Source: Anaerolineales bacterium
GTDB taxonomy: Bacteria > Chloroflexota > Anaerolineae > Anaerolineales > Villigracilaceae
Reading direction: 5' to 3'
NCBI GenBank assembly: GCA_023382575.1
Contig: JAHDWC010000003.1
Location: 872 to 52,314, forward strand
Length of the DNA: 51,443 nt
Shown here: one piece after another, positions 1 to 51,443 of the stretch
Layout of the letters: every line of letters begins with the position of its first letter
Position numbering within the stretch: position 1 is the first letter of the stretch
The notes under the pieces: generated by a model
Told to the model about the DNA's origin: nothing
Databases searched by the model: none
Seen by the model: the letters and a program-made list of their open reading frames with translations, nothing else
Made by a program: the position numbers and the translations under genes

Positions 1-1257
1 CACCGCCATAATGGATGGGACCGTCCCGCCAAATTGTGTCACCACATTGATGCTCGCCTCAGATAATTGCTTGGACATCAATGCAAGGACATATTGCAGC
101 GACTCCGCTACATTGATCCGCTCCATCGCGGATGCGCCGGGGCGGTAGAAATCTAGCATACGGCGGACGGTCAACATGAGGCGTTCCAGTTCCTTGCGCG
201 CCAGGTCGAAATATTCCTTGCGTTTTTCGGGAGGTAGATCTTCACGTGATGCCAAATGCAAGCAGTTCTGAACCGCTTGCAAAGGATTGTTGATCTCATG
301 TGCAATCGAGGCACTGAGGCGTCCAGCTGCAGCCATTTTTTCTGCTTGAATTAACGCCTTTTGTGACTCTTCGATACGGCGGACATAATCCAATTGTTCG
401 GCATAGAGGCGGGAATTTTCCAGTGCGGTGATGGCTTGACGTGCAAGAATCTGCATCATTTCAAGGTCTGCTTCATGGAAGGGAAGTTCACCTGCAGTCC
501 GCGCGGCGTAGAACATCAAATGGAGGTTTGGGTGAATGATCGGTACCAGAATAACAGACCCAAGTCCAAGGTTGGAAAGATGCGCTTTCATTGAGGCGTC
601 ACCAGGACCATCCGCATTGACCAGCAATGGGGCAGAAAAAATATCCGCTTTGGAAATTAAATCCAATAAAGATTGTGAGGAGGTGGTGCCTTTGGATACG
701 ATTTGAACAAACAGATTGCTCTCTGGATTCATTTGAAAGCACGCAGCTTGCGGACATTTGAGATGTCCACAGATGGCGTTGACGATGAGGTCAAGCAGAG
801 GTTCGCGACGTGTTTCAGAAAAAAGGGACTCGGTGACCGTAAACAACGGACGAAGCGCCTGCGTGCGGGCAGCGTCGCGCTTCTTCTGGCTGTCGGCAAG
901 CGCAAGTTTGACTGCTTCCACCAGTTCAGAACTATGACTGAACGGCTTCATCAACAACCCGTCCACACCTTGTCGAAGCGCGCGAATGGCGGTTTCGACC
1001 GTGCCATGTCCGGTCATGATGAGTACAGCGGTATCGGGTTGCAATCGCTGGGTGTGTTGGATAACTTCGAAACCGTCCACTTCAGGCATACGGATATCCA
1101 CCAGCAGCAAATCAACTTTATTTTCTTTTAGATATTCAATGGCTTGGCGTGGATTGGTTTCAGTGGCGACTTCGAAACCTGCCCGTGTAAGGATGCGGTC
1201 ACATAACATCGCGATCCCCGGCTCGTCATCTACGATAAAGACAAAGTGATTTTCCAT
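1..1257 (-). CDS. Receiver-GAF-histidine kinase hybrid (partial, 3' end outside window)
   Basis: I translated 419 codons from the ATG at 1257 down to the window edge without a stop. Residues 1-120 form a response-regulator receiver domain: acidic pair DDE near residue 10, phospho-acceptor Asp in LLVDIRMPE near residue 57, and the conserved Lys in LMKPFS. A GAF-like region (about 150-285) follows, then a HisKA domain with the phospho-acceptor His in SIAHEINNPLQAV. The HATPase domain begins near the edge and is cut off. It starts 5 nt after the stop of the upstream GAF kinase, so the two are probably co-transcribed. The receiver at its N terminus suggests it accepts phosphate from a partner kinase, perhaps that neighbour. 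The signal and final output are unknown. Confidence 0.9.
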   Translation of the reverse strand, partial: MENHFVFIVDDEPGIAMLCDRILTRAGFEVATETNPRQAIEYLKENKVDLLLVDIRMPEVDGFEVIQHTQRLQPDTAVLIMTGHGTVETAIRALRQGVDGLLMKPFSHSSELVEAVKLALADSQKKRDAARTQALRPLFTVTESLFSETRREPLLDLIVNAICGHLKCPQAACFQMNPESNLFVQIVSKGTTSSQSLLDLISKADIFSAPLLVNADGPGDASMKAHLSNLGLGSVILVPIIHPNLHLMFYAARTAGELPFHEADLEMMQILARQAITALENSRLYAEQLDYVRRIEESQKALIQAEKMAAAGRLSASIAHEINNPLQAVQNCLHLASREDLPPEKRKEYFDLARKELERLMLTVRRMLDFYRPGASAMERINVAESLQYVLALMSKQLSEASINVVTQFGGTVPSIMAV

Positions 1258-1262
1258 AATTT

Positions 1263-3860
1263 TTATACCGGAAGCCAAACTTCAAAAAGCGATCCGCCGC
1301 CAGGCTGACTGGAGACATCGATGGTACCGCCATGATCGGCGATGATGCCGTAGGTGATGGAAAGTCCCAGCCCTGTGCCGCCGCGATCTCCCTTCGTGGT
1401 GAAGAAGGGTTCGAAGATACGTGCCTGATCTTCAGGCGAAATGCCAACACCCGAATCCTTGACCGACATCACGACCCATTTGCGGTTTTCACGCTGTCCC
1501 TTTCGTGTGGAAACGCGCATCTCACCACCCGTGGGCATGGCTTGCAATCCATTGTGGATCAAATTCAACAAAACCTGTTTGATCTGATTCGTGTCGATGG
1601 AAACCCAGGGCAGGCTCTCTTCCAATTCCGTCAACAGATTGACGTTATTGGTCTGAAGCAAATGCTGTGTCAGCGCGATCACATCGTTGATCACTTCGTT
1701 CAAGTCGGCGCTGGTGCGGAGACGTTCTCCCTGACGTGAGAAATCCAACAAGCGACGGACAACTGAACTGGCGCGACGCGCTTCATGCAGGACCATCTCA
1801 AGTTCCTTACGATGCGTGGAGTCTTCCGGGAAGTCGTCGAGCACGAGTTCGGAGAATCCGGTCACTGTGGTGAGCGGATTGTTCAGTTCATGAGCAATAC
1901 CCGCCGCCATCTCACCGACGGCAGCCAGCTTGGCAGCTTGTAACAGGCGGCTCTCAGCGGATCGCTGTGCTTCCATGCGGGCATTCAATTCGATCTCCGT
2001 CTCGCGCAATTGACGGATGGTTTGTCTCAACGTCTGATAGCGATTCGCACTGGAAACGACCGAAGCGAGGATGCCTGCCATCGACTCCATTGCGATGAGG
2101 TCGTTGTGTGAGAAGGCATTCTGTTCGCGGTTTTCCACGTCGATGATGCCCAAGATCGTACCACCGTCTTTGATGGCAACACAAATTTCCGAATGAGCCT
2201 CCCAACCCTTGATGGCTTTATATAATTTATCCTGTGTAGTGTCGTTCACCAAGACGCTTTCACCGGTCCGTGAAACGAAGCCCGTGACGCCATCCGGTTT
2301 GATGAATTCCTCATCAAGCAGCGCTTCCTTAACCGTCTCAGACTGGGTGCCGCCAGTGCCTTGAATAGTTAATTTTTCGTCCTCATCCAGTAAAAGCACG
2401 ACCACAAGTTCATATTTGAAGTATTGCGCCACCAACTCCGCCGAGATGGATGCGATCTCGCGTTTGTTGTTCAAGCCGATGACTTGCTGCACCACTTCGT
2501 GGATGAGTCCCAAACTGCGTGCCCTGCCCTCCGCCTCCTCACGCAGACGGGTGTACTCGATCAGCCCGGCCAGATGGCTGGTGATGACGACCATGAGATG
2601 TTCATCATACTGACTGAACGCCTCCGTCTGTGGACTTTCGATGACCAGTACGCCGGTCACTTGTCCGCGGTATTTGAGCGGGACGATCAATTCTGAGCGG
2701 GCATTCGGATGAAGCCCTAAATATCCTTCGCGTCCCGAATCCTTGAAGCGACGGATACGTCCCTCTTTGATCACCGATTGGATCGGATGACCCGAAACCG
2801 TCAGGCTGATGACGCTCATCTTGCCATCCAACAGACGATAATCACGCAGGACGCGCCCATCGCTGGAGCGCAGGAACAGCGCGATCAATTCCGTGTTGAA
2901 GGCACGCGCCAATAGACCAAACACACGCCGGGCAATCTGGTCGAGATTTTGTGCAGAGGAAACGGTCAATACAAAATCATTCAACAAACCAAGCCGGCGC
3001 AGGTGAGCCGTCATTTCAGAGAACGTCACCACCATTTCCACATATGGAGCGACGCGCGCCGCCATCTCGCGTAACTGTCCGCGTTCGGAGAGCGCAAATT
3101 CCTTTTGCCGCCAAATGGCAACCACCCCAATCAACCGCTGACCGATAACCAGCGGCAGGCACATCCACATATTCGTACCAGATTTGAGCACACCATATGG
3201 AAGATGATCCCAATTGGGTTGTCCGCGCGTGATGATCACTTCTGATAAAGAACGGTTCACACGCCGGAGAATAGGATTCTCATCAATAAGCAGAGACACC
3301 CCTTTGGCTTTGGGCGAATTCCAATCCGCTTGAATGTCCAATGATTCACCGCGGCGGATCGCCAGCCATGCGCCCTGAATTGGAACAGCTTGAATGAACG
3401 TACCAAGAACTTTTTCAAGTGCAAGCGGCAAATCAAAGGGTAAACCAGACTGAAGATCTGGCAGGAAGGTTTGATGTGAACCCACCGCCCGCCCGGAAAG
3501 CAGCGAAGCCGTCAACCGCCAAATACGTTGGGCAGTAGGCGTCTGTTCATCCGCGCCGACCAACACCACTTGCGACGTCCCAGTAACCGGGTAAGCGAAG
3601 AAGCGCGAAGCGCTCAAATGTTTATTGGCCGGGATGGCCGTCGAGCGCGAATATCCTCCACTCAGCGAGCCGCACAACCACGCATCAATGGAAAGCAATC
3701 CCATGATCCCCATCAATTCGTTTTGAGCTGACTTGTTCAAGCGATAAACCGATTGCAACAGCCAAACGCCGCCCACGCGTTCCGCGAGGACAGCCCAGGT
3801 CGCCTCGGTAAGTTGTGCCGCATCTTTTAGTTGGGATTCAATGCTCGTCTCGATTTGCAT
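1263..3860 (-). CDS. Soluble multi-GAF sensor histidine kinase
   Basis: An 865-residue kinase with no obvious membrane segment. Three GAF-like modules can be read at roughly residues 128-290, 295-445 and 450-610. A short coiled coil leads into HisKA, with phospho-acceptor His657 in GIAHELNNPL, and a complete HATPase_c domain follows: N-box LLNLIHNGLQAM, G1 DSGVGIS, F-box FEPFF, G2 GGTGLGLSI. The stacked GAF domains imply a cytoplasmic ligand or redox signal, but none can be named. It opens a two-gene minus-strand unit with the receiver-kinase hybrid. A TATAAT box (3875-3880 on this strand) lies 14 nt before the ATG. Confidence 0.93.
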   Translation of the reverse strand: MQIETSIESQLKDAAQLTEATWAVLAERVGGVWLLQSVYRLNKSAQNELMGIMGLLSIDAWLCGSLSGGYSRSTAIPANKHLSASRFFAYPVTGTSQVVLVGADEQTPTAQRIWRLTASLLSGRAVGSHQTFLPDLQSGLPFDLPLALEKVLGTFIQAVPIQGAWLAIRRGESLDIQADWNSPKAKGVSLLIDENPILRRVNRSLSEVIITRGQPNWDHLPYGVLKSGTNMWMCLPLVIGQRLIGVVAIWRQKEFALSERGQLREMAARVAPYVEMVVTFSEMTAHLRRLGLLNDFVLTVSSAQNLDQIARRVFGLLARAFNTELIALFLRSSDGRVLRDYRLLDGKMSVISLTVSGHPIQSVIKEGRIRRFKDSGREGYLGLHPNARSELIVPLKYRGQVTGVLVIESPQTEAFSQYDEHLMVVITSHLAGLIEYTRLREEAEGRARSLGLIHEVVQQVIGLNNKREIASISAELVAQYFKYELVVVLLLDEDEKLTIQGTGGTQSETVKEALLDEEFIKPDGVTGFVSRTGESVLVNDTTQDKLYKAIKGWEAHSEICVAIKDGGTILGIIDVENREQNAFSHNDLIAMESMAGILASVVSSANRYQTLRQTIRQLRETEIELNARMEAQRSAESRLLQAAKLAAVGEMAAGIAHELNNPLTTVTGFSELVLDDFPEDSTHRKELEMVLHEARRASSVVRRLLDFSRQGERLRTSADLNEVINDVIALTQHLLQTNNVNLLTELEESLPWVSIDTNQIKQVLLNLIHNGLQAMPTGGEMRVSTRKGQRENRKWVVMSVKDSGVGISPEDQARIFEPFFTTKGDRGGTGLGLSITYGIIADHGGTIDVSSQPGGGSLFEVWLPV

Positions 3861-3874
3861 GGTTCGTGACCCAA

Positions 3875-3880
3875 ATTATA
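3875..3880 (-). promoter_or_regulatory. Candidate -10 box of the two-kinase operon
   Basis: A perfect TATAAT on the minus strand, 14 nt upstream of the kinase start codon. The hexamer 17 nt further upstream is a poor match to TTGACA, so only the -10 element is supported. Confidence 0.4.
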
Positions 3881-3909
3881 CTGTAGCCTGAATGGTAAAA
3901 TAGTTTCAC

Positions 3910-5250
3910 ATGACTGACATAATTGTTATTGGGGGTGGTCTGGCAGGCAGTGAAGCCGCCTGGCAGATTGCCCAAACCGGTTTAAAGGTAAGACTGTACG
4001 AAATGCGCCCTGCCATGCCGACTGGCGCTCACGTCGGCGGAGATTTGGGGGAATTGGTCTGCTCCAATTCGCTCGGCTCGAATCTACCCGACCGCGCATC
4101 TGGCGTGCTGAAAAGCGAATTGCGCCGGCTGAATTCCATGCTGCTGGAATGCGCTGAAGCGACCGCAATTCCCGCTGGAGCCGCATTGGCAGTGGATCGC
4201 GAAGCCTTCGCGCGCCTCATTACCGAACGGATAGCGGCTCATCCAAACATTGAGTTGGTGCGTGAGGAAATGAAAGAAATTCCCAACACGCCCGTCGTCG
4301 TCGCCAGCGGACCGCTAACCTCAGATAGCCTATCCAAATCCATTGCGGCATTAAGCGGCGACGAACATCTCTTCTTCTTCGATGCCATCTCGCCCATCGT
4401 CCGCGCTGACAGCATCAACATGGATGTTGCCTTCCGCGCTTCACGCTACGACAAAGGCGAGCAGGATGAGGGCGATTACATCAACTGTCCATTCACAAAA
4501 GAACAATATTACGAATTTGTGAATGCACTAAAGATTGCCGAACGGATCGAATTACGCTCGTTTGAAGATGCGATTCAAACCGGTGTCAAAGCGGGTCATT
4601 TTTTTGAAGGGTGTCTGCCCGTGGAAATTATTGCCGCCCGCGGCGAAGACTCACTGGCGTATGGTCCCATGCGCCCGGTCGGCTTGCGTGACCCACACAC
4701 CGGCAAACGCCCGTACGCAGTCGTACAACTCCGGCAGGATAATCTGGCTGGCAGTTTATATAACATCGTCGGTTTTCAAACCAACTTAAAATTCCCCGAA
4801 CAGCGGCGAGTGCTGCGAACGATTCCCGGTCTCGAAAACGCCGAATTCGAACGTTATGGACAAATGCATCGCAACACTTTCATCGCCTCGCCTAAACTTT
4901 TGCGCCCCACCCTTCAGCACCTCACGCGCGATGATCTTTTCTTCGCTGGTCAGATCACCGGCGTGGAAGGGTACATGGGCAACATCGCCACCGGTTTGCT
5001 GGCAGGCATCAACATCGCACGTTTGCTTCAACACAAATCCATGCTGACGCTGCCACAAGAGACCATGCTCGGCGCACTCTGTCATTACGTCACACACGCA
5101 GATATGAAAGATTTCCAGCCGATGAAAGCCAACTTTGGCATCCTGCCAGAGATGCATCATGAAAAGAAGATCGGCAAGCGCGAAAAAGGACAGGCATATG
5201 CAGAGCGCGCAGCCAAAGCCCTGGAAAACTATCTTCAAGAGCATTCATGA
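3910..5250 (+). CDS. trmFO: tRNA U54 methyltransferase TrmFO (folate/FAD-dependent)
   Basis: TrmFO makes 5-methyluridine at position 54 of the tRNA T-loop, using methylenetetrahydrofolate and FAD. The 446-residue protein has the N-terminal dinucleotide-binding motif [13 protein letters not shown]. It keeps both family cysteines, Cys51 in [10 protein letters not shown] and a later one in FFEGCLPVE. The glycine-rich C-terminal FAD segment [16 protein letters not shown] is present. Length is normal for the family. The stop overlaps the next start by 4 nt (ATGA). No Shine-Dalgarno is visible; a TAAAAT box ends 8 nt before the ATG, so the mRNA may be leaderless. Confidence 0.96.
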
Positions 5251-6152
5251 AAAAACGCAACGTACTCATCTATCTGACGTTGGTCTTTGCATTGTTGATT
5301 CTTGTGATCGGATGGTACATCGCCTCCTTCCTGACCCGCGAGCCTGAACCGACTTCCTTTAGCGGAGAGCAAGCGTATAGCGACGTGCAGTCGCAAGTTG
5401 CCATGGGTCCACGGACTCCCGGGTCGGCGGGACATGCTCAAATCCGCGAATGGATGCGCATGGAATTGGAATCCGCTGGCTGGACGGTGAAAATCCACGA
5501 GTCGAGTCGGCTGGGTCATCCCATTTACAATGTCATCGCCAAACGCAGCGACGAAGCGCCACAGATCATCCTTGGCGCACATTACGACACGCGCTTCTTT
5601 GCTGATAATGACCCTGACCCCAATAAACACACAGAACCCGTTCCCGGTGCAAACGATGGCGCCTCAGGTGTGGCAGTGTTGCTTGAATTGGCGCGTTCTC
5701 TGCCCGAAGATACTGTCCCTGTTTGGCTCGTCTTTTTTGATGCAGAAGATAATGGACGCATCGAAGGCTGGGACTGGATCATGGGCTCGCGCGCCTTTGC
5801 GGAGGAAATTTCCATCGCGCCGCGGGCTGTCGTCATCGTAGATATGATCGGCGATGCGGATTTGGATATTTATCTTGAGCGAAATTCCAACCCGATCATC
5901 CGCGCGGAAATTTGGGCTGTCGCAGAGAGGCTTGGTTATGGTGATGTATTCATCCCCGCCGAAAAACACAGCATGCTTGATGACCATACTCCTTTCCTTG
6001 AGGCGGGCATCCCCGCCATTGACGTCATCGACTTTGACTATCCCTATTGGCACACCACGCAAGACACTGTAGACAAAGTCTCAGCAGAGAGCTTGCACGC
6101 TGTTGGCGACACACTCTGGCATTGGGTCGTGGAACAGAACACGCAACCTTAA
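5247..6152 (+). CDS. Membrane-anchored M28-family zinc peptidase (glutaminyl-cyclase-like)
   Basis: A 301-residue protein with one N-terminal membrane segment (about residues 6-28) and an outside-facing M28 domain. Putative zinc ligands and catalytic residues: His/Asp in GAHYDTR, Asp in PGANDGASG, Glu/Asp in FFDAEDNG, Asp in VDMIGDAD, and the late His in [10 protein letters not shown]. This set is shared by M28 aminopeptidases and bacterial glutaminyl-peptide cyclotransferases, and sequence alone does not separate them. The start overlaps the trmFO stop (ATGA), implying translational coupling, though no functional link to tRNA modification is evident. Confidence 0.85.
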
Positions 6153-6196
6153 CTCCTCTATGGTCAAAAGACTAAACTCGGCGTAAACTTAAACAA

Positions 6197-7471
6197 ATGG
6201 GATTACACTCTTCACTGCACAAAATCCGCACGCCTTGGATGGAACGTATCTCCCGCGAACTTGCCAGCGGGGAGCATGTCCGCGCCGGTTTCACGGAACA
6301 ATTGGCGCGCTTCTACGAACTGCTCGAACAGACTCTCGTGACGGGCGACACCGCCTGGCTGGATCCCATTCTGTATGATTGGGGACGCTCCCCCACAGAG
6401 ACCAATCTCGAACAGGGTGATTATTACGTTTCTTTTGTAGTCAATCGCATGATCGTTCTGACCATTGAGATAGCGCGCGAGCATCTCCCGAAAAAAGACG
6501 CACTGGAACTCATCGCCGCAGTCATTCCGATTCTCACCCATAGTTTGAGCGTTGTCGTCCGCTATGAGATGGAAACCCGCGTCGCGCACATCTCCAATGA
6601 ACTGGGCAAAGTGCAGGACAAACTCAAATTACTCGACCGCAACAAGTCGAATTTTATCTCCGTCGCCGCCCATGAACTGAAAACGCCTCTCACGCTCATC
6701 GAAGGTTACGCCTCCATGATGACCGATCAAGTTGTCGGGACGGAACAGGACTTGATGAAGAATTATCTCTCAGGTGTCAGCACTGGCATTCAGCGCTTGA
6801 GACAGATCATCGATGACATGATCGACGTCTCGCTGATTGACAATGACCTGCTCACCCTGAACGTCCAGCCTTTATGGATCAGCCATTTGCTGACCCTCAT
6901 CCAAAATGAGTTCAGGAAAACCATCACAGATCGAAAGCAAACGATGGTCATCCACACATTTGAAGGCAGTGACTTGATGATCTATGGCGATGTGGAGCGC
7001 CTGTATCAAGCCATCAACAACGTGGTTTCCAACGCTGTCAAATACACACCAGACCATGGAACGATCACCATCAATGGACGCCTGCTCCCCGGCTTCATTG
7101 AAATCACAGTCAAAGACACGGGCATTGGCATCTCACCTGAAAACCAAAGCTTGATCTTCGATAAATTCGGTCAGCTAGGCAAGACCGACCTGCACTCGAG
7201 CGGCAAGACCAAGTTCAAAGGAGGCGGACCTGGCTTGGGACTCTCCATCACTCGCGGCATCCTCGAGGCACATGGCGGCACGATCTGGGTTGAATCTCCC
7301 GGTTATGACGAAGTAAAATTACCGGGCTCAACCTTCCACATCCTATTGCCTACGCGCACCGAGCCAACAGACCCGGTCATGACCAAATTCTTCGGGCAAT
7401 TTGAACAACCCAAAACAGAAACGGAACCCAGTGGCAAAGAAAATCCCCCAACCAACAACCCCGCCGCGTGA
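6197..7471 (+). CDS. Sensor histidine kinase
   Basis: A 424-residue kinase with no membrane segment. Residues 1-130 form an all-helical N-terminal domain of unknown ligand. HisKA carries His159 in SVAAHELKTPLTLI. HATPase_c follows with NNVVSNAVKYTPDHG, DTGIGIS, IFDKFG and GGPGLGLSI, and there is a Pro/Thr-rich tail. No response regulator is adjacent, so the partner is unknown. The ATG lies 7 nt after a TAAACT box, itself 17 nt from TGGTCA, and has no Shine-Dalgarno; a leaderless transcript is plausible. Its 3' end overlaps hflX by 41 nt with the GTG start chosen there. Confidence 0.92.
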   Translation: MGLHSSLHKIRTPWMERISRELASGEHVRAGFTEQLARFYELLEQTLVTGDTAWLDPILYDWGRSPTETNLEQGDYYVSFVVNRMIVLTIEIAREHLPKKDALELIAAVIPILTHSLSVVVRYEMETRVAHISNELGKVQDKLKLLDRNKSNFISVAAHELKTPLTLIEGYASMMTDQVVGTEQDLMKNYLSGVSTGIQRLRQIIDDMIDVSLIDNDLLTLNVQPLWISHLLTLIQNEFRKTITDRKQTMVIHTFEGSDLMIYGDVERLYQAINNVVSNAVKYTPDHGTITINGRLLPGFIEITVKDTGIGISPENQSLIFDKFGQLGKTDLHSSGKTKFKGGGPGLGLSITRGILEAHGGTIWVESPGYDEVKLPGSTFHILLPTRTEPTDPVMTKFFGQFEQPKTETEPSGKENPPTNNPAA

Positions 7472-8804
7472 GCGCGCTTTTCTCGTCGGCGTTGACATTC
7501 GCGGCAAAGAACAGATCCTCACCCTCGAAGATTCACTTTTAGAGCTGGCATTGCTGGCAGATACCGCCGGCGTGGACGTGGTCGGCGAGTTGACCCAGAA
7601 ACTTTCGCACCCAAATGTCGAGACGTATATTGGTCCCGGCAAGGTGGAGGAACTCAAAGCCTTGGCGGAAGAAACGTTGGCAGAAGTGGTCATCTTCGAC
7701 GATGAACTGAATCCGCGCCACCAGCGTGAGCTGGAAAAAGCGCTCGGAAAAAATATCCGCGTCATCGACCGAACCGCGTTAATTCTGGATATCTTCGCGC
7801 AGCACGCTCACACCAAGGAAGGCATGCTGCAAGTGGAGCTTGCCCAATACGAATACAATCTGCCACGCCTCACCCGCGCCTGGACCCATCTCGAACGTCA
7901 GGCAGGCGGCGGCGGCGGACGTGCCGGCTCGACAGGCGGCGTGGGCTTACGTGGTCCCGGCGAAACCCAGATCGAAGTAGATCGCCGCGCCATCCGCAAA
8001 CGAATGGCACACATCAAAGTCGAACTGGAAAAAGTGGAAGCGCATCGCACCATGTACCGCTCCCAACGCAAACGTTCGCGCATCCCAACGGTAGCGTTGG
8101 TGGGTTACACCAATGCAGGTAAATCCACGCTGTTGAATCGCCTCTCCAAAGCGGACGTGTACGTGGCAGATCAACTATTCGCCACGCTCGACCCAACCAC
8201 GCGCCGTGTGCAACTGCCTGGCGACAATCTTGCGCTCATCACCGACACGGTCGGTTTCATTCAAAAACTGCCGACATCTGTCGTGGCGGCGTTCCATGCC
8301 ACGCTTGAGGAGATCGCCGAAGCGGACCTCTTGTTACACGTTGTGGATATTTCTCATCCCAATGCGCTCGGACAATTCCAAGCCGTGCAAGAGACGTTGG
8401 AAGAGATCGGCGCGAGTCACATCCCCATGGTCACTGCGTTGAATAAAATGGATCGGCTTAAGAATCCTGAAAATGCTAGGAAGGTCCTGGAGCAGTTCCC
8501 CAAGTCGGTTGCCATCTCCGCGCTGGCTGGGACAGGCATCAACGACCTGCTTCTGCTGGTTCAGGAGGAATTGTTCGAGGCATATGTCCCGGTCAATGTG
8601 CGCCTGCCTTACAAAGAAGGTGCTTTGATCTCGCTCTTCCACGAGCTGGGACAAGTCGAACGCGTGGAACATGAACGCGGAGGCGTGCAAATGCAGGGAC
8701 GTCTGCCCGGCAGATTGCTGGCGCAGTTTTCCGCTTTTCAGATCAAACCCAACAATGGACACAAAAATGGCGAAACCCTGACTGCCGATGTGGAGGAAGT
8801 ATGA
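7431..8804 (+). CDS. hflX: Ribosome-associated GTPase HflX
   Basis: HflX is a GTPase that binds the 50S subunit and rescues or splits stalled ribosomes. The N-terminal HflX domain ends in the glycine-rich run after LERQAGGGGG. It is followed by the GTPase motifs G1 GYTNAGKSTLLN, G3 DTVGF and G4 NKMD. I chose the GTG at 7431 (protein starts AKKIPQPTTPPRER, 457 aa) because it reduces the overlap with the upstream kinase. A TTG at 7401 in the same frame would add 10 residues. The stop overlaps the following small gene (ATGA). Confidence 0.94.
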   Translation: MAKKIPQPTTPPRERAFLVGVDIRGKEQILTLEDSLLELALLADTAGVDVVGELTQKLSHPNVETYIGPGKVEELKALAEETLAEVVIFDDELNPRHQRELEKALGKNIRVIDRTALILDIFAQHAHTKEGMLQVELAQYEYNLPRLTRAWTHLERQAGGGGGRAGSTGGVGLRGPGETQIEVDRRAIRKRMAHIKVELEKVEAHRTMYRSQRKRSRIPTVALVGYTNAGKSTLLNRLSKADVYVADQLFATLDPTTRRVQLPGDNLALITDTVGFIQKLPTSVVAAFHATLEEIAEADLLLHVVDISHPNALGQFQAVQETLEEIGASHIPMVTALNKMDRLKNPENARKVLEQFPKSVAISALAGTGINDLLLLVQEELFEAYVPVNVRLPYKEGALISLFHELGQVERVEHERGGVQMQGRLPGRLLAQFSAFQIKPNNGHKNGETLTADVEEV

Positions 8805-9004
8805 TCTCAAAACTGCTGGATAAGCTTTCGGAGTATCTCGCCCATCGCAAGGGATTACTGCCCATCATCGGGTTGTTCTTTATCGTTGTCAATCTGATCC
8901 TGCAATTTGCCCTGCCAGGAAGCTTGCTCACAGAAAGTGATCTTTTCCTGCATATCGGTTTGCTCATCGCCATTTTTGGACTCATGCTGGCTTGGGCGTT
9001 GTAA
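8801..9004 (+). CDS. Small two-helix membrane protein
   Basis: A 67-residue protein with a short polar N terminus and two hydrophobic helices (about residues 20-39 and 47-66). It overlaps the hflX stop by 4 nt, so it is translated from the same message. I do not recognise a named family; small proteins of this form are common next to larger genes in such genomes. Function unknown. Confidence 0.7.
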   Translation: MISKLLDKLSEYLAHRKGLLPIIGLFFIVVNLILQFALPGSLLTESDLFLHIGLLIAIFGLMLAWAL

Positions 9005-9019
9005 TCGTCACAGGGCGAC

Positions 9020-11014
9020 ATGTCCTCTGCCATGATTGGGAAGACATTCCTAAACCAATATCACATCGAGGAATTTGTCGCCCAAACCCCATTGGGGGAG
9101 TTATATCGCGCCAGCGATGAACGCAGTGGAAAACCCCTTGCGCTAACGCTGCTTTCCAAAAACATCTCAGAAAGTACCGAAGCCATCAAAGAGCTGGAGG
9201 CAAAGTCTGCCCGACTTGAATCCATTGCTCACCCCGGTATCGGCAAATACTTCGGTCTATTTCAAACGCCCACACTTGCGTTTCTGCTCGAAGAATGGGT
9301 CGACGGACCCTCACTCAAAGATATTCGCGAAAAGTCAACCGTCAGCGCGGGCGAAGCTCTCTTCTTTGCCAAAGCACTTTGCAGCGCGTTGGATGCGCTC
9401 CATAAACAAAACTTTCTGCATCTCAATCTCGTCCCCGAATTGATTCGCATCAACCAACGCGGCGAAGTTATCCTTGGCGGCATTGCCAATGCTCATCCCA
9501 TCGGCAGAGAAAAAATTCTCAGGCTTGCAAAGTATCCAGATCTATATATCTCGCCCGAGCAAATTCAAGGACAACCGCTTGAGCCTGCCGCAGACATGTA
9601 TTCGCTTGCCGTGTTGCTGTACGAACTTGTCACGGCACGTTGGCTCAATGGCAGACAGGCGCCCAAAACTGTTGAAACCATTCACCGCACGCATCTCGAA
9701 GTCACGCCGCCTGCGCCGATCACTTTCAACAAAGAACTCCCAGACCATTTCTCACGGATGATCTTATGGGCGCTGCGTAAAAATCCGGCAGACAGACTCA
9801 AGACCACCACCGAATTGATTTCCTCGCTTTCACTTGCGGCGCACATTCCGCTGGATGAAGTTCCGCCTCGCGCCGACCCGCTAACGACTCCTGTGACCGA
9901 AGCGCGCCTGCGCGAATGGGAATTCCTTCCGCCACCCAAAGCCAGCCTCATCAGCAATGACGTCGCGCCATTGGAAGAGCGTCTGGCAACGATTGCCGCA
10001 GCACCCAAAAAGAAACAGCCGCGCATTGGCTTTGCCCCCATCTTTTTGCTCATCCTTCTCAGTGGTTTTCTATCTCTCTTTTGGTTTGTGCGTCCTGCCG
10101 AAGATATCGAAGTTTCACTGCCAACTCCGATTCAATTCACGCCCTTCGCCGTGGACTTCACCCCAGAGCCCACGGTTACACCCACTCCCAGGCCCACCCT
10201 CCCCTTTGGCGGCAGGATCATCTTTACCTGCACGCGCGGAGAATACAACCAGCTTTGCATGGTCAACCGCGACGGCTCGGGCTACACTCAGATCACTGAT
10301 ATGATCGCCAGCAATTATTACCCGGTCTTCACGCCAGACGGTAGTTCGATTTTGTTTGCTTCCAACCGCGGCGGAACGACCTTTGACCTGTTTCGGTTGG
10401 ACTTCGCTCAAAAACTGGTCTATCAGATGACGAATAATGTGGGAAATGTCGTCGCGCCGGATTATTCACCCGATGGGCGCTATATTGTCTTTGCCAATCG
10501 CGTTGGGGATGGTCCGACCGCGATCTGGATGGTGAATGCAGATGGATTGAATCCGCGCCTGATATATACTGGCGCAAAAGACATCGTGGCGGTGGCATGG
10601 TCGCCGAACGGAGAGAAGATTGCCTATGCCATGGCAACAGACACTCCGCAGGAGTATCAGATCTACACGATGGATACAAACGGGCGAAATCATTTGAAGA
10701 TCTCGCAGGGGTTGCAGGGCATTGGCGGCAGTGTCGATTGGTCACCTGATGGAAACTCCTTGTTGACACATGCTGGTCCGTTTGGAGATAAGGATATTTT
10801 TCGCATCGAGGTTGCGACGGGGAACTTCACTCAATTGACAGATGGCGGCAACAATGCGGGCGCTTCTTATTCACCGGATGGAAATTACATCGTCTTCAAT
10901 TCACTGCGAAATGACGATCAGGCTGATTTGTATATCATGCGCGCAGACGGGAGCAATCAGGTCCAGCTGACCAACCATCCTGAGCCGGATTGGGGACCGA
11001 AGTGGATCGATTAA
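9020..11014 (+). CDS. Pseudokinase - membrane segment - TolB-like beta-propeller protein
   Basis: A 664-residue protein. Residues 14-275 have the Ser/Thr protein-kinase fold, including an APE-like SPEQ and the DMYSLAVLLYEL helix. The catalytic residues are missing: the VAIK lysine is replaced (LALTLL, Thr43), HRD has become HLN (134-136), the following Asn is Leu141, and DFG has become LGG (152-154). A membrane helix (337-357) and a Pro/Thr-rich linker lead to six PD40/TolB-type propeller repeats (about 398-664) with recurring YSPDG motifs. The likely topology is kinase fold inside, propeller outside. The role may be signal sensing or scaffolding; catalysis is not expected. It starts 15 nt after the small membrane gene and closes this gene run. 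Confidence 0.85.
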   Translation: MSSAMIGKTFLNQYHIEEFVAQTPLGELYRASDERSGKPLALTLLSKNISESTEAIKELEAKSARLESIAHPGIGKYFGLFQTPTLAFLLEEWVDGPSLKDIREKSTVSAGEALFFAKALCSALDALHKQNFLHLNLVPELIRINQRGEVILGGIANAHPIGREKILRLAKYPDLYISPEQIQGQPLEPAADMYSLAVLLYELVTARWLNGRQAPKTVETIHRTHLEVTPPAPITFNKELPDHFSRMILWALRKNPADRLKTTTELISSLSLAAHIPLDEVPPRADPLTTPVTEARLREWEFLPPPKASLISNDVAPLEERLATIAAAPKKKQPRIGFAPIFLLILLSGFLSLFWFVRPAEDIEVSLPTPIQFTPFAVDFTPEPTVTPTPRPTLPFGGRIIFTCTRGEYNQLCMVNRDGSGYTQITDMIASNYYPVFTPDGSSILFASNRGGTTFDLFRLDFAQKLVYQMTNNVGNVVAPDYSPDGRYIVFANRVGDGPTAIWMVNADGLNPRLIYTGAKDIVAVAWSPNGEKIAYAMATDTPQEYQIYTMDTNGRNHLKISQGLQGIGGSVDWSPDGNSLLTHAGPFGDKDIFRIEVATGNFTQLTDGGNNAGASYSPDGNYIVFNSLRNDDQADLYIMRADGSNQVQLTNHPEPDWGPKWID

Positions 11015-11314
11015 CTTTCAGCGAAAGCTATCTAACTGGACGGGGAAATATCAACGTCGAGGGCTGAGGCGGGGAGGGCGCAAACCTGACTGCGATTCTT
11101 GCAGTCTGATTTATCTGGAAGGTCATTTTATAACCTGTGCAGGGATTGGGAATAACAAAACATTAACCAAATTGAAATAATCTGAACGGCTTAAAACCTT
11201 TACATGCAGGATATTTAATGTATTATTGACGCTACCAATGGCGTTTTTCGCGGCTCGTCCACCGCGGGAGGCGCTGTTAATCTTTAATCCACAAATCGAA
11301 AGGAAGTTATATGA
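11015..11314. other. 300-nt intergenic region before the SET-domain locus
   Basis: No convincing gene. A candidate promoter TTTACA-N16-TATTAT lies at 11199-11226 on the plus strand, followed by a GC-rich inverted repeat around 11248-11266 (CGCGG/CCGCG arms) in the leader of the broken SET gene. Confidence 0.5.
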
Positions 11315-11832
11315 ATGTCCAAGCAGCCAAGTTCCTATCTGTCTTCTAAGTTGGAAGGTCGCCTGAAAGCCGATAAAAGCGGAAACAGCATTTTCGCCCT
11401 CGAACCCATTAAGAAGGGCGAGTTGATCGCTGTTTTCGGCGGCGTTGTGTATGAATGGGAGACCTTTATCCACCTACCCGAACGTGAGCGCATGTTGTGC
11501 ATCCAGGTAGAAGATCGTCATTTCCTGGTGCCGCGCCCCATTGGTGAGGGAGATTATGTCAATCACTCGTGCAATCCGATTACGCCATGTGCGATACCAT
11601 GCCGTATGACGAATTCGAATGTTTGTGCGGAGCGCCCACCTGCCGCGGCAAGGTCGGCGGCAATGATTGGAAGCGCCCTGAGTTGCAAAAACGCTATGCA
11701 GGCTTTTTTGCGCCGCATGTCCAGCGCAAGATCGATGCGATGAAGGCCGAACGCCGCGCCTTTGAGCGGGCGATGCGAAACGCGAAGAGCGGTTCGATTG
11801 CCAAGCCCGTCGCTGCGACGCTGTATAAGTAA
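11315..11832 (+). pseudogene. SET-domain protein broken by an internal deletion and frameshift
   Basis: The first frame starts at the ATG at 11315 (upstream AAAGGAAG ribosome site) and encodes a SET domain up to YVNHSCNP. Its continuation past about 11577 is unrelated to the family. A second frame, readable from about 11569, resumes at DYAMCDTMPYDEFEC and carries the post-SET cysteines (CLCGAPTCRG) to a TAA at 11832. Intact proteins have roughly 24 residues between NHSCNP and the DYA motif, containing the cofactor-side strand. These are absent, so about 70 nt (1 mod 3) appear deleted between AATCC and GATTAC. It would have been a lysine methyltransferase-like protein. It is either a real pseudogene or an assembly error at this point. 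Confidence 0.75.
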
Positions 11833-11842
11833 GTTGTAAAGT

Positions 11843-11877
11843 AAGACCTGACAGTTTTTTCAAACCTGTCAGGTCTT
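11843..11877 (+). terminator. Rho-independent terminator (palindrome copy A)
   Basis: A 12-bp stem AAGACCTGACAG / CTGTCAGGTCTT is followed by a T run, just after the SET locus. The same arm sequence is reused at 12,629-12,662. Confidence 0.75.
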
Positions 11878-11892
11878 TTTATTTTTTCAACA

Positions 11893-11924
11893 AGAGACAG
11901 TCACCTTGCAAGGTGACTGTCTCT
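11893..11924. terminator. Perfect 15-bp hairpin
   Basis: The arms AGAGACAGTCACCTT / AAGGTGACTGTCTCT surround a 2-nt loop and sit between converging genes. T-richness follows on the plus side (ATCTTTT). It may end transcription in both directions or be a dispersed palindrome. Confidence 0.55.
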
Positions 11925-11929
11925 ATCTT

Positions 11930-12604
11930 TTACCACACAAATGGAATCAACCTGTACTTCACCTTCTGCTTGTATTCCATATAACCGGGGAGTTCTTTCT
12001 CCAGCGCCTTTTCTTCATCCAGAATGCGAAACACGATAACTGGAATAATCACCAAAGCGGGGATGACCGCCCACCACGAGCCAAGCACAATCGGTGAGAC
12101 AACATACAAAACCGTCATACCGACATACATGGGATGCCGAACAATGCCATACACATCAGTATCAATCACCTTTTGATTCTCTGCCACTTCGATGACACGC
12201 GAGAGAAAGCTATTGACCTGCATGGTACGAAAGACGATCAGATAACTGAGAAACATCACCACAGCCGCAACAATCGAGACCCAGGCGGGCATCTTCGACC
12301 AACCAAAACGAATGTCAAAGCCGGGCAGGATATAAGCCAGGACAAAGAACAAAACGGAGAGATTGATGATCTTTCGCTGTTCAGTGCGTCTTTCACGCAT
12401 CCTCATGCGACGTTCAAGCAAGTCGGGGTCTTTCCTCATAAAGTATGCGATCACAAAGAACATGGGAGTGATGAGAACGCCAATATACATCCATGCCTGC
12501 CAATAGCGCCACGTCCCTGCCGGCAGGAAGAACAACAAGGCGAACATCAACACACCCGCCAAAAGGCGACCCACAACTGTCATCAACAATTTGGAGCGAG
12601 ACAT
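11930..12604 (-). CDS. Isoprenylcysteine carboxyl methyltransferase-like membrane enzyme
   Basis: A 224-residue protein with about five membrane helices and the C-terminal ICMT/PEMT signature: RHPMY followed by a DEEKALEKELPGY element and YRLIPFVW at the end. The family transfers methyl groups from S-adenosylmethionine to membrane-associated substrates. Bacterial members rarely have a known substrate. The start is supported by AAAGGA 6 nt upstream. The gene stands alone, flanked on both sides by similar AAGACCTGAC palindromes. Confidence 0.85.
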   Translation of the reverse strand: MSRSKLLMTVVGRLLAGVLMFALLFFLPAGTWRYWQAWMYIGVLITPMFFVIAYFMRKDPDLLERRMRMRERRTEQRKIINLSVLFFVLAYILPGFDIRFGWSKMPAWVSIVAAVVMFLSYLIVFRTMQVNSFLSRVIEVAENQKVIDTDVYGIVRHPMYVGMTVLYVVSPIVLGSWWAVIPALVIIPVIVFRILDEEKALEKELPGYMEYKQKVKYRLIPFVW

Positions 12605-12625
12605 GAGATATCCTTTCGCATCTCA

Positions 12626-12663
12626 CAAAAGACCTGACAGGGTTTCGGAACCCCGTCAGGTCT
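12626..12663 (-). terminator. Terminator of pckA (palindrome copy B)
   Basis: On the minus strand, AAGACCTGAC and GTCAGGTCTT close a hairpin with an inner GGGTT/AACCC stem, followed by TTTTG. It lies immediately after the pckA stop and shares its arm with the hairpin at 11,843-11,877. Confidence 0.7.
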
Positions 12664-12669
12664 TGGAAC

Positions 12670-14316
12670 TTACACCCTTGGTCCTGCCTCGGTCACCTCT
12701 TTGGGTGTGACATCGGTGAACTTGCCAAAATTCTGCTTGAAGCGCATGGCAAGGTCTTTATAACGATGCTCATACTCTTTTTTGTCATGCCACGAAGAGG
12801 AAGGATCCAAAACATCATTGGGCACATCCGGGCAGGTCAGCGGTACTTCAAAGCCGAAGATCGGGTCCTGTTTATATTGTACATCTGTCAGCTTGCCGCT
12901 GAGCGCCGCGTTTAGCAAGGCGCGCGTATGCTTGATGGAAATCCGCTTCCCAATTCCATAGGGTCCGCCCACCCAGCCAGTATTGACCAGCCAACAGGTC
13001 GCGTTATAACGCTCGATCTTGTGCTTGAGCAATTCGGCATATTTATAAGGGTGATGCACCATGAACGGTCCGCCAAAGCAGGCGCTGAAGGTGATCTCCG
13101 GTTCCTTGCCCAAGCCAACTTCCGTGCCCGCGATTTTGGAGGTGTATCCGCTGATGAATTGATACAGAGCTTGATTGGACGTCAGCCGCGCGATGGGAGG
13201 CATGACCCCGCTCGCATCACATGTCAGGAGGATGATATTCTTCGGATGCCCAGCCTTTTTCTCCGGGACAGCGTTGTTGATAAATTCCAGCGGATAGGAG
13301 GCGCGGGTATTCTCGGTGACGGAATTGTCATCCAGATCGATCATGCGCGTGACCGGATCATAGGTCACATTTTCGAGGATCGTCCCAAAGCGTTTGGTCG
13401 TGGCGTAGATTTCCGGCTCGGCTGTGGCAGACAACCCGATGACTTTGGCGTAGCATCCGCCTTCAAAGTTGAACACGCCCGAATCGCTCCAACCATGCTC
13501 ATCGTCCCCGATGAGGCGACGAGTGGGATCTGCTGAAAGCGTAGTCTTGCCCGTGCCGCTTAATCCAAAAAAGAGAGCCACATCGTCCGGGTTATCGGGA
13601 TGCACATTCGCCGAACAATGCATGGACAAGACCCCTTCGAGCGGCAGAAGATAATTCAAGATCGTAAAGACCGATTTCTTGATCTCACCCGCATAAGCCG
13701 TATTACCGATGATGGCCAGTTTCTTTTCGAAGGACAGGCAGATAAAGGTCTCGCTGTTCGTACCGTCCACGGCGGGAGTGCCTTTGAAAGAAGGCATGGC
13801 AATGATGGTAAACTCCGGCACGAAGCGTTTGTATTCCTCCAGCGACTGCGGCAGGATGAACATATTGCGCACGAAATGACTATGCCATGCCAGTTCAGTC
13901 ATAATACGGACGGGCAGGCGATAATTTTCATCCGCGCCCGCGTAGACATCCTGCACAAAGACGTCACGTCCCTGCAGGAAACCCAACATGCGCCCATAGA
14001 GAGTTTCAAATTTCTCCATCGCAAACGGGCGATTGTACACACCCCACCAGATGTTGTTCTCCGAATCTGTGTGACGCACGACGAATTTGTCATTGGCGCT
14101 GCGAGCGGTATGCTTGCCGGTGAAAGCCACATACGCGCCCCCCGCCACAACAGCACCTTCGTTGCGGAACACTGCTTCTTCCACCAAGACTTCGGTGGGA
14201 AGATTCCAATAGGCAAGCCGTGTATTTCCAATGCCCTGATTGGACAGGTTGTAATCCGCTTTGCGCGTTTGCGCAACGGGTTCGGCGGGAGTCTTGATGT
14301 TCAACACATTGTTCAT
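12670..14316 (-). CDS. pckA: Phosphoenolpyruvate carboxykinase (ATP)
   Basis: This enzyme converts oxaloacetate and ATP to phosphoenolpyruvate, ADP and CO2, the entry step of gluconeogenesis. The 548-residue protein carries the P-loop GLSGTGKTTLSADP, the metal-binding stretch RLIGDDEHGW, and NTGWVGGPYGIGKR near the C terminus, all typical of the ATP-dependent form. The start has AGGAG 9 nt upstream. A terminator follows directly, so it is probably transcribed alone. The neighbouring aminotransferase (47 nt upstream, same strand) also works on oxaloacetate-linked metabolism. Confidence 0.97.
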   Translation of the reverse strand: MNNVLNIKTPAEPVAQTRKADYNLSNQGIGNTRLAYWNLPTEVLVEEAVFRNEGAVVAGGAYVAFTGKHTARSANDKFVVRHTDSENNIWWGVYNRPFAMEKFETLYGRMLGFLQGRDVFVQDVYAGADENYRLPVRIMTELAWHSHFVRNMFILPQSLEEYKRFVPEFTIIAMPSFKGTPAVDGTNSETFICLSFEKKLAIIGNTAYAGEIKKSVFTILNYLLPLEGVLSMHCSANVHPDNPDDVALFFGLSGTGKTTLSADPTRRLIGDDEHGWSDSGVFNFEGGCYAKVIGLSATAEPEIYATTKRFGTILENVTYDPVTRMIDLDDNSVTENTRASYPLEFINNAVPEKKAGHPKNIILLTCDASGVMPPIARLTSNQALYQFISGYTSKIAGTEVGLGKEPEITFSACFGGPFMVHHPYKYAELLKHKIERYNATCWLVNTGWVGGPYGIGKRISIKHTRALLNAALSGKLTDVQYKQDPIFGFEVPLTCPDVPNDVLDPSSSWHDKKEYEHRYKDLAMRFKQNFGKFTDVTPKEVTEAGPRV

Positions 14317-14363
14317 AGTTTAAGCTCCTATAGCGGGCACGTACTTTGTACCCTAAAGTTGTT

Positions 14364-15581
14364 CTACATCCAATCGCGGATCAGTTTCCTGTCGCCGATA
14401 TAGATCTCGTTCGGTGAAGTGGCATCGAGCGCCCACTTGATGCGGGTGATCCCTTCGGTCACATCTTTGACACTACCCGCAAACGAAATACGGATATGTC
14501 CCTCCATGCCAAATTCCTTGCCCGGCACGGTCACGACCAGGGCTTTCTTGAGCAAGAACTTCGAAAGTTCCACAGAATTATTGTTAAACGCCCGCAAATC
14601 GGGCAACGCATAGAACGTCCCTTGCGGCTTGGTGAGACGCGCCCCATTGAAGGATCGCATCTCCTGCAATAGAACCTCGCAGTTGTTTTGGATCTGCAAG
14701 CGCAGCGCCTCCACTACAGACTGCAAGCCATTCAACGCCCCTTCGGCGGCCGCCTGCGCGATGGGCGAAACGCAAGATGTAGTCTGCGCCAGTACATTGG
14801 TCATCACCTTGACGAGATGACGAGGCGCCACCACCCATCCGATCCGAAAGCCGGTCATGCCGTATAACTTTGCCACGCCGTTAACCACGATGATGTTTGA
14901 GTTCTCGACATCCTTCTTCGTGAATGACCAGGCAGGCGGCGCGACGACGCCATTAAAAGTCAGTTTGTGATAAATGTCGTCGCAGATCATGAAGATGCCC
15001 TTGCGCTCGCACAAGTCCACGATCTTTTCGATCAACTCAGCAGGGTAAACCGCCCCCGAGGGATTGTTCGGACTATTGATGATGATCGCCCGTGTGAACG
15101 AAGTCACAGCACGTTCAATCTCTTCGAAGCGTGGAGTAAAAGTCCCATCTTCTGGCGTGACAATGACCGGAACACCCATGCACATCTTAATCATCTCAGG
15201 ATACGAAACCCAGAATGGCGCGACGACAATCACTTCATCCTGCGGATTTAAGATTGAGTAGAAAATGTTATACAGCGATTGCTTCGCCCCATTGGTGACG
15301 ATCACGTTTTCGGGTGCGACGAGGCGATCGTAGTTTTCTTCTGTGTAGCGGATGATCGCCTTCTTCATCGAAGGCAATCCATCGGGCGGAGTGTATTTCA
15401 CTTCTCCGCTGGATAACTTCGCGCCGGAAGAGAGGATCGCAGCAATCGGAGTCTTATTTTTCGGTTCACCGATTCCCAGGTTGATAACTGCCTCGCCTCG
15501 TTCACGCAGCAGACGCGCCTCTTCGTTCAAGGCAAAGGTCGGGGATTCAGCGATTTCACTTGCCAGTTTGCTCAGTTTCAT
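14364..15581 (-). CDS. Class I/II PLP-dependent aminotransferase (aspartate-aminotransferase-like)
   Basis: A 405-residue fold-type I aminotransferase. Visible motifs are the Asn in NSPNNPSGAVYP, the Asp/Tyr in ICDDIYHKL, the PLP-binding Lys in GVAKLYGMTGFRIGW, and a C-terminal Arg in HIRISFAG. These match the subgroup including aspartate/prephenate aminotransferases, but substrate choice cannot be fixed from sequence. A good ribosome site (AAGGAGA) precedes the ATG. An intrinsic-terminator-like hairpin sits about 50 nt upstream of the start in the leader (15,631-15,668). Confidence 0.92.
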   Translation of the reverse strand: MKLSKLASEIAESPTFALNEEARLLRERGEAVINLGIGEPKNKTPIAAILSSGAKLSSGEVKYTPPDGLPSMKKAIIRYTEENYDRLVAPENVIVTNGAKQSLYNIFYSILNPQDEVIVVAPFWVSYPEMIKMCMGVPVIVTPEDGTFTPRFEEIERAVTSFTRAIIINSPNNPSGAVYPAELIEKIVDLCERKGIFMICDDIYHKLTFNGVVAPPAWSFTKKDVENSNIIVVNGVAKLYGMTGFRIGWVVAPRHLVKVMTNVLAQTTSCVSPIAQAAAEGALNGLQSVVEALRLQIQNNCEVLLQEMRSFNGARLTKPQGTFYALPDLRAFNNNSVELSKFLLKKALVVTVPGKEFGMEGHIRISFAGSVKDVTEGITRIKWALDATSPNEIYIGDRKLIRDWM

Positions 15582-15630
15582 GGTTCTCCTTGTCTATTGA
15601 TGATGAAGCTTGTTTTACACAGGGATATAA

Positions 15631-15668
15631 AACAAAAAATCTGGTCAGGGCATAAAGCCCATGACCAG
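15631..15668 (-). terminator. Terminator or attenuator hairpin upstream of the aminotransferase
   Basis: On the minus strand, CTGGTCA-T-GGGC pairs with GCCC-TGACCAG (one bulged T) and is followed by ATTTTTTG. It is 148 nt after the PLD-gene stop and 49 nt before the aminotransferase ATG. It could terminate the former or attenuate the latter. Confidence 0.7.
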
Positions 15669-15673
15669 AATAC

Positions 15674-15736
15674 TTATACATCCGCGCAAATGAAACTTGC
15701 GACGTTAATGATCGAACTATCAGACAAGGCGTTCAT
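15674..15736 (-). other. Possible 20-codon leader ORF before the hairpin
   Basis: An ATG at 15736 opens 20 codons (starting MNALSDSS) and stops at 15674, 5 nt before the terminator hairpin. A TATAAT box (15743-15748) ends 6 nt before the ATG, but its -35 is poor. No amino-acid bias is evident, so this may be chance. Confidence 0.2.
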
Positions 15737-15815
15737 GGCGAAATTATACTATCAGGTACAGTCCAGCCGTCTAGACAAAGATAACCCTTTCATTGTTATA
15801 AATGTAACCAGCCGC

Positions 15816-17045
15816 CTACTCGCAGGTGAACGCCCCAACAGCAATACTGTTGGCCTGATCCCAAACCTTTTGATATTCCTGCAAATACAAGGCGGCGATT
15901 TCAGCGTTATCCAAAATGACCACATTCTCTTCGTTATCTTCATCGGCGCTGGAAGAGAAATTCAATGAGCCAGTCACAACAATGGAATTGTCGATCACAA
16001 TGACCTTGTGATGCAGAAAACTGGAATTACCATCCTGTCGCACAGGCAATCCGGCACACCACAAAGTCCGCAGTTCAGAACGCAGCCCATTACTTCCGAA
16101 CGTCTCGAAGACACCCTGCACATCCACGCCAGACTGGGCCCGTGCGATCATCGCCTGCGCCAACGGATAATCAGTGAAGCTGAACGCGAGAAAGCGGATG
16201 CTCGTCTGCGCATCATTGACCAGCGCGATGAGATTATCCACCGCATCATCCTCTGCTGAAAACAAAACCTGAATCGGCGTTCCATCCAAAATCGCCCATT
16301 GATTGTTCCGCGTCGAAGGCGCGCGCCGCCCGAGTTGTCCATTCCACAATTCCTGCCATTCCCGCTCATAGATCGCCGCTATTTCCGGCGAATGCATCAC
16401 AATGACATTATTATTTTGTTTATAAACACCATTGACTGTGATATTTGTTGAACCGGTCCACACAATGCGCTGGTCGAAGATCCAAAACTTGTTGTGCATC
16501 AAAGCGGAACGTCCCGCATCATCCTTGACCTCGATATTGGCAGCCATTAAACGAGTGAACTGTCCCCGATTCTCGTTGCCATCGATCTCCAACCCGTTTT
16601 CGTCATCAGTCACCCAGCGGACATCCACGCCGCGAGCTTTGGCAACGATGAGCGCATCCGCGACGCGCGGCAAGTTAAACTCGAATGATGCAATATGAAT
16701 GCTCGTCTGCGCGGCATTGATAAACTGAAGCAGTCGCTCCTCGACCGAACCGGTGGGGTTATTCGGGTCGTTGATGGTTTGCGGGTCAGTGAAATATACT
16801 TCCCACCAGGTGGATGCGGGTTGAGAAGTCAGCGTCTCAGTGACAGGAATAATAATTCCTGGTGTTTCGGTCAATGGAAGAATGATCGATGGCGTCTCCG
16901 TCACTGGCACGATGATTGGCGGCGGAGTCTCCGATGCGAAAAACGGAATCTGTGTTGCCGGAACAAATGGGGTTTCAACGTCAACGGGTGCGCATGAAGC
17001 GACAAATAAGAAGATGAACAGCAGCGGGGAAAGGAGTTTTCTCAT
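15816..17045 (-). CDS. Phospholipase D-like lipoprotein with two HKD motifs
   Basis: A 409-residue protein with a lipoprotein signal peptide: hydrophobic LLFIFLFV then VASC lipobox (lipidated Cys18). A linker of three tandem TETP-type repeats (about 40-75) follows. Two PLD-type domains carry HNKFWIFD and HHKVIVID, each followed by the conserved GSTN or GSLN. The pair would form one active site cleaving or transferring phosphodiesters, in lipid or nucleic acid, on the outside of the cell. The start lies 10 nt after the fabD stop, so it is probably read from the fabD message. Confidence 0.88.
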   Translation of the reverse strand: MRKLLSPLLFIFLFVASCAPVDVETPFVPATQIPFFASETPPPIIVPVTETPSIILPLTETPGIIIPVTETLTSQPASTWWEVYFTDPQTINDPNNPTGSVEERLLQFINAAQTSIHIASFEFNLPRVADALIVAKARGVDVRWVTDDENGLEIDGNENRGQFTRLMAANIEVKDDAGRSALMHNKFWIFDQRIVWTGSTNITVNGVYKQNNNVIVMHSPEIAAIYEREWQELWNGQLGRRAPSTRNNQWAILDGTPIQVLFSAEDDAVDNLIALVNDAQTSIRFLAFSFTDYPLAQAMIARAQSGVDVQGVFETFGSNGLRSELRTLWCAGLPVRQDGNSSFLHHKVIVIDNSIVVTGSLNFSSSADEDNEENVVILDNAEIAALYLQEYQKVWDQANSIAVGAFTCE

Positions 17046-17055
17046 CCGCTCGATT

Positions 17056-17997
17056 TTATTCTAAAGCGGCAAAATCTTGCGGATTTCCCAGCGGATAATT
17101 CGTCGCATCTGTAGCGATGCGTTTGACCAACCCACCCAACACGGTGCCAGTTCCAACTTCGACGAAAGAACTAATCCCCATGCCAGACATCAAACGCACC
17201 GAATCGGTCCATTTGACGCGCGATTGCATTTGAGACTTCAGGTCAGCGCGAGCTTCGTCGGCAGATTTTAGGATCGCCGCGTGGACGTTTCCCACCACAG
17301 GAAGTTTCAAATCGTTCATCGCAATTCCATCCACAGCCTGATTCCAATCCGCTTGAATGGACGCCATCAACGGAGAATGCGCGGCAATGCTCACAGCCAA
17401 AGGCAAAGCGCGTTTCGCGCCAGCCGCTTTTGCCCCCGTCATGGCACGCTCTACAGCAGACTTCGCGCCAGAGATGACAACCTGACCGGGACAATTATCT
17501 TTTGCCACCTGCACGATCTCGTCAGCTGTGCTGGCTTCTGCGCAGACTTTATCCAACGCGGGAATATCCACGCCAAGGATGGCAGCCATGCCACCCGGTG
17601 CGAGTTCGCCGGCACGCTTCATCAGCTCGCCACGCGTGCGGACAAGGCGCAAGCCGTCGGCGAAGGAGAAGACTCCAGCAGCGCACAGAGCTGACAATTC
17701 ACCGAGGGAATGTCCCGCCAGCGCGACAGGTTCAAAGTCGGGATAGAGGCGTGAGAACGCCTCAAATGCCGCCATCGAATGAACGAAAAGGGCAGGCTGG
17801 GTGTTAATCGTATCGTTTAGATCAGCTTCGGGGCCGTTCCACATCAAACCAGAGAAGGACGAGCCAAATAAGGCGTCGGCTTCGTCAAAGAAAGCTTTGG
17901 CGGCTGGGAATATTTCTGCCAGTTCTTTGCCCATTCCAACCGTTTGCGAGCCCTGTCCGGGAAATAAAAATGCTGTGTTTTTCGCTTCGAGTTTCAT
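17056..17997 (-). CDS. fabD: Malonyl-CoA:acyl carrier protein transacylase
   Basis: FabD loads malonyl groups onto acyl carrier protein for fatty-acid synthesis. The 313-residue protein shows the N-terminal FLFPGQGSQ, the nucleophile elbow GHSLGE (active Ser), and the catalytic His in SIAAHSPLM. Length and motif order match the family. GGAGG lies upstream of the ATG. It follows rpmF on the same strand, but a terminator hairpin separates them, so some transcripts probably end before it. Confidence 0.96.
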   Translation of the reverse strand: MKLEAKNTAFLFPGQGSQTVGMGKELAEIFPAAKAFFDEADALFGSSFSGLMWNGPEADLNDTINTQPALFVHSMAAFEAFSRLYPDFEPVALAGHSLGELSALCAAGVFSFADGLRLVRTRGELMKRAGELAPGGMAAILGVDIPALDKVCAEASTADEIVQVAKDNCPGQVVISGAKSAVERAMTGAKAAGAKRALPLAVSIAAHSPLMASIQADWNQAVDGIAMNDLKLPVVGNVHAAILKSADEARADLKSQMQSRVKWTDSVRLMSGMGISSFVEVGTGTVLGGLVKRIATDATNYPLGNPQDFAALE

Positions 17998-18028
17998 ACT
18001 GCCTCCATGTAATACCCCTTAAAACACA

Positions 18029-18055
18029 AACGGGTCGTGAATGTCACGACCCGTT
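18029..18055 (-). terminator. Terminator between rpmF and fabD
   Basis: An 11-bp perfect stem AACGGGTCGTG / CACGACCCGTT is followed on the minus strand by TTGTGTTTT. It sits 14 nt after the rpmF stop and probably limits read-through into fabD. Confidence 0.7.
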
Positions 18056-18068
18056 GCGAAATTGCAGT

Positions 18069-18269
18069 TTATTCGCTGGTTTTCTTTTCTTTTTTGACCT
18101 GAACGACTTCGCGTCCTTTGAAGTAACCGCAATTGGGGCATACGACGTGCGGCAGGCGCTTGTTTCCGCAGTTGGAGCAAACGACAAGGTTCGCAGCGGA
18201 GAGGGCATCCTGCGAACGGCGGCGATCACGGCGTCCCTTGGAATGTTTGCGCTTTGGATGTGGGGTCAT
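18069..18269 (-). CDS. rpmF: 50S ribosomal protein L32
   Basis: A 66-residue basic protein starting TPHPKRKHSKGRRDRRRS, with a zinc-ribbon pair CSNCG...CPNCG typical of the zinc-binding form of L32. The Lys-rich tail is normal. I chose the ATG at 18269 because GGAGA lies 7 nt upstream and this gives the standard L32 N terminus; an upstream in-frame ATG at 18290 would add seven atypical residues. It is driven by a near-consensus promoter at 18,342-18,370. Confidence 0.97.
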   Translation of the reverse strand: MTPHPKRKHSKGRRDRRRSQDALSAANLVVCSNCGNKRLPHVVCPNCGYFKGREVVQVKKEKKTSE

Positions 18270-18294
18270 GAAACTTTCTCCTTTATACATACAT

Positions 18295-18316
18295 CAGACG
18301 GGCACTAGCCCGTCTG
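18295..18316 (-). promoter_or_regulatory. Leader hairpin of rpmF
   Basis: A 9-bp perfect stem CAGACGGGC / GCCCGTCTG with a 4-nt loop lies inside the rpmF 5' leader, ending 25 nt before the start codon. It could be an autoregulatory protein-binding site. No T run follows on the minus strand, so it is not a terminator for rpmF. Confidence 0.4.
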
Positions 18317-18341
18317 GATTGGTTTTGAACGAAGCGGGCTG

Positions 18342-18370
18342 ATTATATATGCAGGAGGCAGTGACGTCAA
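18342..18370 (-). promoter_or_regulatory. Promoter of rpmF (TTGACG-N17-TATAAT)
   Basis: On the minus strand, TTGACG (18365-18370) and a perfect TATAAT (18342-18347) are spaced by 17 nt. This is the strongest sigma-70-type promoter of the window. Its -35 lies inside the palindrome TGACGTCA shared with the divergent promoter. Confidence 0.75.
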
Positions 18371-18389
18371 GGCAAAATCAATGTAAAAT
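18361..18389 (+). promoter_or_regulatory. Divergent promoter of the phosphatase gene
   Basis: GTGACG (18361-18366), 17 nt, then TAAAAT (18384-18389). The start codon follows 7 nt later, which predicts a leaderless mRNA. It overlaps the rpmF promoter through TGACGTCA (18362-18369). Confidence 0.55.
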
Positions 18390-18396
18390 CCACTTC

Positions 18397-19104
18397 ATGG
18401 AGCTTCAAATCGCGGTCGCAAAAATCAACAAGTACGCGGTATCCGAAAGTGGCGACACGCTCGAGGTGATCGAGCGTCCCACAGGCGGGCTTTCGGTGGT
18501 GTTGGCAGACGGGCAGACCAGCGGGCGCGGCGCGAAAGCCGTCTCGATGATGGTCGTCCGCAAAGTGATCGGCTTGATCGCCGAAGGCGTCCGTGATGGG
18601 GCTGCCGCCCGCGCCGCATCTGACGCGCTGTTTGCGGATCGTGCCGGGAAAGTGACCTGCACCCTGAACATTGCTTCGGTCGATCTGCACAGCAAGACCA
18701 TCGTGCTGACGCGCAACAATCCCGCGCCGATGTTTATCTGTCGCGGCGAAGAGATCGATATGCACAACGAGGACAGCATTTCGTTGGGCACATCTCGCAA
18801 TGTCCGTCCGGTCATCACCGAGTTGGGGCTTGAATCTGGCTTGACCATCGTCATCTTCAGCGATGGCATCTCTCACGCCGGAGAACGACGCGGTCAGCCT
18901 TTGGATGTGCGTCAGACCATCCGCTCGATGATGGAAGATCAGGACCCGCATCCGCAGGAGATCGCAGATACGCTGCTCCAGCAAGCCATGCGTCTCGATG
19001 ACAATCGTCCTGCAGACGATATCAGTGTGGTGGTTCTCAAAGTCACCACCCGTGGCGGCGATGATGTACGGCGCATGTCGGTAAGGCTGCCCATCAATGC
19101 GTAA
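18397..19104 (+). CDS. PP2C/SpoIIE-like phosphatase
   Basis: A 235-residue single-domain protein resembling the PPM/SpoIIE fold: early VLADGQTSGRGAKAVS (metal-binding Asp-Gly), central TRNNPAPMF, LGTSRNVRP, then IVIFSDGISHAG and late RPADDISVVVLK with the paired Asp. Bacterial relatives (SpoIIE, RsbU/RsbX type) dephosphorylate Ser/Thr residues on regulators. No sensor domain or membrane segment is attached. I chose the ATG at 18397 rather than the upstream in-frame one at 18349 because the latter lies inside the promoter region. The next gene overlaps its end by 8 nt, so they are coupled. Confidence 0.82.
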   Translation: MELQIAVAKINKYAVSESGDTLEVIERPTGGLSVVLADGQTSGRGAKAVSMMVVRKVIGLIAEGVRDGAAARAASDALFADRAGKVTCTLNIASVDLHSKTIVLTRNNPAPMFICRGEEIDMHNEDSISLGTSRNVRPVITELGLESGLTIVIFSDGISHAGERRGQPLDVRQTIRSMMEDQDPHPQEIADTLLQQAMRLDDNRPADDISVVVLKVTTRGGDDVRRMSVRLPINA

Positions 19105-20155
19105 ACAACGCCTCGCAGACAGACATCAATGGCGGCATTTTCAAGCGTCCCTGCGCGATACTGCCATTTTGCTGCGCGAGTTTCGGACACCACTCTTATG
19201 GTTTTCAATTGCTGTCATCGGCGGGGGCTTGTTATATGACTTTATCTCCAACATCGTCAACGAACCGATTTCCAGCCTGGCAGAATCTATTTACATTGTT
19301 CTGATCGCTACTTTTTTACAACCTGCCAATCGCGATTTTCCGCAACACCTATCTTTACAGATCTTTCACTTCGTCATGCCGCTGGTCGGTGTGATTCTGC
19401 TTGCCCAAGGGCTTGCCGACTTTGGAAGTCTGCTCTTCAATCGCAAATCCCGCAACAAGGAATGGGAAATGGCTGTCGCATCCACATTGAAAAATCACAT
19501 CATCCTCGTCGGGCTGGGACATCTCGGTTACCGCGTCGCATTGAAATTGCATGAAATGGGTGAAAATCTCGCCATCATCGAACTCAGCACCAATGCCGAT
19601 ACGATCAACGAAGTCCGCAATTGGGGGCTGCCCGTCATCCACGACGATGCCACCCGTCCGTCCGTGTTGGAAGCGGCCAATATTCAAAAGGCACGCGCCA
19701 TCATTATGGCCAGTCAAAACGATGCGATGAATTTGCAGATCGCGCTCAAAGCGCGCGGTTTGAATCCGAACATCCAGGTGGTCGTTCGCATCTTCGACGA
19801 CGATTTCGCACATGCCCTACAAGATCAATTTGGTTTCATCGCATTGAGCGCTACCGAAATGGCGGCACCTGTTTTTGCCGCTGCCGCCGCCGGCGTGGAT
19901 GTGACCAATCCCATCTCGGTGGAAGGTCAACTGCTGAGCCTTGCCCGCCTGACCATCTCTAAGGATGCGCCTTTTTCCACGCAAACCATCGGATATGTGG
20001 AAGACAATTATCATCTCAATGTCGTCTTGCATCGCCGTAACAGCCATTCTGAAATGCACCCCACCGACAAGACCCAACTTCACCCCGGAGATGTCATCGC
20101 AATTTTGGGCGGACCCGAGCAACTGAACAGAATCCTTCACGATAATGGATCCTGA
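19097..20155 (+). CDS. TrkA-N (RCK) domain membrane protein, potassium-channel-like
   Basis: A 352-residue protein. Two hydrophobic helices (about residues 33-50 and 90-112) flank a re-entrant-like segment SIYIVLIATF. A Rossmann NAD-binding RCK domain (about 133-255) begins HIILVGLGHLGYR, and an RCK_C domain extends to the end. The layout is that of two-helix potassium channels, but no TVGYG-type selectivity filter is present, so potassium conduction is doubtful. It overlaps the phosphatase gene (8 nt) and the P-loop gene (11 nt), indicating one translation-coupled unit. Confidence 0.82.
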   Translation: MRKQRLADRHQWRHFQASLRDTAILLREFRTPLLWFSIAVIGGGLLYDFISNIVNEPISSLAESIYIVLIATFLQPANRDFPQHLSLQIFHFVMPLVGVILLAQGLADFGSLLFNRKSRNKEWEMAVASTLKNHIILVGLGHLGYRVALKLHEMGENLAIIELSTNADTINEVRNWGLPVIHDDATRPSVLEAANIQKARAIIMASQNDAMNLQIALKARGLNPNIQVVVRIFDDDFAHALQDQFGFIALSATEMAAPVFAAAAAGVDVTNPISVEGQLLSLARLTISKDAPFSTQTIGYVEDNYHLNVVLHRRNSHSEMHPTDKTQLHPGDVIAILGGPEQLNRILHDNGS

Positions 20156-20507
20156 CCTATCTGCAATTTTGATCGGTGTTGTCGGTCCGTGTGGCTCGGG
20201 GAAATCCACGCTCATCACGGGGTTGGAAAAACGCGGCTATCGCTGCCGTCACATTGCGCAGGAACATTCCTACGTCAAAACCATGTGGAAGGTCATCAGC
20301 AAACCAACCCTGCTCATCTTCTTACAATCTTCATTTGAAAATTCCACAGCGCGGCGCAAACTAAATTGGACGCACGCTGATTACGAAGAGCAACAAAACC
20401 GACTCTCACACGCGCTTGAAAATGCAGACCTGATCATCAATACCGATAATGTCGATGAAGAAGGTGTTTTGCGGCAGGCATTGGACTTTCTCAAAGACAA
20501 GGTCTAG
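20145..20507 (+). CDS. Small P-loop NTPase / kinase-like protein
   Basis: A 120-residue protein starting with a Walker A motif GPCGSGKST (residues 14-22) and otherwise resembling the compact nucleotide-kinase fold (late DLIINTDN). Substrate unknown. Its start lies inside the end of the TrkA-N gene, so the three genes from 18,397 form a tight unit. It is too short for a typical complete nucleoside monophosphate kinase with lid. Confidence 0.75.
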   Translation: MDPDLSAILIGVVGPCGSGKSTLITGLEKRGYRCRHIAQEHSYVKTMWKVISKPTLLIFLQSSFENSTARRKLNWTHADYEEQQNRLSHALENADLIINTDNVDEEGVLRQALDFLKDKV

Positions 20508-20601
20508 CGCCTCTCTCCACCCTGTAGGTTGGTCGCTTCCTGTGTAGAATCAGCCTCCCCGTAGAGGTTGACGCGCCTGCCCAAAAAATCTTCATTGGGA
20601 G

Positions 20602-20633
20602 TATAATGGCGTCCGCGCCAGCCACAGGCTGGC
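20602..20633 (+). promoter_or_regulatory. Candidate secD promoter -10 and leader hairpin
   Basis: A perfect TATAAT (20602-20607) is followed by a 7-bp hairpin GCCAGCC / GGCTGGC (20617-20633) and ATTTT, then the secD ribosome site. The -35 is unclear. The hairpin is short and could weakly terminate or shape the leader. Confidence 0.4.
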
Positions 20634-20660
20634 ATTTTCGTGGATGGAGATATTTATCGC

Positions 20661-22019
20661 ATGATCCGTAATCTAATCAATCGCATCATCCTCATTGTGG
20701 TTGTGGTTGCTCTTGCGCTTTGGGTGGACTTTAGCAGCCAGATCGAGATCCTCAACCCGGTGACCGATGAGCCCCTTTTCTCTCGTAACCTTGAACCCCG
20801 CCTCGGTTTGGACCTGCAGGGCGGCTTGCAAGTTCTGCTCGAAGCCGATGTTCCTGCTGACCAGCAGATCGATGCGGCTTCGATGGAAATTGCCCGCGAC
20901 ATTGTTCAACAGCGTACTGATGCCCTTGGCGTAAACGAAAACGTCATTCAAGTCGCAGGAGATCGCCGCATCGTAGGTGAATTCCCAGGGCTGGAAGATA
21001 CCGAATCCGTTCTGGCGACCATTCAACAGACTGGCTTGCTCGAATTTGTGGACACTGGCGATTATGCCCCTGAACCTGGCACGTTCCTCGTCACAGACTA
21101 CAGCCCCACTGGTGAACCTGTCGTCCCCACCGACCCGGAAACTCCCATATATCACACCATCATGACGGGTGCTGATATTGACTCTGTGGGCGTTTCGACA
21201 GATCAGCTTGGGACGTCCTATCAGATCAACTTCGTGCTCAAATCCGATGGCGCGCAGATCTTCGGTCAGCACACGACCAATAACGTCAACAAATACCTGA
21301 CCATCGTATTGGACAAGCAGGTCATTTCCTCGCCCATCATCAATGACCCCATCACTGGCGGACAGGGAACCATCAGCGGCAACTTCTCACCAGAAGAAGC
21401 CAATGCCTTTGCGATTCAACTGCGGTATGGCTCGCTTCCAATTCCGCTCAAGATCGTCGAGACCCGTATCATTGGTCCTACCCTTGGTGCAGACTCACTC
21501 AACAAGAGTCTGGTGGCTGGTTTGATCGGTATGACCATCGTGGCGCTTTTCATGATCATTTACTATCGGCTGCCCGGTATCGTCGCAGTCATTTCGATCT
21601 TGATCTATGCAACTGTCACCTTTGCTGTCTTCAAGTGGTTCCACTTCACGTTGACGTTGGCAGGTATTGCCGGTTTCCTGCTCAGTACGGGCGCGGCTTT
21701 GGATGCAAACATCCTTATCTTTGAGCGCTTGAAGGAAGAATTACGCAACGGCAAGACTCTCGCGCAAGCCGTTGACCAAGGCTGGACGCGCGCCTGGTCG
21801 TCCATTCGCGACTCCAACCTTGCTGCGATCATCACCTCGCTGATCCTCTTCTGGTTCGGTTCAACGTTTGGCGCCACCATCGTCAAAGGCTTTTCATTGA
21901 CTCTCGCTCTCGGCGTGATGATCTCTCTCTTCACCGCCATTTATGTCACGCGCACACTGCTCGCTCTGTTCCTGCGGTCGTTCAAACCGCAGAACCTCGA
22001 ACGTTGGTTTGGAATCTAA
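20661..22019 (+). CDS. secD: Protein translocase subunit SecD
   Basis: SecD assists the Sec translocon at the membrane, pulling secreted proteins outward with the proton gradient. The 453-residue protein has an N-terminal helix, the family motif GLDLQGG, a large outside domain, and five C-terminal helices including the stretch around ALDANILIFERLKEE. I chose the ATG at 20661 over the GTG at 20640 because GGAG lies about 11 nt upstream and the shorter form begins at the first helix. secF follows 24 nt later. Confidence 0.96.
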   Translation: MIRNLINRIILIVVVVALALWVDFSSQIEILNPVTDEPLFSRNLEPRLGLDLQGGLQVLLEADVPADQQIDAASMEIARDIVQQRTDALGVNENVIQVAGDRRIVGEFPGLEDTESVLATIQQTGLLEFVDTGDYAPEPGTFLVTDYSPTGEPVVPTDPETPIYHTIMTGADIDSVGVSTDQLGTSYQINFVLKSDGAQIFGQHTTNNVNKYLTIVLDKQVISSPIINDPITGGQGTISGNFSPEEANAFAIQLRYGSLPIPLKIVETRIIGPTLGADSLNKSLVAGLIGMTIVALFMIIYYRLPGIVAVISILIYATVTFAVFKWFHFTLTLAGIAGFLLSTGAALDANILIFERLKEELRNGKTLAQAVDQGWTRAWSSIRDSNLAAIITSLILFWFGSTFGATIVKGFSLTLALGVMISLFTAIYVTRTLLALFLRSFKPQNLERWFGI

Positions 22020-22043
22020 GCCGGCGCGCCAAGGAATTTCGAT

Positions 22044-22961
22044 ATGATTGATATTCTCAGTAAACGATATTTATACTTCCTGCTTTCGCTCATCGTGATC
22101 ATCCCAGGGCTGATCTTCCTCGCCATTGACGGGTTGCCGCTCTCCATTGACTTCACAGGCGGAAGTTTGCTCGAAGTCCAGTTCGAGGAGGGGAAAAGCC
22201 TCACAACAGCAGACATCGTCTCGTTATATGAAGATGCGGGCATTGGGGATGCCCAAGTCACCACCACAGAGACGGGTACGCTGGTAATCCGTTCCTCCTT
22301 CCTCACCAATGAAGTCCGCGACCTGATCTTGACCGCCATGAACGAGACAGTTGGCTCTCAAGTAAACGTGATCCAATTCGATAGCGTGGGCCCGAGCATT
22401 GGTGCGCAGGTGGCTTCACGTGCGGCGCTGGCGGTTGGTGTGGCTGCTTTGGGCGTGATCATTTACATCACGCTTGCCTTCCGCAAAGTTCAGAATGCCT
22501 TCCGATATGGCATCTGCGCCATCATTGCGATGGTCCATGATGTGGCGGTGGTTTTCAGCGTCGCTGGGATCGGCGCGCGCTTCTTCGATTGGCAAATGGA
22601 TGCGCTTTTCCTCACCGCGCTTTTGACCGTGATCGGTTTTTCGGTGCAGGATAAAGTGGTGGTGTTTGACCGCATCCGCGAAAACGCCAACCTGCTGCGC
22701 AAATTGGAATATGAAAAACTCGTCAACCATTCCATCGTGCAGACGCTTCAGCGTTCCATCAACACCCAGTTAATGACTGTGGAATTTCTCCTGCTGGCGC
22801 TGGCGCTGTTCGGCGGGGTCACACTTCAGGAATTCGCCGTCATCTTGCTCGTCGGACTCCTGAGCGGAACCTACTCCTCGATCTTCGTTGCAGCTCCCAT
22901 CCTCGTCCTATGGGAGAAGCGCGAGTGGCAAACCTGGTTCGGACGCGGCGCAAACGCCTAA
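22044..22961 (+). CDS. secF: Protein translocase subunit SecF
   Basis: The partner of SecD. The 305-residue protein has the N-terminal helix, the SecF motif SIDFTGGSLLE, then five helices with QDKVVVFDRIREN and RSINTQLMT. Length and arrangement are standard. It is co-transcribed with secD and is closed by a strong terminator 4 nt after the stop. Confidence 0.96.
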   Translation: MIDILSKRYLYFLLSLIVIIPGLIFLAIDGLPLSIDFTGGSLLEVQFEEGKSLTTADIVSLYEDAGIGDAQVTTTETGTLVIRSSFLTNEVRDLILTAMNETVGSQVNVIQFDSVGPSIGAQVASRAALAVGVAALGVIIYITLAFRKVQNAFRYGICAIIAMVHDVAVVFSVAGIGARFFDWQMDALFLTALLTVIGFSVQDKVVVFDRIRENANLLRKLEYEKLVNHSIVQTLQRSINTQLMTVEFLLLALALFGGVTLQEFAVILLVGLLSGTYSSIFVAAPILVLWEKREWQTWFGRGANA

Positions 22962-22964
22962 ATC

Positions 22965-22993
22965 AAAAGGACGCTGAAATTCAGCGTCCTTTT
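22965..22993 (+). terminator. Terminator of secDF
   Basis: A 13-bp stem AAAAGGACGCTGA / TCAGCGTCCTTTT with a 3-nt loop and trailing Ts, directly after secF. Confidence 0.85.
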
Positions 22994-23004
22994 TTCTTAA
23001 TCTC

Positions 23005-23742
23005 ATGACAGAATCCCTCTCTCTTTTTATTCATGCTTTTATCATCGGAATTTCCATCGCCGCGCCAGTCGGACCGATTGGCGTGCTATGCATCCGCCGC
23101 ACGCTCGCAAACGGCAAGTTGGCTGGTTTTCTTTCGGGCATGGGCGCCGCCAGCGCAGACATGGTCTATGGTGCGATTGCCGCGTTTGGCATCAGCGCCA
23201 TCACAACTGTCCTCATCGACAATGCCTTTTGGCTTCGTCTGTTCGGGGGCGGATTTCTGTTTTATCTTGGCGTCAAAACATTTTTAGAAAAACCCGCCGA
23301 GCAAGCCGCTCAAGCCAGGCAAGGCGGACTGTTTAGCATGTATCTATCCACTTTTTTGCTGACCATCACCAACCCGATGACGATCATCTCGTTTGCCGCC
23401 ATCTTCGCCAGCACCATGATCGGGCAGGAGGTCGGCTCACCGCTTGTGATGGTGGCTGGTGTTTTCGCAGGTTCCGCCGCCTGGTGGATGACCCTCAGCC
23501 TTGGCGTGGGCATGTTTCGCGAACGGCTCACCCCCAAGCACATGGCATGGATCAACCGCCTCTCTGGGGCTATCATCATCGCTTTTGGAATGTACGCACT
23601 ATTTGGTCAAAGTTATAAGGCAAAGGCAAGGATGATGTCATTGACATTGGTTCCGCTCGGACCAGTCTTGATTAAGTCGCCCAACGCTGCAAAAAAGGTA
23701 TACGCATCATTCGCGGACTGGAAACTTTTCCAGTCCATTTGA
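23005..23742 (+). CDS. LysE-family amino-acid exporter
   Basis: A 245-residue protein with six predicted helices and the family start SIAAPVGPIGVLCIRR, plus TNPMTIISFAAIFA in the middle. LysE/RhtB proteins export amino acids or related metabolites. Family members usually end near residue 210, and here the fold ends around GMYALFGQSYK. The last 35 or so residues are translated from DNA that on the other strand encodes the C terminus of the glycerate kinase. The extension may therefore be a non-conserved tail. Confidence 0.88.
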   Translation: MTESLSLFIHAFIIGISIAAPVGPIGVLCIRRTLANGKLAGFLSGMGAASADMVYGAIAAFGISAITTVLIDNAFWLRLFGGGFLFYLGVKTFLEKPAEQAAQARQGGLFSMYLSTFLLTITNPMTIISFAAIFASTMIGQEVGSPLVMVAGVFAGSAAWWMTLSLGVGMFRERLTPKHMAWINRLSGAIIIAFGMYALFGQSYKAKARMMSLTLVPLGPVLIKSPNAAKKVYASFADWKLFQSI

Positions 23743-24893
23743 AGCGCCTCTGCCCTGTGAGCAGTTTCCCCTGTCACCACAGCACCAGCCGCGTCTGTGG
23801 GTCCATCTTCCCCATCGGTGGCAATCGAAAGCAATAAGACGTCTTTTAGCCCAGCCAACTCCCCCACAGCACCCAACACAACCTCTTGATTTCTACCTCC
23901 TCTGCCATTTCCAGCGAGTGTGACTGTCGTCTCGCCGCCTGCTAACAAACAAAATGGACGAGGTCGGCTGTTCATGTCAGATTTCAAGCGCCGCGCCATT
24001 TCCTTGCCAACATCTCGCGCCTCGCCTTGAAGGTTTGAGTTGACAATTTCCGCATAGAATCCATGCGCCAGTAAGTGGCTACGCGCAGTCCCCAAGGCAA
24101 TTGAGTTACTGCCCACAAGGTGATTTTGAACTGTACTAAATTTGGGGTTATCAGGCTTGGCAGTCTCACGTAAAGCAGGGATGACCGAAGCCGGGATTTT
24201 GTCCTTCAATTCGTATTTTTCAATGATGGATAACACGTCCGCATACGTTGTAGGATCAGGAGCCGTCGGGCCTGAGGCAATCGCCTCAAGCGAATCTCCA
24301 ACGACATCTGAGAGAATGAGGCTGATGACCTGCGCTCCATTGGAAAGCTCCACCAACCCACCGCCTTTCAAGCGATCAAGGTGACGACGCAATGTGTTTA
24401 TCTCATCGATCCGTGCGCCGCATTTCAGGAGTTCAGATGTGAGAATTTGCAAATCTCCCAGCGAAATCAGCGGCGCGGACATCAATGCAGAGCCGCCGCC
24501 TGAAATAAGGCAAACCAGCAAGTCGTCTTTTGTCAGACGGGATAGAAATTCCATGGCGGAAGTCCCTGCACGCAGGCTGGACTCTCCGGGAATGGGATGA
24601 TCTCCCAGAATAACCGTAGCAGATTCAACGGTCAGAGGAGAAGCGTATTTTGTAATGACGAGTGCATCCGTCAATGTCAATCCGTCCGCCAGGGCATTTG
24701 TCATTGCACAGGCGGCTTTTCCCAAGCCTAAAACGAATTTTCGTTTGTCGGGCAGAGGATGCTCGCGCAAATATTTTTTGACTGCCGCGCCTGGATGGAT
24801 AGCATCGAAAGCCGCTGCCAATGCACGCCGAATGGTTTCATCGAACGGAGATGCGCGAAGCGATGCGGTGGAAAATCTTGACGGTTCGAACAC
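23613..24893 (-). CDS. Glycerate 2-kinase (GckA/MOFRL type)
   Basis: A 426-residue protein of the DUF4147-MOFRL family, which phosphorylates glycerate to 2-phosphoglycerate. Visible features are GLGKAACAMTNAL, LISGGGSALM, the segment SGPTAPDPTTYADVL, the GGETTVT loop and NGRGGRNQE, ending GPSGTNVNDIILAF. I chose the GTG at 24893, 1 nt after the stop of the diguanylate cyclase gene. The longer in-frame ATG form would overlap that gene by 110 nt and add a non-family N terminus. Its 3' end overlaps the LysE gene by 130 bp. Confidence 0.9.
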   Translation of the reverse strand: MFEPSRFSTASLRASPFDETIRRALAAAFDAIHPGAAVKKYLREHPLPDKRKFVLGLGKAACAMTNALADGLTLTDALVITKYASPLTVESATVILGDHPIPGESSLRAGTSAMEFLSRLTKDDLLVCLISGGGSALMSAPLISLGDLQILTSELLKCGARIDEINTLRRHLDRLKGGGLVELSNGAQVISLILSDVVGDSLEAIASGPTAPDPTTYADVLSIIEKYELKDKIPASVIPALRETAKPDNPKFSTVQNHLVGSNSIALGTARSHLLAHGFYAEIVNSNLQGEARDVGKEMARRLKSDMNSRPRPFCLLAGGETTVTLAGNGRGGRNQEVVLGAVGELAGLKDVLLLSIATDGEDGPTDAAGAVVTGETAHRAEALQMDWKSFQSANDAYTFFAALGDLIKTGPSGTNVNDIILAFAL

Positions 24894-24894
24894 G

Positions 24895-26322
24895 CTACTC
24901 GTCTCGACGGCGGCGATGATGCTCGCCCTTGCTACGATACATCGCATCGTCGGCAAGGCTGATGACTTTTGCAAGACTAAGATCAGGCGTGCTGGTATAC
25001 GCACCCATCGACACGCTCAACTCTGGCTCGCGATAATATTTGTTGTTGAGATGCACCAGCTCCTGAATTTGCTTGATCAGCTCTGTTGCAGTCTCTTCAT
25101 CGTCGCCGGGAAGGACGATGGAAAATTCGTCGCCGCCAATACGGGCAGCGACCTGACCGGGAGTCAGAGCTGCATTCAACACTTCGGCGATGCGCCGGAT
25201 CAGTTTATCGCCTGTTGAATGTCCGTAGGTGTCGTTGACGCGTTTGAGATAGTTCAGGTCAAGGATAATGATGCTGATCGGGTCTTTGCGCCGCGCCTCC
25301 AATTTTAGGATGGTCTCTTCAAAATAAGCGCGGTTATATAAGCCGGTCATCACATCGTGTGTGCCAAGATACAACAGATACTCTTCAGCCTTTTTCCGTG
25401 CGGTAACATCTTGAATGGAGACCAGCACCCAGCCAAAATTATGTTCATAGCCTGGCATGACGCGAAAGTTCAATTGAATGTTGATCGGGTCGCCGGTCAG
25501 CGAGTAATTGATCCCTTCGCGTTCATAAGACAGATTTCCATTCCACAAGTCAATGAGTTCTTTTGAAAAATGATTCCCCATTTCGTCGCGGAATATCTTG
25601 TCGAGATTTCCGATGAGATCTTCCTTTGATTTCGCGCCGAACAGATCAAGCGTCTTCTGGTTGACATCCAAAACCTTGATCAAACTCGCACAATACAAAG
25701 CCGTCTCCGGATGGTCTTCGAGATAGGATTCAAGACTCGTTATCCCCTTCGCTCGAAGCGCATCAAAGAATGACTTGATGGCCGAATAGTCCTCTTCCCA
25801 TAGCGAAATCGGTGAAGCCTCAAACAGACTGCGCAGTCGCCGCTCGGCTGTTTTCCGCGCGGTAATGTCTTCGAGGGTCACAAGCACCCGCTCCCAGTTC
25901 TTTTCATAGTCCGGCAGGATACGCCAATGCAGGATAATATGAACAGGCTCACCTTGCAGCGTGTAATTGACTCCTTCGCCAGACCAGTTGACATCCCCCT
26001 GCCAAAGCGCCAGCAATTCTTCACGGAAGTGATGCCGCATCCCATCCCGGAAAACCTGATCCAGGTGCGCGAGCAATTCTTCCTTTGAGCTTGCCCCTAG
26101 CATGGACATGGTCCGCAAATTGATATTCACAGACTTGATCTCTTTCATGCACTGATCAACGAATTCAGGACGCTCGTCAAGATAGGAAGCCAGCGATTGA
26201 ATCCCCTGCTGCTTCAGTCCGTCAAACAGAACCTTGATCCCGCTGAAGTCCTGTTCCCAAAGAGAGATCGGCGCGTATTCAAACAAAGTAATCAAATACT
26301 CCTCACCGGGTTTATAGGACAT
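24895..26322 (-). CDS. Diguanylate cyclase with duplicated sensor module
   Basis: A 475-residue protein. Two similar modules of about 150 residues (about 10-160 and 160-310) share motifs PISLWE, HHF/NHF plus a closing DITARK/DVTARK, consistent with PAS-type sensors. A GGDEF domain follows with the intact signature ARIGGDEFSIVLPG, so cyclic-di-GMP synthesis is expected. No RxxD inhibitory site is seen five residues before GGDEF. No membrane helices. I chose the ATG at 26322 because AAAGGA lies 6 nt upstream; the upstream TTG at 26337 is less likely. A TATAAT box lies at 26353-26358. Confidence 0.9.
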   Translation of the reverse strand: MSYKPGEEYLITLFEYAPISLWEQDFSGIKVLFDGLKQQGIQSLASYLDERPEFVDQCMKEIKSVNINLRTMSMLGASSKEELLAHLDQVFRDGMRHHFREELLALWQGDVNWSGEGVNYTLQGEPVHIILHWRILPDYEKNWERVLVTLEDITARKTAERRLRSLFEASPISLWEEDYSAIKSFFDALRAKGITSLESYLEDHPETALYCASLIKVLDVNQKTLDLFGAKSKEDLIGNLDKIFRDEMGNHFSKELIDLWNGNLSYEREGINYSLTGDPINIQLNFRVMPGYEHNFGWVLVSIQDVTARKKAEEYLLYLGTHDVMTGLYNRAYFEETILKLEARRKDPISIIILDLNYLKRVNDTYGHSTGDKLIRRIAEVLNAALTPGQVAARIGGDEFSIVLPGDDEETATELIKQIQELVHLNNKYYREPELSVSMGAYTSTPDLSLAKVISLADDAMYRSKGEHHRRRRDE

Positions 26323-26379
26323 GGCATATCCTTTCAAAAAGGATGATATGAAATTATACCCGGCAGGAGGGATGTAGTG

Positions 26380-27414
26380 CTATATCATCAACCGTCGGGA
26401 TGTACGCAGAAGCACAAAAAATAATCCGACAAAAACAGCGACAAAAACCATTACATGCCAGCCGCTTGTAAAGGCATCACCGACTGCAAGTCGGGACAAA
26501 GTCGTGATGGGCGATATATTGAGGAGGGTACTGATCCCTACACCAGCTAACAAAAGCAGGGAATAAATAAACTGCGAACGTTCACGATCTTGCAGGAACG
26601 CCGCTCCCAACGCCGCAGATGTGGATGTAATCCCCGCAACGACCAAAGCGAGGAGGAGAATCCACGCTTCGTTTTGGATGTCAATGCCATTGAGTTCCAG
26701 CAAGGTCAACCAAGCGACACATTGCACAATCGCCAGAAGAACCGCTGAAGCGATCTTCGCGCCGATCATGCCGCTAATAGTCAGCGGCGCAGAAAGCAGA
26801 GTTTGCAAGGTTTTGTTTTCGACTTCTTCGGTGATCATATCAATGGACATGCTCCCGGCGACGAAGGCAGGGAAAAACATCAGCATGGGGATGAGCACCG
26901 AATAGACAAATTCAAAGGAAGTAGCAGTCTTGCCGTTCAAATCGGTGTAGCGGACTTCAATTCCACGCTCGGCGCGCAGGACATTTTCGTATTGTTTGAG
27001 CGGTTCTTGAATGACCATGCGAATCAGCGAACTGACCGTATCGGAGTCAGGTAAATACAATTTGACTTCGACCAAGCCATCCGCATCCTGTGGCGCGTCC
27101 ACCAGGGCGAGGACTTCGCCATTATAAAACGCAGATTGCGCCTCCGTCAGCGTGGAAAAGGTTTGGATGTTGAGTCCGCGTTCGGCTAAGAGGGAGGCGA
27201 GCGGCGCACTTGCGTCACCAACAACGCCAATGCGAATCCCTGCGCCGCTGAAGCGCATAATGGTATCCGCATCATACAGCGAGAGCATTCCCAACAACAA
27301 GCCGGAGGAAAACGAAGCGATGAAGAGTTGAATCAGAATTGAGATAATGATGGTTCGGTCGCGCAGGACGGAGCCAAGTTCTTTTTTGACGACAGCAAAA
27401 AACGGAAAGATCAC
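26380..27414 (-). CDS. ABC-2 type transporter permease
   Basis: A 344-residue membrane protein with an N-terminal helix, a soluble outside domain (about 45-170), then five or more C-terminal helices: the ABC-2/NatB-type permease arrangement. EVENKTLQTLLSAPLTISGMIGAK is the coupling-helix segment typical of the family. The start overlaps the stop of the fused permease by 4 nt, so the two are made together and probably pair with the divergent ATPase at 29,160. Confidence 0.88.
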   Translation of the reverse strand: MIFPFFAVVKKELGSVLRDRTIIISILIQLFIASFSSGLLLGMLSLYDADTIMRFSGAGIRIGVVGDASAPLASLLAERGLNIQTFSTLTEAQSAFYNGEVLALVDAPQDADGLVEVKLYLPDSDTVSSLIRMVIQEPLKQYENVLRAERGIEVRYTDLNGKTATSFEFVYSVLIPMLMFFPAFVAGSMSIDMITEEVENKTLQTLLSAPLTISGMIGAKIASAVLLAIVQCVAWLTLLELNGIDIQNEAWILLLALVVAGITSTSAALGAAFLQDRERSQFIYSLLLLAGVGISTLLNISPITTLSRLAVGDAFTSGWHVMVFVAVFVGLFFVLLRTSRRLMI

Positions 27415-29039
27415 GCCCCACCTCGCAGCACGTAGACGTTATAGAAAAAGTGGATGACAGTTCCGATGCCCAACGCCAACCAATACGGAAATTTTAGTTT
27501 GGCGCGCAACAAGGTTACAAGCGCTGTGAAGAAAAAATGCGCCACGAGCGGAATGAGCAAAAACACGCCTGCACCAAACAACGCGCCGGAAACGTTCGCT
27601 TGTGAAACCACACTGACCGAAACCAGCAGCAATAATTTTTCGCCAATTAAAAACCCAAGCGCAGACAGGAACGACAACCACAAAATTTCACGAACAGACT
27701 TCACCACGCCATGTTCCGCCAGCACAACAATGCCGACGGTCTTGACTACTTCTTCGATCAGCGCTGAAGCGAGCAACGTCGCGCCGAGGATTAAGCCCAC
27801 GGGCAGATTCGTGGCAAATGCCAACATCACCACCTGCGCCATGTACACCGCCGGTATGACCAGCAGACTCCACAAAGTCACCGCAAACCACGGCTTGGAA
27901 TGCGCCATCATCAAATAAATGGCATCGCCTATTTTGCGCGTGATCGGTTTGTAGCCCATCAAAAATTCTTCGTTTAACAGGCGTGTGCCTGCAAACATTG
28001 CAAAGCCAAAGATCGCAGTCATCGGTAGAGACGGTAGTAAATACTCACGCCAGCCAAACGGCTCGGCGCGGTACATCTTCACCGCCAATGTAAGCGGCGA
28101 GATGTAGGCAAGGTCACTGCTATTGGTGAACATTGCCGGAAAGACCAGATATGCCGTCGTCATCGTAGTGACCAGCATCGCAATAAACGTTGTATCTTTG
28201 AAGGTACGATAAAAAAGCGGCACCATCAAATAGATCGCAAAGATGAACATCGTCGTCGGCGCGAAGATCATCAGCGCAAGCGGGATATTTGCTTTCGTCA
28301 AATACGCGATCAGCACCGTCGTGGAAAGCGCAAAGACCGCATACGGTAACATCTTGCCGAGGATGATCTGAAACGGCGTCACTGGCGCAGAGAGCAAAAT
28401 CGTCAGGCGGCGGTTCGCCTTCTCGTCCATAAAACTGCTCGTAAAGAAAATGCTGATGAACGTGATCGGCATGATGTACATCATTGCCACGAGCACCTGA
28501 GTGAACGGAGCTGGCGGAGGAGTCAGCGATGGGATGATGACCTCTTCCGGCTTGACGGTCTGCGGCGCCAATTCCCCCGCCTCATCTGTGACTGGAGGCT
28601 GGGCGGCGTTGAGATAGTTGACTCCTACTCGCAACGGAAACGCGTCACCTTCCGCGAAAGAATTCCCAACGCGGACAAGTTCTTCCTTCTCCATATATTG
28701 TTTGAGCGCGCGTTCCGCAAACTGGGATTTGTCGTCTTCACGCGAGAAAACGTCCGCACCGACGATGAGGACGTCAATGGATTTTTCCGCAAGAAGGGAT
28801 CGTCCCTCTTCCGGGCTGACTTCAAGGACGGCAAAACGGCTATCACTAATTTCAGGCACATTCCCAGAAACGCCCACGCGGTACAAGCCACTTCCCAACG
28901 AGACCGTATCCCGTAAAAAATAAGCGGACAAGCCCAACACACCCAACAGCAAGATAACTGCCACCGGGCTGGCTCCACCGCCAAACCGTTTTCGTAAACG
29001 GGTAATTTCACGCCATGCAATGACCAGGGTTTGATTCAT
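27411..29039 (-). CDS. ABC-2 permease fused to a PrsW-like membrane protease domain
   Basis: A 542-residue membrane protein. Residues 1-365 resemble an ABC-2/NatB permease: N-terminal helix, outside domain, then helices after DEKANRRLTILLSAPV. Residues 385-542 add six helices with features of PrsW (M82) intramembrane metalloproteases: EEVVK (Glu429-Glu430), GFLIGEK (Glu467), HFFFT (His501) and HFFYN (His530). Those Glu and His positions are the metal and catalytic sites of that family, so the tail may be active. Role unknown; it could process a substrate or signal during export. Confidence 0.8.
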   Translation of the reverse strand: MNQTLVIAWREITRLRKRFGGGASPVAVILLLGVLGLSAYFLRDTVSLGSGLYRVGVSGNVPEISDSRFAVLEVSPEEGRSLLAEKSIDVLIVGADVFSREDDKSQFAERALKQYMEKEELVRVGNSFAEGDAFPLRVGVNYLNAAQPPVTDEAGELAPQTVKPEEVIIPSLTPPPAPFTQVLVAMMYIMPITFISIFFTSSFMDEKANRRLTILLSAPVTPFQIILGKMLPYAVFALSTTVLIAYLTKANIPLALMIFAPTTMFIFAIYLMVPLFYRTFKDTTFIAMLVTTMTTAYLVFPAMFTNSSDLAYISPLTLAVKMYRAEPFGWREYLLPSLPMTAIFGFAMFAGTRLLNEEFLMGYKPITRKIGDAIYLMMAHSKPWFAVTLWSLLVIPAVYMAQVVMLAFATNLPVGLILGATLLASALIEEVVKTVGIVVLAEHGVVKSVREILWLSFLSALGFLIGEKLLLLVSVSVVSQANVSGALFGAGVFLLIPLVAHFFFTALVTLLRAKLKFPYWLALGIGTVIHFFYNVYVLRGGA

Positions 29040-29159
29040 TTGTTTCCACGCTCACAATTTAGAAAATACCTACAAAAGCTCAATTTTTGTACAAGACTTT
29101 GCATCTTTGTGATTAAACAGTCCAATTATTTCGGCAGGTTTCTGAGATAGAATTACCAC

Positions 29160-30035
29160 ATGATTTCACTTACAGACGTCACCAAACGCTACGATAATAC
29201 TACAGTCGTTGACAAGTTAAACTTACAAATCAATCAGGGCGAGATCGTCGGTATCATCGGGCATAACGGGGCGGGCAAAAGCACCACCATGAAGATGATC
29301 GCCGGGCTGATCGAACCCACCTCCGGGGATGTGCGCGTAATGGGACAGGATATGGTCAAGCACAGCATCAAGGTCAAGCAGCGCATCGGCTACCTGCCGG
29401 AGGAAAGTCCACTGTATGAGGCAATGACTGCTCAACAGTATCTGCTGTTCTTCTCCGAACTTTACCAAATGCCTCGTCACAAGGCACTTTCCCGCATCGA
29501 CGGTCTCTTGCAGTCACTGGGGCTGGAACAAAGCAATAAGTTGACTGGCGAATTCTCCAAAGGCATGAAGCGCAAGACTGCCATCGCCCGCACGCTTCTG
29601 CATGACCCAGAACTTCTCATTCTCGATGAACCTAACTCCGGGCTTGACCCGTTGACTTCGTTCTTCATCATCAACTACCTCAAGCAGTTGAAGCGCGAAG
29701 GCAAGACCATCCTGCTCAGCGCGCACAATCTCTTCCACGTGGAAACCATCTGTGACCGGGTGGCGATCATCAAAAATGGCAAACTGCTGGTCTTTGACAC
29801 CATGGACGCCATCCGCGGGCGGCTGGGCAAGCGCGAATATCAAGTCATCTTTCACTCGGACGACAAACTGGATTACGAGCACATCGGCGGGAATTACGTC
29901 TTCCGCACGCATGATGTAGACGGTATTGCTCACATGCTGGAAACTGTCTCTGCCAAAGGTTGGACATTAGTAGACCTGTCCATGCGCGAATCGGCGTTGG
30001 AAGAAATCTATGTGAAGTTGATGACTGACGGATAG
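29160..30035 (+). CDS. ABC transporter ATP-binding protein
   Basis: A 291-residue ATPase subunit: Walker A GHNGAGKST, signature FSKGMKRKTAIART, Walker B LLILDEPNSGLD, and the switch His in LLSAHNLFH. The C-terminal extension (about 215-291) is usual in NatA/CcmA-type subunits that pair with ABC-2 permeases. It is transcribed away from the two permease genes, 120 nt apart, and is their likely partner. A TAGAAT box ends 6 nt before the ATG with no Shine-Dalgarno, so a leaderless start is possible. Confidence 0.93.
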   Translation: MISLTDVTKRYDNTTVVDKLNLQINQGEIVGIIGHNGAGKSTTMKMIAGLIEPTSGDVRVMGQDMVKHSIKVKQRIGYLPEESPLYEAMTAQQYLLFFSELYQMPRHKALSRIDGLLQSLGLEQSNKLTGEFSKGMKRKTAIARTLLHDPELLILDEPNSGLDPLTSFFIINYLKQLKREGKTILLSAHNLFHVETICDRVAIIKNGKLLVFDTMDAIRGRLGKREYQVIFHSDDKLDYEHIGGNYVFRTHDVDGIAHMLETVSAKGWTLVDLSMRESALEEIYVKLMTDG

Positions 30036-30040
30036 ATAAC

Positions 30041-30068
30041 AAAAACTCCCTCGTTTGAGGGAGTTTTT
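30041..30068. terminator. Bidirectional terminator between the ABC ATPase and tRNA-Gln
   Basis: A 12-bp perfect stem AAAAACTCCCTC / GAGGGAGTTTTT with a GTTT loop, with T runs on both strands. It closes the ATPase gene on the plus strand and the tRNA on the minus strand. Confidence 0.85.
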
Positions 30069-30070
30069 AG

Positions 30071-30141
30071 CTGGGGATCAAGGATTTGAACCTCAAATTT
30101 CGCGTCCAGAGCGCGACGTGATGCCATTTCACCAATCCCCA
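30071..30141 (-). tRNA. tRNA-Gln (anticodon CTG)
   Basis: I folded the minus strand by hand. The acceptor TGGGGAT pairs with ATCCCCA, and the D stem GTGA pairs with TCAC. The anticodon stem TCGCG/CGCGA holds loop CTCTGGA, giving anticodon CTG (Gln). The T stem TGAGG/CCTTG holds loop TTCAAAT. The discriminator base is G and CCA is not encoded. U1-A72, G2-C71, G3-C70, U35, G36 and G73 match the identity set recognised by E. coli GlnRS. The glnS gene is 600 bp away. Confidence 0.9.
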
Positions 30142-30147
30142 AAATTT

Positions 30148-30182
30148 CCAGCGGGCGGTATTTTATCACGCTCGCCCGCTGG
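30148..30182 (-). promoter_or_regulatory. Hairpin with possible tRNA -10 box
   Basis: A perfect 10-bp inverted repeat CCAGCGGGCG / CGCCCGCTGG just upstream of the tRNA, whose loop contains TAAAAT (30160-30165, minus) 18 nt before the tRNA 5' end. It may also terminate the membrane-protein gene upstream. Confidence 0.4.
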
Positions 30183-30206
30183 ATGCAAGTGAAATCTGAC
30201 ACAGAT

Positions 30207-30554
30207 TTAAGTCTGTGGCTTGCCTCCACGGGCGGAACGCCGAGTGCTTTCTTCCATGTCCAAAAAGATGAGCAGGGCATGCTGAACAAATTTCAAGCCG
30301 AAGAAATAGATAATTCCCGGCAGCGGTTGGATCAGGTAAGGATTGAAGAAACTGAACAGATCAAAGATGGACATGCCCTTTTGGTAGTAAATTCCAGAGG
30401 CAAATTGCTGGATGAAGATAATGAACATCACCAAACTGGTGAACAGATAAATCCCCAGCACCACCCAGGCAAGAATCCCCGCCCAACGAGCGATCTTCAA
30501 GACCGAATCCTTATCAAAAAAAGTACCATAGAAGCGTTCGTGTTTTTCTTCCAT
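30207..30554 (-). CDS. Small membrane protein of unknown function
   Basis: A 115-residue protein with a charged N terminus, helices around residues 25-52 and a third near 82-100, and a polar Arg-rich tail. I do not recognise a family. The ATG at 30554 is supported by GGAGAG 4 nt upstream; an in-frame ATG 21 nt earlier has no such site. It lies between tRNA-Gln and glnS and is divergent from glnS. Confidence 0.75.
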   Translation of the reverse strand: MEEKHERFYGTFFDKDSVLKIARWAGILAWVVLGIYLFTSLVMFIIFIQQFASGIYYQKGMSIFDLFSFFNPYLIQPLPGIIYFFGLKFVQHALLIFLDMEESTRRSARGGKPQT

Positions 30555-30611
30555 ACAACTCTCCAGTTTGGACAAAATTTCGCAGTTTCAAACCCCAGTA
30601 TTATACTTTGT

Positions 30612-30735
30612 TATAATTGACACGAATACGACGCTCTCAGCGTGGAGAAGGCTCCTGAAACGCTGGCAGGCATCGGCTAGAAACGAGGCGGATGTTCCAT
30701 CCGCAGAAAATCCACTATGAAGGTTAAGTCAACGA
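30612..30735 (+). promoter_or_regulatory. glnS promoter box and structured leader
   Basis: TATAAT at 30612-30617 is followed by a leader of about 110 nt. It contains CAGCG/CGCTG (30638-30642 with 30661-30665) enclosing GGAG/CTCC, and a 7-bp hairpin GCGGATG/CATCCGC (30678-30694). No T run and no T-box signature. I do not recognise a riboswitch class. Confidence 0.4.
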
Positions 30736-32424
30736 ATGAGTCTTGAAGAGAATAAACCTACCGATTTTATCCGCGAAGCTGTGGCGGAAGATTTGAAGAA
30801 TGGACGTTTCAATTACGTCCGCACGCGCCTCCCTCCCGAACCGAATGGTTACCTGCACATTGGGCATGTCAAGGCGTTCATGATCGATTATCTCGTTGCC
30901 AAGGAAAACGGCGGCGAGTTGATCTTGCGCTTCGATGATACCAACCCGACCAAGGAAGAAACCGAGTTTGTGGATGCCATCATGGATGATGCACGCTGGC
31001 TTGGCATTGAATGGGTCAAGGTGACGTACGCGTCGGATTATTTCGACGAGCTGTATGAATGGGCGAAGAAACTTGTGCAGATGGGCAAAGCCTATGTGGA
31101 CGATCAGACTCCGGAGGCAGTGAGCGCCAATCGCGGTACGTTGACCGAGCCCGGAAAAAATTCTCCATTCCGTGACCGCTCGGTGGAAGAGAATTTGGAT
31201 CTGCTCGAACGTATGAAGAAAGGCGAATTCCCGGATGGTTCACGCATCTTACGCGCCAAGATCGATATGGCGCATCCGAACATGAACATGCGTGACCCTG
31301 CGATGTATCGCATCATCCACAATCCACCGCATCACCGCACTGGCGATACGTGGAAAATCTATCCGATGTACGATTGGGCGCACGGACAGAACGACTCGAT
31401 GGAAGGCATCACCCATTCCTTGTGTTCGCTCGAATACCGTGATCATCGTCCTTTGTATGAATGGTTCCCGGAACAGCTTGGTGTGTGGAAACCGCGTCAG
31501 ATCGAGTTTGCGCGCTTGAATCTGAACTACACTGTGATGAGCAAGCGTAAATTGCGACGACTCGTTGAAGAAGGTCTTGTCAGTGGCTGGGATGATCCGC
31601 GCATGCCCACTCTGCGCGCGATGCGTCGGCGCGGATATACCGCCAAAGCCATCGTCGATTTCGTTGCCGAAATGGGCTACTCGACCGTGGCGACATCCAA
31701 TTCAGGTGTAACCGGTGACATCGCCAAGTTGGAAGAGACCCTGCGTGATGACTTAAATAAAACCTCCGCGCGCCGCATGGCGGTCATCCGCCCGCTGAAA
31801 GTCATCATTGATAACTATCCCGATGACCTCGTCGAAGAGATGGAAGCGATCAACAATCCCGAAGATCCCTCAGCGGGTACGCGCAAGGTTCCCTTCTCGA
31901 AAGTTCTTTACATCGAGCAGGATGATTTTCGCGAAACGCCGCCGCCCAAATATTTTCGTCTATACCCGGGCAACGAAGTCCGCTTGCGCTATGCCTATTT
32001 CATCAAATGCACGCACGTCGTCAAGAATGATGCGGGTGAAGTGGTGGAAGTCCATGCTACCTACGATCCCACCACACGTGGTGGCGATTCCCCCGATGGT
32101 CGCAAGGTCAAATCCACGATCCATTGGGTTTCTGCAAAACATGCCAAGGAAGTTGAAATTCGCATGTACGACCGGCTGTTCAACAAGGAAAATCCTGAAG
32201 AAGGCGAAGAAGGATTCCTTGCCTGCCTGAATCCCAATTCACTGGAAATTCTCACCGGCTATGTGGAGCCGCTTCTTGCCACGGCGGAAGTTGGTTCACG
32301 CTTCCAATTTGAGCGCCTCGGATATTTCTGTGTCGACAAAGACTCTACAACCGAAAAGCCTGTTTTCAATCTGACAGTGAATCTGAAAGATACCTGGGCG
32401 AAGATGGAAAAGAAGGGTAAATAA
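30736..32424 (+). CDS. glnS: Glutaminyl-tRNA synthetase
   Basis: GlnRS attaches glutamine directly to tRNA-Gln. The 562-residue protein has the class I motif [12 protein letters not shown], the LRFDDTNP segment, the KMSKS equivalent VMSKRKL, and a complete C-terminal anticodon-binding double barrel. GlnRS motifs RFDDTNP and HNPPHHRTG distinguish it from GluRS. A separate gltX lies 9 kb downstream, so both charging enzymes are present. Start chosen at the ATG preceded by AAGGTTAAG. Confidence 0.96.
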
Positions 32425-32429
32425 GAAGC

Positions 32430-32936
32430 ATGAAGAGAATTAACTTTATTCGTAATGTGGGGCTGGTCCTCTTTATCGCATTGGCAACTTCCGCTTGTGG
32501 GGCACAAGCGCCTGCCACCTCAACCGTAGATGTCATTGGGACAACTGCAGCACAATTGGCGGCTGATATGCTGACCCAAACTGCTGCCGCCGTCACTCCC
32601 ACCCCTCTGCCTCCTCCCACCGAGACGTCTGCCCCGGAAATTACGGAACCAGAAGTTCCTACTGAAAAGCCTCCAATTGACCCACCCAACGTCACAACAT
32701 TCGCCGGGTGTTACATGGGTCCGGGTGAAAACTATACGTTGGTGAGCAACATTGACCCCAGCATACGCAAAGCAGGCAGACAGGTCGTCACTGTCCTTGG
32801 AGTGGGAAGCGTCCCAGGATGGTACATTATCCGAAATCCGTACTTCAACAATCCCTGCTGGATCAAGGCAGAAAACATCAATATTGACCCGAATATGGAT
32901 CTGACGCAATTTCCAGTCATGACGCCGCCCCCATAA
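32430..32936 (+). CDS. Predicted lipoprotein
   Basis: A 168-residue protein with a lipoprotein signal peptide: LVLFIALATSAC lipobox (Cys23). A Thr/Pro-rich spacer (about 50-88) follows, then a compact domain with two cysteines (GCYMGPG and NPCWIKA) that may form a disulfide, resembling an SH3-like fold. It begins 5 nt after the glnS stop, so it shares that message. Function unknown. Confidence 0.78.
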   Translation: MKRINFIRNVGLVLFIALATSACGAQAPATSTVDVIGTTAAQLAADMLTQTAAAVTPTPLPPPTETSAPEITEPEVPTEKPPIDPPNVTTFAGCYMGPGENYTLVSNIDPSIRKAGRQVVTVLGVGSVPGWYIIRNPYFNNPCWIKAENINIDPNMDLTQFPVMTPPP

Positions 32937-32984
32937 GAAAGAGACCTGTTGGTGCTATAATTTAGTTAGATAAAGGAGTGACCC

Positions 32985-33200
32985 ATGAGCGACGAAAAAC
33001 GCAAATCGATGCGAGATAAACTTCCGCCGGAAGCAGTGGAACACATGAAAGCTGCCCATCAGGAAATGCGCAAGAGCATGGAGACGATCCTCCCGCCCGG
33101 CTTCTTGGAACACCGCCGCGCCGCGCGCAAGGAAATGTTGCTCGCCTTCCGCAGTCTGATCGATGCTGCCATCAAAAAGACGGAAGAAAAATCTGCATAA
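32985..33200 (+). CDS. Small charged helical protein
   Basis: A 71-residue, strongly charged, predicted all-helical protein (MSDEKRKSMRDKLPPEA at the start). The ribosome site AAAGGAG lies 7 nt upstream, and a terminator follows. No recognised family; the amphipathic helices suggest a small binding or structural protein. Confidence 0.75.
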   Translation: MSDEKRKSMRDKLPPEAVEHMKAAHQEMRKSMETILPPGFLEHRRAARKEMLLAFRSLIDAAIKKTEEKSA

Positions 33201-33203
33201 AAT

Positions 33204-33232
33204 AAAACGCCCAGCTAACGCTGGGCGTTTTT
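33204..33232 (+). terminator. Terminator after the small helical protein
   Basis: A stem AAAACGCCCAGC / GCTGGGCGTTTT of 12 bp with a 4-nt loop and Ts, placed between converging genes; it may work in both directions. Confidence 0.8.
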
Positions 33233-33237
33233 GATTC

Positions 33238-34926
33238 TTATCGAAACGGACGTTTTCCTCGTGCAAGGAAAACGGTGTAAAACAATGCAACTCCCGCCCC
33301 GCCGAATAGACCTTGCCCAAGCAGGATATGGCTATCGTACAAAATCGCGCCGGCGATCAACAACCCCAAAAACACAATGCCACCCGTCAGCCGATTGAGC
33401 GACCTTTCCAAATAACTGATCTGCAGATTAACCAGCGGCGCTTCCACATTCAACTGTCCGCGCTCGATGCGGCCCAGGACACGTTCTGCTCTGCCGGGGA
33501 TGGCGATGAGGGTTTTAAGGAGCCCACCGGCTTCATCCAAAAACGTATCAAAGAAGGAGCCACCTTCGCCCTCGGTTAATTTCTTTGCATAAGGAGCAAG
33601 TTGCAACCAAAGGTTGAAATCTGCGTTCAAGCCGGTACACATGCCTGAAAGAATTCCAATGCTGCGCCCCAAAAGCAAAAGATTTTCTGGAATCTGAAAC
33701 GGCATGGAGGTCATCAGCTCGCGGAATTGCAAGCCGAACTTCATCATGTCGCTGTGCTGGATGCTGCGTAACTCGTTCATGCTTTTGCCCCAGAAGCGGT
33801 CAAAGACTTGGGCGCTGGCTTCTTCCAACAATTTGATATTTGCGCTTGGAAGCAAAACACCCAAGGTTTGATATGCCCTAATCAGCCTTGATGAGTCTTG
33901 CAGCCCCACCGCAATGACCACCTCCCGCAGACCTTCGACGAGTTTATCGGGCATGCGTCCCACCATGCCAAAGTCAATAAACGTCAGGCGGAATTTGGTA
34001 AAGCCATCCGCGTCCTTTTCATCCAACGGTAGGACAAACAAATTTCCGGGATGCGGGTCAGCATGGAAAAACCCATCTTCGAAAATTTGCTTTAGATAGG
34101 TTGCCAATAAACGTTCCGCCACTGCGGCGCGACTGATACCCGCGGACGTGATCGCGTCGTAATCTGTGATCTTGATGGAGGTGACATCTTCCAACGTCAA
34201 CACGCGGCGTGTGGTGCGATTCCAGATCACACGCGGAACGTGAACGCCTCCATCGTCTTTGAAGTTGGTTGCAAAGGTCTCGGCATTTTTCCCTTCTGAT
34301 AAATAGTCCAGCTCCGCATTCAGGACGGCGGCGAATTCCTCCACAATGGCAGGGACATCCGCCCGGTCGCTGACGGGTTTGTAGCGTTTGAGCCAACCGC
34401 CCACCACCCGTATCGCAGACATGTCCACTTCGACGATCTGCTCGATGTTCGGGCGCAGGATCTTTACGACGACGTTTTCAAAGCCCATCGCTTCGGCTTC
34501 GTTCGGAAGTAACTTCGCGCGGTGGACTTGCCCCAACGAGGCGGCGGCGACGGGTTCTTTCTCAAAGGTAAGAAAAACTTTTTCGATGGCAGAATCAAGC
34601 TCGAGTTCGGTTTGGAGGCGGATGGGTTCAAATTCCACGGGCGGAACTTCATCCTGCAATCCAGAAAGTTCATCCGTGATCTCTGGCGGCAGGACATCCA
34701 AGCGCGCCGATAGGAACTGCCCAACTTTGATCATCACGCCACCGAGATGAATTGCCAAGGCGCGGAAACGAATGGCAATATTTTGCAGCCGCCGCGGACG
34801 GGTATTCTTTGCCCAAGCGCCCAACCCAATACGCCGCAAGAAAATATCCCAGAAAATTATGCTCGCTGTTACGCGGGCAAAGAACAGAACGATGCGCCAA
34901 TAACGCACTCGCAAAATGGTTTTCAT
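33238..34926 (-). CDS. ABC1/UbiB/AarF-family kinase-like protein
   Basis: A 562-residue protein of the UbiB/ADCK family of atypical kinases. It shows the KVGQ segment (VMIKVGQFLSARLD), the Ala-rich nucleotide loop AAASLGQVHRA, the Lys in VVVKILRP, the catalytic FHADPHPGNLF, and the metal-binding IDFG. Two membrane helices end the protein (about 505-560). UbiB homologues act in isoprenoid-quinone or lipid metabolism at membranes. I chose the ATG at 34926 because GGAGG lies 5 nt upstream; a start at 34980 would add 18 residues without such a site. Confidence 0.9.
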   Translation of the reverse strand: MKTILRVRYWRIVLFFARVTASIIFWDIFLRRIGLGAWAKNTRPRRLQNIAIRFRALAIHLGGVMIKVGQFLSARLDVLPPEITDELSGLQDEVPPVEFEPIRLQTELELDSAIEKVFLTFEKEPVAAASLGQVHRAKLLPNEAEAMGFENVVVKILRPNIEQIVEVDMSAIRVVGGWLKRYKPVSDRADVPAIVEEFAAVLNAELDYLSEGKNAETFATNFKDDGGVHVPRVIWNRTTRRVLTLEDVTSIKITDYDAITSAGISRAAVAERLLATYLKQIFEDGFFHADPHPGNLFVLPLDEKDADGFTKFRLTFIDFGMVGRMPDKLVEGLREVVIAVGLQDSSRLIRAYQTLGVLLPSANIKLLEEASAQVFDRFWGKSMNELRSIQHSDMMKFGLQFRELMTSMPFQIPENLLLLGRSIGILSGMCTGLNADFNLWLQLAPYAKKLTEGEGGSFFDTFLDEAGGLLKTLIAIPGRAERVLGRIERGQLNVEAPLVNLQISYLERSLNRLTGGIVFLGLLIAGAILYDSHILLGQGLFGGAGVALFYTVFLARGKRPFR

Positions 34927-34996
34927 GAAGCCTCCATGCGGGGTAATTGTAGTCCGGTTCTTCAATCGCTTGTAGGACAAGTCTACAGATTCCTCC

Positions 34997-35026
34997 TTGA
35001 CAACTCATCACACTCTCATGTAAACT
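34997..35026 (+). promoter_or_regulatory. Promoter of the ABC-exporter leader (TTGACA-N18-TAAACT)
   Basis: A perfect TTGACA at 34997-35002 and TAAACT at 35021-35026, spaced by 18 nt. Transcription would start near 35033 and cover the 24-codon ORF, the terminator and the ABC genes. It is divergent from the UbiB-family gene. Confidence 0.65.
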
Positions 35027-35065
35027 GCGAAGGTAATCAAATCTCAAGAAAGGAGCGCGCTTCAA

Positions 35066-35140
35066 ATGTCGTTACATCTTCTTCGTAAGAAAGCCAACCG
35101 AAAACTCAATCTACTCGAAGTGCGCCCGTTGACCGTTTAA
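35066..35140 (+). CDS. 24-residue leader peptide, candidate attenuator ORF
   Basis: An ATG with AAGGAG about 10 nt upstream opens 24 codons, ending TAA at 35140. The peptide begins MSLHLLRKK, is rich in Leu and basic residues, and ends LEVRPLTV. It stands between a good promoter and a perfect terminator, and the next gene is an ABC exporter. The codons near its end (TGCGCC at 35121-35126) can pair with the terminator's left arm, as expected for a ribosome-controlled switch. A small stand-alone protein is the alternative. Confidence 0.5.
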   Translation: MSLHLLRKKANRKLNLLEVRPLTV

Positions 35141-35167
35141 CTACGGATCAATTTCCTGTGTCTTTCC

Positions 35168-35198
35168 AAAACACGGCGCACCCTGCGCCGTGTTTTTT
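35168..35198 (+). terminator. Attenuator-type terminator before the ABC exporter genes
   Basis: A 13-bp perfect stem AAAACACGGCGCA / TGCGCCGTGTTTT with a CCC loop followed by TT. It ends 21 nt before the first ABC start codon. The competing upstream segment TGCGCC-C-GT (35121-35129) can pair with the left arm (35173-35180) with one bulged C. Confidence 0.85.
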
Positions 35199-35219
35199 AT
35201 TGTCAAAACGGAATTAACC

Positions 35220-36965
35220 ATGAACCTCTCATTCAAATCCTACTGGAACCTGCTCTCTGACCACATCCGCCCTCAGCGCGGACGGTTCATCCTGCTTGCC
35301 GCTCTGCTGTTTGGCAGCATCGGCTTGCGCATCGTCGCTCCGCAGATCATGCGCCTCTTCATCGACGACGCACTGGCAGGCGAAGCCCTCTCCGCGCTCA
35401 TGTGGACAGCCGCGGCATTTATCGGTATCGCGCTGGTACAACAAGTCGTTCACATCGGTGTGACCTACCTCGGCGAAAACGTAGCATGGACCGCCACCAA
35501 CGCCCTGCGTGCCGAACTTGCCGAACACGCCCTCAAACTCGGCATGAAGTTTCACAACGACCACACGCCCGGCGAGTTGATCGAACGCATCGACGGTGAC
35601 GTGACCGAGTTGGCAACCTTCTTCTCGCAGTTCGCGCTCAACCTCATCGCGAACGGACTTCTGCTCATCGGTATCCTCGTCACGCTTGCCATCGAAGATT
35701 GGCGCGTGGGCTTGGCGTTCGCAGTTTACTCCGCGCTGACCATCGGCATTCTCGGCAGGCTCAAAGATATTGCTGTGCCGCATAAAAAAGCGAGGCGCGA
35801 AGCCGAAGGTCAGATGTATGGCTTCATCGAAGAACAACTGGCAGGCACAGAAGATATCCGCTCAAGCGGCGCGGTCGGATTCTCCATCCGCGAACTCTTC
35901 CGCCATCAAGCCGAGATTCTCAAACACAACCGCCGCGCCCATTTCAAGCGCTGGATCATCGAAAACGCGATGGGGCTTGCGCTCACCACTGGCACTCTGC
36001 TCGCCATCACCAGCGGATACTGGCTATTCACCGCAGGCGTCGTCACCATCGGCACGGTCTATCTTTTCGTTCACTATCTCAACCTGCTCGAAGAACCGTT
36101 CTGGGCGATGACGCACGAGATCGAAAGTTTCCAAACCATTGGCGCGTGTGTGGAACGCCTGACCGAGTTCAAGCAATTCCAACCTGAAACCAAGAACGAA
36201 ACAGGCAAAGTGATCGACTCGCATCCGCTCGCGTTGGAATTCAAGGATGTGACTTTCTCGTACAACGGCGAAGACTCGGTCATCAAACGCCTCTCTCTGG
36301 ACCTCAAGCCTGGTTCTGTTCTCGGTTTGCTGGGTCGCACCGGAAGCGGAAAGACCACCCTCGGACGCTTGATATTCAACCTGTACTCGGTCAACGAAGG
36401 CAGTATCAAAATCAACGGCGAAGACTTGCATAACATTCAACTCGACTCACTGCGGCAGAACATCGCCATCGTGACACAAGATGTACAACTCTTCCGCGCG
36501 TCCATCCGCGAGAACCTGACCTTCTTCGACCGTTCGATACCTGACGAAAAGATCATCGCCACGCTCGAGGACCTCGAACTCGGCGACTGGTTCCGAACCC
36601 TGCCGGACGGTCTGGACACTCAACTGGAAACAGGATCAAGATCCTTGTCCGCGGGTGAGGCGCAATTGCTGGCATTCACGCGAGTCTTCCTGCGAAATCC
36701 CGGTCTGGTCATCCTCGATGAAGCCTCATCCCGGCTTGACCCTGCCACCGAGCAGAAACTCGAACACGCGATAGACAAACTGCTGCAAGGACGCACCGCC
36801 ATCATCATCGCGCACAGACTCGACACCCTGCACCGCGCCGACGATGTGCTCATCCTCGACAACGGCTCCGTGCTCGAATACGGCAACCGCAAAGAACTGG
36901 CAGCCAACCCGAACGCAAGGTTTTATCAATTGCTGCAAACGGGCTTGGAAGAAGTGCTGGCATAA
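35220..36965 (+). CDS. ABC exporter half-transporter, first subunit
   Basis: A 581-residue type IV exporter half: six membrane helices (about 20-320) followed by the ATPase domain. Walker A GRTGSGKT (372-379), Walker B LVILDE with catalytic Glu501, and the switch His532 are intact. The signature is altered to LSAGE (476-480). Adjacent half-transporters with complementary changes form heterodimers such as BmrCD and LmrCD, which export drugs or lipids. I chose the ATG at 35220; the GTG at 35190 lies inside the terminator stem. Confidence 0.93.
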   Translation: MNLSFKSYWNLLSDHIRPQRGRFILLAALLFGSIGLRIVAPQIMRLFIDDALAGEALSALMWTAAAFIGIALVQQVVHIGVTYLGENVAWTATNALRAELAEHALKLGMKFHNDHTPGELIERIDGDVTELATFFSQFALNLIANGLLLIGILVTLAIEDWRVGLAFAVYSALTIGILGRLKDIAVPHKKARREAEGQMYGFIEEQLAGTEDIRSSGAVGFSIRELFRHQAEILKHNRRAHFKRWIIENAMGLALTTGTLLAITSGYWLFTAGVVTIGTVYLFVHYLNLLEEPFWAMTHEIESFQTIGACVERLTEFKQFQPETKNETGKVIDSHPLALEFKDVTFSYNGEDSVIKRLSLDLKPGSVLGLLGRTGSGKTTLGRLIFNLYSVNEGSIKINGEDLHNIQLDSLRQNIAIVTQDVQLFRASIRENLTFFDRSIPDEKIIATLEDLELGDWFRTLPDGLDTQLETGSRSLSAGEAQLLAFTRVFLRNPGLVILDEASSRLDPATEQKLEHAIDKLLQGRTAIIIAHRLDTLHRADDVLILDNGSVLEYGNRKELAANPNARFYQLLQTGLEEVLA

Positions 36966-36970
36966 AAATA

Positions 36971-37053
36971 TTAAACACGAAGGACACAAAGGGCACTAAG
37001 GAAAACCTTTGTCACACCTTCCCCTTTGTATACTTCGTGTCCTTTGTGTTTAA
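36971..37053. repeat. Intergenic imperfect inverted repeat, copy 1
   Basis: The left arm TTAAACACGAAGGACACAAA and the right arm, read in reverse complement TTAAACACAAAGGACACGAA, form an imperfect palindrome between the two ABC genes. Related arms recur at 38,880-38,964. Confidence 0.7.
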
Positions 37054-37068
37054 AGACAGGTATTTAAA

Positions 37069-38874
37069 ATGACCGAAACAACCCTCACCCCAAAAGACCT
37101 CAACATCCCCGCCCTGCCCGCGTGGAAAGTTGTGCTCGAACTCATCCGCTTTCGCCCCTGGCTCTGGTTCGTGGACCTCGTCAGCGTTGCGCTCATCCGC
37201 TTCTGTTGGCAGGTTGCGCCCGCGCTCATCATCAAAGCCTTCTTCGACTATCTGACAGGCGCAGCGCCACTCACCTTTGGCATCTGGGCAGTCGTCGCGT
37301 TCCTCGTCGCCACCTGGCTCGGACGTGTCCTCGCCAGCTACGGCTTCTACTACGCCGACGTGCCCATCTTCGCAGACATGGGCACGCTGTTGCGCAAAAA
37401 TTTGTTGACGCACATTCTCAAACGCCCTGGCGCATCACAACTGCCCGACTCAGCAGGTGAAGCAGTCAGCCGCTTTAAGACTGATGTACAAGAGTTGCCG
37501 CTCTTCGTCATCCTTATCAATGATGTTTTTGTCGGGCTTTCCATCATCGCCTATTCGATTTACCTGATGACTCAGATCAGTCCATCGGTTACGATCATGG
37601 CGCTCATTCCGCTGGTCATCGTCGGCATCGTTGCCAATATCGCCACCAAACGCATCGAGCATTATCGCAGCGCCTCGCGTCAATCTGCTGGAAAAGTGAC
37701 AGGCTTCATCGGTGAATTTTTTGGCGCAGTGCAAGCCGTGAAGATCGCCACCGCCGAAAAGAACATCATCAATCACTTTCACAGCATCAACGATGAACGC
37801 CGCAAGTTAACTGTCCGCGAAAAACTTTTTGATGAAGTGCTCGGCTCGCTTTATCGCAACACGTCTACACTCGGCACCGGTGTCATTCTGATTCTCGTCG
37901 GTCAGTCCATGCGCACGGGCAACTTCACCCTCGGCGATTTCTCGCTCTTCGTCTATCTCCTCCAAAGCATGGGCGACCTCACCACCTTCGGCGGTATGCT
38001 CTGGGCGCGTTACAAACAAATGGATGTCTCCGTCAAACGCATGTACCGCCTGATGGAAAATGCCCCGCTGGATGCGCTCATTGAAACTGCAAAAATTGAT
38101 CTGGATGGCAGCCTGCCTGAGGTGACCTACCCGACCAAAACCGCCTCAGACCGACTGAACGAACTGGTCGCTGACCATCTGACCTTTCACTACCCGAATT
38201 CGGTCAACGGCATCGCAGACATTTCGCTCAAAGTCAAACGCGGCTCGCTGACGGTTATCACCGGTCGCATCGGCTCTGGAAAAACGACATTGTTGCGCAC
38301 ATTGCTGGGTCTGCTCCCCGCCGACTCAGGCGAAGTCCGCTGGAATGGGCAAGTCATCACCGACGCTAGCAATTTCTTCGTCCCGCCGCGTGTGGCTTAC
38401 ACCGCGCAAGTACCGCGTTTGTTCAGCAACACCCTGCGGAATAATATTCTGCTTGGCATGAACAAAAGCGATGACGACATCTACAAAGCCACCAAACTTG
38501 CCGTCATGGACAGAGACCTAGAAATCCTCGACGACGACCTCGAAACAATGGTCGGCTCACGCGGAGTCAAACTCTCTGGCGGACAAGCCCAACGTACCGC
38601 AGCCGCCCGCATGTTCATCCGCGAACCCGAGCTGATCGTCTTCGATGACCTCTCCAGCGCGCTGGATGTGGAAACCGAACGTCAACTTTGGGAGCGCATC
38701 TTTGAATCAGGCAACGAACTGACCTGTCTCGTCGTCTCCCATCGTCGTCCGCTCTTGAGGCGTGCCGATCACATCATCGTGCTCAAAGACGGCAAAGTCG
38801 AATCCGAAGGCACGCTCGAAGAACTCTTGGAAAAGAGTCACGAAATGCGCGAGCTTTGGAAATTGGAAGAATAA
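37069..38874 (+). CDS. ABC exporter half-transporter, second subunit
   Basis: A 601-residue half-transporter with six membrane helices and an ATPase domain. Walker A GRIGSGKT (399-406), canonical signature LSGGQ (502-506) and His558 are present. The catalytic Glu after Walker B is replaced by Asp (FDD, Asp527). With the first subunit this predicts one normal ATP site (its own LSGGQ with the partner's Glu) and one degenerate site. The two genes are separated by an inverted repeat but lie on the same strand. Confidence 0.93.
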   Translation: MTETTLTPKDLNIPALPAWKVVLELIRFRPWLWFVDLVSVALIRFCWQVAPALIIKAFFDYLTGAAPLTFGIWAVVAFLVATWLGRVLASYGFYYADVPIFADMGTLLRKNLLTHILKRPGASQLPDSAGEAVSRFKTDVQELPLFVILINDVFVGLSIIAYSIYLMTQISPSVTIMALIPLVIVGIVANIATKRIEHYRSASRQSAGKVTGFIGEFFGAVQAVKIATAEKNIINHFHSINDERRKLTVREKLFDEVLGSLYRNTSTLGTGVILILVGQSMRTGNFTLGDFSLFVYLLQSMGDLTTFGGMLWARYKQMDVSVKRMYRLMENAPLDALIETAKIDLDGSLPEVTYPTKTASDRLNELVADHLTFHYPNSVNGIADISLKVKRGSLTVITGRIGSGKTTLLRTLLGLLPADSGEVRWNGQVITDASNFFVPPRVAYTAQVPRLFSNTLRNNILLGMNKSDDDIYKATKLAVMDRDLEILDDDLETMVGSRGVKLSGGQAQRTAAARMFIREPELIVFDDLSSALDVETERQLWERIFESGNELTCLVVSHRRPLLRRADHIIVLKDGKVESEGTLEELLEKSHEMRELWKLEE

Positions 38875-38879
38875 AATAC

Positions 38880-38964
38880 TTAAACACAAAGGACACCAAG
38901 CTCACGAAGGTGGTCGAGTGACGACTTAAACCTCGTTCCTTCCTTCGTGCCCTTCGTGGTAAAA
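38880..38964. repeat. Intergenic imperfect inverted repeat, copy 2
   Basis: The left arm starts TTAAACACAAAGGACACCAA; the right arm in reverse complement reads TTTTACCACGAAGGGCACGA. It is related in sequence to the element at 36,971 and lies after the second ABC gene. Confidence 0.65.
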
Positions 38965-38974
38965 GGTTTTTAAT

Positions 38975-39397
38975 ATGACAACTTCAAATGAATTAATCCG
39001 CATAGCACGCGAAGCCTTCAACCTAGCCATCGCCGAAAAAGACGCCAAACGCATCCGCCCGCTGCTGGCAGCGAGTTATCATCTGATCACCGGTCGCAGC
39101 GACCAGTTCCACGGAGCCGACGAGGAAGAAATACGTTGGGCTGAGCTTTTCAAACAAGACCCAACCGCCATCTATCGTCGAACCCCGCGCGAGATCACCG
39201 CCAATGAAGCTTGGGGCATCGCCGAAGAACTCGGCAAGTGGCAAGGCGAGTATTCGATCAACGGAAATCTCGTTCGCGCCTCGGGCGTCTACGCCGCCAA
39301 ATGGCAACGCACCACACAAGGCAACTGGGTTTTGCAGGCAGAAATTTTCACTACAATTAAGTATGACGAAGCCTGCATCCCGCCTGATCCTTTATGA
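38975..39397 (+). CDS. SnoaL/NTF2-like domain protein
   Basis: A 140-residue protein with the pattern of the NTF2/SnoaL-like fold: N-terminal helices (IRIAREAFNLAIAEKD), then beta strands with GRSDQFHGADEEEIRWAELF and a late AAKWQRTTQGNWVLQAEIF. Such proteins bind small ligands or act as simple enzymes; no substrate can be named. It sits between two repeats, ahead of rtcB. Confidence 0.7.
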   Translation: MTTSNELIRIAREAFNLAIAEKDAKRIRPLLAASYHLITGRSDQFHGADEEEIRWAELFKQDPTAIYRRTPREITANEAWGIAEELGKWQGEYSINGNLVRASGVYAAKWQRTTQGNWVLQAEIFTTIKYDEACIPPDPL

Positions 39398-39398
39398 T

Positions 39399-39482
39399 AT
39401 GTCATTGCGAGCCGCGCTCCTTGCGGCGAAGCAATCTCTCAATAAGGAGGTTGCTTCGGGCTGTCGCCCTCGCAACGACATG
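39399..39482. repeat. Palindromic REP-like element
   Basis: The outer arms ATGTCATTGCGAG / CTCGCAACGACAT and inner arms GAAGCAATCTC / GGAGGTTGCTTC build a long stem-loop in the space before rtcB. Elements with the same TCATTGCGAG...GAAGCAATCTC wording are known as dispersed repeats in many bacteria. Confidence 0.75.
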
Positions 39483-39493
39483 GAGAATTAGAA

Positions 39494-40915
39494 ATGGACA
39501 TCATCACAGGAAAAATCCTGAAACTCAACAACTGGGAAGACGGCAAATCCATCGGACTTGCCAAAGAAGCCGGGAACAAAATGATCGCCTCCGGCATGGA
39601 CCGCGACGTGGCTCTTTCCGCGCTCGAAGCGGTTCGCGCCAACCCGGGCAACTTCCTCGCCGATAGTTTGCTTGCAGACCTCGCCCGCGAGATTCTGCGC
39701 AAGAATAAGAACAATGAGCTAACCGAAGAAACCCTGCGCGAGTCACCCCTGCCCTTCCCCATCTGGGGCACGGACCACATCGAAACCGAAGCCATCCGCC
39801 AAATGGAAAACGCCATGCGCCTGCCCGTGACCGTCACCGGCGCGCTCATGCCCGATGCCCATGTCGGCTATGGTCTGCCCATTGGTGGTGTGCTGGCGAC
39901 TGAGAACACCGTCATCCCCTACGCCGTTGGCGTGGACATTGCCTGCCGTATGCGCTTGTCGCTATACGAAGTCTCACCGATTCTCATCGGGCAAAAGAAA
40001 GGCATGTTCGAAAACGCCCTTTGGGACGAAACCGCCTTCGGCATGGGCGCCGCTTGGAAAGGCAGCAAACGCGCCCAGCACCCCGTCCTCGACGACGATG
40101 CCTGGCTCGCCACCAAACAACTGCGGACTCTAAAAGACACCGCCATGAATCAACTTGGCACCAGCGGCACGGGCAATCACTTCGTAGAGTGGGGTTCGTT
40201 CCGCTTGCATGAGCCGATGTTCGGCTTACAGCCCGGTGAATACCTTGCCCTGCTCTCGCACAGCGGATCCCGTGGAGTCGGCGCGAAGATCGCCGACCGC
40301 TTCAGCAAACTCGCAAGAGAAAAGCATCCCGATCTTGATCCCAGTGTCAAACACCTCGCGTGGCTCACATTAGATTCGGAAGATGGTCAGGAATACTGGC
40401 TTTCGATGGAACTGGCAGGTCGCTTTGCTTCGGCGAATCACTATATTATTCACAAGCGGGTGGCGGCGTCTGTTGGGCTGAAAGAAGTTGCAGTGGTAGA
40501 GAATCACCACAACTTTGCCTGGCGCGAGAAACTGCCGGATGGGCGCGAAGTCATCGTCCACCGCAAGGGAGCCACGCCCGCGGGTGCTGGCGTTCTCGGC
40601 GTGATCCCCGGCTCGATGGGAGATGCAGGCTTCGTCGTCCGCGGAAGAGGCGTGAGCGAGTCGCTCGAATCCGCTTCACATGGGGCGGGTCGGCGCATGA
40701 GCCGCAAGGCTGCCATCAACTCCATCAGCAAGCGCGAACGGGACGACTACCTCAAAGAGCGCGGAGTCACCCTGCTCGGCGGCGGCATTGACGAATCGCC
40801 GCAGGCATACAAAGCCATTGATGAGGTCATCACCGCCCAGAACGATCTGGTGGATGTGGTTGGCAAGTTCACCCCGCGCATCGTCCGCATGGCGGATGAG
40901 CCGGGCGATATTTAG
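39494..40915 (+). CDS. rtcB: RtcB-family RNA ligase
   Basis: RtcB joins RNA 2',3'-cyclic phosphate or 3'-phosphate ends to 5'-OH ends using GTP and manganese. The 473-residue protein shows MPDAHVGYGLPIGGV, the metal-binding Cys in GVDIACRMR, GNHFVEWG, SHSGSRGVG, GATPAGAG and the guanylation His396 in SHGAGRRMSR. All key residues are in place. GGAG lies 8 nt upstream of the ATG. A typical role is repair or healing of cleaved RNA; no archease or RNA-cyclase gene is adjacent. Confidence 0.94.
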   Translation: MDIITGKILKLNNWEDGKSIGLAKEAGNKMIASGMDRDVALSALEAVRANPGNFLADSLLADLAREILRKNKNNELTEETLRESPLPFPIWGTDHIETEAIRQMENAMRLPVTVTGALMPDAHVGYGLPIGGVLATENTVIPYAVGVDIACRMRLSLYEVSPILIGQKKGMFENALWDETAFGMGAAWKGSKRAQHPVLDDDAWLATKQLRTLKDTAMNQLGTSGTGNHFVEWGSFRLHEPMFGLQPGEYLALLSHSGSRGVGAKIADRFSKLAREKHPDLDPSVKHLAWLTLDSEDGQEYWLSMELAGRFASANHYIIHKRVAASVGLKEVAVVENHHNFAWREKLPDGREVIVHRKGATPAGAGVLGVIPGSMGDAGFVVRGRGVSESLESASHGAGRRMSRKAAINSISKRERDDYLKERGVTLLGGGIDESPQAYKAIDEVITAQNDLVDVVGKFTPRIVRMADEPGDI

Positions 40916-40916
40916 A

Positions 40917-40955
40917 AAAAGGTCACGGAAGAGCAAGGAACTTCCGTGACCTTTT
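40917..40955 (+). terminator. Terminator of rtcB
   Basis: A 15-bp stem AAAAGGTCACGGAAG / CTTCCGTGACCTTTT with a 9-nt loop. The following TATAAT (40959-40964) belongs to the next gene, so terminator and promoter are packed together. Confidence 0.75.
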
Positions 40956-40986
40956 CGTTATAATGGAGGCAATTAAAGAGGCGTAC

Positions 40987-41622
40987 ATGCTGCCAAACGA
41001 TACACAATTCAAAGAACTGCTTTTAAACTATTCGCAAGAGACCAATCCGACCGTCCGCAAGCAATTAGAGGACGCTATTTGGAAAGCCTATGGCACGGAA
41101 AACACCGTGCTGGTGTTGGACATGTTCGGTTTTTCGCTGCTGACCAGAAAGTACGGGATCGTCCATTACCTTTCCATGATCCGCCGCATGCAATTGACCG
41201 TGGAGCCGATCATCGCCGGACATGGCGGGACCATCATCAAATTCGAAGCAGATAATTGCTTCGCCGTGTTACCAGACCCACTTTCAGCAGTCCGCGCTGC
41301 GATCACCATCCAACATGCATTTGCTGCGTCCAACCTGCTGACATCCGACGAACTTGACGTCCATGTTTCCATCGGCATCGATTATGGAAAAATCCTGGTC
41401 GTCAACAATGAGGATATTTTTGGCGATGCCGTCAACCGCGCCTGCAAAATGGGAGAAGATATTGGGCTGGCGGGCGAAGTGCTTGTCACCAAAGAGGCGA
41501 TGGATCACATCCCGGTGGAGGCGAAGATCGAGAGCAAACCCGTCGAGTTAAATATCGGCGGAATGAGCACACAAGCCTATACGATCATCCATCGCACACA
41601 TCTCGAAGAAGAACAGCAATAA
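40987..41622 (+). CDS. Class III nucleotidyl cyclase-like protein
   Basis: A 211-residue single-domain protein of the adenylate/guanylate cyclase family. Metal Asp45 (VLDMFGFS) and Asp89, the adenine-contact Lys85 (IIKFEADN) and Asp143, and Asn150 (DAVNRACKM) are visible. The transition-state Arg expected four residues after Asn150 is Lys154, so activity may be weak or altered. I chose the ATG at 40987 (AGAGG upstream); the earlier ATG at 40963 lies inside a TATAAT box. No sensor domain is attached. Confidence 0.8.
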   Translation: MLPNDTQFKELLLNYSQETNPTVRKQLEDAIWKAYGTENTVLVLDMFGFSLLTRKYGIVHYLSMIRRMQLTVEPIIAGHGGTIIKFEADNCFAVLPDPLSAVRAAITIQHAFAASNLLTSDELDVHVSIGIDYGKILVVNNEDIFGDAVNRACKMGEDIGLAGEVLVTKEAMDHIPVEAKIESKPVELNIGGMSTQAYTIIHRTHLEEEQQ

Positions 41623-41650
41623 AAAGACGGAGCAGTTGCTCCGTCTTTTT
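41621..41650. terminator. Bidirectional terminator between the cyclase gene and gltX
   Basis: A 14-bp perfect stem AAAAAGACGGAGCA / TGCTCCGTCTTTTT with a 2-nt loop between the converging genes. Confidence 0.85.
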
Positions 41651-41651
41651 A

Positions 41652-43133
41652 TTATAGTTTCTCAAGGATCGCAACCGCATTCTGGATGCGACGCAAGCAA
41701 ACCTCGCGCCCAATAATTTCCATGCTCTCGAACAACGGCGGGCTGACCTTTTGTCCGGTCACTGCGACTCGCAGGATGCCGAAGACTTGGTTGGTGTTGA
41801 ATCCGCTCTCTTCGACGTAAGCCCGCATGGGCGGTTCGCATCGTTCGTGACTGAGATCTGGTTGCGCTGCCAGAATTTCATACGCCCTTCGAGCAATTTC
41901 TGCAGATTGACTGGCATCCAATCCCTTCGCGATGAGTTCCTCAGGGTTTGGTGTCACTTCATCCTTGAAGAAGAAGGCGCCAAAGGAAATGCAATCGTCC
42001 AAGGTGGTGAGCCGTTCGCGGATGAGCGGAATTATTTTCAACAGAACATCATCTTTAACGGCAAGACCTTCACGGGTGAAATAAGGCTTGAGACGGGCAG
42101 CCAAGTCTTCAGTCGTCAAGAGGCGGATGTGTGTCGCGTTGAAATGATCCAACTTTTGAAAGTTGATCGCGGCAGGCGAGGGAGTCAATGAGTCGATTGT
42201 GAAGCGTTCGATCATTTGCTCCACAGTCATCACATCATCTTCAGCGACGCCCCACCCCATGAGCGCAGACCAATTCAACACACCTTCGGGGGTGAAGCCA
42301 AGATCTTGCATATCTTTGATGAAAATGGAGTAGCCATCTTTCATGGCTTGCGCCGCCTCGCGCTTGGACATTTTCCCTTTGCCGCTCGGTTTCAGAAAAA
42401 CGGAGAGATGAATCCAGGTCGGTTCTTCCCAGCCAAAGGCGCGGACGATATTAACATGTAATGGGAACGTGCCAAGCCATTCTGAGCCACGCATGACGTG
42501 TGTGATCTGCATTTCGTGGTCATCGACAATGGCGGCGAGGTGATAGGTCGGCAAGCCATCGGTTTTGAGGATAACCTGGTCATTGAGTTGCTTATTTTCG
42601 GTGGTGATATCGCCGCGCAAGTGATCGTGAGCGACGGTCACACCTTCCTGCGGCATCTTGAAGCGAATGGTATAAGCCTCGCCATTGGCAATGCGTTTGG
42701 CGGCATCATCAGGATCAAGGTTGCGGCAAGTGCCGTCATAGTGCGGATTCTCTTTATTCTTCATCTGCTCCTGACGGACTTTATCGAGACGTTCAGGAGT
42801 ACAGAAACAAGGATAAGCATGACCGTTATCGACAAGAATTTTGGCGTGTTGTTGGTAAATCTCTCGGCGTTCGGTTTGACGATAGGGTCCATAGGGTCCA
42901 CCCACGTCGGGACCTTCATCATATTGCAGCCCAAGCCAGCGCAAGCCATCCATGATCTCCTGCTCTGCGCCGGGGACAGTACGCTTCAGGTCGGTATCTT
43001 CGATGCGCAAGATGAATTGCCCGCCTGTTTTTTTTGCGAGCAGATAGTCATACAAGGCGACGCGCGCCGTACCGAGATGCATGTGTCCGGTCGGGGATGG
43101 AGCGATGCGAGTGCGAGCAGGTTTGATGGACAA
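41652..43133 (-). CDS. gltX: Glutamyl-tRNA synthetase
   Basis: GluRS charges tRNA-Glu with glutamate. The 493-residue protein has the HIGH-equivalent PSPTGHMHLGTARVAL, FILRIEDTD, the KMSKS equivalent GKMSKREAA and a bacterial-type C-terminal anticodon-binding domain. Its start is 22 nt after the rodA stop, so it may be read from the same message. Confidence 0.95.
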   Translation of the reverse strand: MSIKPARTRIAPSPTGHMHLGTARVALYDYLLAKKTGGQFILRIEDTDLKRTVPGAEQEIMDGLRWLGLQYDEGPDVGGPYGPYRQTERREIYQQHAKILVDNGHAYPCFCTPERLDKVRQEQMKNKENPHYDGTCRNLDPDDAAKRIANGEAYTIRFKMPQEGVTVAHDHLRGDITTENKQLNDQVILKTDGLPTYHLAAIVDDHEMQITHVMRGSEWLGTFPLHVNIVRAFGWEEPTWIHLSVFLKPSGKGKMSKREAAQAMKDGYSIFIKDMQDLGFTPEGVLNWSALMGWGVAEDDVMTVEQMIERFTIDSLTPSPAAINFQKLDHFNATHIRLLTTEDLAARLKPYFTREGLAVKDDVLLKIIPLIRERLTTLDDCISFGAFFFKDEVTPNPEELIAKGLDASQSAEIARRAYEILAAQPDLSHERCEPPMRAYVEESGFNTNQVFGILRVAVTGQKVSPPLFESMEIIGREVCLRRIQNAVAILEKL

Positions 43134-43155
43134 GAGAAGACACTCCTAATTGAAT

Positions 43156-44286
43156 TTAAAATTCCAGATCTTTACGGCGCATAACAACGGATTCGACTAA
43201 TCCAATGCCGATCATCAAGGCGGTCAGACCGCTTCCGCCGTAACTGATGAATGGCAGCGGCAACCCGGAGACGGGCAACAAGTTGAGGTTCATCCCAATG
43301 TTGACCGCGCCTTGGAAGAAAATAAGGGTTGCGACCCCCAACGCCAGCATCGAGCCAGCTACGTCTCTGGCTTTTTGCGCCGCGCGAACACAACGCCAAA
43401 CGATCACGGCCAATGTCAGGATGATCAACACGCCGCCCACTAAACCGAATTCCTCATTGCTGGCGGCAAAGATAAAGTCAGTATGACGCACCTTGAGGAA
43501 ACGCAATTGCGTCTGCGTGCCGTGACCATATCCCTGGCCAAAGACGCCGCCCGAGCCAACAGCAATCAGCGCCTGCTGAACGTTATAGCGGTTCCCATAT
43601 GTATCGTTCGGGTCTGGCACGACGAAGTTTACAATTCGTTCTTGTTGATAGGCTTGCAATCCCGGAATCCGAACGCCCAAGACCGAAAGCGCAATCACAC
43701 TGACCAAAGCCAACGCCCCAACACCCGCGGCAATTGCCACGTGTTTGACCTGAATGCCGTTGACCCAAAGCATCACCGCCAAAATAACGGACAGAACCAT
43801 CACATTACTTAGGTTAGGCTGTAACAAAATCATCACAATGATGCCAGATGCCCACACGATCGCTCCGATCACCCAACGCAAATCACGTGGACGGTCTTTT
43901 ACCGCCTCGAAATACCGCGCCAAAATAATGATGGCGGCAATTTTGGCAAACTCGGTCGGTTGGAGGAATAACACACCCACGGTGAACCAACGCTGTGCAC
44001 CAAAGGCAGATTGACCAAAACCCGTCAGCGTGACCAGAAAGCCGAGAATGACAATATAGATCGGGCGATAAAGCGCCAGCCAATAACGATAGTCAATGGA
44101 AGCAAGCAGGAAGATCAGCACCACCCCCAGGATGGCGAAATACACCTGACGCAAGATCGACGGTTGCAACACTTCATTTCCAGCCACGGCAGAGCGGATC
44201 ATGGCTGCGCCAAAAGCCACAGCAAGCACGATCGCTCCCAACAGCAGGAAGTCAAAATTACGCCAGGAAAGTCCACGAGAAATCAT
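43156..44286 (-). CDS. rodA: Rod-shape-determining peptidoglycan polymerase RodA
   Basis: RodA is the SEDS glycosyltransferase that polymerises lipid II during elongation, working with PBP2. The 376-residue protein has about ten membrane helices, and SEDS motifs including LQPTEFAKIA and LPVSGLPLPFISYGGSG near the end. It is the last of the shape and division-site genes. No Shine-Dalgarno precedes the ATG; a strong terminator hairpin ends a few nt upstream. Confidence 0.93.
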   Translation of the reverse strand: MISRGLSWRNFDFLLLGAIVLAVAFGAAMIRSAVAGNEVLQPSILRQVYFAILGVVLIFLLASIDYRYWLALYRPIYIVILGFLVTLTGFGQSAFGAQRWFTVGVLFLQPTEFAKIAAIIILARYFEAVKDRPRDLRWVIGAIVWASGIIVMILLQPNLSNVMVLSVILAVMLWVNGIQVKHVAIAAGVGALALVSVIALSVLGVRIPGLQAYQQERIVNFVVPDPNDTYGNRYNVQQALIAVGSGGVFGQGYGHGTQTQLRFLKVRHTDFIFAASNEEFGLVGGVLIILTLAVIVWRCVRAAQKARDVAGSMLALGVATLIFFQGAVNIGMNLNLLPVSGLPLPFISYGGSGLTALMIGIGLVESVVMRRKDLEF

Positions 44287-44289
44287 AAA

Positions 44290-44335
44290 ATAAAAAACAC
44301 GGACGCAACCGATGATGCCATCAGGTTGATCCGTG
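44290..44335 (-). terminator. Terminator hairpin between minE and rodA
   Basis: On the minus strand, CACGGA and TCCGTG close an interrupted stem with inner CAACC/GGTTG, followed by TTTTTTATTTT that runs into the rodA start codon. It probably reduces read-through into rodA and gltX. Confidence 0.75.
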
Positions 44336-44351
44336 CCTCCAGAATATCAAA

Positions 44352-44606
44352 TCAACCTGCGCGGTGATGCGAAGCGCTCCGCAGGGGAATATCCGCTACC
44401 AGCCGCTGCGAGCGTCCATCCCGTTCCAATCCGATCTGCACAGCTTCCGGGTCGATGTCGATGTATTGTGAGATCGCTTTGAGCAAATCATCCTTGAGCG
44501 ACTCGAGTTGAGCGGGAGTCAAATCAGTGCGATCATGCACCAACACAAGTTGCAGGCGTTCCTTTGCGCTCGACGCGCTGCTCTTTCGCTTGAAGAAGTT
44601 CATCAT
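44352..44606 (-). CDS. minE: Cell-division topological specificity factor MinE
   Basis: MinE stimulates MinD ATPase and drives pole-to-pole or local patterning of the Min system. The 84-residue protein has an N-terminal amphipathic segment (MMNFFKRKS) and the conserved core KERLQLVLVHDR with the dimer domain after it. It starts 1 nt after the minD stop. Length is normal. Confidence 0.92.
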   Translation of the reverse strand: MMNFFKRKSSASSAKERLQLVLVHDRTDLTPAQLESLKDDLLKAISQYIDIDPEAVQIGLERDGRSQRLVADIPLRSASHHRAG

Positions 44607-44607
44607 T

Positions 44608-45405
44608 TCACTTCCTCCCGGTCAGTCGTTGGATGGCGCCCCACAAGCCGCCTTGTTGTGCAAAATCCATGAAAGGAACTTCCTGCCCTTGCAAACGTTT
44701 GGCGATATTACGGAACGCCTGTCCGGCGCGGCTCTTCGCATCGTTGACGACTGGCGCACCACGATTCGACCCGATGATGACGTTTTCATCTTCAGGCACG
44801 ATGCCTACGAGCTGAATGCCCAACAGATCAAGCACATCTTCGGCAGAGAGCATTTCGTTATTTTTAACCATGGCGGGATTCAAGCGATTGAGGATCAAAA
44901 GCGGATTGCCTTTTTCCTCCGCTTCCAGGATGCCCACCACACGATCTGCGTCGCGCACCGCACTGACCTCGGGGTTGGTCACCACCAGAACACGATCTGC
45001 CGCTGCAATCGCATTGCGGAAGCCGCGTTCGATGCCCGCGGGTGAATCAATAATGATGAAATCAGAATCAGGCCGCAGGTCCTTGCAGATGCGCACCATA
45101 TCCGACGGGGAGACGGCATTCTTATCGCGCGTCTGCGCTGCGGGGATGAGATACATCTCAGGGTAATGTTTGTCGCGAATCATGGCCTGCTTCAATTTAC
45201 AGCGGCCTTCGATGACATCCACAATATCATAGACGATGCGATTCTCAAGTCCCATAACCACATCGAGGTTGCGCAAGCCAATATCGCCGTCGATGCAGAC
45301 GACGCGTTTGCCGTCCATCGCCAGCGCAGTGGCAAGATTTGCAACGGCTGTGGTCTTGCCCACGCCGCCTTTTCCAGAGGTAACGGTAATCACTTGAGCG
45401 GTCAT
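44608..45405 (-). CDS. minD: Septum site-determining ATPase MinD
   Basis: MinD is a membrane-binding ATPase that positions MinC to block division away from midcell. The 265-residue protein has the deviant Walker A SGKGGVGKTT, the switch region GDIGLRNLDVVMG and the C-terminal membrane-targeting amphipathic helix (GGLWGAIQRLTGRK). It lies between minC and minE. Confidence 0.96.
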   Translation of the reverse strand: MTAQVITVTSGKGGVGKTTAVANLATALAMDGKRVVCIDGDIGLRNLDVVMGLENRIVYDIVDVIEGRCKLKQAMIRDKHYPEMYLIPAAQTRDKNAVSPSDMVRICKDLRPDSDFIIIDSPAGIERGFRNAIAAADRVLVVTNPEVSAVRDADRVVGILEAEEKGNPLLILNRLNPAMVKNNEMLSAEDVLDLLGIQLVGIVPEDENVIIGSNRGAPVVNDAKSRAGQAFRNIAKRLQGQEVPFMDFAQQGGLWGAIQRLTGRK

Positions 45406-45424
45406 ATCAATTCCTGGTTATGGA

Positions 45425-46162
45425 TTAGCCTGCATGCCATACTTCGGCTTGTAAACGACCTTCGCTGTTAATGCTGGCGATCTCAGGTCGTGGGTCTTTA
45501 TGGGGTTTCAACGCCGCCGAAACTTCATCGGCGATGCGCAGTTGATTGGCAGAAAGGTCGAGGGCGCAGATGAATGCCGAACGGTCACCTTTCGAGCCTG
45601 CATGGATCATGCCACGCACCCGCCCCCAGACAATGACATTCCCTTCCGCAACCACTTCCGCGCCGGGGTTGACGTCTCCGACGATCAAGATATGACCGGG
45701 ATATTCGATGCGTGCGCCCGAGCGAATGGTCTTGGCAATAAAAAGAGCTGTGTCATTGCTAATCGTGTCGATGAAGTGACGTTGCTCTTCAGGACGCGGC
45801 TTGGAGATACGAGTGGCAAGCCCAAGCAATTGCGAGGTTTGTTCTGTCAGCGGCGATTCGCTGACAACCGCCCACAGCGATACATTCCGCTCGGAAAGGC
45901 GGTCACGCAGATCAACAAGGTCGTTCACTTTCAGAGCCTGCGTACCAATGTCAATGGCGAGACGCGCGCCTTGAAAAAAAGTGGGACGGTCATCAATTTG
46001 TGACAACAAAGCAGACTGCTGGTCTTCCCACGGCGCTTCTGAAAAGGTCGCAAGAAGTCCATCGCGTATTCCCTTGATCTGAACGATGGAAGTAGTCGGC
46101 TCCATAAGTTGATCTGTCACACCATTACCCGGAATTATACCTGATGAAATATGCCCAACCAT
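45425..46162 (-). CDS. minC: Septum site-determining protein MinC
   Basis: MinC inhibits FtsZ assembly. The 245-residue protein has an N-terminal FtsZ-interaction domain beginning SIVQIKGIRDGLLA, and a C-terminal beta-helix (from about 145) with the repeats GDVNPGAEVVAEGNVIVWG that bind MinD. I kept the start at 46162 because its ATG overlaps the mrdA stop (TAATG). An internal ATG at 46105 would give a family-like shorter N terminus. Confidence 0.88.
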   Translation of the reverse strand: MVGHISSGIIPGNGVTDQLMEPTTSIVQIKGIRDGLLATFSEAPWEDQQSALLSQIDDRPTFFQGARLAIDIGTQALKVNDLVDLRDRLSERNVSLWAVVSESPLTEQTSQLLGLATRISKPRPEEQRHFIDTISNDTALFIAKTIRSGARIEYPGHILIVGDVNPGAEVVAEGNVIVWGRVRGMIHAGSKGDRSAFICALDLSANQLRIADEVSAALKPHKDPRPEIASINSEGRLQAEVWHAG

Positions 46163-48411
46163 TATGGTTGCGTGGCACTCTCGGCAGCATCCAACGCCTT
46201 AATCTCATAGTATGCACGAATGACACGCTGCACCATTGGACCCGCCACACTTGCCCCTTCACCACCGTTGTAGGCAAACGCGACGACGATGATCTCTGGG
46301 TCTTCATAAGGAGCATAAGCCAACGTCCATGAATGCGTGGGCCACGCCCCAAATTGACAGCGATCTGCAGCGCGAGCAACATCATCGCAGTATTCGGCGG
46401 TACCTGTCTTTCCGGCCACAGCAATGGGAAAGTTACCAAAGAGATCGTTCAACGTACCGAACAACGTCGCGGTCACGGCCAGGCGCGTCCCTTCGCGGAC
46501 TGCTTGTATCGTCTCTGGTTGGATGGTCTTTAAGTCCTCTGTCAGCGTACAGTAAGCGCCATCACAGGAATATTCGCGGATCAATGGGTCGACGGTGGCA
46601 TCCCATTTCATATTCGGGGTGAAGGGTGAAATCTGATAACTGCCCGGCGTCTCGAATTCCGTCACAGTGAAATTGAGCGGGTCTTGTGGGTTGAACCACA
46701 TCGGCACCACATTACCATCACCATCTGTCACCTGACGGACAACAGTTGGCTGCATCAGCTTGCCATTGTTCGCAATCGTTGCGCCAGACAGTAGCACTTG
46801 CAATGGCGTCGAGAGCACATATCCCTGCCCCACGCTGGCGATATAGGTATCACCCGTAGACCAGTTCTCGCCGGTATTGACGCGCTTCCATTGCGGGTCG
46901 GGGATCAACCCATCCGCTTCACCGTACAACTGAATGCCAGAACGTTCGTCATATCCAAGCGCACGCGCATACTCGCCGAGGCGCTGAATGCCCAAGCCTT
47001 GCGGAATTTCATCTTCAAAGCCGCCGCCTAGTTTGTAAAAACAAACGTTACTTGAAAAAGCGATACATTGGAAGAAACTGACCGCGCCAAAGCCTTCAGG
47101 ATTCTGTTCAAAAATATGATCGACAAATGGGCGTGTATTCGCATCAGTACAAATATCAGTGGGGTTGAAGCGTTCACACAGGAGCAATTGTCCCGGAGCT
47201 AGAACGATATCATTTGCATCGACAATGCCTTCATTGAAGGCGCCAGTTGCTGTTGAAAGCTTGAACGTTGAACCAGGTGGATATTCTGCCGAGATGGCAT
47301 TATTCAGCAAGGGTCTACGTGGATCCTGACTTAATTGCTCATAGTAATACGCCGGGATAATTCGCGCCAAGCGATTATTTTCGTAAGTGGGATATGAAAC
47401 CATCGCAAGGATCTCACCCGTCTTGGGGTTCATGGCAATGATCACACCGCTCGAAATACGAATTTGCCCAAAATAGGTATTCCAAAAATTCATTTCTTCT
47501 AAAAGCGTAGCCTCTGCCGCAGCTTGCAAACGCGTATCAATGGTCAAGTAAACATTATGTCCCGGCTCTGGGGCGATTGGCGGCTCCAGGTTGCGGATTT
47601 CCTGTCCTGCCACATCTACCTGAACGACGCGCAGCCCGTTCCTACCCGCAAGAATATCCTGTAATGACGCTTCCACTCCGGAGTACCCGATCTTGTCGCG
47701 GTTGGGTACAAACCCTTGAGCGGTTAATTCCGCCTCCTGTGAAGCGGGAATGGGTCCAAGAAAGCCGATGAGATGAGCTGTCAGCGAGCCAGTTGGGTAA
47801 TCACGGATCGGCTCGACATCAATGTCAACGCCGGGCCAATCGACGGCTTTTTCTTCCACAATGCGGGCAATCTCTTCAGAGACATTACATTGGACTTTTA
47901 CGGCACTGTATGGCGCCAACGTATCCTGCAAGGCTACTAGCTGCGCAATACTTGGTCCTGGCACACACTCTGAAAAAAGCTTGGCTTCCTCAAGTGATTC
48001 TTCCGTCATCAAACCGCCGGGGACTGCTAAGATCAACCCATCAGTGACTGTATCTTCTGTGACAAAATTTCCGGCAGAGACATTGATCAACTCGGACAGT
48101 TCACGGTAGATGCGTTGAATATCCGCATCGTCTTCTGGCAGGTTGGCGGGGGTGACGACCACGTTGTAAGCGGCAATGTTCCGCGCCAATATGTAGCCAT
48201 TGCGGTCATAGATAATCCCGCGCGGCGCAGGCACGCTGACATCCTTGGTGTAATTTTCAACGGCAAGAGCATTCCAATCTTCCCCCTGAAGGACTTGCAA
48301 GTTAATCAAGCGGACGAGAAATGCTGTCAGCGCAAGAGTGATTGCGATGTAAATAACTGCCAACCGCCAGGTTTCGAAGCGCACGGGACGGGACTCAGTG
48401 CCAGCACTCAT
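46162..48411 (-). CDS. mrdA: Penicillin-binding protein 2 (transpeptidase)
   Basis: PBP2 crosslinks peptidoglycan in the elongasome with RodA. The 749-residue protein has an N-terminal membrane helix (about 12-31), a long pedestal domain, then the transpeptidase domain with PGSTFKLS (active Ser), SSN and VAGKTGTAEY. It is about 115 residues longer than E. coli PBP2. Its start overlaps the mreD stop by 4 nt and its stop overlaps minC. Confidence 0.94.
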   Translation of the reverse strand: MSAGTESRPVRFETWRLAVIYIAITLALTAFLVRLINLQVLQGEDWNALAVENYTKDVSVPAPRGIIYDRNGYILARNIAAYNVVVTPANLPEDDADIQRIYRELSELINVSAGNFVTEDTVTDGLILAVPGGLMTEESLEEAKLFSECVPGPSIAQLVALQDTLAPYSAVKVQCNVSEEIARIVEEKAVDWPGVDIDVEPIRDYPTGSLTAHLIGFLGPIPASQEAELTAQGFVPNRDKIGYSGVEASLQDILAGRNGLRVVQVDVAGQEIRNLEPPIAPEPGHNVYLTIDTRLQAAAEATLLEEMNFWNTYFGQIRISSGVIIAMNPKTGEILAMVSYPTYENNRLARIIPAYYYEQLSQDPRRPLLNNAISAEYPPGSTFKLSTATGAFNEGIVDANDIVLAPGQLLLCERFNPTDICTDANTRPFVDHIFEQNPEGFGAVSFFQCIAFSSNVCFYKLGGGFEDEIPQGLGIQRLGEYARALGYDERSGIQLYGEADGLIPDPQWKRVNTGENWSTGDTYIASVGQGYVLSTPLQVLLSGATIANNGKLMQPTVVRQVTDGDGNVVPMWFNPQDPLNFTVTEFETPGSYQISPFTPNMKWDATVDPLIREYSCDGAYCTLTEDLKTIQPETIQAVREGTRLAVTATLFGTLNDLFGNFPIAVAGKTGTAEYCDDVARAADRCQFGAWPTHSWTLAYAPYEDPEIIVVAFAYNGGEGASVAGPMVQRVIRAYYEIKALDAAESATQP

Positions 48412-48908
48412 TCAAACTCCTCTGATGGATACACCCAGTAAGACAGATCACGCATCAGCGTATAGATCGGGATGGAAAACAACATGTTCAACAATAAGCT
48501 GGGAAGGGTGATCAATCCCAGGACATCACTAAAGTTAAAAGGAGTTCCGAGAACGCTCAAGGTCACGAACGATAGCAGGTGAAAGAACAACGTTCCCAGA
48601 AACACAACGCTAAACATTGCCAATAACGGCGCCTGCCAAACTCTCCGTTGTAAGATGCGCGCCATAAAAATAACACTAAGATAACCGGCTGTCAAAACGG
48701 GCCAAGGCAAACTGGTGACAAATCCGACAACCAGACAGGCAATGGCGCCCCAGTGCCAGGCGGATTCGACGCGCTCCTGCAATGCCCAGGCGGCGATGAG
48801 CAGGAATGGTAAATCGGCATAGCCGGAAAGCAGGCGTATCTCACTGACAACAGAAGATTGCAGAATCACTGCCAATAAAAGCAATGGGAACGCGATGATA
48901 TTTCGCAT
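48408..48908 (-). CDS. mreD: Rod shape-determining protein MreD
   Basis: A 166-residue membrane protein with about five helices in the position always occupied by mreD, between mreC and the PBP2 gene. Sequence is weakly conserved in this family, so the call rests on size, topology and neighbours. The ATGA overlap with mrdA implies coupling. Confidence 0.82.
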   Translation of the reverse strand: MRNIIAFPLLLLAVILQSSVVSEIRLLSGYADLPFLLIAAWALQERVESAWHWGAIACLVVGFVTSLPWPVLTAGYLSVIFMARILQRRVWQAPLLAMFSVVFLGTLFFHLLSFVTLSVLGTPFNFSDVLGLITLPSLLLNMLFSIPIYTLMRDLSYWVYPSEEFE

Positions 48909-48914
48909 GTCTAA

Positions 48915-49757
48915 TTATGGGGATGGAGTCGAGACAGGCTCCAGCGGAGAAATATCCACTGGACGGAAGTTGGTAATCACCAGCACGATTTCAAGGCGGG
49001 AGAAGTCCACGGCGGGTTGAACGGTTGCCTGCTGGAACAATTCGAACTCCAGTGTTCGGACGGTCACCACCTGCCCGATGATCAAGTCGGCAGGAAACCC
49101 ACCACCCAACCCCGACGTCAGGATCAGGTCACCAGATTCCACAACCACATTTTGCGAGATCATATCGAGAGATACGTCACCAGTGACCGAGCCGAACAAC
49201 GTCGCGCTGGTATCCGCATTCTGCAAATAAACATTGATGGAAGACGCCGGGTCAGTGATCAATTGCACCCGGGCGGCATCTGCAATGACCGCATCAATGC
49301 GACCAACCAACCCCTGATTGGTCACCACGGGCATACCACGACGGATATCGTCATTCGATCCGCGGTTGATGATGATGTAATGGAGGAAGGGACTGGGATC
49401 GCGTCCGATAACCGAAGCTGCTTTATATGTGCTTTCCGGATTGGAACGCGAGAAATCCACCAACGCGGCGAGGATGTCCGTTTCGTTGACGCGCTGCTGT
49501 AACTCGATCACTTGTGCCTGCAATTGAGATACCTGCGCTTCCAGCTCAGCGTTACGTTGACGCAGCGAAACAATATCACGCGGCGCCGTGACGAAATCTT
49601 GGAAGCCCAGAAAACGAGTCGAGATCCAGGTTTGAACTTCAACCAGCACAGAGTTAAATTGGCGTGAAGCAGACCCAAAGAAGCCGCCAAACGCCAGAGC
49701 AAGAATCCCACCTATCACCAAAAAGATGATCGTAGTTTGTAAAGAACGAGAATTCAT
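48915..49757 (-). CDS. mreC: Rod shape-determining protein MreC
   Basis: MreC scaffolds the elongation complex outside the membrane. The 280-residue protein has an N-terminal helix (about 9-27), a coiled coil (65-95, rich in QAQVIELQ) and a beta-rich domain with VIGRDPSPFLHYIIINRG and a GLVGRI-type turn typical of MreC. A short Pro/Ser tail ends the protein. Confidence 0.92.
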   Translation of the reverse strand: MNSRSLQTTIIFLVIGGILALAFGGFFGSASRQFNSVLVEVQTWISTRFLGFQDFVTAPRDIVSLRQRNAELEAQVSQLQAQVIELQQRVNETDILAALVDFSRSNPESTYKAASVIGRDPSPFLHYIIINRGSNDDIRRGMPVVTNQGLVGRIDAVIADAARVQLITDPASSINVYLQNADTSATLFGSVTGDVSLDMISQNVVVESGDLILTSGLGGGFPADLIIGQVVTVRTLEFELFQQATVQPAVDFSRLEIVLVITNFRPVDISPLEPVSTPSP

Positions 49758-49794
49758 TCGTGACCAGTCTTTTTAACAGACTGCCAATAATCCT

Positions 49795-50865
49795 TTATGC
49801 AACATGACGGGTACTGCCACGTTCCAAACCGACCAGATAACGTGACAGACTCTCAAGGTCCTCAAACACCATCGCTGCGCCGCGCGCGACGCATGTCAAT
49901 GGGTCTTCAGCGACCCAAACACGTAACTTCAACTCATCGGTCAGACGCTCTGCCAGTCCCTGAAGAAGCGCACCGCCGCCTGCCAGACAAATCCCAATAT
50001 CCATCAAATCCGATACGATCTCAGGCGGGATTTCATCCAGCGCATCACGGACAGTATCGATGATGACTTGTACCGATCCAGAAAGCGCCTCGCGGATTTC
50101 GACCGACGAGATTTCAATCGTCTCAGGCAAACCGGTGACGAGATTCCTTCCGCGAACTTCCATCGTTTTTTCAGGGTGAAGCGGATATGCCGAGCCGATC
50201 TGCCATTTGATCTGTTCGGCAATGCCCTGCCCGACCAATAAATTATATTTATTACGCAAATACTGGACGATGTCCTGATCCATTTCATCGCCAGCTACAC
50301 GCAGTGAGCGGGAAGCGACCACGCCACTCATGGACATAACCGCCACTTCAGTCGTGCCGCCACCAATATCAACCACCATCGAACCACGAATTTCACCGAC
50401 AGGTAACCCCGCCCCCATCGCCGCCGCAATCGGCTCTTCGATCAACATAGCCTGACGCGCCCCTGCTGCCATGACAGCATCGTACACCGCGCGCTTCTCT
50501 ACTTCCGTCACGCCGGTCGGCAAACCGACGATCACGCGTGGACGCGGCAATGGCACCACGCTCTGCTCATGAACCTTACCAATGAAGTATTCGAGCATCA
50601 CGCGGGTGACATCAAACTCGGCAATTACGCCATCACGAATAGGACGGACCACCATAACGTTCGCGGGGGTTCGTCCTACCATTTCCTTGGCTTCCAGCCC
50701 AATCGCCAACGGCTGACGGAGCTTTTTATCCACTGTAACCCAGGAAGGTTCGTTAATGACAATCCCCTTACCACGGACATGAACAAGAGTGTTCGCAGTT
50801 CCGAGATCGATGGCAATATCCAGGGAAAACAGGCCTAATAGCCAGTTGATTGGGTTAAAAGCCAA
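49795..50865 (-). CDS. mreB: Rod shape-determining actin-like protein MreB
   Basis: MreB forms membrane-bound filaments that direct cell elongation. The 356-residue protein has the actin-family phosphate motif DIAIDLGTANTLV, VDIGGGTTEVAV, and the late ICLAGGGALLQGL. The start is a TTG at 50865 with TAGGAG 6 nt upstream; no ATG lies closer. A TATAAT box on this strand (50913-50918) marks the likely promoter. It heads the mreBCD-mrdA-minCDE run. Confidence 0.96.
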   Translation of the reverse strand: MAFNPINWLLGLFSLDIAIDLGTANTLVHVRGKGIVINEPSWVTVDKKLRQPLAIGLEAKEMVGRTPANVMVVRPIRDGVIAEFDVTRVMLEYFIGKVHEQSVVPLPRPRVIVGLPTGVTEVEKRAVYDAVMAAGARQAMLIEEPIAAAMGAGLPVGEIRGSMVVDIGGGTTEVAVMSMSGVVASRSLRVAGDEMDQDIVQYLRNKYNLLVGQGIAEQIKWQIGSAYPLHPEKTMEVRGRNLVTGLPETIEISSVEIREALSGSVQVIIDTVRDALDEIPPEIVSDLMDIGICLAGGGALLQGLAERLTDELKLRVWVAEDPLTCVARGAAMVFEDLESLSRYLVGLERGSTRHVA

Positions 50866-50893
50866 AACAGGCTCCTACAAGAAGATTCTTTGT

Positions 50894-50918
50894 TGTACGC
50901 ACAAGTACAGGCATTATA
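50894..50918 (-). promoter_or_regulatory. mreB -10 box with adjacent inverted repeat
   Basis: TATAAT (50913-50918, minus) with a short inverted repeat TGTAC / GTACA (50894-50909) just downstream of it on that strand, in a position where a repressor could act. The -35 is weak. Confidence 0.35.
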
Positions 50919-51005
50919 CCATGAGGCTTAACAAAGGAATTTCTCATCGAAAACCGCTTTACAGCGGGTAAAATAGGGAGCATTAAATTAACCTCGGAGG
51001 AATTG

Positions 51006-51443
51006 ATGTCCAAAATCGCTTTCGTTACAGACAGCACCGCGTATCTCCCCGCGGAATTAGCAAAAAAATATAACATTACCATTACCCCTCAGGTATTAAT
51101 CTGGGGAGAGGAAACCTTTCGCGATGGTGTGGATATTCAACCAGACGAATTCTACACCCGCCTGAAATCGTCCAAATCCATGCCCACCACCTCACAGGTC
51201 CCCATTGTCACCATGCAAGCCGCCTTTCAGGAACTCGTCGATCAGGGCTTCTCAGTCCTTGGCATATTCATCTCCTCGAAACTCTCCGGCACGCTGCAAT
51301 CTGCCATCCAAGCCAAAAGCATGATGGGAAGCGCCGGGGAAAAGGTCGCACTGGTGGATAGTCAGTCCACAGCCATGGGATTGGGCTTCCAAGTCCTCGC
51401 CGCAGCCCGCGCAGCAGAAGCGGGTGCCAGTCTGCAAGAGTGT
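51006..51443 (+). CDS. DegV-family fatty-acid-binding protein (partial, 3' end outside window)
   Basis: 146 codons are visible from an ATG with GGAGGAATTG immediately upstream; the frame is still open at the right edge. The N terminus KIAFVTDSTAYLP and the central SKLSGTLQSA match the DegV (FakB-like) fold, which binds a fatty acid for phosphorylation by FakA. A TAAAAT box lies at 50969-50974. It is divergent from mreB. Confidence 0.88.
   Translation, partial: MSKIAFVTDSTAYLPAELAKKYNITITPQVLIWGEETFRDGVDIQPDEFYTRLKSSKSMPTTSQVPIVTMQAAFQELVDQGFSVLGIFISSKLSGTLQSAIQAKSMMGSAGEKVALVDSQSTAMGLGFQVLAAARAAEAGASLQEC

Follow-up and report, generated by a model that had tools for sequence, protein, structure and literature searches.

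A predicted ribosome-mediated transcription attenuator upstream of an ABC exporter gene pair is one member of an RNA family in the class Anaerolineae

Introduction

Upstream of a pair of ABC exporter genes in an Anaerolineales genome (assembly GCA_023382575.1) lies a short open reading frame (ORF) followed by an intrinsic terminator, which raises the question whether this arrangement is a ribosome-mediated transcription attenuator and, if so, what kind of ribosome stalling it would sense. The stretch of DNA that was analyzed, called the window here, comprises 51,443 nucleotides of contig JAHDWC010000003.1. A preliminary description of its sequence had proposed a drug-responsive attenuator, which would be an independent version in a Chloroflexota-like genome with exactly the layout of bmrB-bmrCD of Bacillus and in which a ribosome stalled within the ORF would allow an antiterminator to form.

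Accounts of ribosome-sensing attenuators have so far concerned single genes, most of them from Firmicutes and Actinobacteria. A search of the open literature, outside of which most subscription journals lie, found no such element by title or abstract in Chloroflexi, Anaerolineae or Chloroflexota, or upstream of RsgA or RIO kinase genes. In the available part of one article (PMC11264731), Chloroflexota appears once, as a label in the legend of an erm tree.

Results

The exporter genes and their leader

The promoter, the ribosome-binding site, the ORF of 24 codons and the terminator with a 13-bp stem were all found where the preliminary description had placed them (Table 1), and TGCGCC near the end of the ORF (35121-35126) is indeed complementary to the left arm of the terminator. 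The stop codon of the leader is separated from the terminator by 27 nt. Segment 1 and the small hairpin around the leader stop codon had been overlooked. It should be noted that between positions 33000 and 40000 of the window neither promoter-like sites (3 versus 3.5 expected) nor terminator-like sites (8 versus 9.4 expected) exceed chance by a consensus scan alone; both signals of the locus are nevertheless counted as real because they are conserved in orthologous loci.

Table 1. Positions of the predicted elements of the leader and of the two exporter genes in the window
Feature	Position	Strand	Details	Basis
Promoter, sigma-70 type	34997..35026	+	TTGACA-N18-TAAACT; TTGACA 34997-35002, TAAACT 35021-35026	
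Ribosome-binding site of the leader ORF	35049..35055	+	AAAGGAG	seen in window, conserved in alignment
Segment 1	35055..35063	+	GCGCGCTTC; left arm of the anti-antiterminator, between ribosome-binding site and start codon	pairing with segment 2
Leader ORF	35066..35140	+	24 codons, MSLHLLRKKANRKLNLLEVRPLTV	ORF kept over segment 2 across elements; translation of the window
Segment 2	35117..35126	+	GAAGTGCGCC; shared switch segment within the ORF	pairing and covariation, folds
Small hairpin at the leader stop codon	35129..35151	+		pairing with controls, folds
Conserved CTGTG	35156..35160	+	can pair with CACGG of the terminator left arm in the antiterminator junction	pair counts, folds; no control
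Segment 3	35171..35182	+	ACACGGCGCACC; terminator left arm and loop, antiterminator partner of segment 2	covariation, folds
Intrinsic terminator	35168..35203	+	13-bp stem 35168-35196 and T-rich tail; right arm is segment 4	covariation
ABC1, ABC exporter subunit 1	35220..36965	+	581 aa; Walker B LDE, signature LSAGE	
ABC2, ABC exporter subunit 2	37069..38874	+	601 aa; Walker B FDD (Glu to Asp), signature LSGGQ	

Exporters of the heterodimeric type, TM287/288 and BmrCD among them, are made of two half-transporters, with one canonical and one degenerate ATP site. The Walker B motif of ABC1 is canonical and that of ABC2 is not, and a pair of the two would therefore have one site of each kind, so that by this sequence criterion ABC1 and ABC2 form a putative heterodimeric-type exporter. 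The best 60 matches included the PDB entries of TM_0288 and YheH for ABC1 and of YheI for ABC2; we take YheH to be BmrD and YheI to be BmrC. The gene pair is likely to encode a drug pump.

A protein scan with ABC1, in which the RNA was not used as a query, yielded 46 loci, 37 of which are from Chloroflexota and include DNA upstream of the gene. A leader ORF, complementary segments and an intrinsic terminator precede the ABC1 orthologue in all 37, and the conservation search that the preliminary description had suggested, for the ORF and the competing stems, thus gave a positive answer at each of these 37 loci. The remaining nine loci comprise five that end at a contig edge (L047, L051, L053, L056 and L057), three weak or partial relatives that stand outside the cassette count (L059-L061), and a Paenibacillus locus (L058), for which no such cassette was seen. 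Proteins with 96% identity are present in the closest relatives, L016, L019 and L055 (partial), among which are an Anaerolineales genome and one of Villigracilaceae. An exact TTGACA is present 52-55 nt 5' of the ribosome-binding site in 35 of the 38 orthologous leaders, the window included (exceptions: L026, L033 and L042).

Conserved alternative pairings

In the alignment of these 38 leaders (A1), a segment between the ribosome-binding site and the start codon is conserved (segment 1, consensus GCGCACTTC), and it is complementary to segment 2 near the end of the ORF (consensus GAAGTGCGC). Segment 2 is also complementary to segment 3, which comprises the left arm and the loop of the terminator. 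The resulting set would consist of an anti-antiterminator (1:2), an antiterminator (2:3) and the terminator (3:4).

The terminator helix is paired in 100% of the cells of A1, with 46 both-side changes versus 17.5 in shuffled alignments. For helix 1:2, 94.4% of the cells are paired in A1 (slid controls at most 55.6%), and in A3, an alignment of 97 diverse elements, the value is 84.5% (slid controls up to 70.5%), with 24 both-side changes versus 6.7 after shuffling. The antiterminator is paired in 90.9% of the cells of A1 (slid controls at most 55.3%); its covariation is weak in this alignment alone, in that 59 of 500 shuffles reach the score. In A3, 85.7% of the cells of helix 2:3 are paired (slid controls at most 58.5%), and both-side changes occur at six of eight pairs, in 21 cells versus 6.4 after shuffling, a score reached by none of 500 shuffles; such covariation is support rather than proof, because related sequences can beat shuffles of this kind without any structure and the controls ignore relatedness. 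A3 was fitted to a model that contains the pairs of 1:2 and 3:4 and lacks those of 2:3, and the base pairs of 2:3 are likewise absent from both search models described below, in which the letters of both segments are present.

The hairpin at the stop codon is paired in 85.3% of the cells (slid controls at most 48%), and in most of eight leaders that were folded, it forms a three-way junction in the antiterminator fold together with a second small hairpin. The comparative data support a predicted antiterminator and anti-antiterminator that exclude each other, which is a criterion of ribosome-mediated attenuators.

Occurrence of the element in Anaerolineae

Two covariance models were used, R1 from the orthologous leaders and the broader R2 from 47 elements. 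R1 finds three strong copies in the genome of the window itself, namely the window copy, one on C13 upstream of a second ABC exporter pair, and one on C5 upstream of two tandem GNAT-like genes. In the same genome, a weak match precedes the gene of a RIO1 kinase (C136, E 0.008), and another, which is doubtful, that of an ABC-F protein (C184, E 0.005). The leader L310, which belongs to an ABC-F gene of this genome, is doubtful: its TATAAT stops 7 nt short of the start codon, and segment 1 may therefore be absent.

R1 matches 36 of 298 genomes; among 396 genomes of the class Anaerolineae, 176 have an R2 match at E ≤0.01. Of 301 genomes drawn from the phylum, 27 match at E ≤0.001, all of them from the class of the window, and in the approximately 263 that belong to other classes (the class split follows listing order), no match at this threshold was found among the matches listed. 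The best E-values in three unrelated genomes were only 0.06 to 0.88. In 24 loci, no Rfam family exceeded its gathering score at the element, the lone match being a tRNA in L037 away from it, and in the window (positions 34900-35300, E up to 5) all ten Rfam matches were below their gathering scores.

Several model matches were rejected: G000 C9, G027 C1:1474584 and G179 C39 represent the end of one unrelated ORF with a terminator, L087 is a tRNA-like sequence, and L093 and L309 do not have an ORF. L206 is a doubtful element.

The window copy is one member of a predicted class-wide, multi-copy RNA family. The earlier view of an attenuator of its own in Chloroflexota holds insofar as the leader-peptide layout is conserved in this phylum and its helices covary, but the locus is not isolated.

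Conservation of the reading frame

From the expected start, the ORF covers segment 2 in 152 of 154 elements, versus 37 and 64 of 152 for the frames +1 and +2. In the other two elements (L091 and L184), the start codons lie beyond the columns searched, and ORFs were present in a separate scan. The short predicted leader ORF with its ribosome-binding site thus appears to be under selection. Its length varies from 16 to 36 codons, while the stop codon is found a median of 10 nt 3' of segment 2 (range 1-37, and 8-22 nt in 138 of 152), so close that a terminating ribosome would cover segment 2.

The frame in which segment 2 is read is frame 0 in 135 of the 152 leaders. Fifteen leaders use frame 2 (nine of class A, that of the window included, as well as RsgA, RIO1 and ABC leaders), and two use frame 1. 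That it is read in several frames indicates that the RNA is conserved rather than a C-terminal peptide, and for this reason the C-terminal SRSAPVDR is disfavored as an arrest peptide. This common ending would stem from the RNA and from descent, and the ORF and the position of its stop would be what is kept. Among class A leaders, the sequence varies in the N-terminal half, and what is conserved in the C-terminal half is the RNA. The dominance of frame 0 may reflect some role of the peptide.

Predicted folds with bound ribosomes

Each of the 152 elements was folded up to the terminator loop with a static energy model and a ribosome mask of 30 nt. When the P site was placed on codon 1, 2, 3 or 4, the antiterminator formed in 146, 147, 147 and 134 of 152, respectively, and by codon 7 the number had fallen to 80; the model used to select these elements includes the letters of segments 2 and 3. 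When the tails were dinucleotide-shuffled, helix 2:3 formed with the codon 1 mask in only 29 of 456 cases. A ribosome placed on the stop codon gave the terminator in 151 of 152. The minimum-energy fold without a ribosome contained the anti-antiterminator in 69 and the antiterminator in 77 of 152, and a ribosome-free OFF state is thus not uniformly predicted for the family, although it is predicted for the window. The window element folds into 1:2 without a ribosome, into 2:3 with the ribosome on codons 1-4 and 14, into 1:2 on codons 5-13, and into neither on codons 15-18.

The modeled folds point to stalling near the start (codons 1-4) and not in the middle of the ORF. The competing antiterminator proposed earlier, between the end of the ORF and the left arm of the terminator, has gained the backing of covariation, but the stall within the ORF that was to release it is not what folding favors. 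Stalling close to the start also fits the class A leaders, in which no conserved arrest motif was found. In the available part of a study of toiL, tetracycline and retapamulin stall ribosomes at the toiL start codon, and start-proximal stalling is regarded as probable with the drugs to which vmlR, cplR and vga(A) respond (PMC12121999).

Downstream genes and second terminators

The downstream gene was examined for 116 elements, four of which stop at a contig edge, so that 112 proteins remained. By clustering, with only the representatives identified by Pfam and NCBIfam, these comprise 45 ABC exporters, 33 GNAT proteins of several kinds, nine RsgA, seven ABC-2-type (DrrA-like) ATPases, six RIO1 kinases, four ABC-F proteins, four HAD hydrolases and four others (an ABC-2 permease, an RtcB that follows a broken ABC gene, a methyltransferase and an unknown protein). 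The downstream gene was defined as the longest ORF starting within 700 nt, by which the second gene of a tandem was sometimes taken. Two of the ABC-F proteins (L192 and L164) are above the NF000355 cut-off for ribosome protection, and the truncated L089 is below it.

A reverse test was performed in 60 genomes of the class, in which R2 matches were sought beside chosen genes, with era genes as control. Matches were found beside six of 14 RIO1 genes, none of which had contributed training sequences, versus none of 30 era genes (Fisher P 0.0004). For RsgA, matches were found beside two of 30 genes scanned (31 found), of which one had served in training and the other was weak (P 0.49 versus era), and for ABC-F beside one of 30, which is not significant; 30 ABC-F and 30 era genes were scanned out of longer lists. 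Most RsgA and ABC-F genes thus do not have a detectable element.

A second terminator is present within 110 nt in 41 of 114 elements, versus one of 114 after one letter shuffle each. None was listed right after the terminator of the window in the scan of positions 33000-40000. In 39 tandem cases, the pairing of arm 4 with arm 5 has a mean of -15.8 kcal/mol, compared with -12.2 for arms swapped between elements and -13.4 for the best of 38 rotations. The two terminators themselves are stronger than 4:5 (means of -20.7 and -18.6 kcal/mol), and a relay would therefore have to win through the order of synthesis.

Discussion

The locus probably encodes a ribosome-mediated transcription attenuator for the ABC pair, which would sense ribosomes halted close to the start codon. 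During normal translation, the ribosome would traverse the 24-codon leader and cover segment 2 while it terminates, and helix 3:4 would end transcription before ABC1. Without a ribosome, segment 1 would pair with segment 2, and the terminator would again be free to form. An initiating or very early elongating ribosome on codons 1-4 would mask segment 1 and leave segment 2 free to capture the left arm of the terminator (2:3), so that RNA polymerase would continue into the exporter genes. Likely inducers would be stresses or translation inhibitors by which ribosomes are kept at the start codon or close to it. The compared sequences contain the ORF, the three alternative helices, the stop-codon position, the family and its gene partners, and from these we infer that termination and readthrough would occur, where the ribosome would stall and which drugs would induce; sensing of drugs by the leader is strongly suggested.

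One alternative is that a macrolide-bound nascent leader peptide with an R/K-X-R/K motif arrests the ribosome within the ORF, in the style of ErmDL or MefAL, and that the pump answers to one drug class. The class A leaders are indeed basic (24% K+R versus 9% in classes B and C), the window leader has RKK at residues 7-9, and the leader types keep a character of their own according to the downstream gene, class B having PDAVGK in part and class C being hydrophobic. However, the motif is found in only 11 of 42 distinct class A leaders, versus a shuffled mean of 20.6, it is not raised in the B, C, RIO1 or RsgA leaders, the N-terminal halves are poorly conserved, and in the window fold a stall at codons 5-13 leaves segment 1 able to pair. 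The weight that the preliminary description had given to the peptide and its RKK run, which is not kept within the type, is therefore not upheld, and the macrolide motif, not being enriched there, is disfavored as the sensor of class A leaders. It is enriched in one of the six groups tested, the mixed 'other' leaders (16 of 46 versus 8.9 shuffled, P 0.005), and thus a peptide-specific sensor may act in some members, while for the locus studied here we regard it as rather unlikely.

The abundance of Arg and Lys codons in class A leaders would also suit an attenuator of the trp or his type that responds to arginine or lysine starvation, but these residues make up only 7-12% in other leader groups with the same chassis, the leaders listed have no single-codon run at a fixed place, and exporters, GNAT, RsgA, RIO1 and ABC-F genes rather than biosynthesis genes follow, all of which makes such a role very improbable. 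The RNA is conserved beyond its peptide, with segment 2 found in all three frames, as would be expected of a metabolite riboswitch or a protein-bound RNA switch with an incidental ORF; the nearly invariable ORF over segment 2, its closely placed stop codon, the lack of an Rfam family above its gathering score at the element in the 24 loci and in the window, and the diversity of the downstream genes leave little credence for this view. Still less can be given to a plain terminator or a small RNA gene, with the ABC genes read from a separate promoter behind it: chance-level terminator counts in the region would agree with it, but an ORF and three exclusive helices that are conserved class-wide would not.

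Beyond the attenuator proposed for the ABC pair, one can envisage an Anaerolineae-wide ribosome-stress regulon of exporters, acetyltransferases, RsgA, RIO1 kinase and ABC-F genes that is built on one RNA chassis, responds to ribosomes held at the start codon and, in about a third of the elements, includes a domino; we put this forward tentatively, as a possibility with somewhat less than even prospects. In the domino, the second terminator would repeat the stem of the first, and formation of 2:3 would free arm 4 to capture arm 5 and thereby disarm the second terminator, so that 1:2, 3:4 and 5:6 would be the off state and 2:3 and 4:5 the on state. The matching stems of tandem terminators could also have arisen by simple duplication.

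The mechanism is of an already known kind, represented by bmrB, vmlR, toiL and msrD, and the comparative sequence evidence argues that the predicted element is a real and conserved attenuator of this ribosome-mediated kind. What it would add is a single family, definable by covariance and reused before many genes, in a class with few cultured members. The element offers a computational handle on inducible genes, ribosome-related genes and genes of the resistance type in this class. RIO1 kinase and, with less confidence, RsgA emerge as candidate bacterial ribosome-stress genes.

The following comparisons refer to the available parts of the articles cited. In toiL-topAI of E. coli, a uORF senses several drug classes, but regulation is by translational repression and Rho-dependent termination, with no intrinsic terminator in the part of the account available (PMC12121999). 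The mefA/msrD system likewise combines leader peptides with attenuation before efflux and ABC-F genes; it differs in its macrolide-specific arrest, with the +X+ motif in MefAL and a stall at the stop codon in MsrDL, and in that the stalled ribosome itself obstructs the msrD terminator (PMC10314930). The bmrB-bmrCD locus of Bacillus subtilis shares a translated leader ORF, a terminator, an antiterminator, a predicted anti-antiterminator and a multidrug ABC pair, but it has a leader of 53 aa, a terminator inside the coding region and growth-phase control by AbrB (PMC4191407). The likeness to bmrB-bmrCD claimed earlier thus extends to a leader attenuator before an ABC exporter pair and not to the exact layout.

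As far as the available parts of these accounts go, the closer mechanistic match is vmlR, an ABC-F gene of Bacillus subtilis, which has a uORF, an anti-antiterminator at the uORF, an antiterminator and an intrinsic terminator, which is induced by ribosomes stalled on the uORF, and in which uORF sequence variants still function (PMC9226507). It differs from the element described here in its uORF of three codons, in NusG-dependent pausing and in an extra hairpin that sequesters the ribosome-binding site of the gene (PMC9226507). The element would work like vmlR and bmrB without evidence of common descent, and whereas the vmlR system has been described for one gene in Bacilli, the Anaerolineae element is present in many copies in its class, before different genes, with segment 2 lying within the end of the ORF.

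Tandem terminators and spacer repeats

A second terminator was found within 110 nt downstream in 41 of 114 attenuator elements (for example, at loci L084, L091, L149, L155, L167 and L176), and its stem often has the same sequence as that of the first terminator. Pairing between arm 4, the right arm of the first terminator, and arm 5, an arm of the second, is stronger for an element's own arms than for arms swapped between elements. In several relatives (L022, L025, L037 and L048), mutually similar palindromic repeats of the GTCATTGCGAGGAGCG...GACGAAGCAA type lie between the terminator and ABC1, the first exporter gene, and the spacer in repeat-bearing relatives is 124-137 nt instead of 23.

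Variant leaders

The shortest leader among the 152 elements whose leader ORF spans segment 2 has 16 codons (MIAAKFPSSRSALEGL) and occurs at L145 and L044, which belong to one lineage; it has the same RNA segments as the others. At the weak element L310, the leader ATG lies 7 nt past the end of a TATAAT, which suggests that this ORF is leaderless and lacks segment 1, the stretch between ribosome site and start codon.

Neighboring and linked genes

The UbiB-like kinase gene (see the table) is transcribed away from the attenuator, whose -35 box is separated from the probable ATG of the kinase gene by about 70 nt. On the other side, the ABC pair is followed by a 140-aa ORF, for which no match was found in Pfam or NCBIfam, and then by the RtcB gene; an RtcB-like gene likewise lies downstream of the element at L149. 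The window's own genome contains a second attenuator-linked ABC gene (L097, contig C13), the reading frame of which is interrupted by an internal TAA, so that either the gene is broken or the assembly is wrong at this point; the relatives listed are full-length, without such an interruption.

Locations of the features discussed
Feature	Location	Strand	Remark
Terminator-like hairpin	window 33204-33231	scored on both	3' of UbiB-like kinase gene
UbiB-like kinase gene	window 33238-34926	-	profile match below UbiB cut-off
RtcB RNA ligase gene	window 39494-40915	+	PF01139
Weak element L310	G000 (the window's own genome) C184:4889-5056		upstream of ABC-F gene
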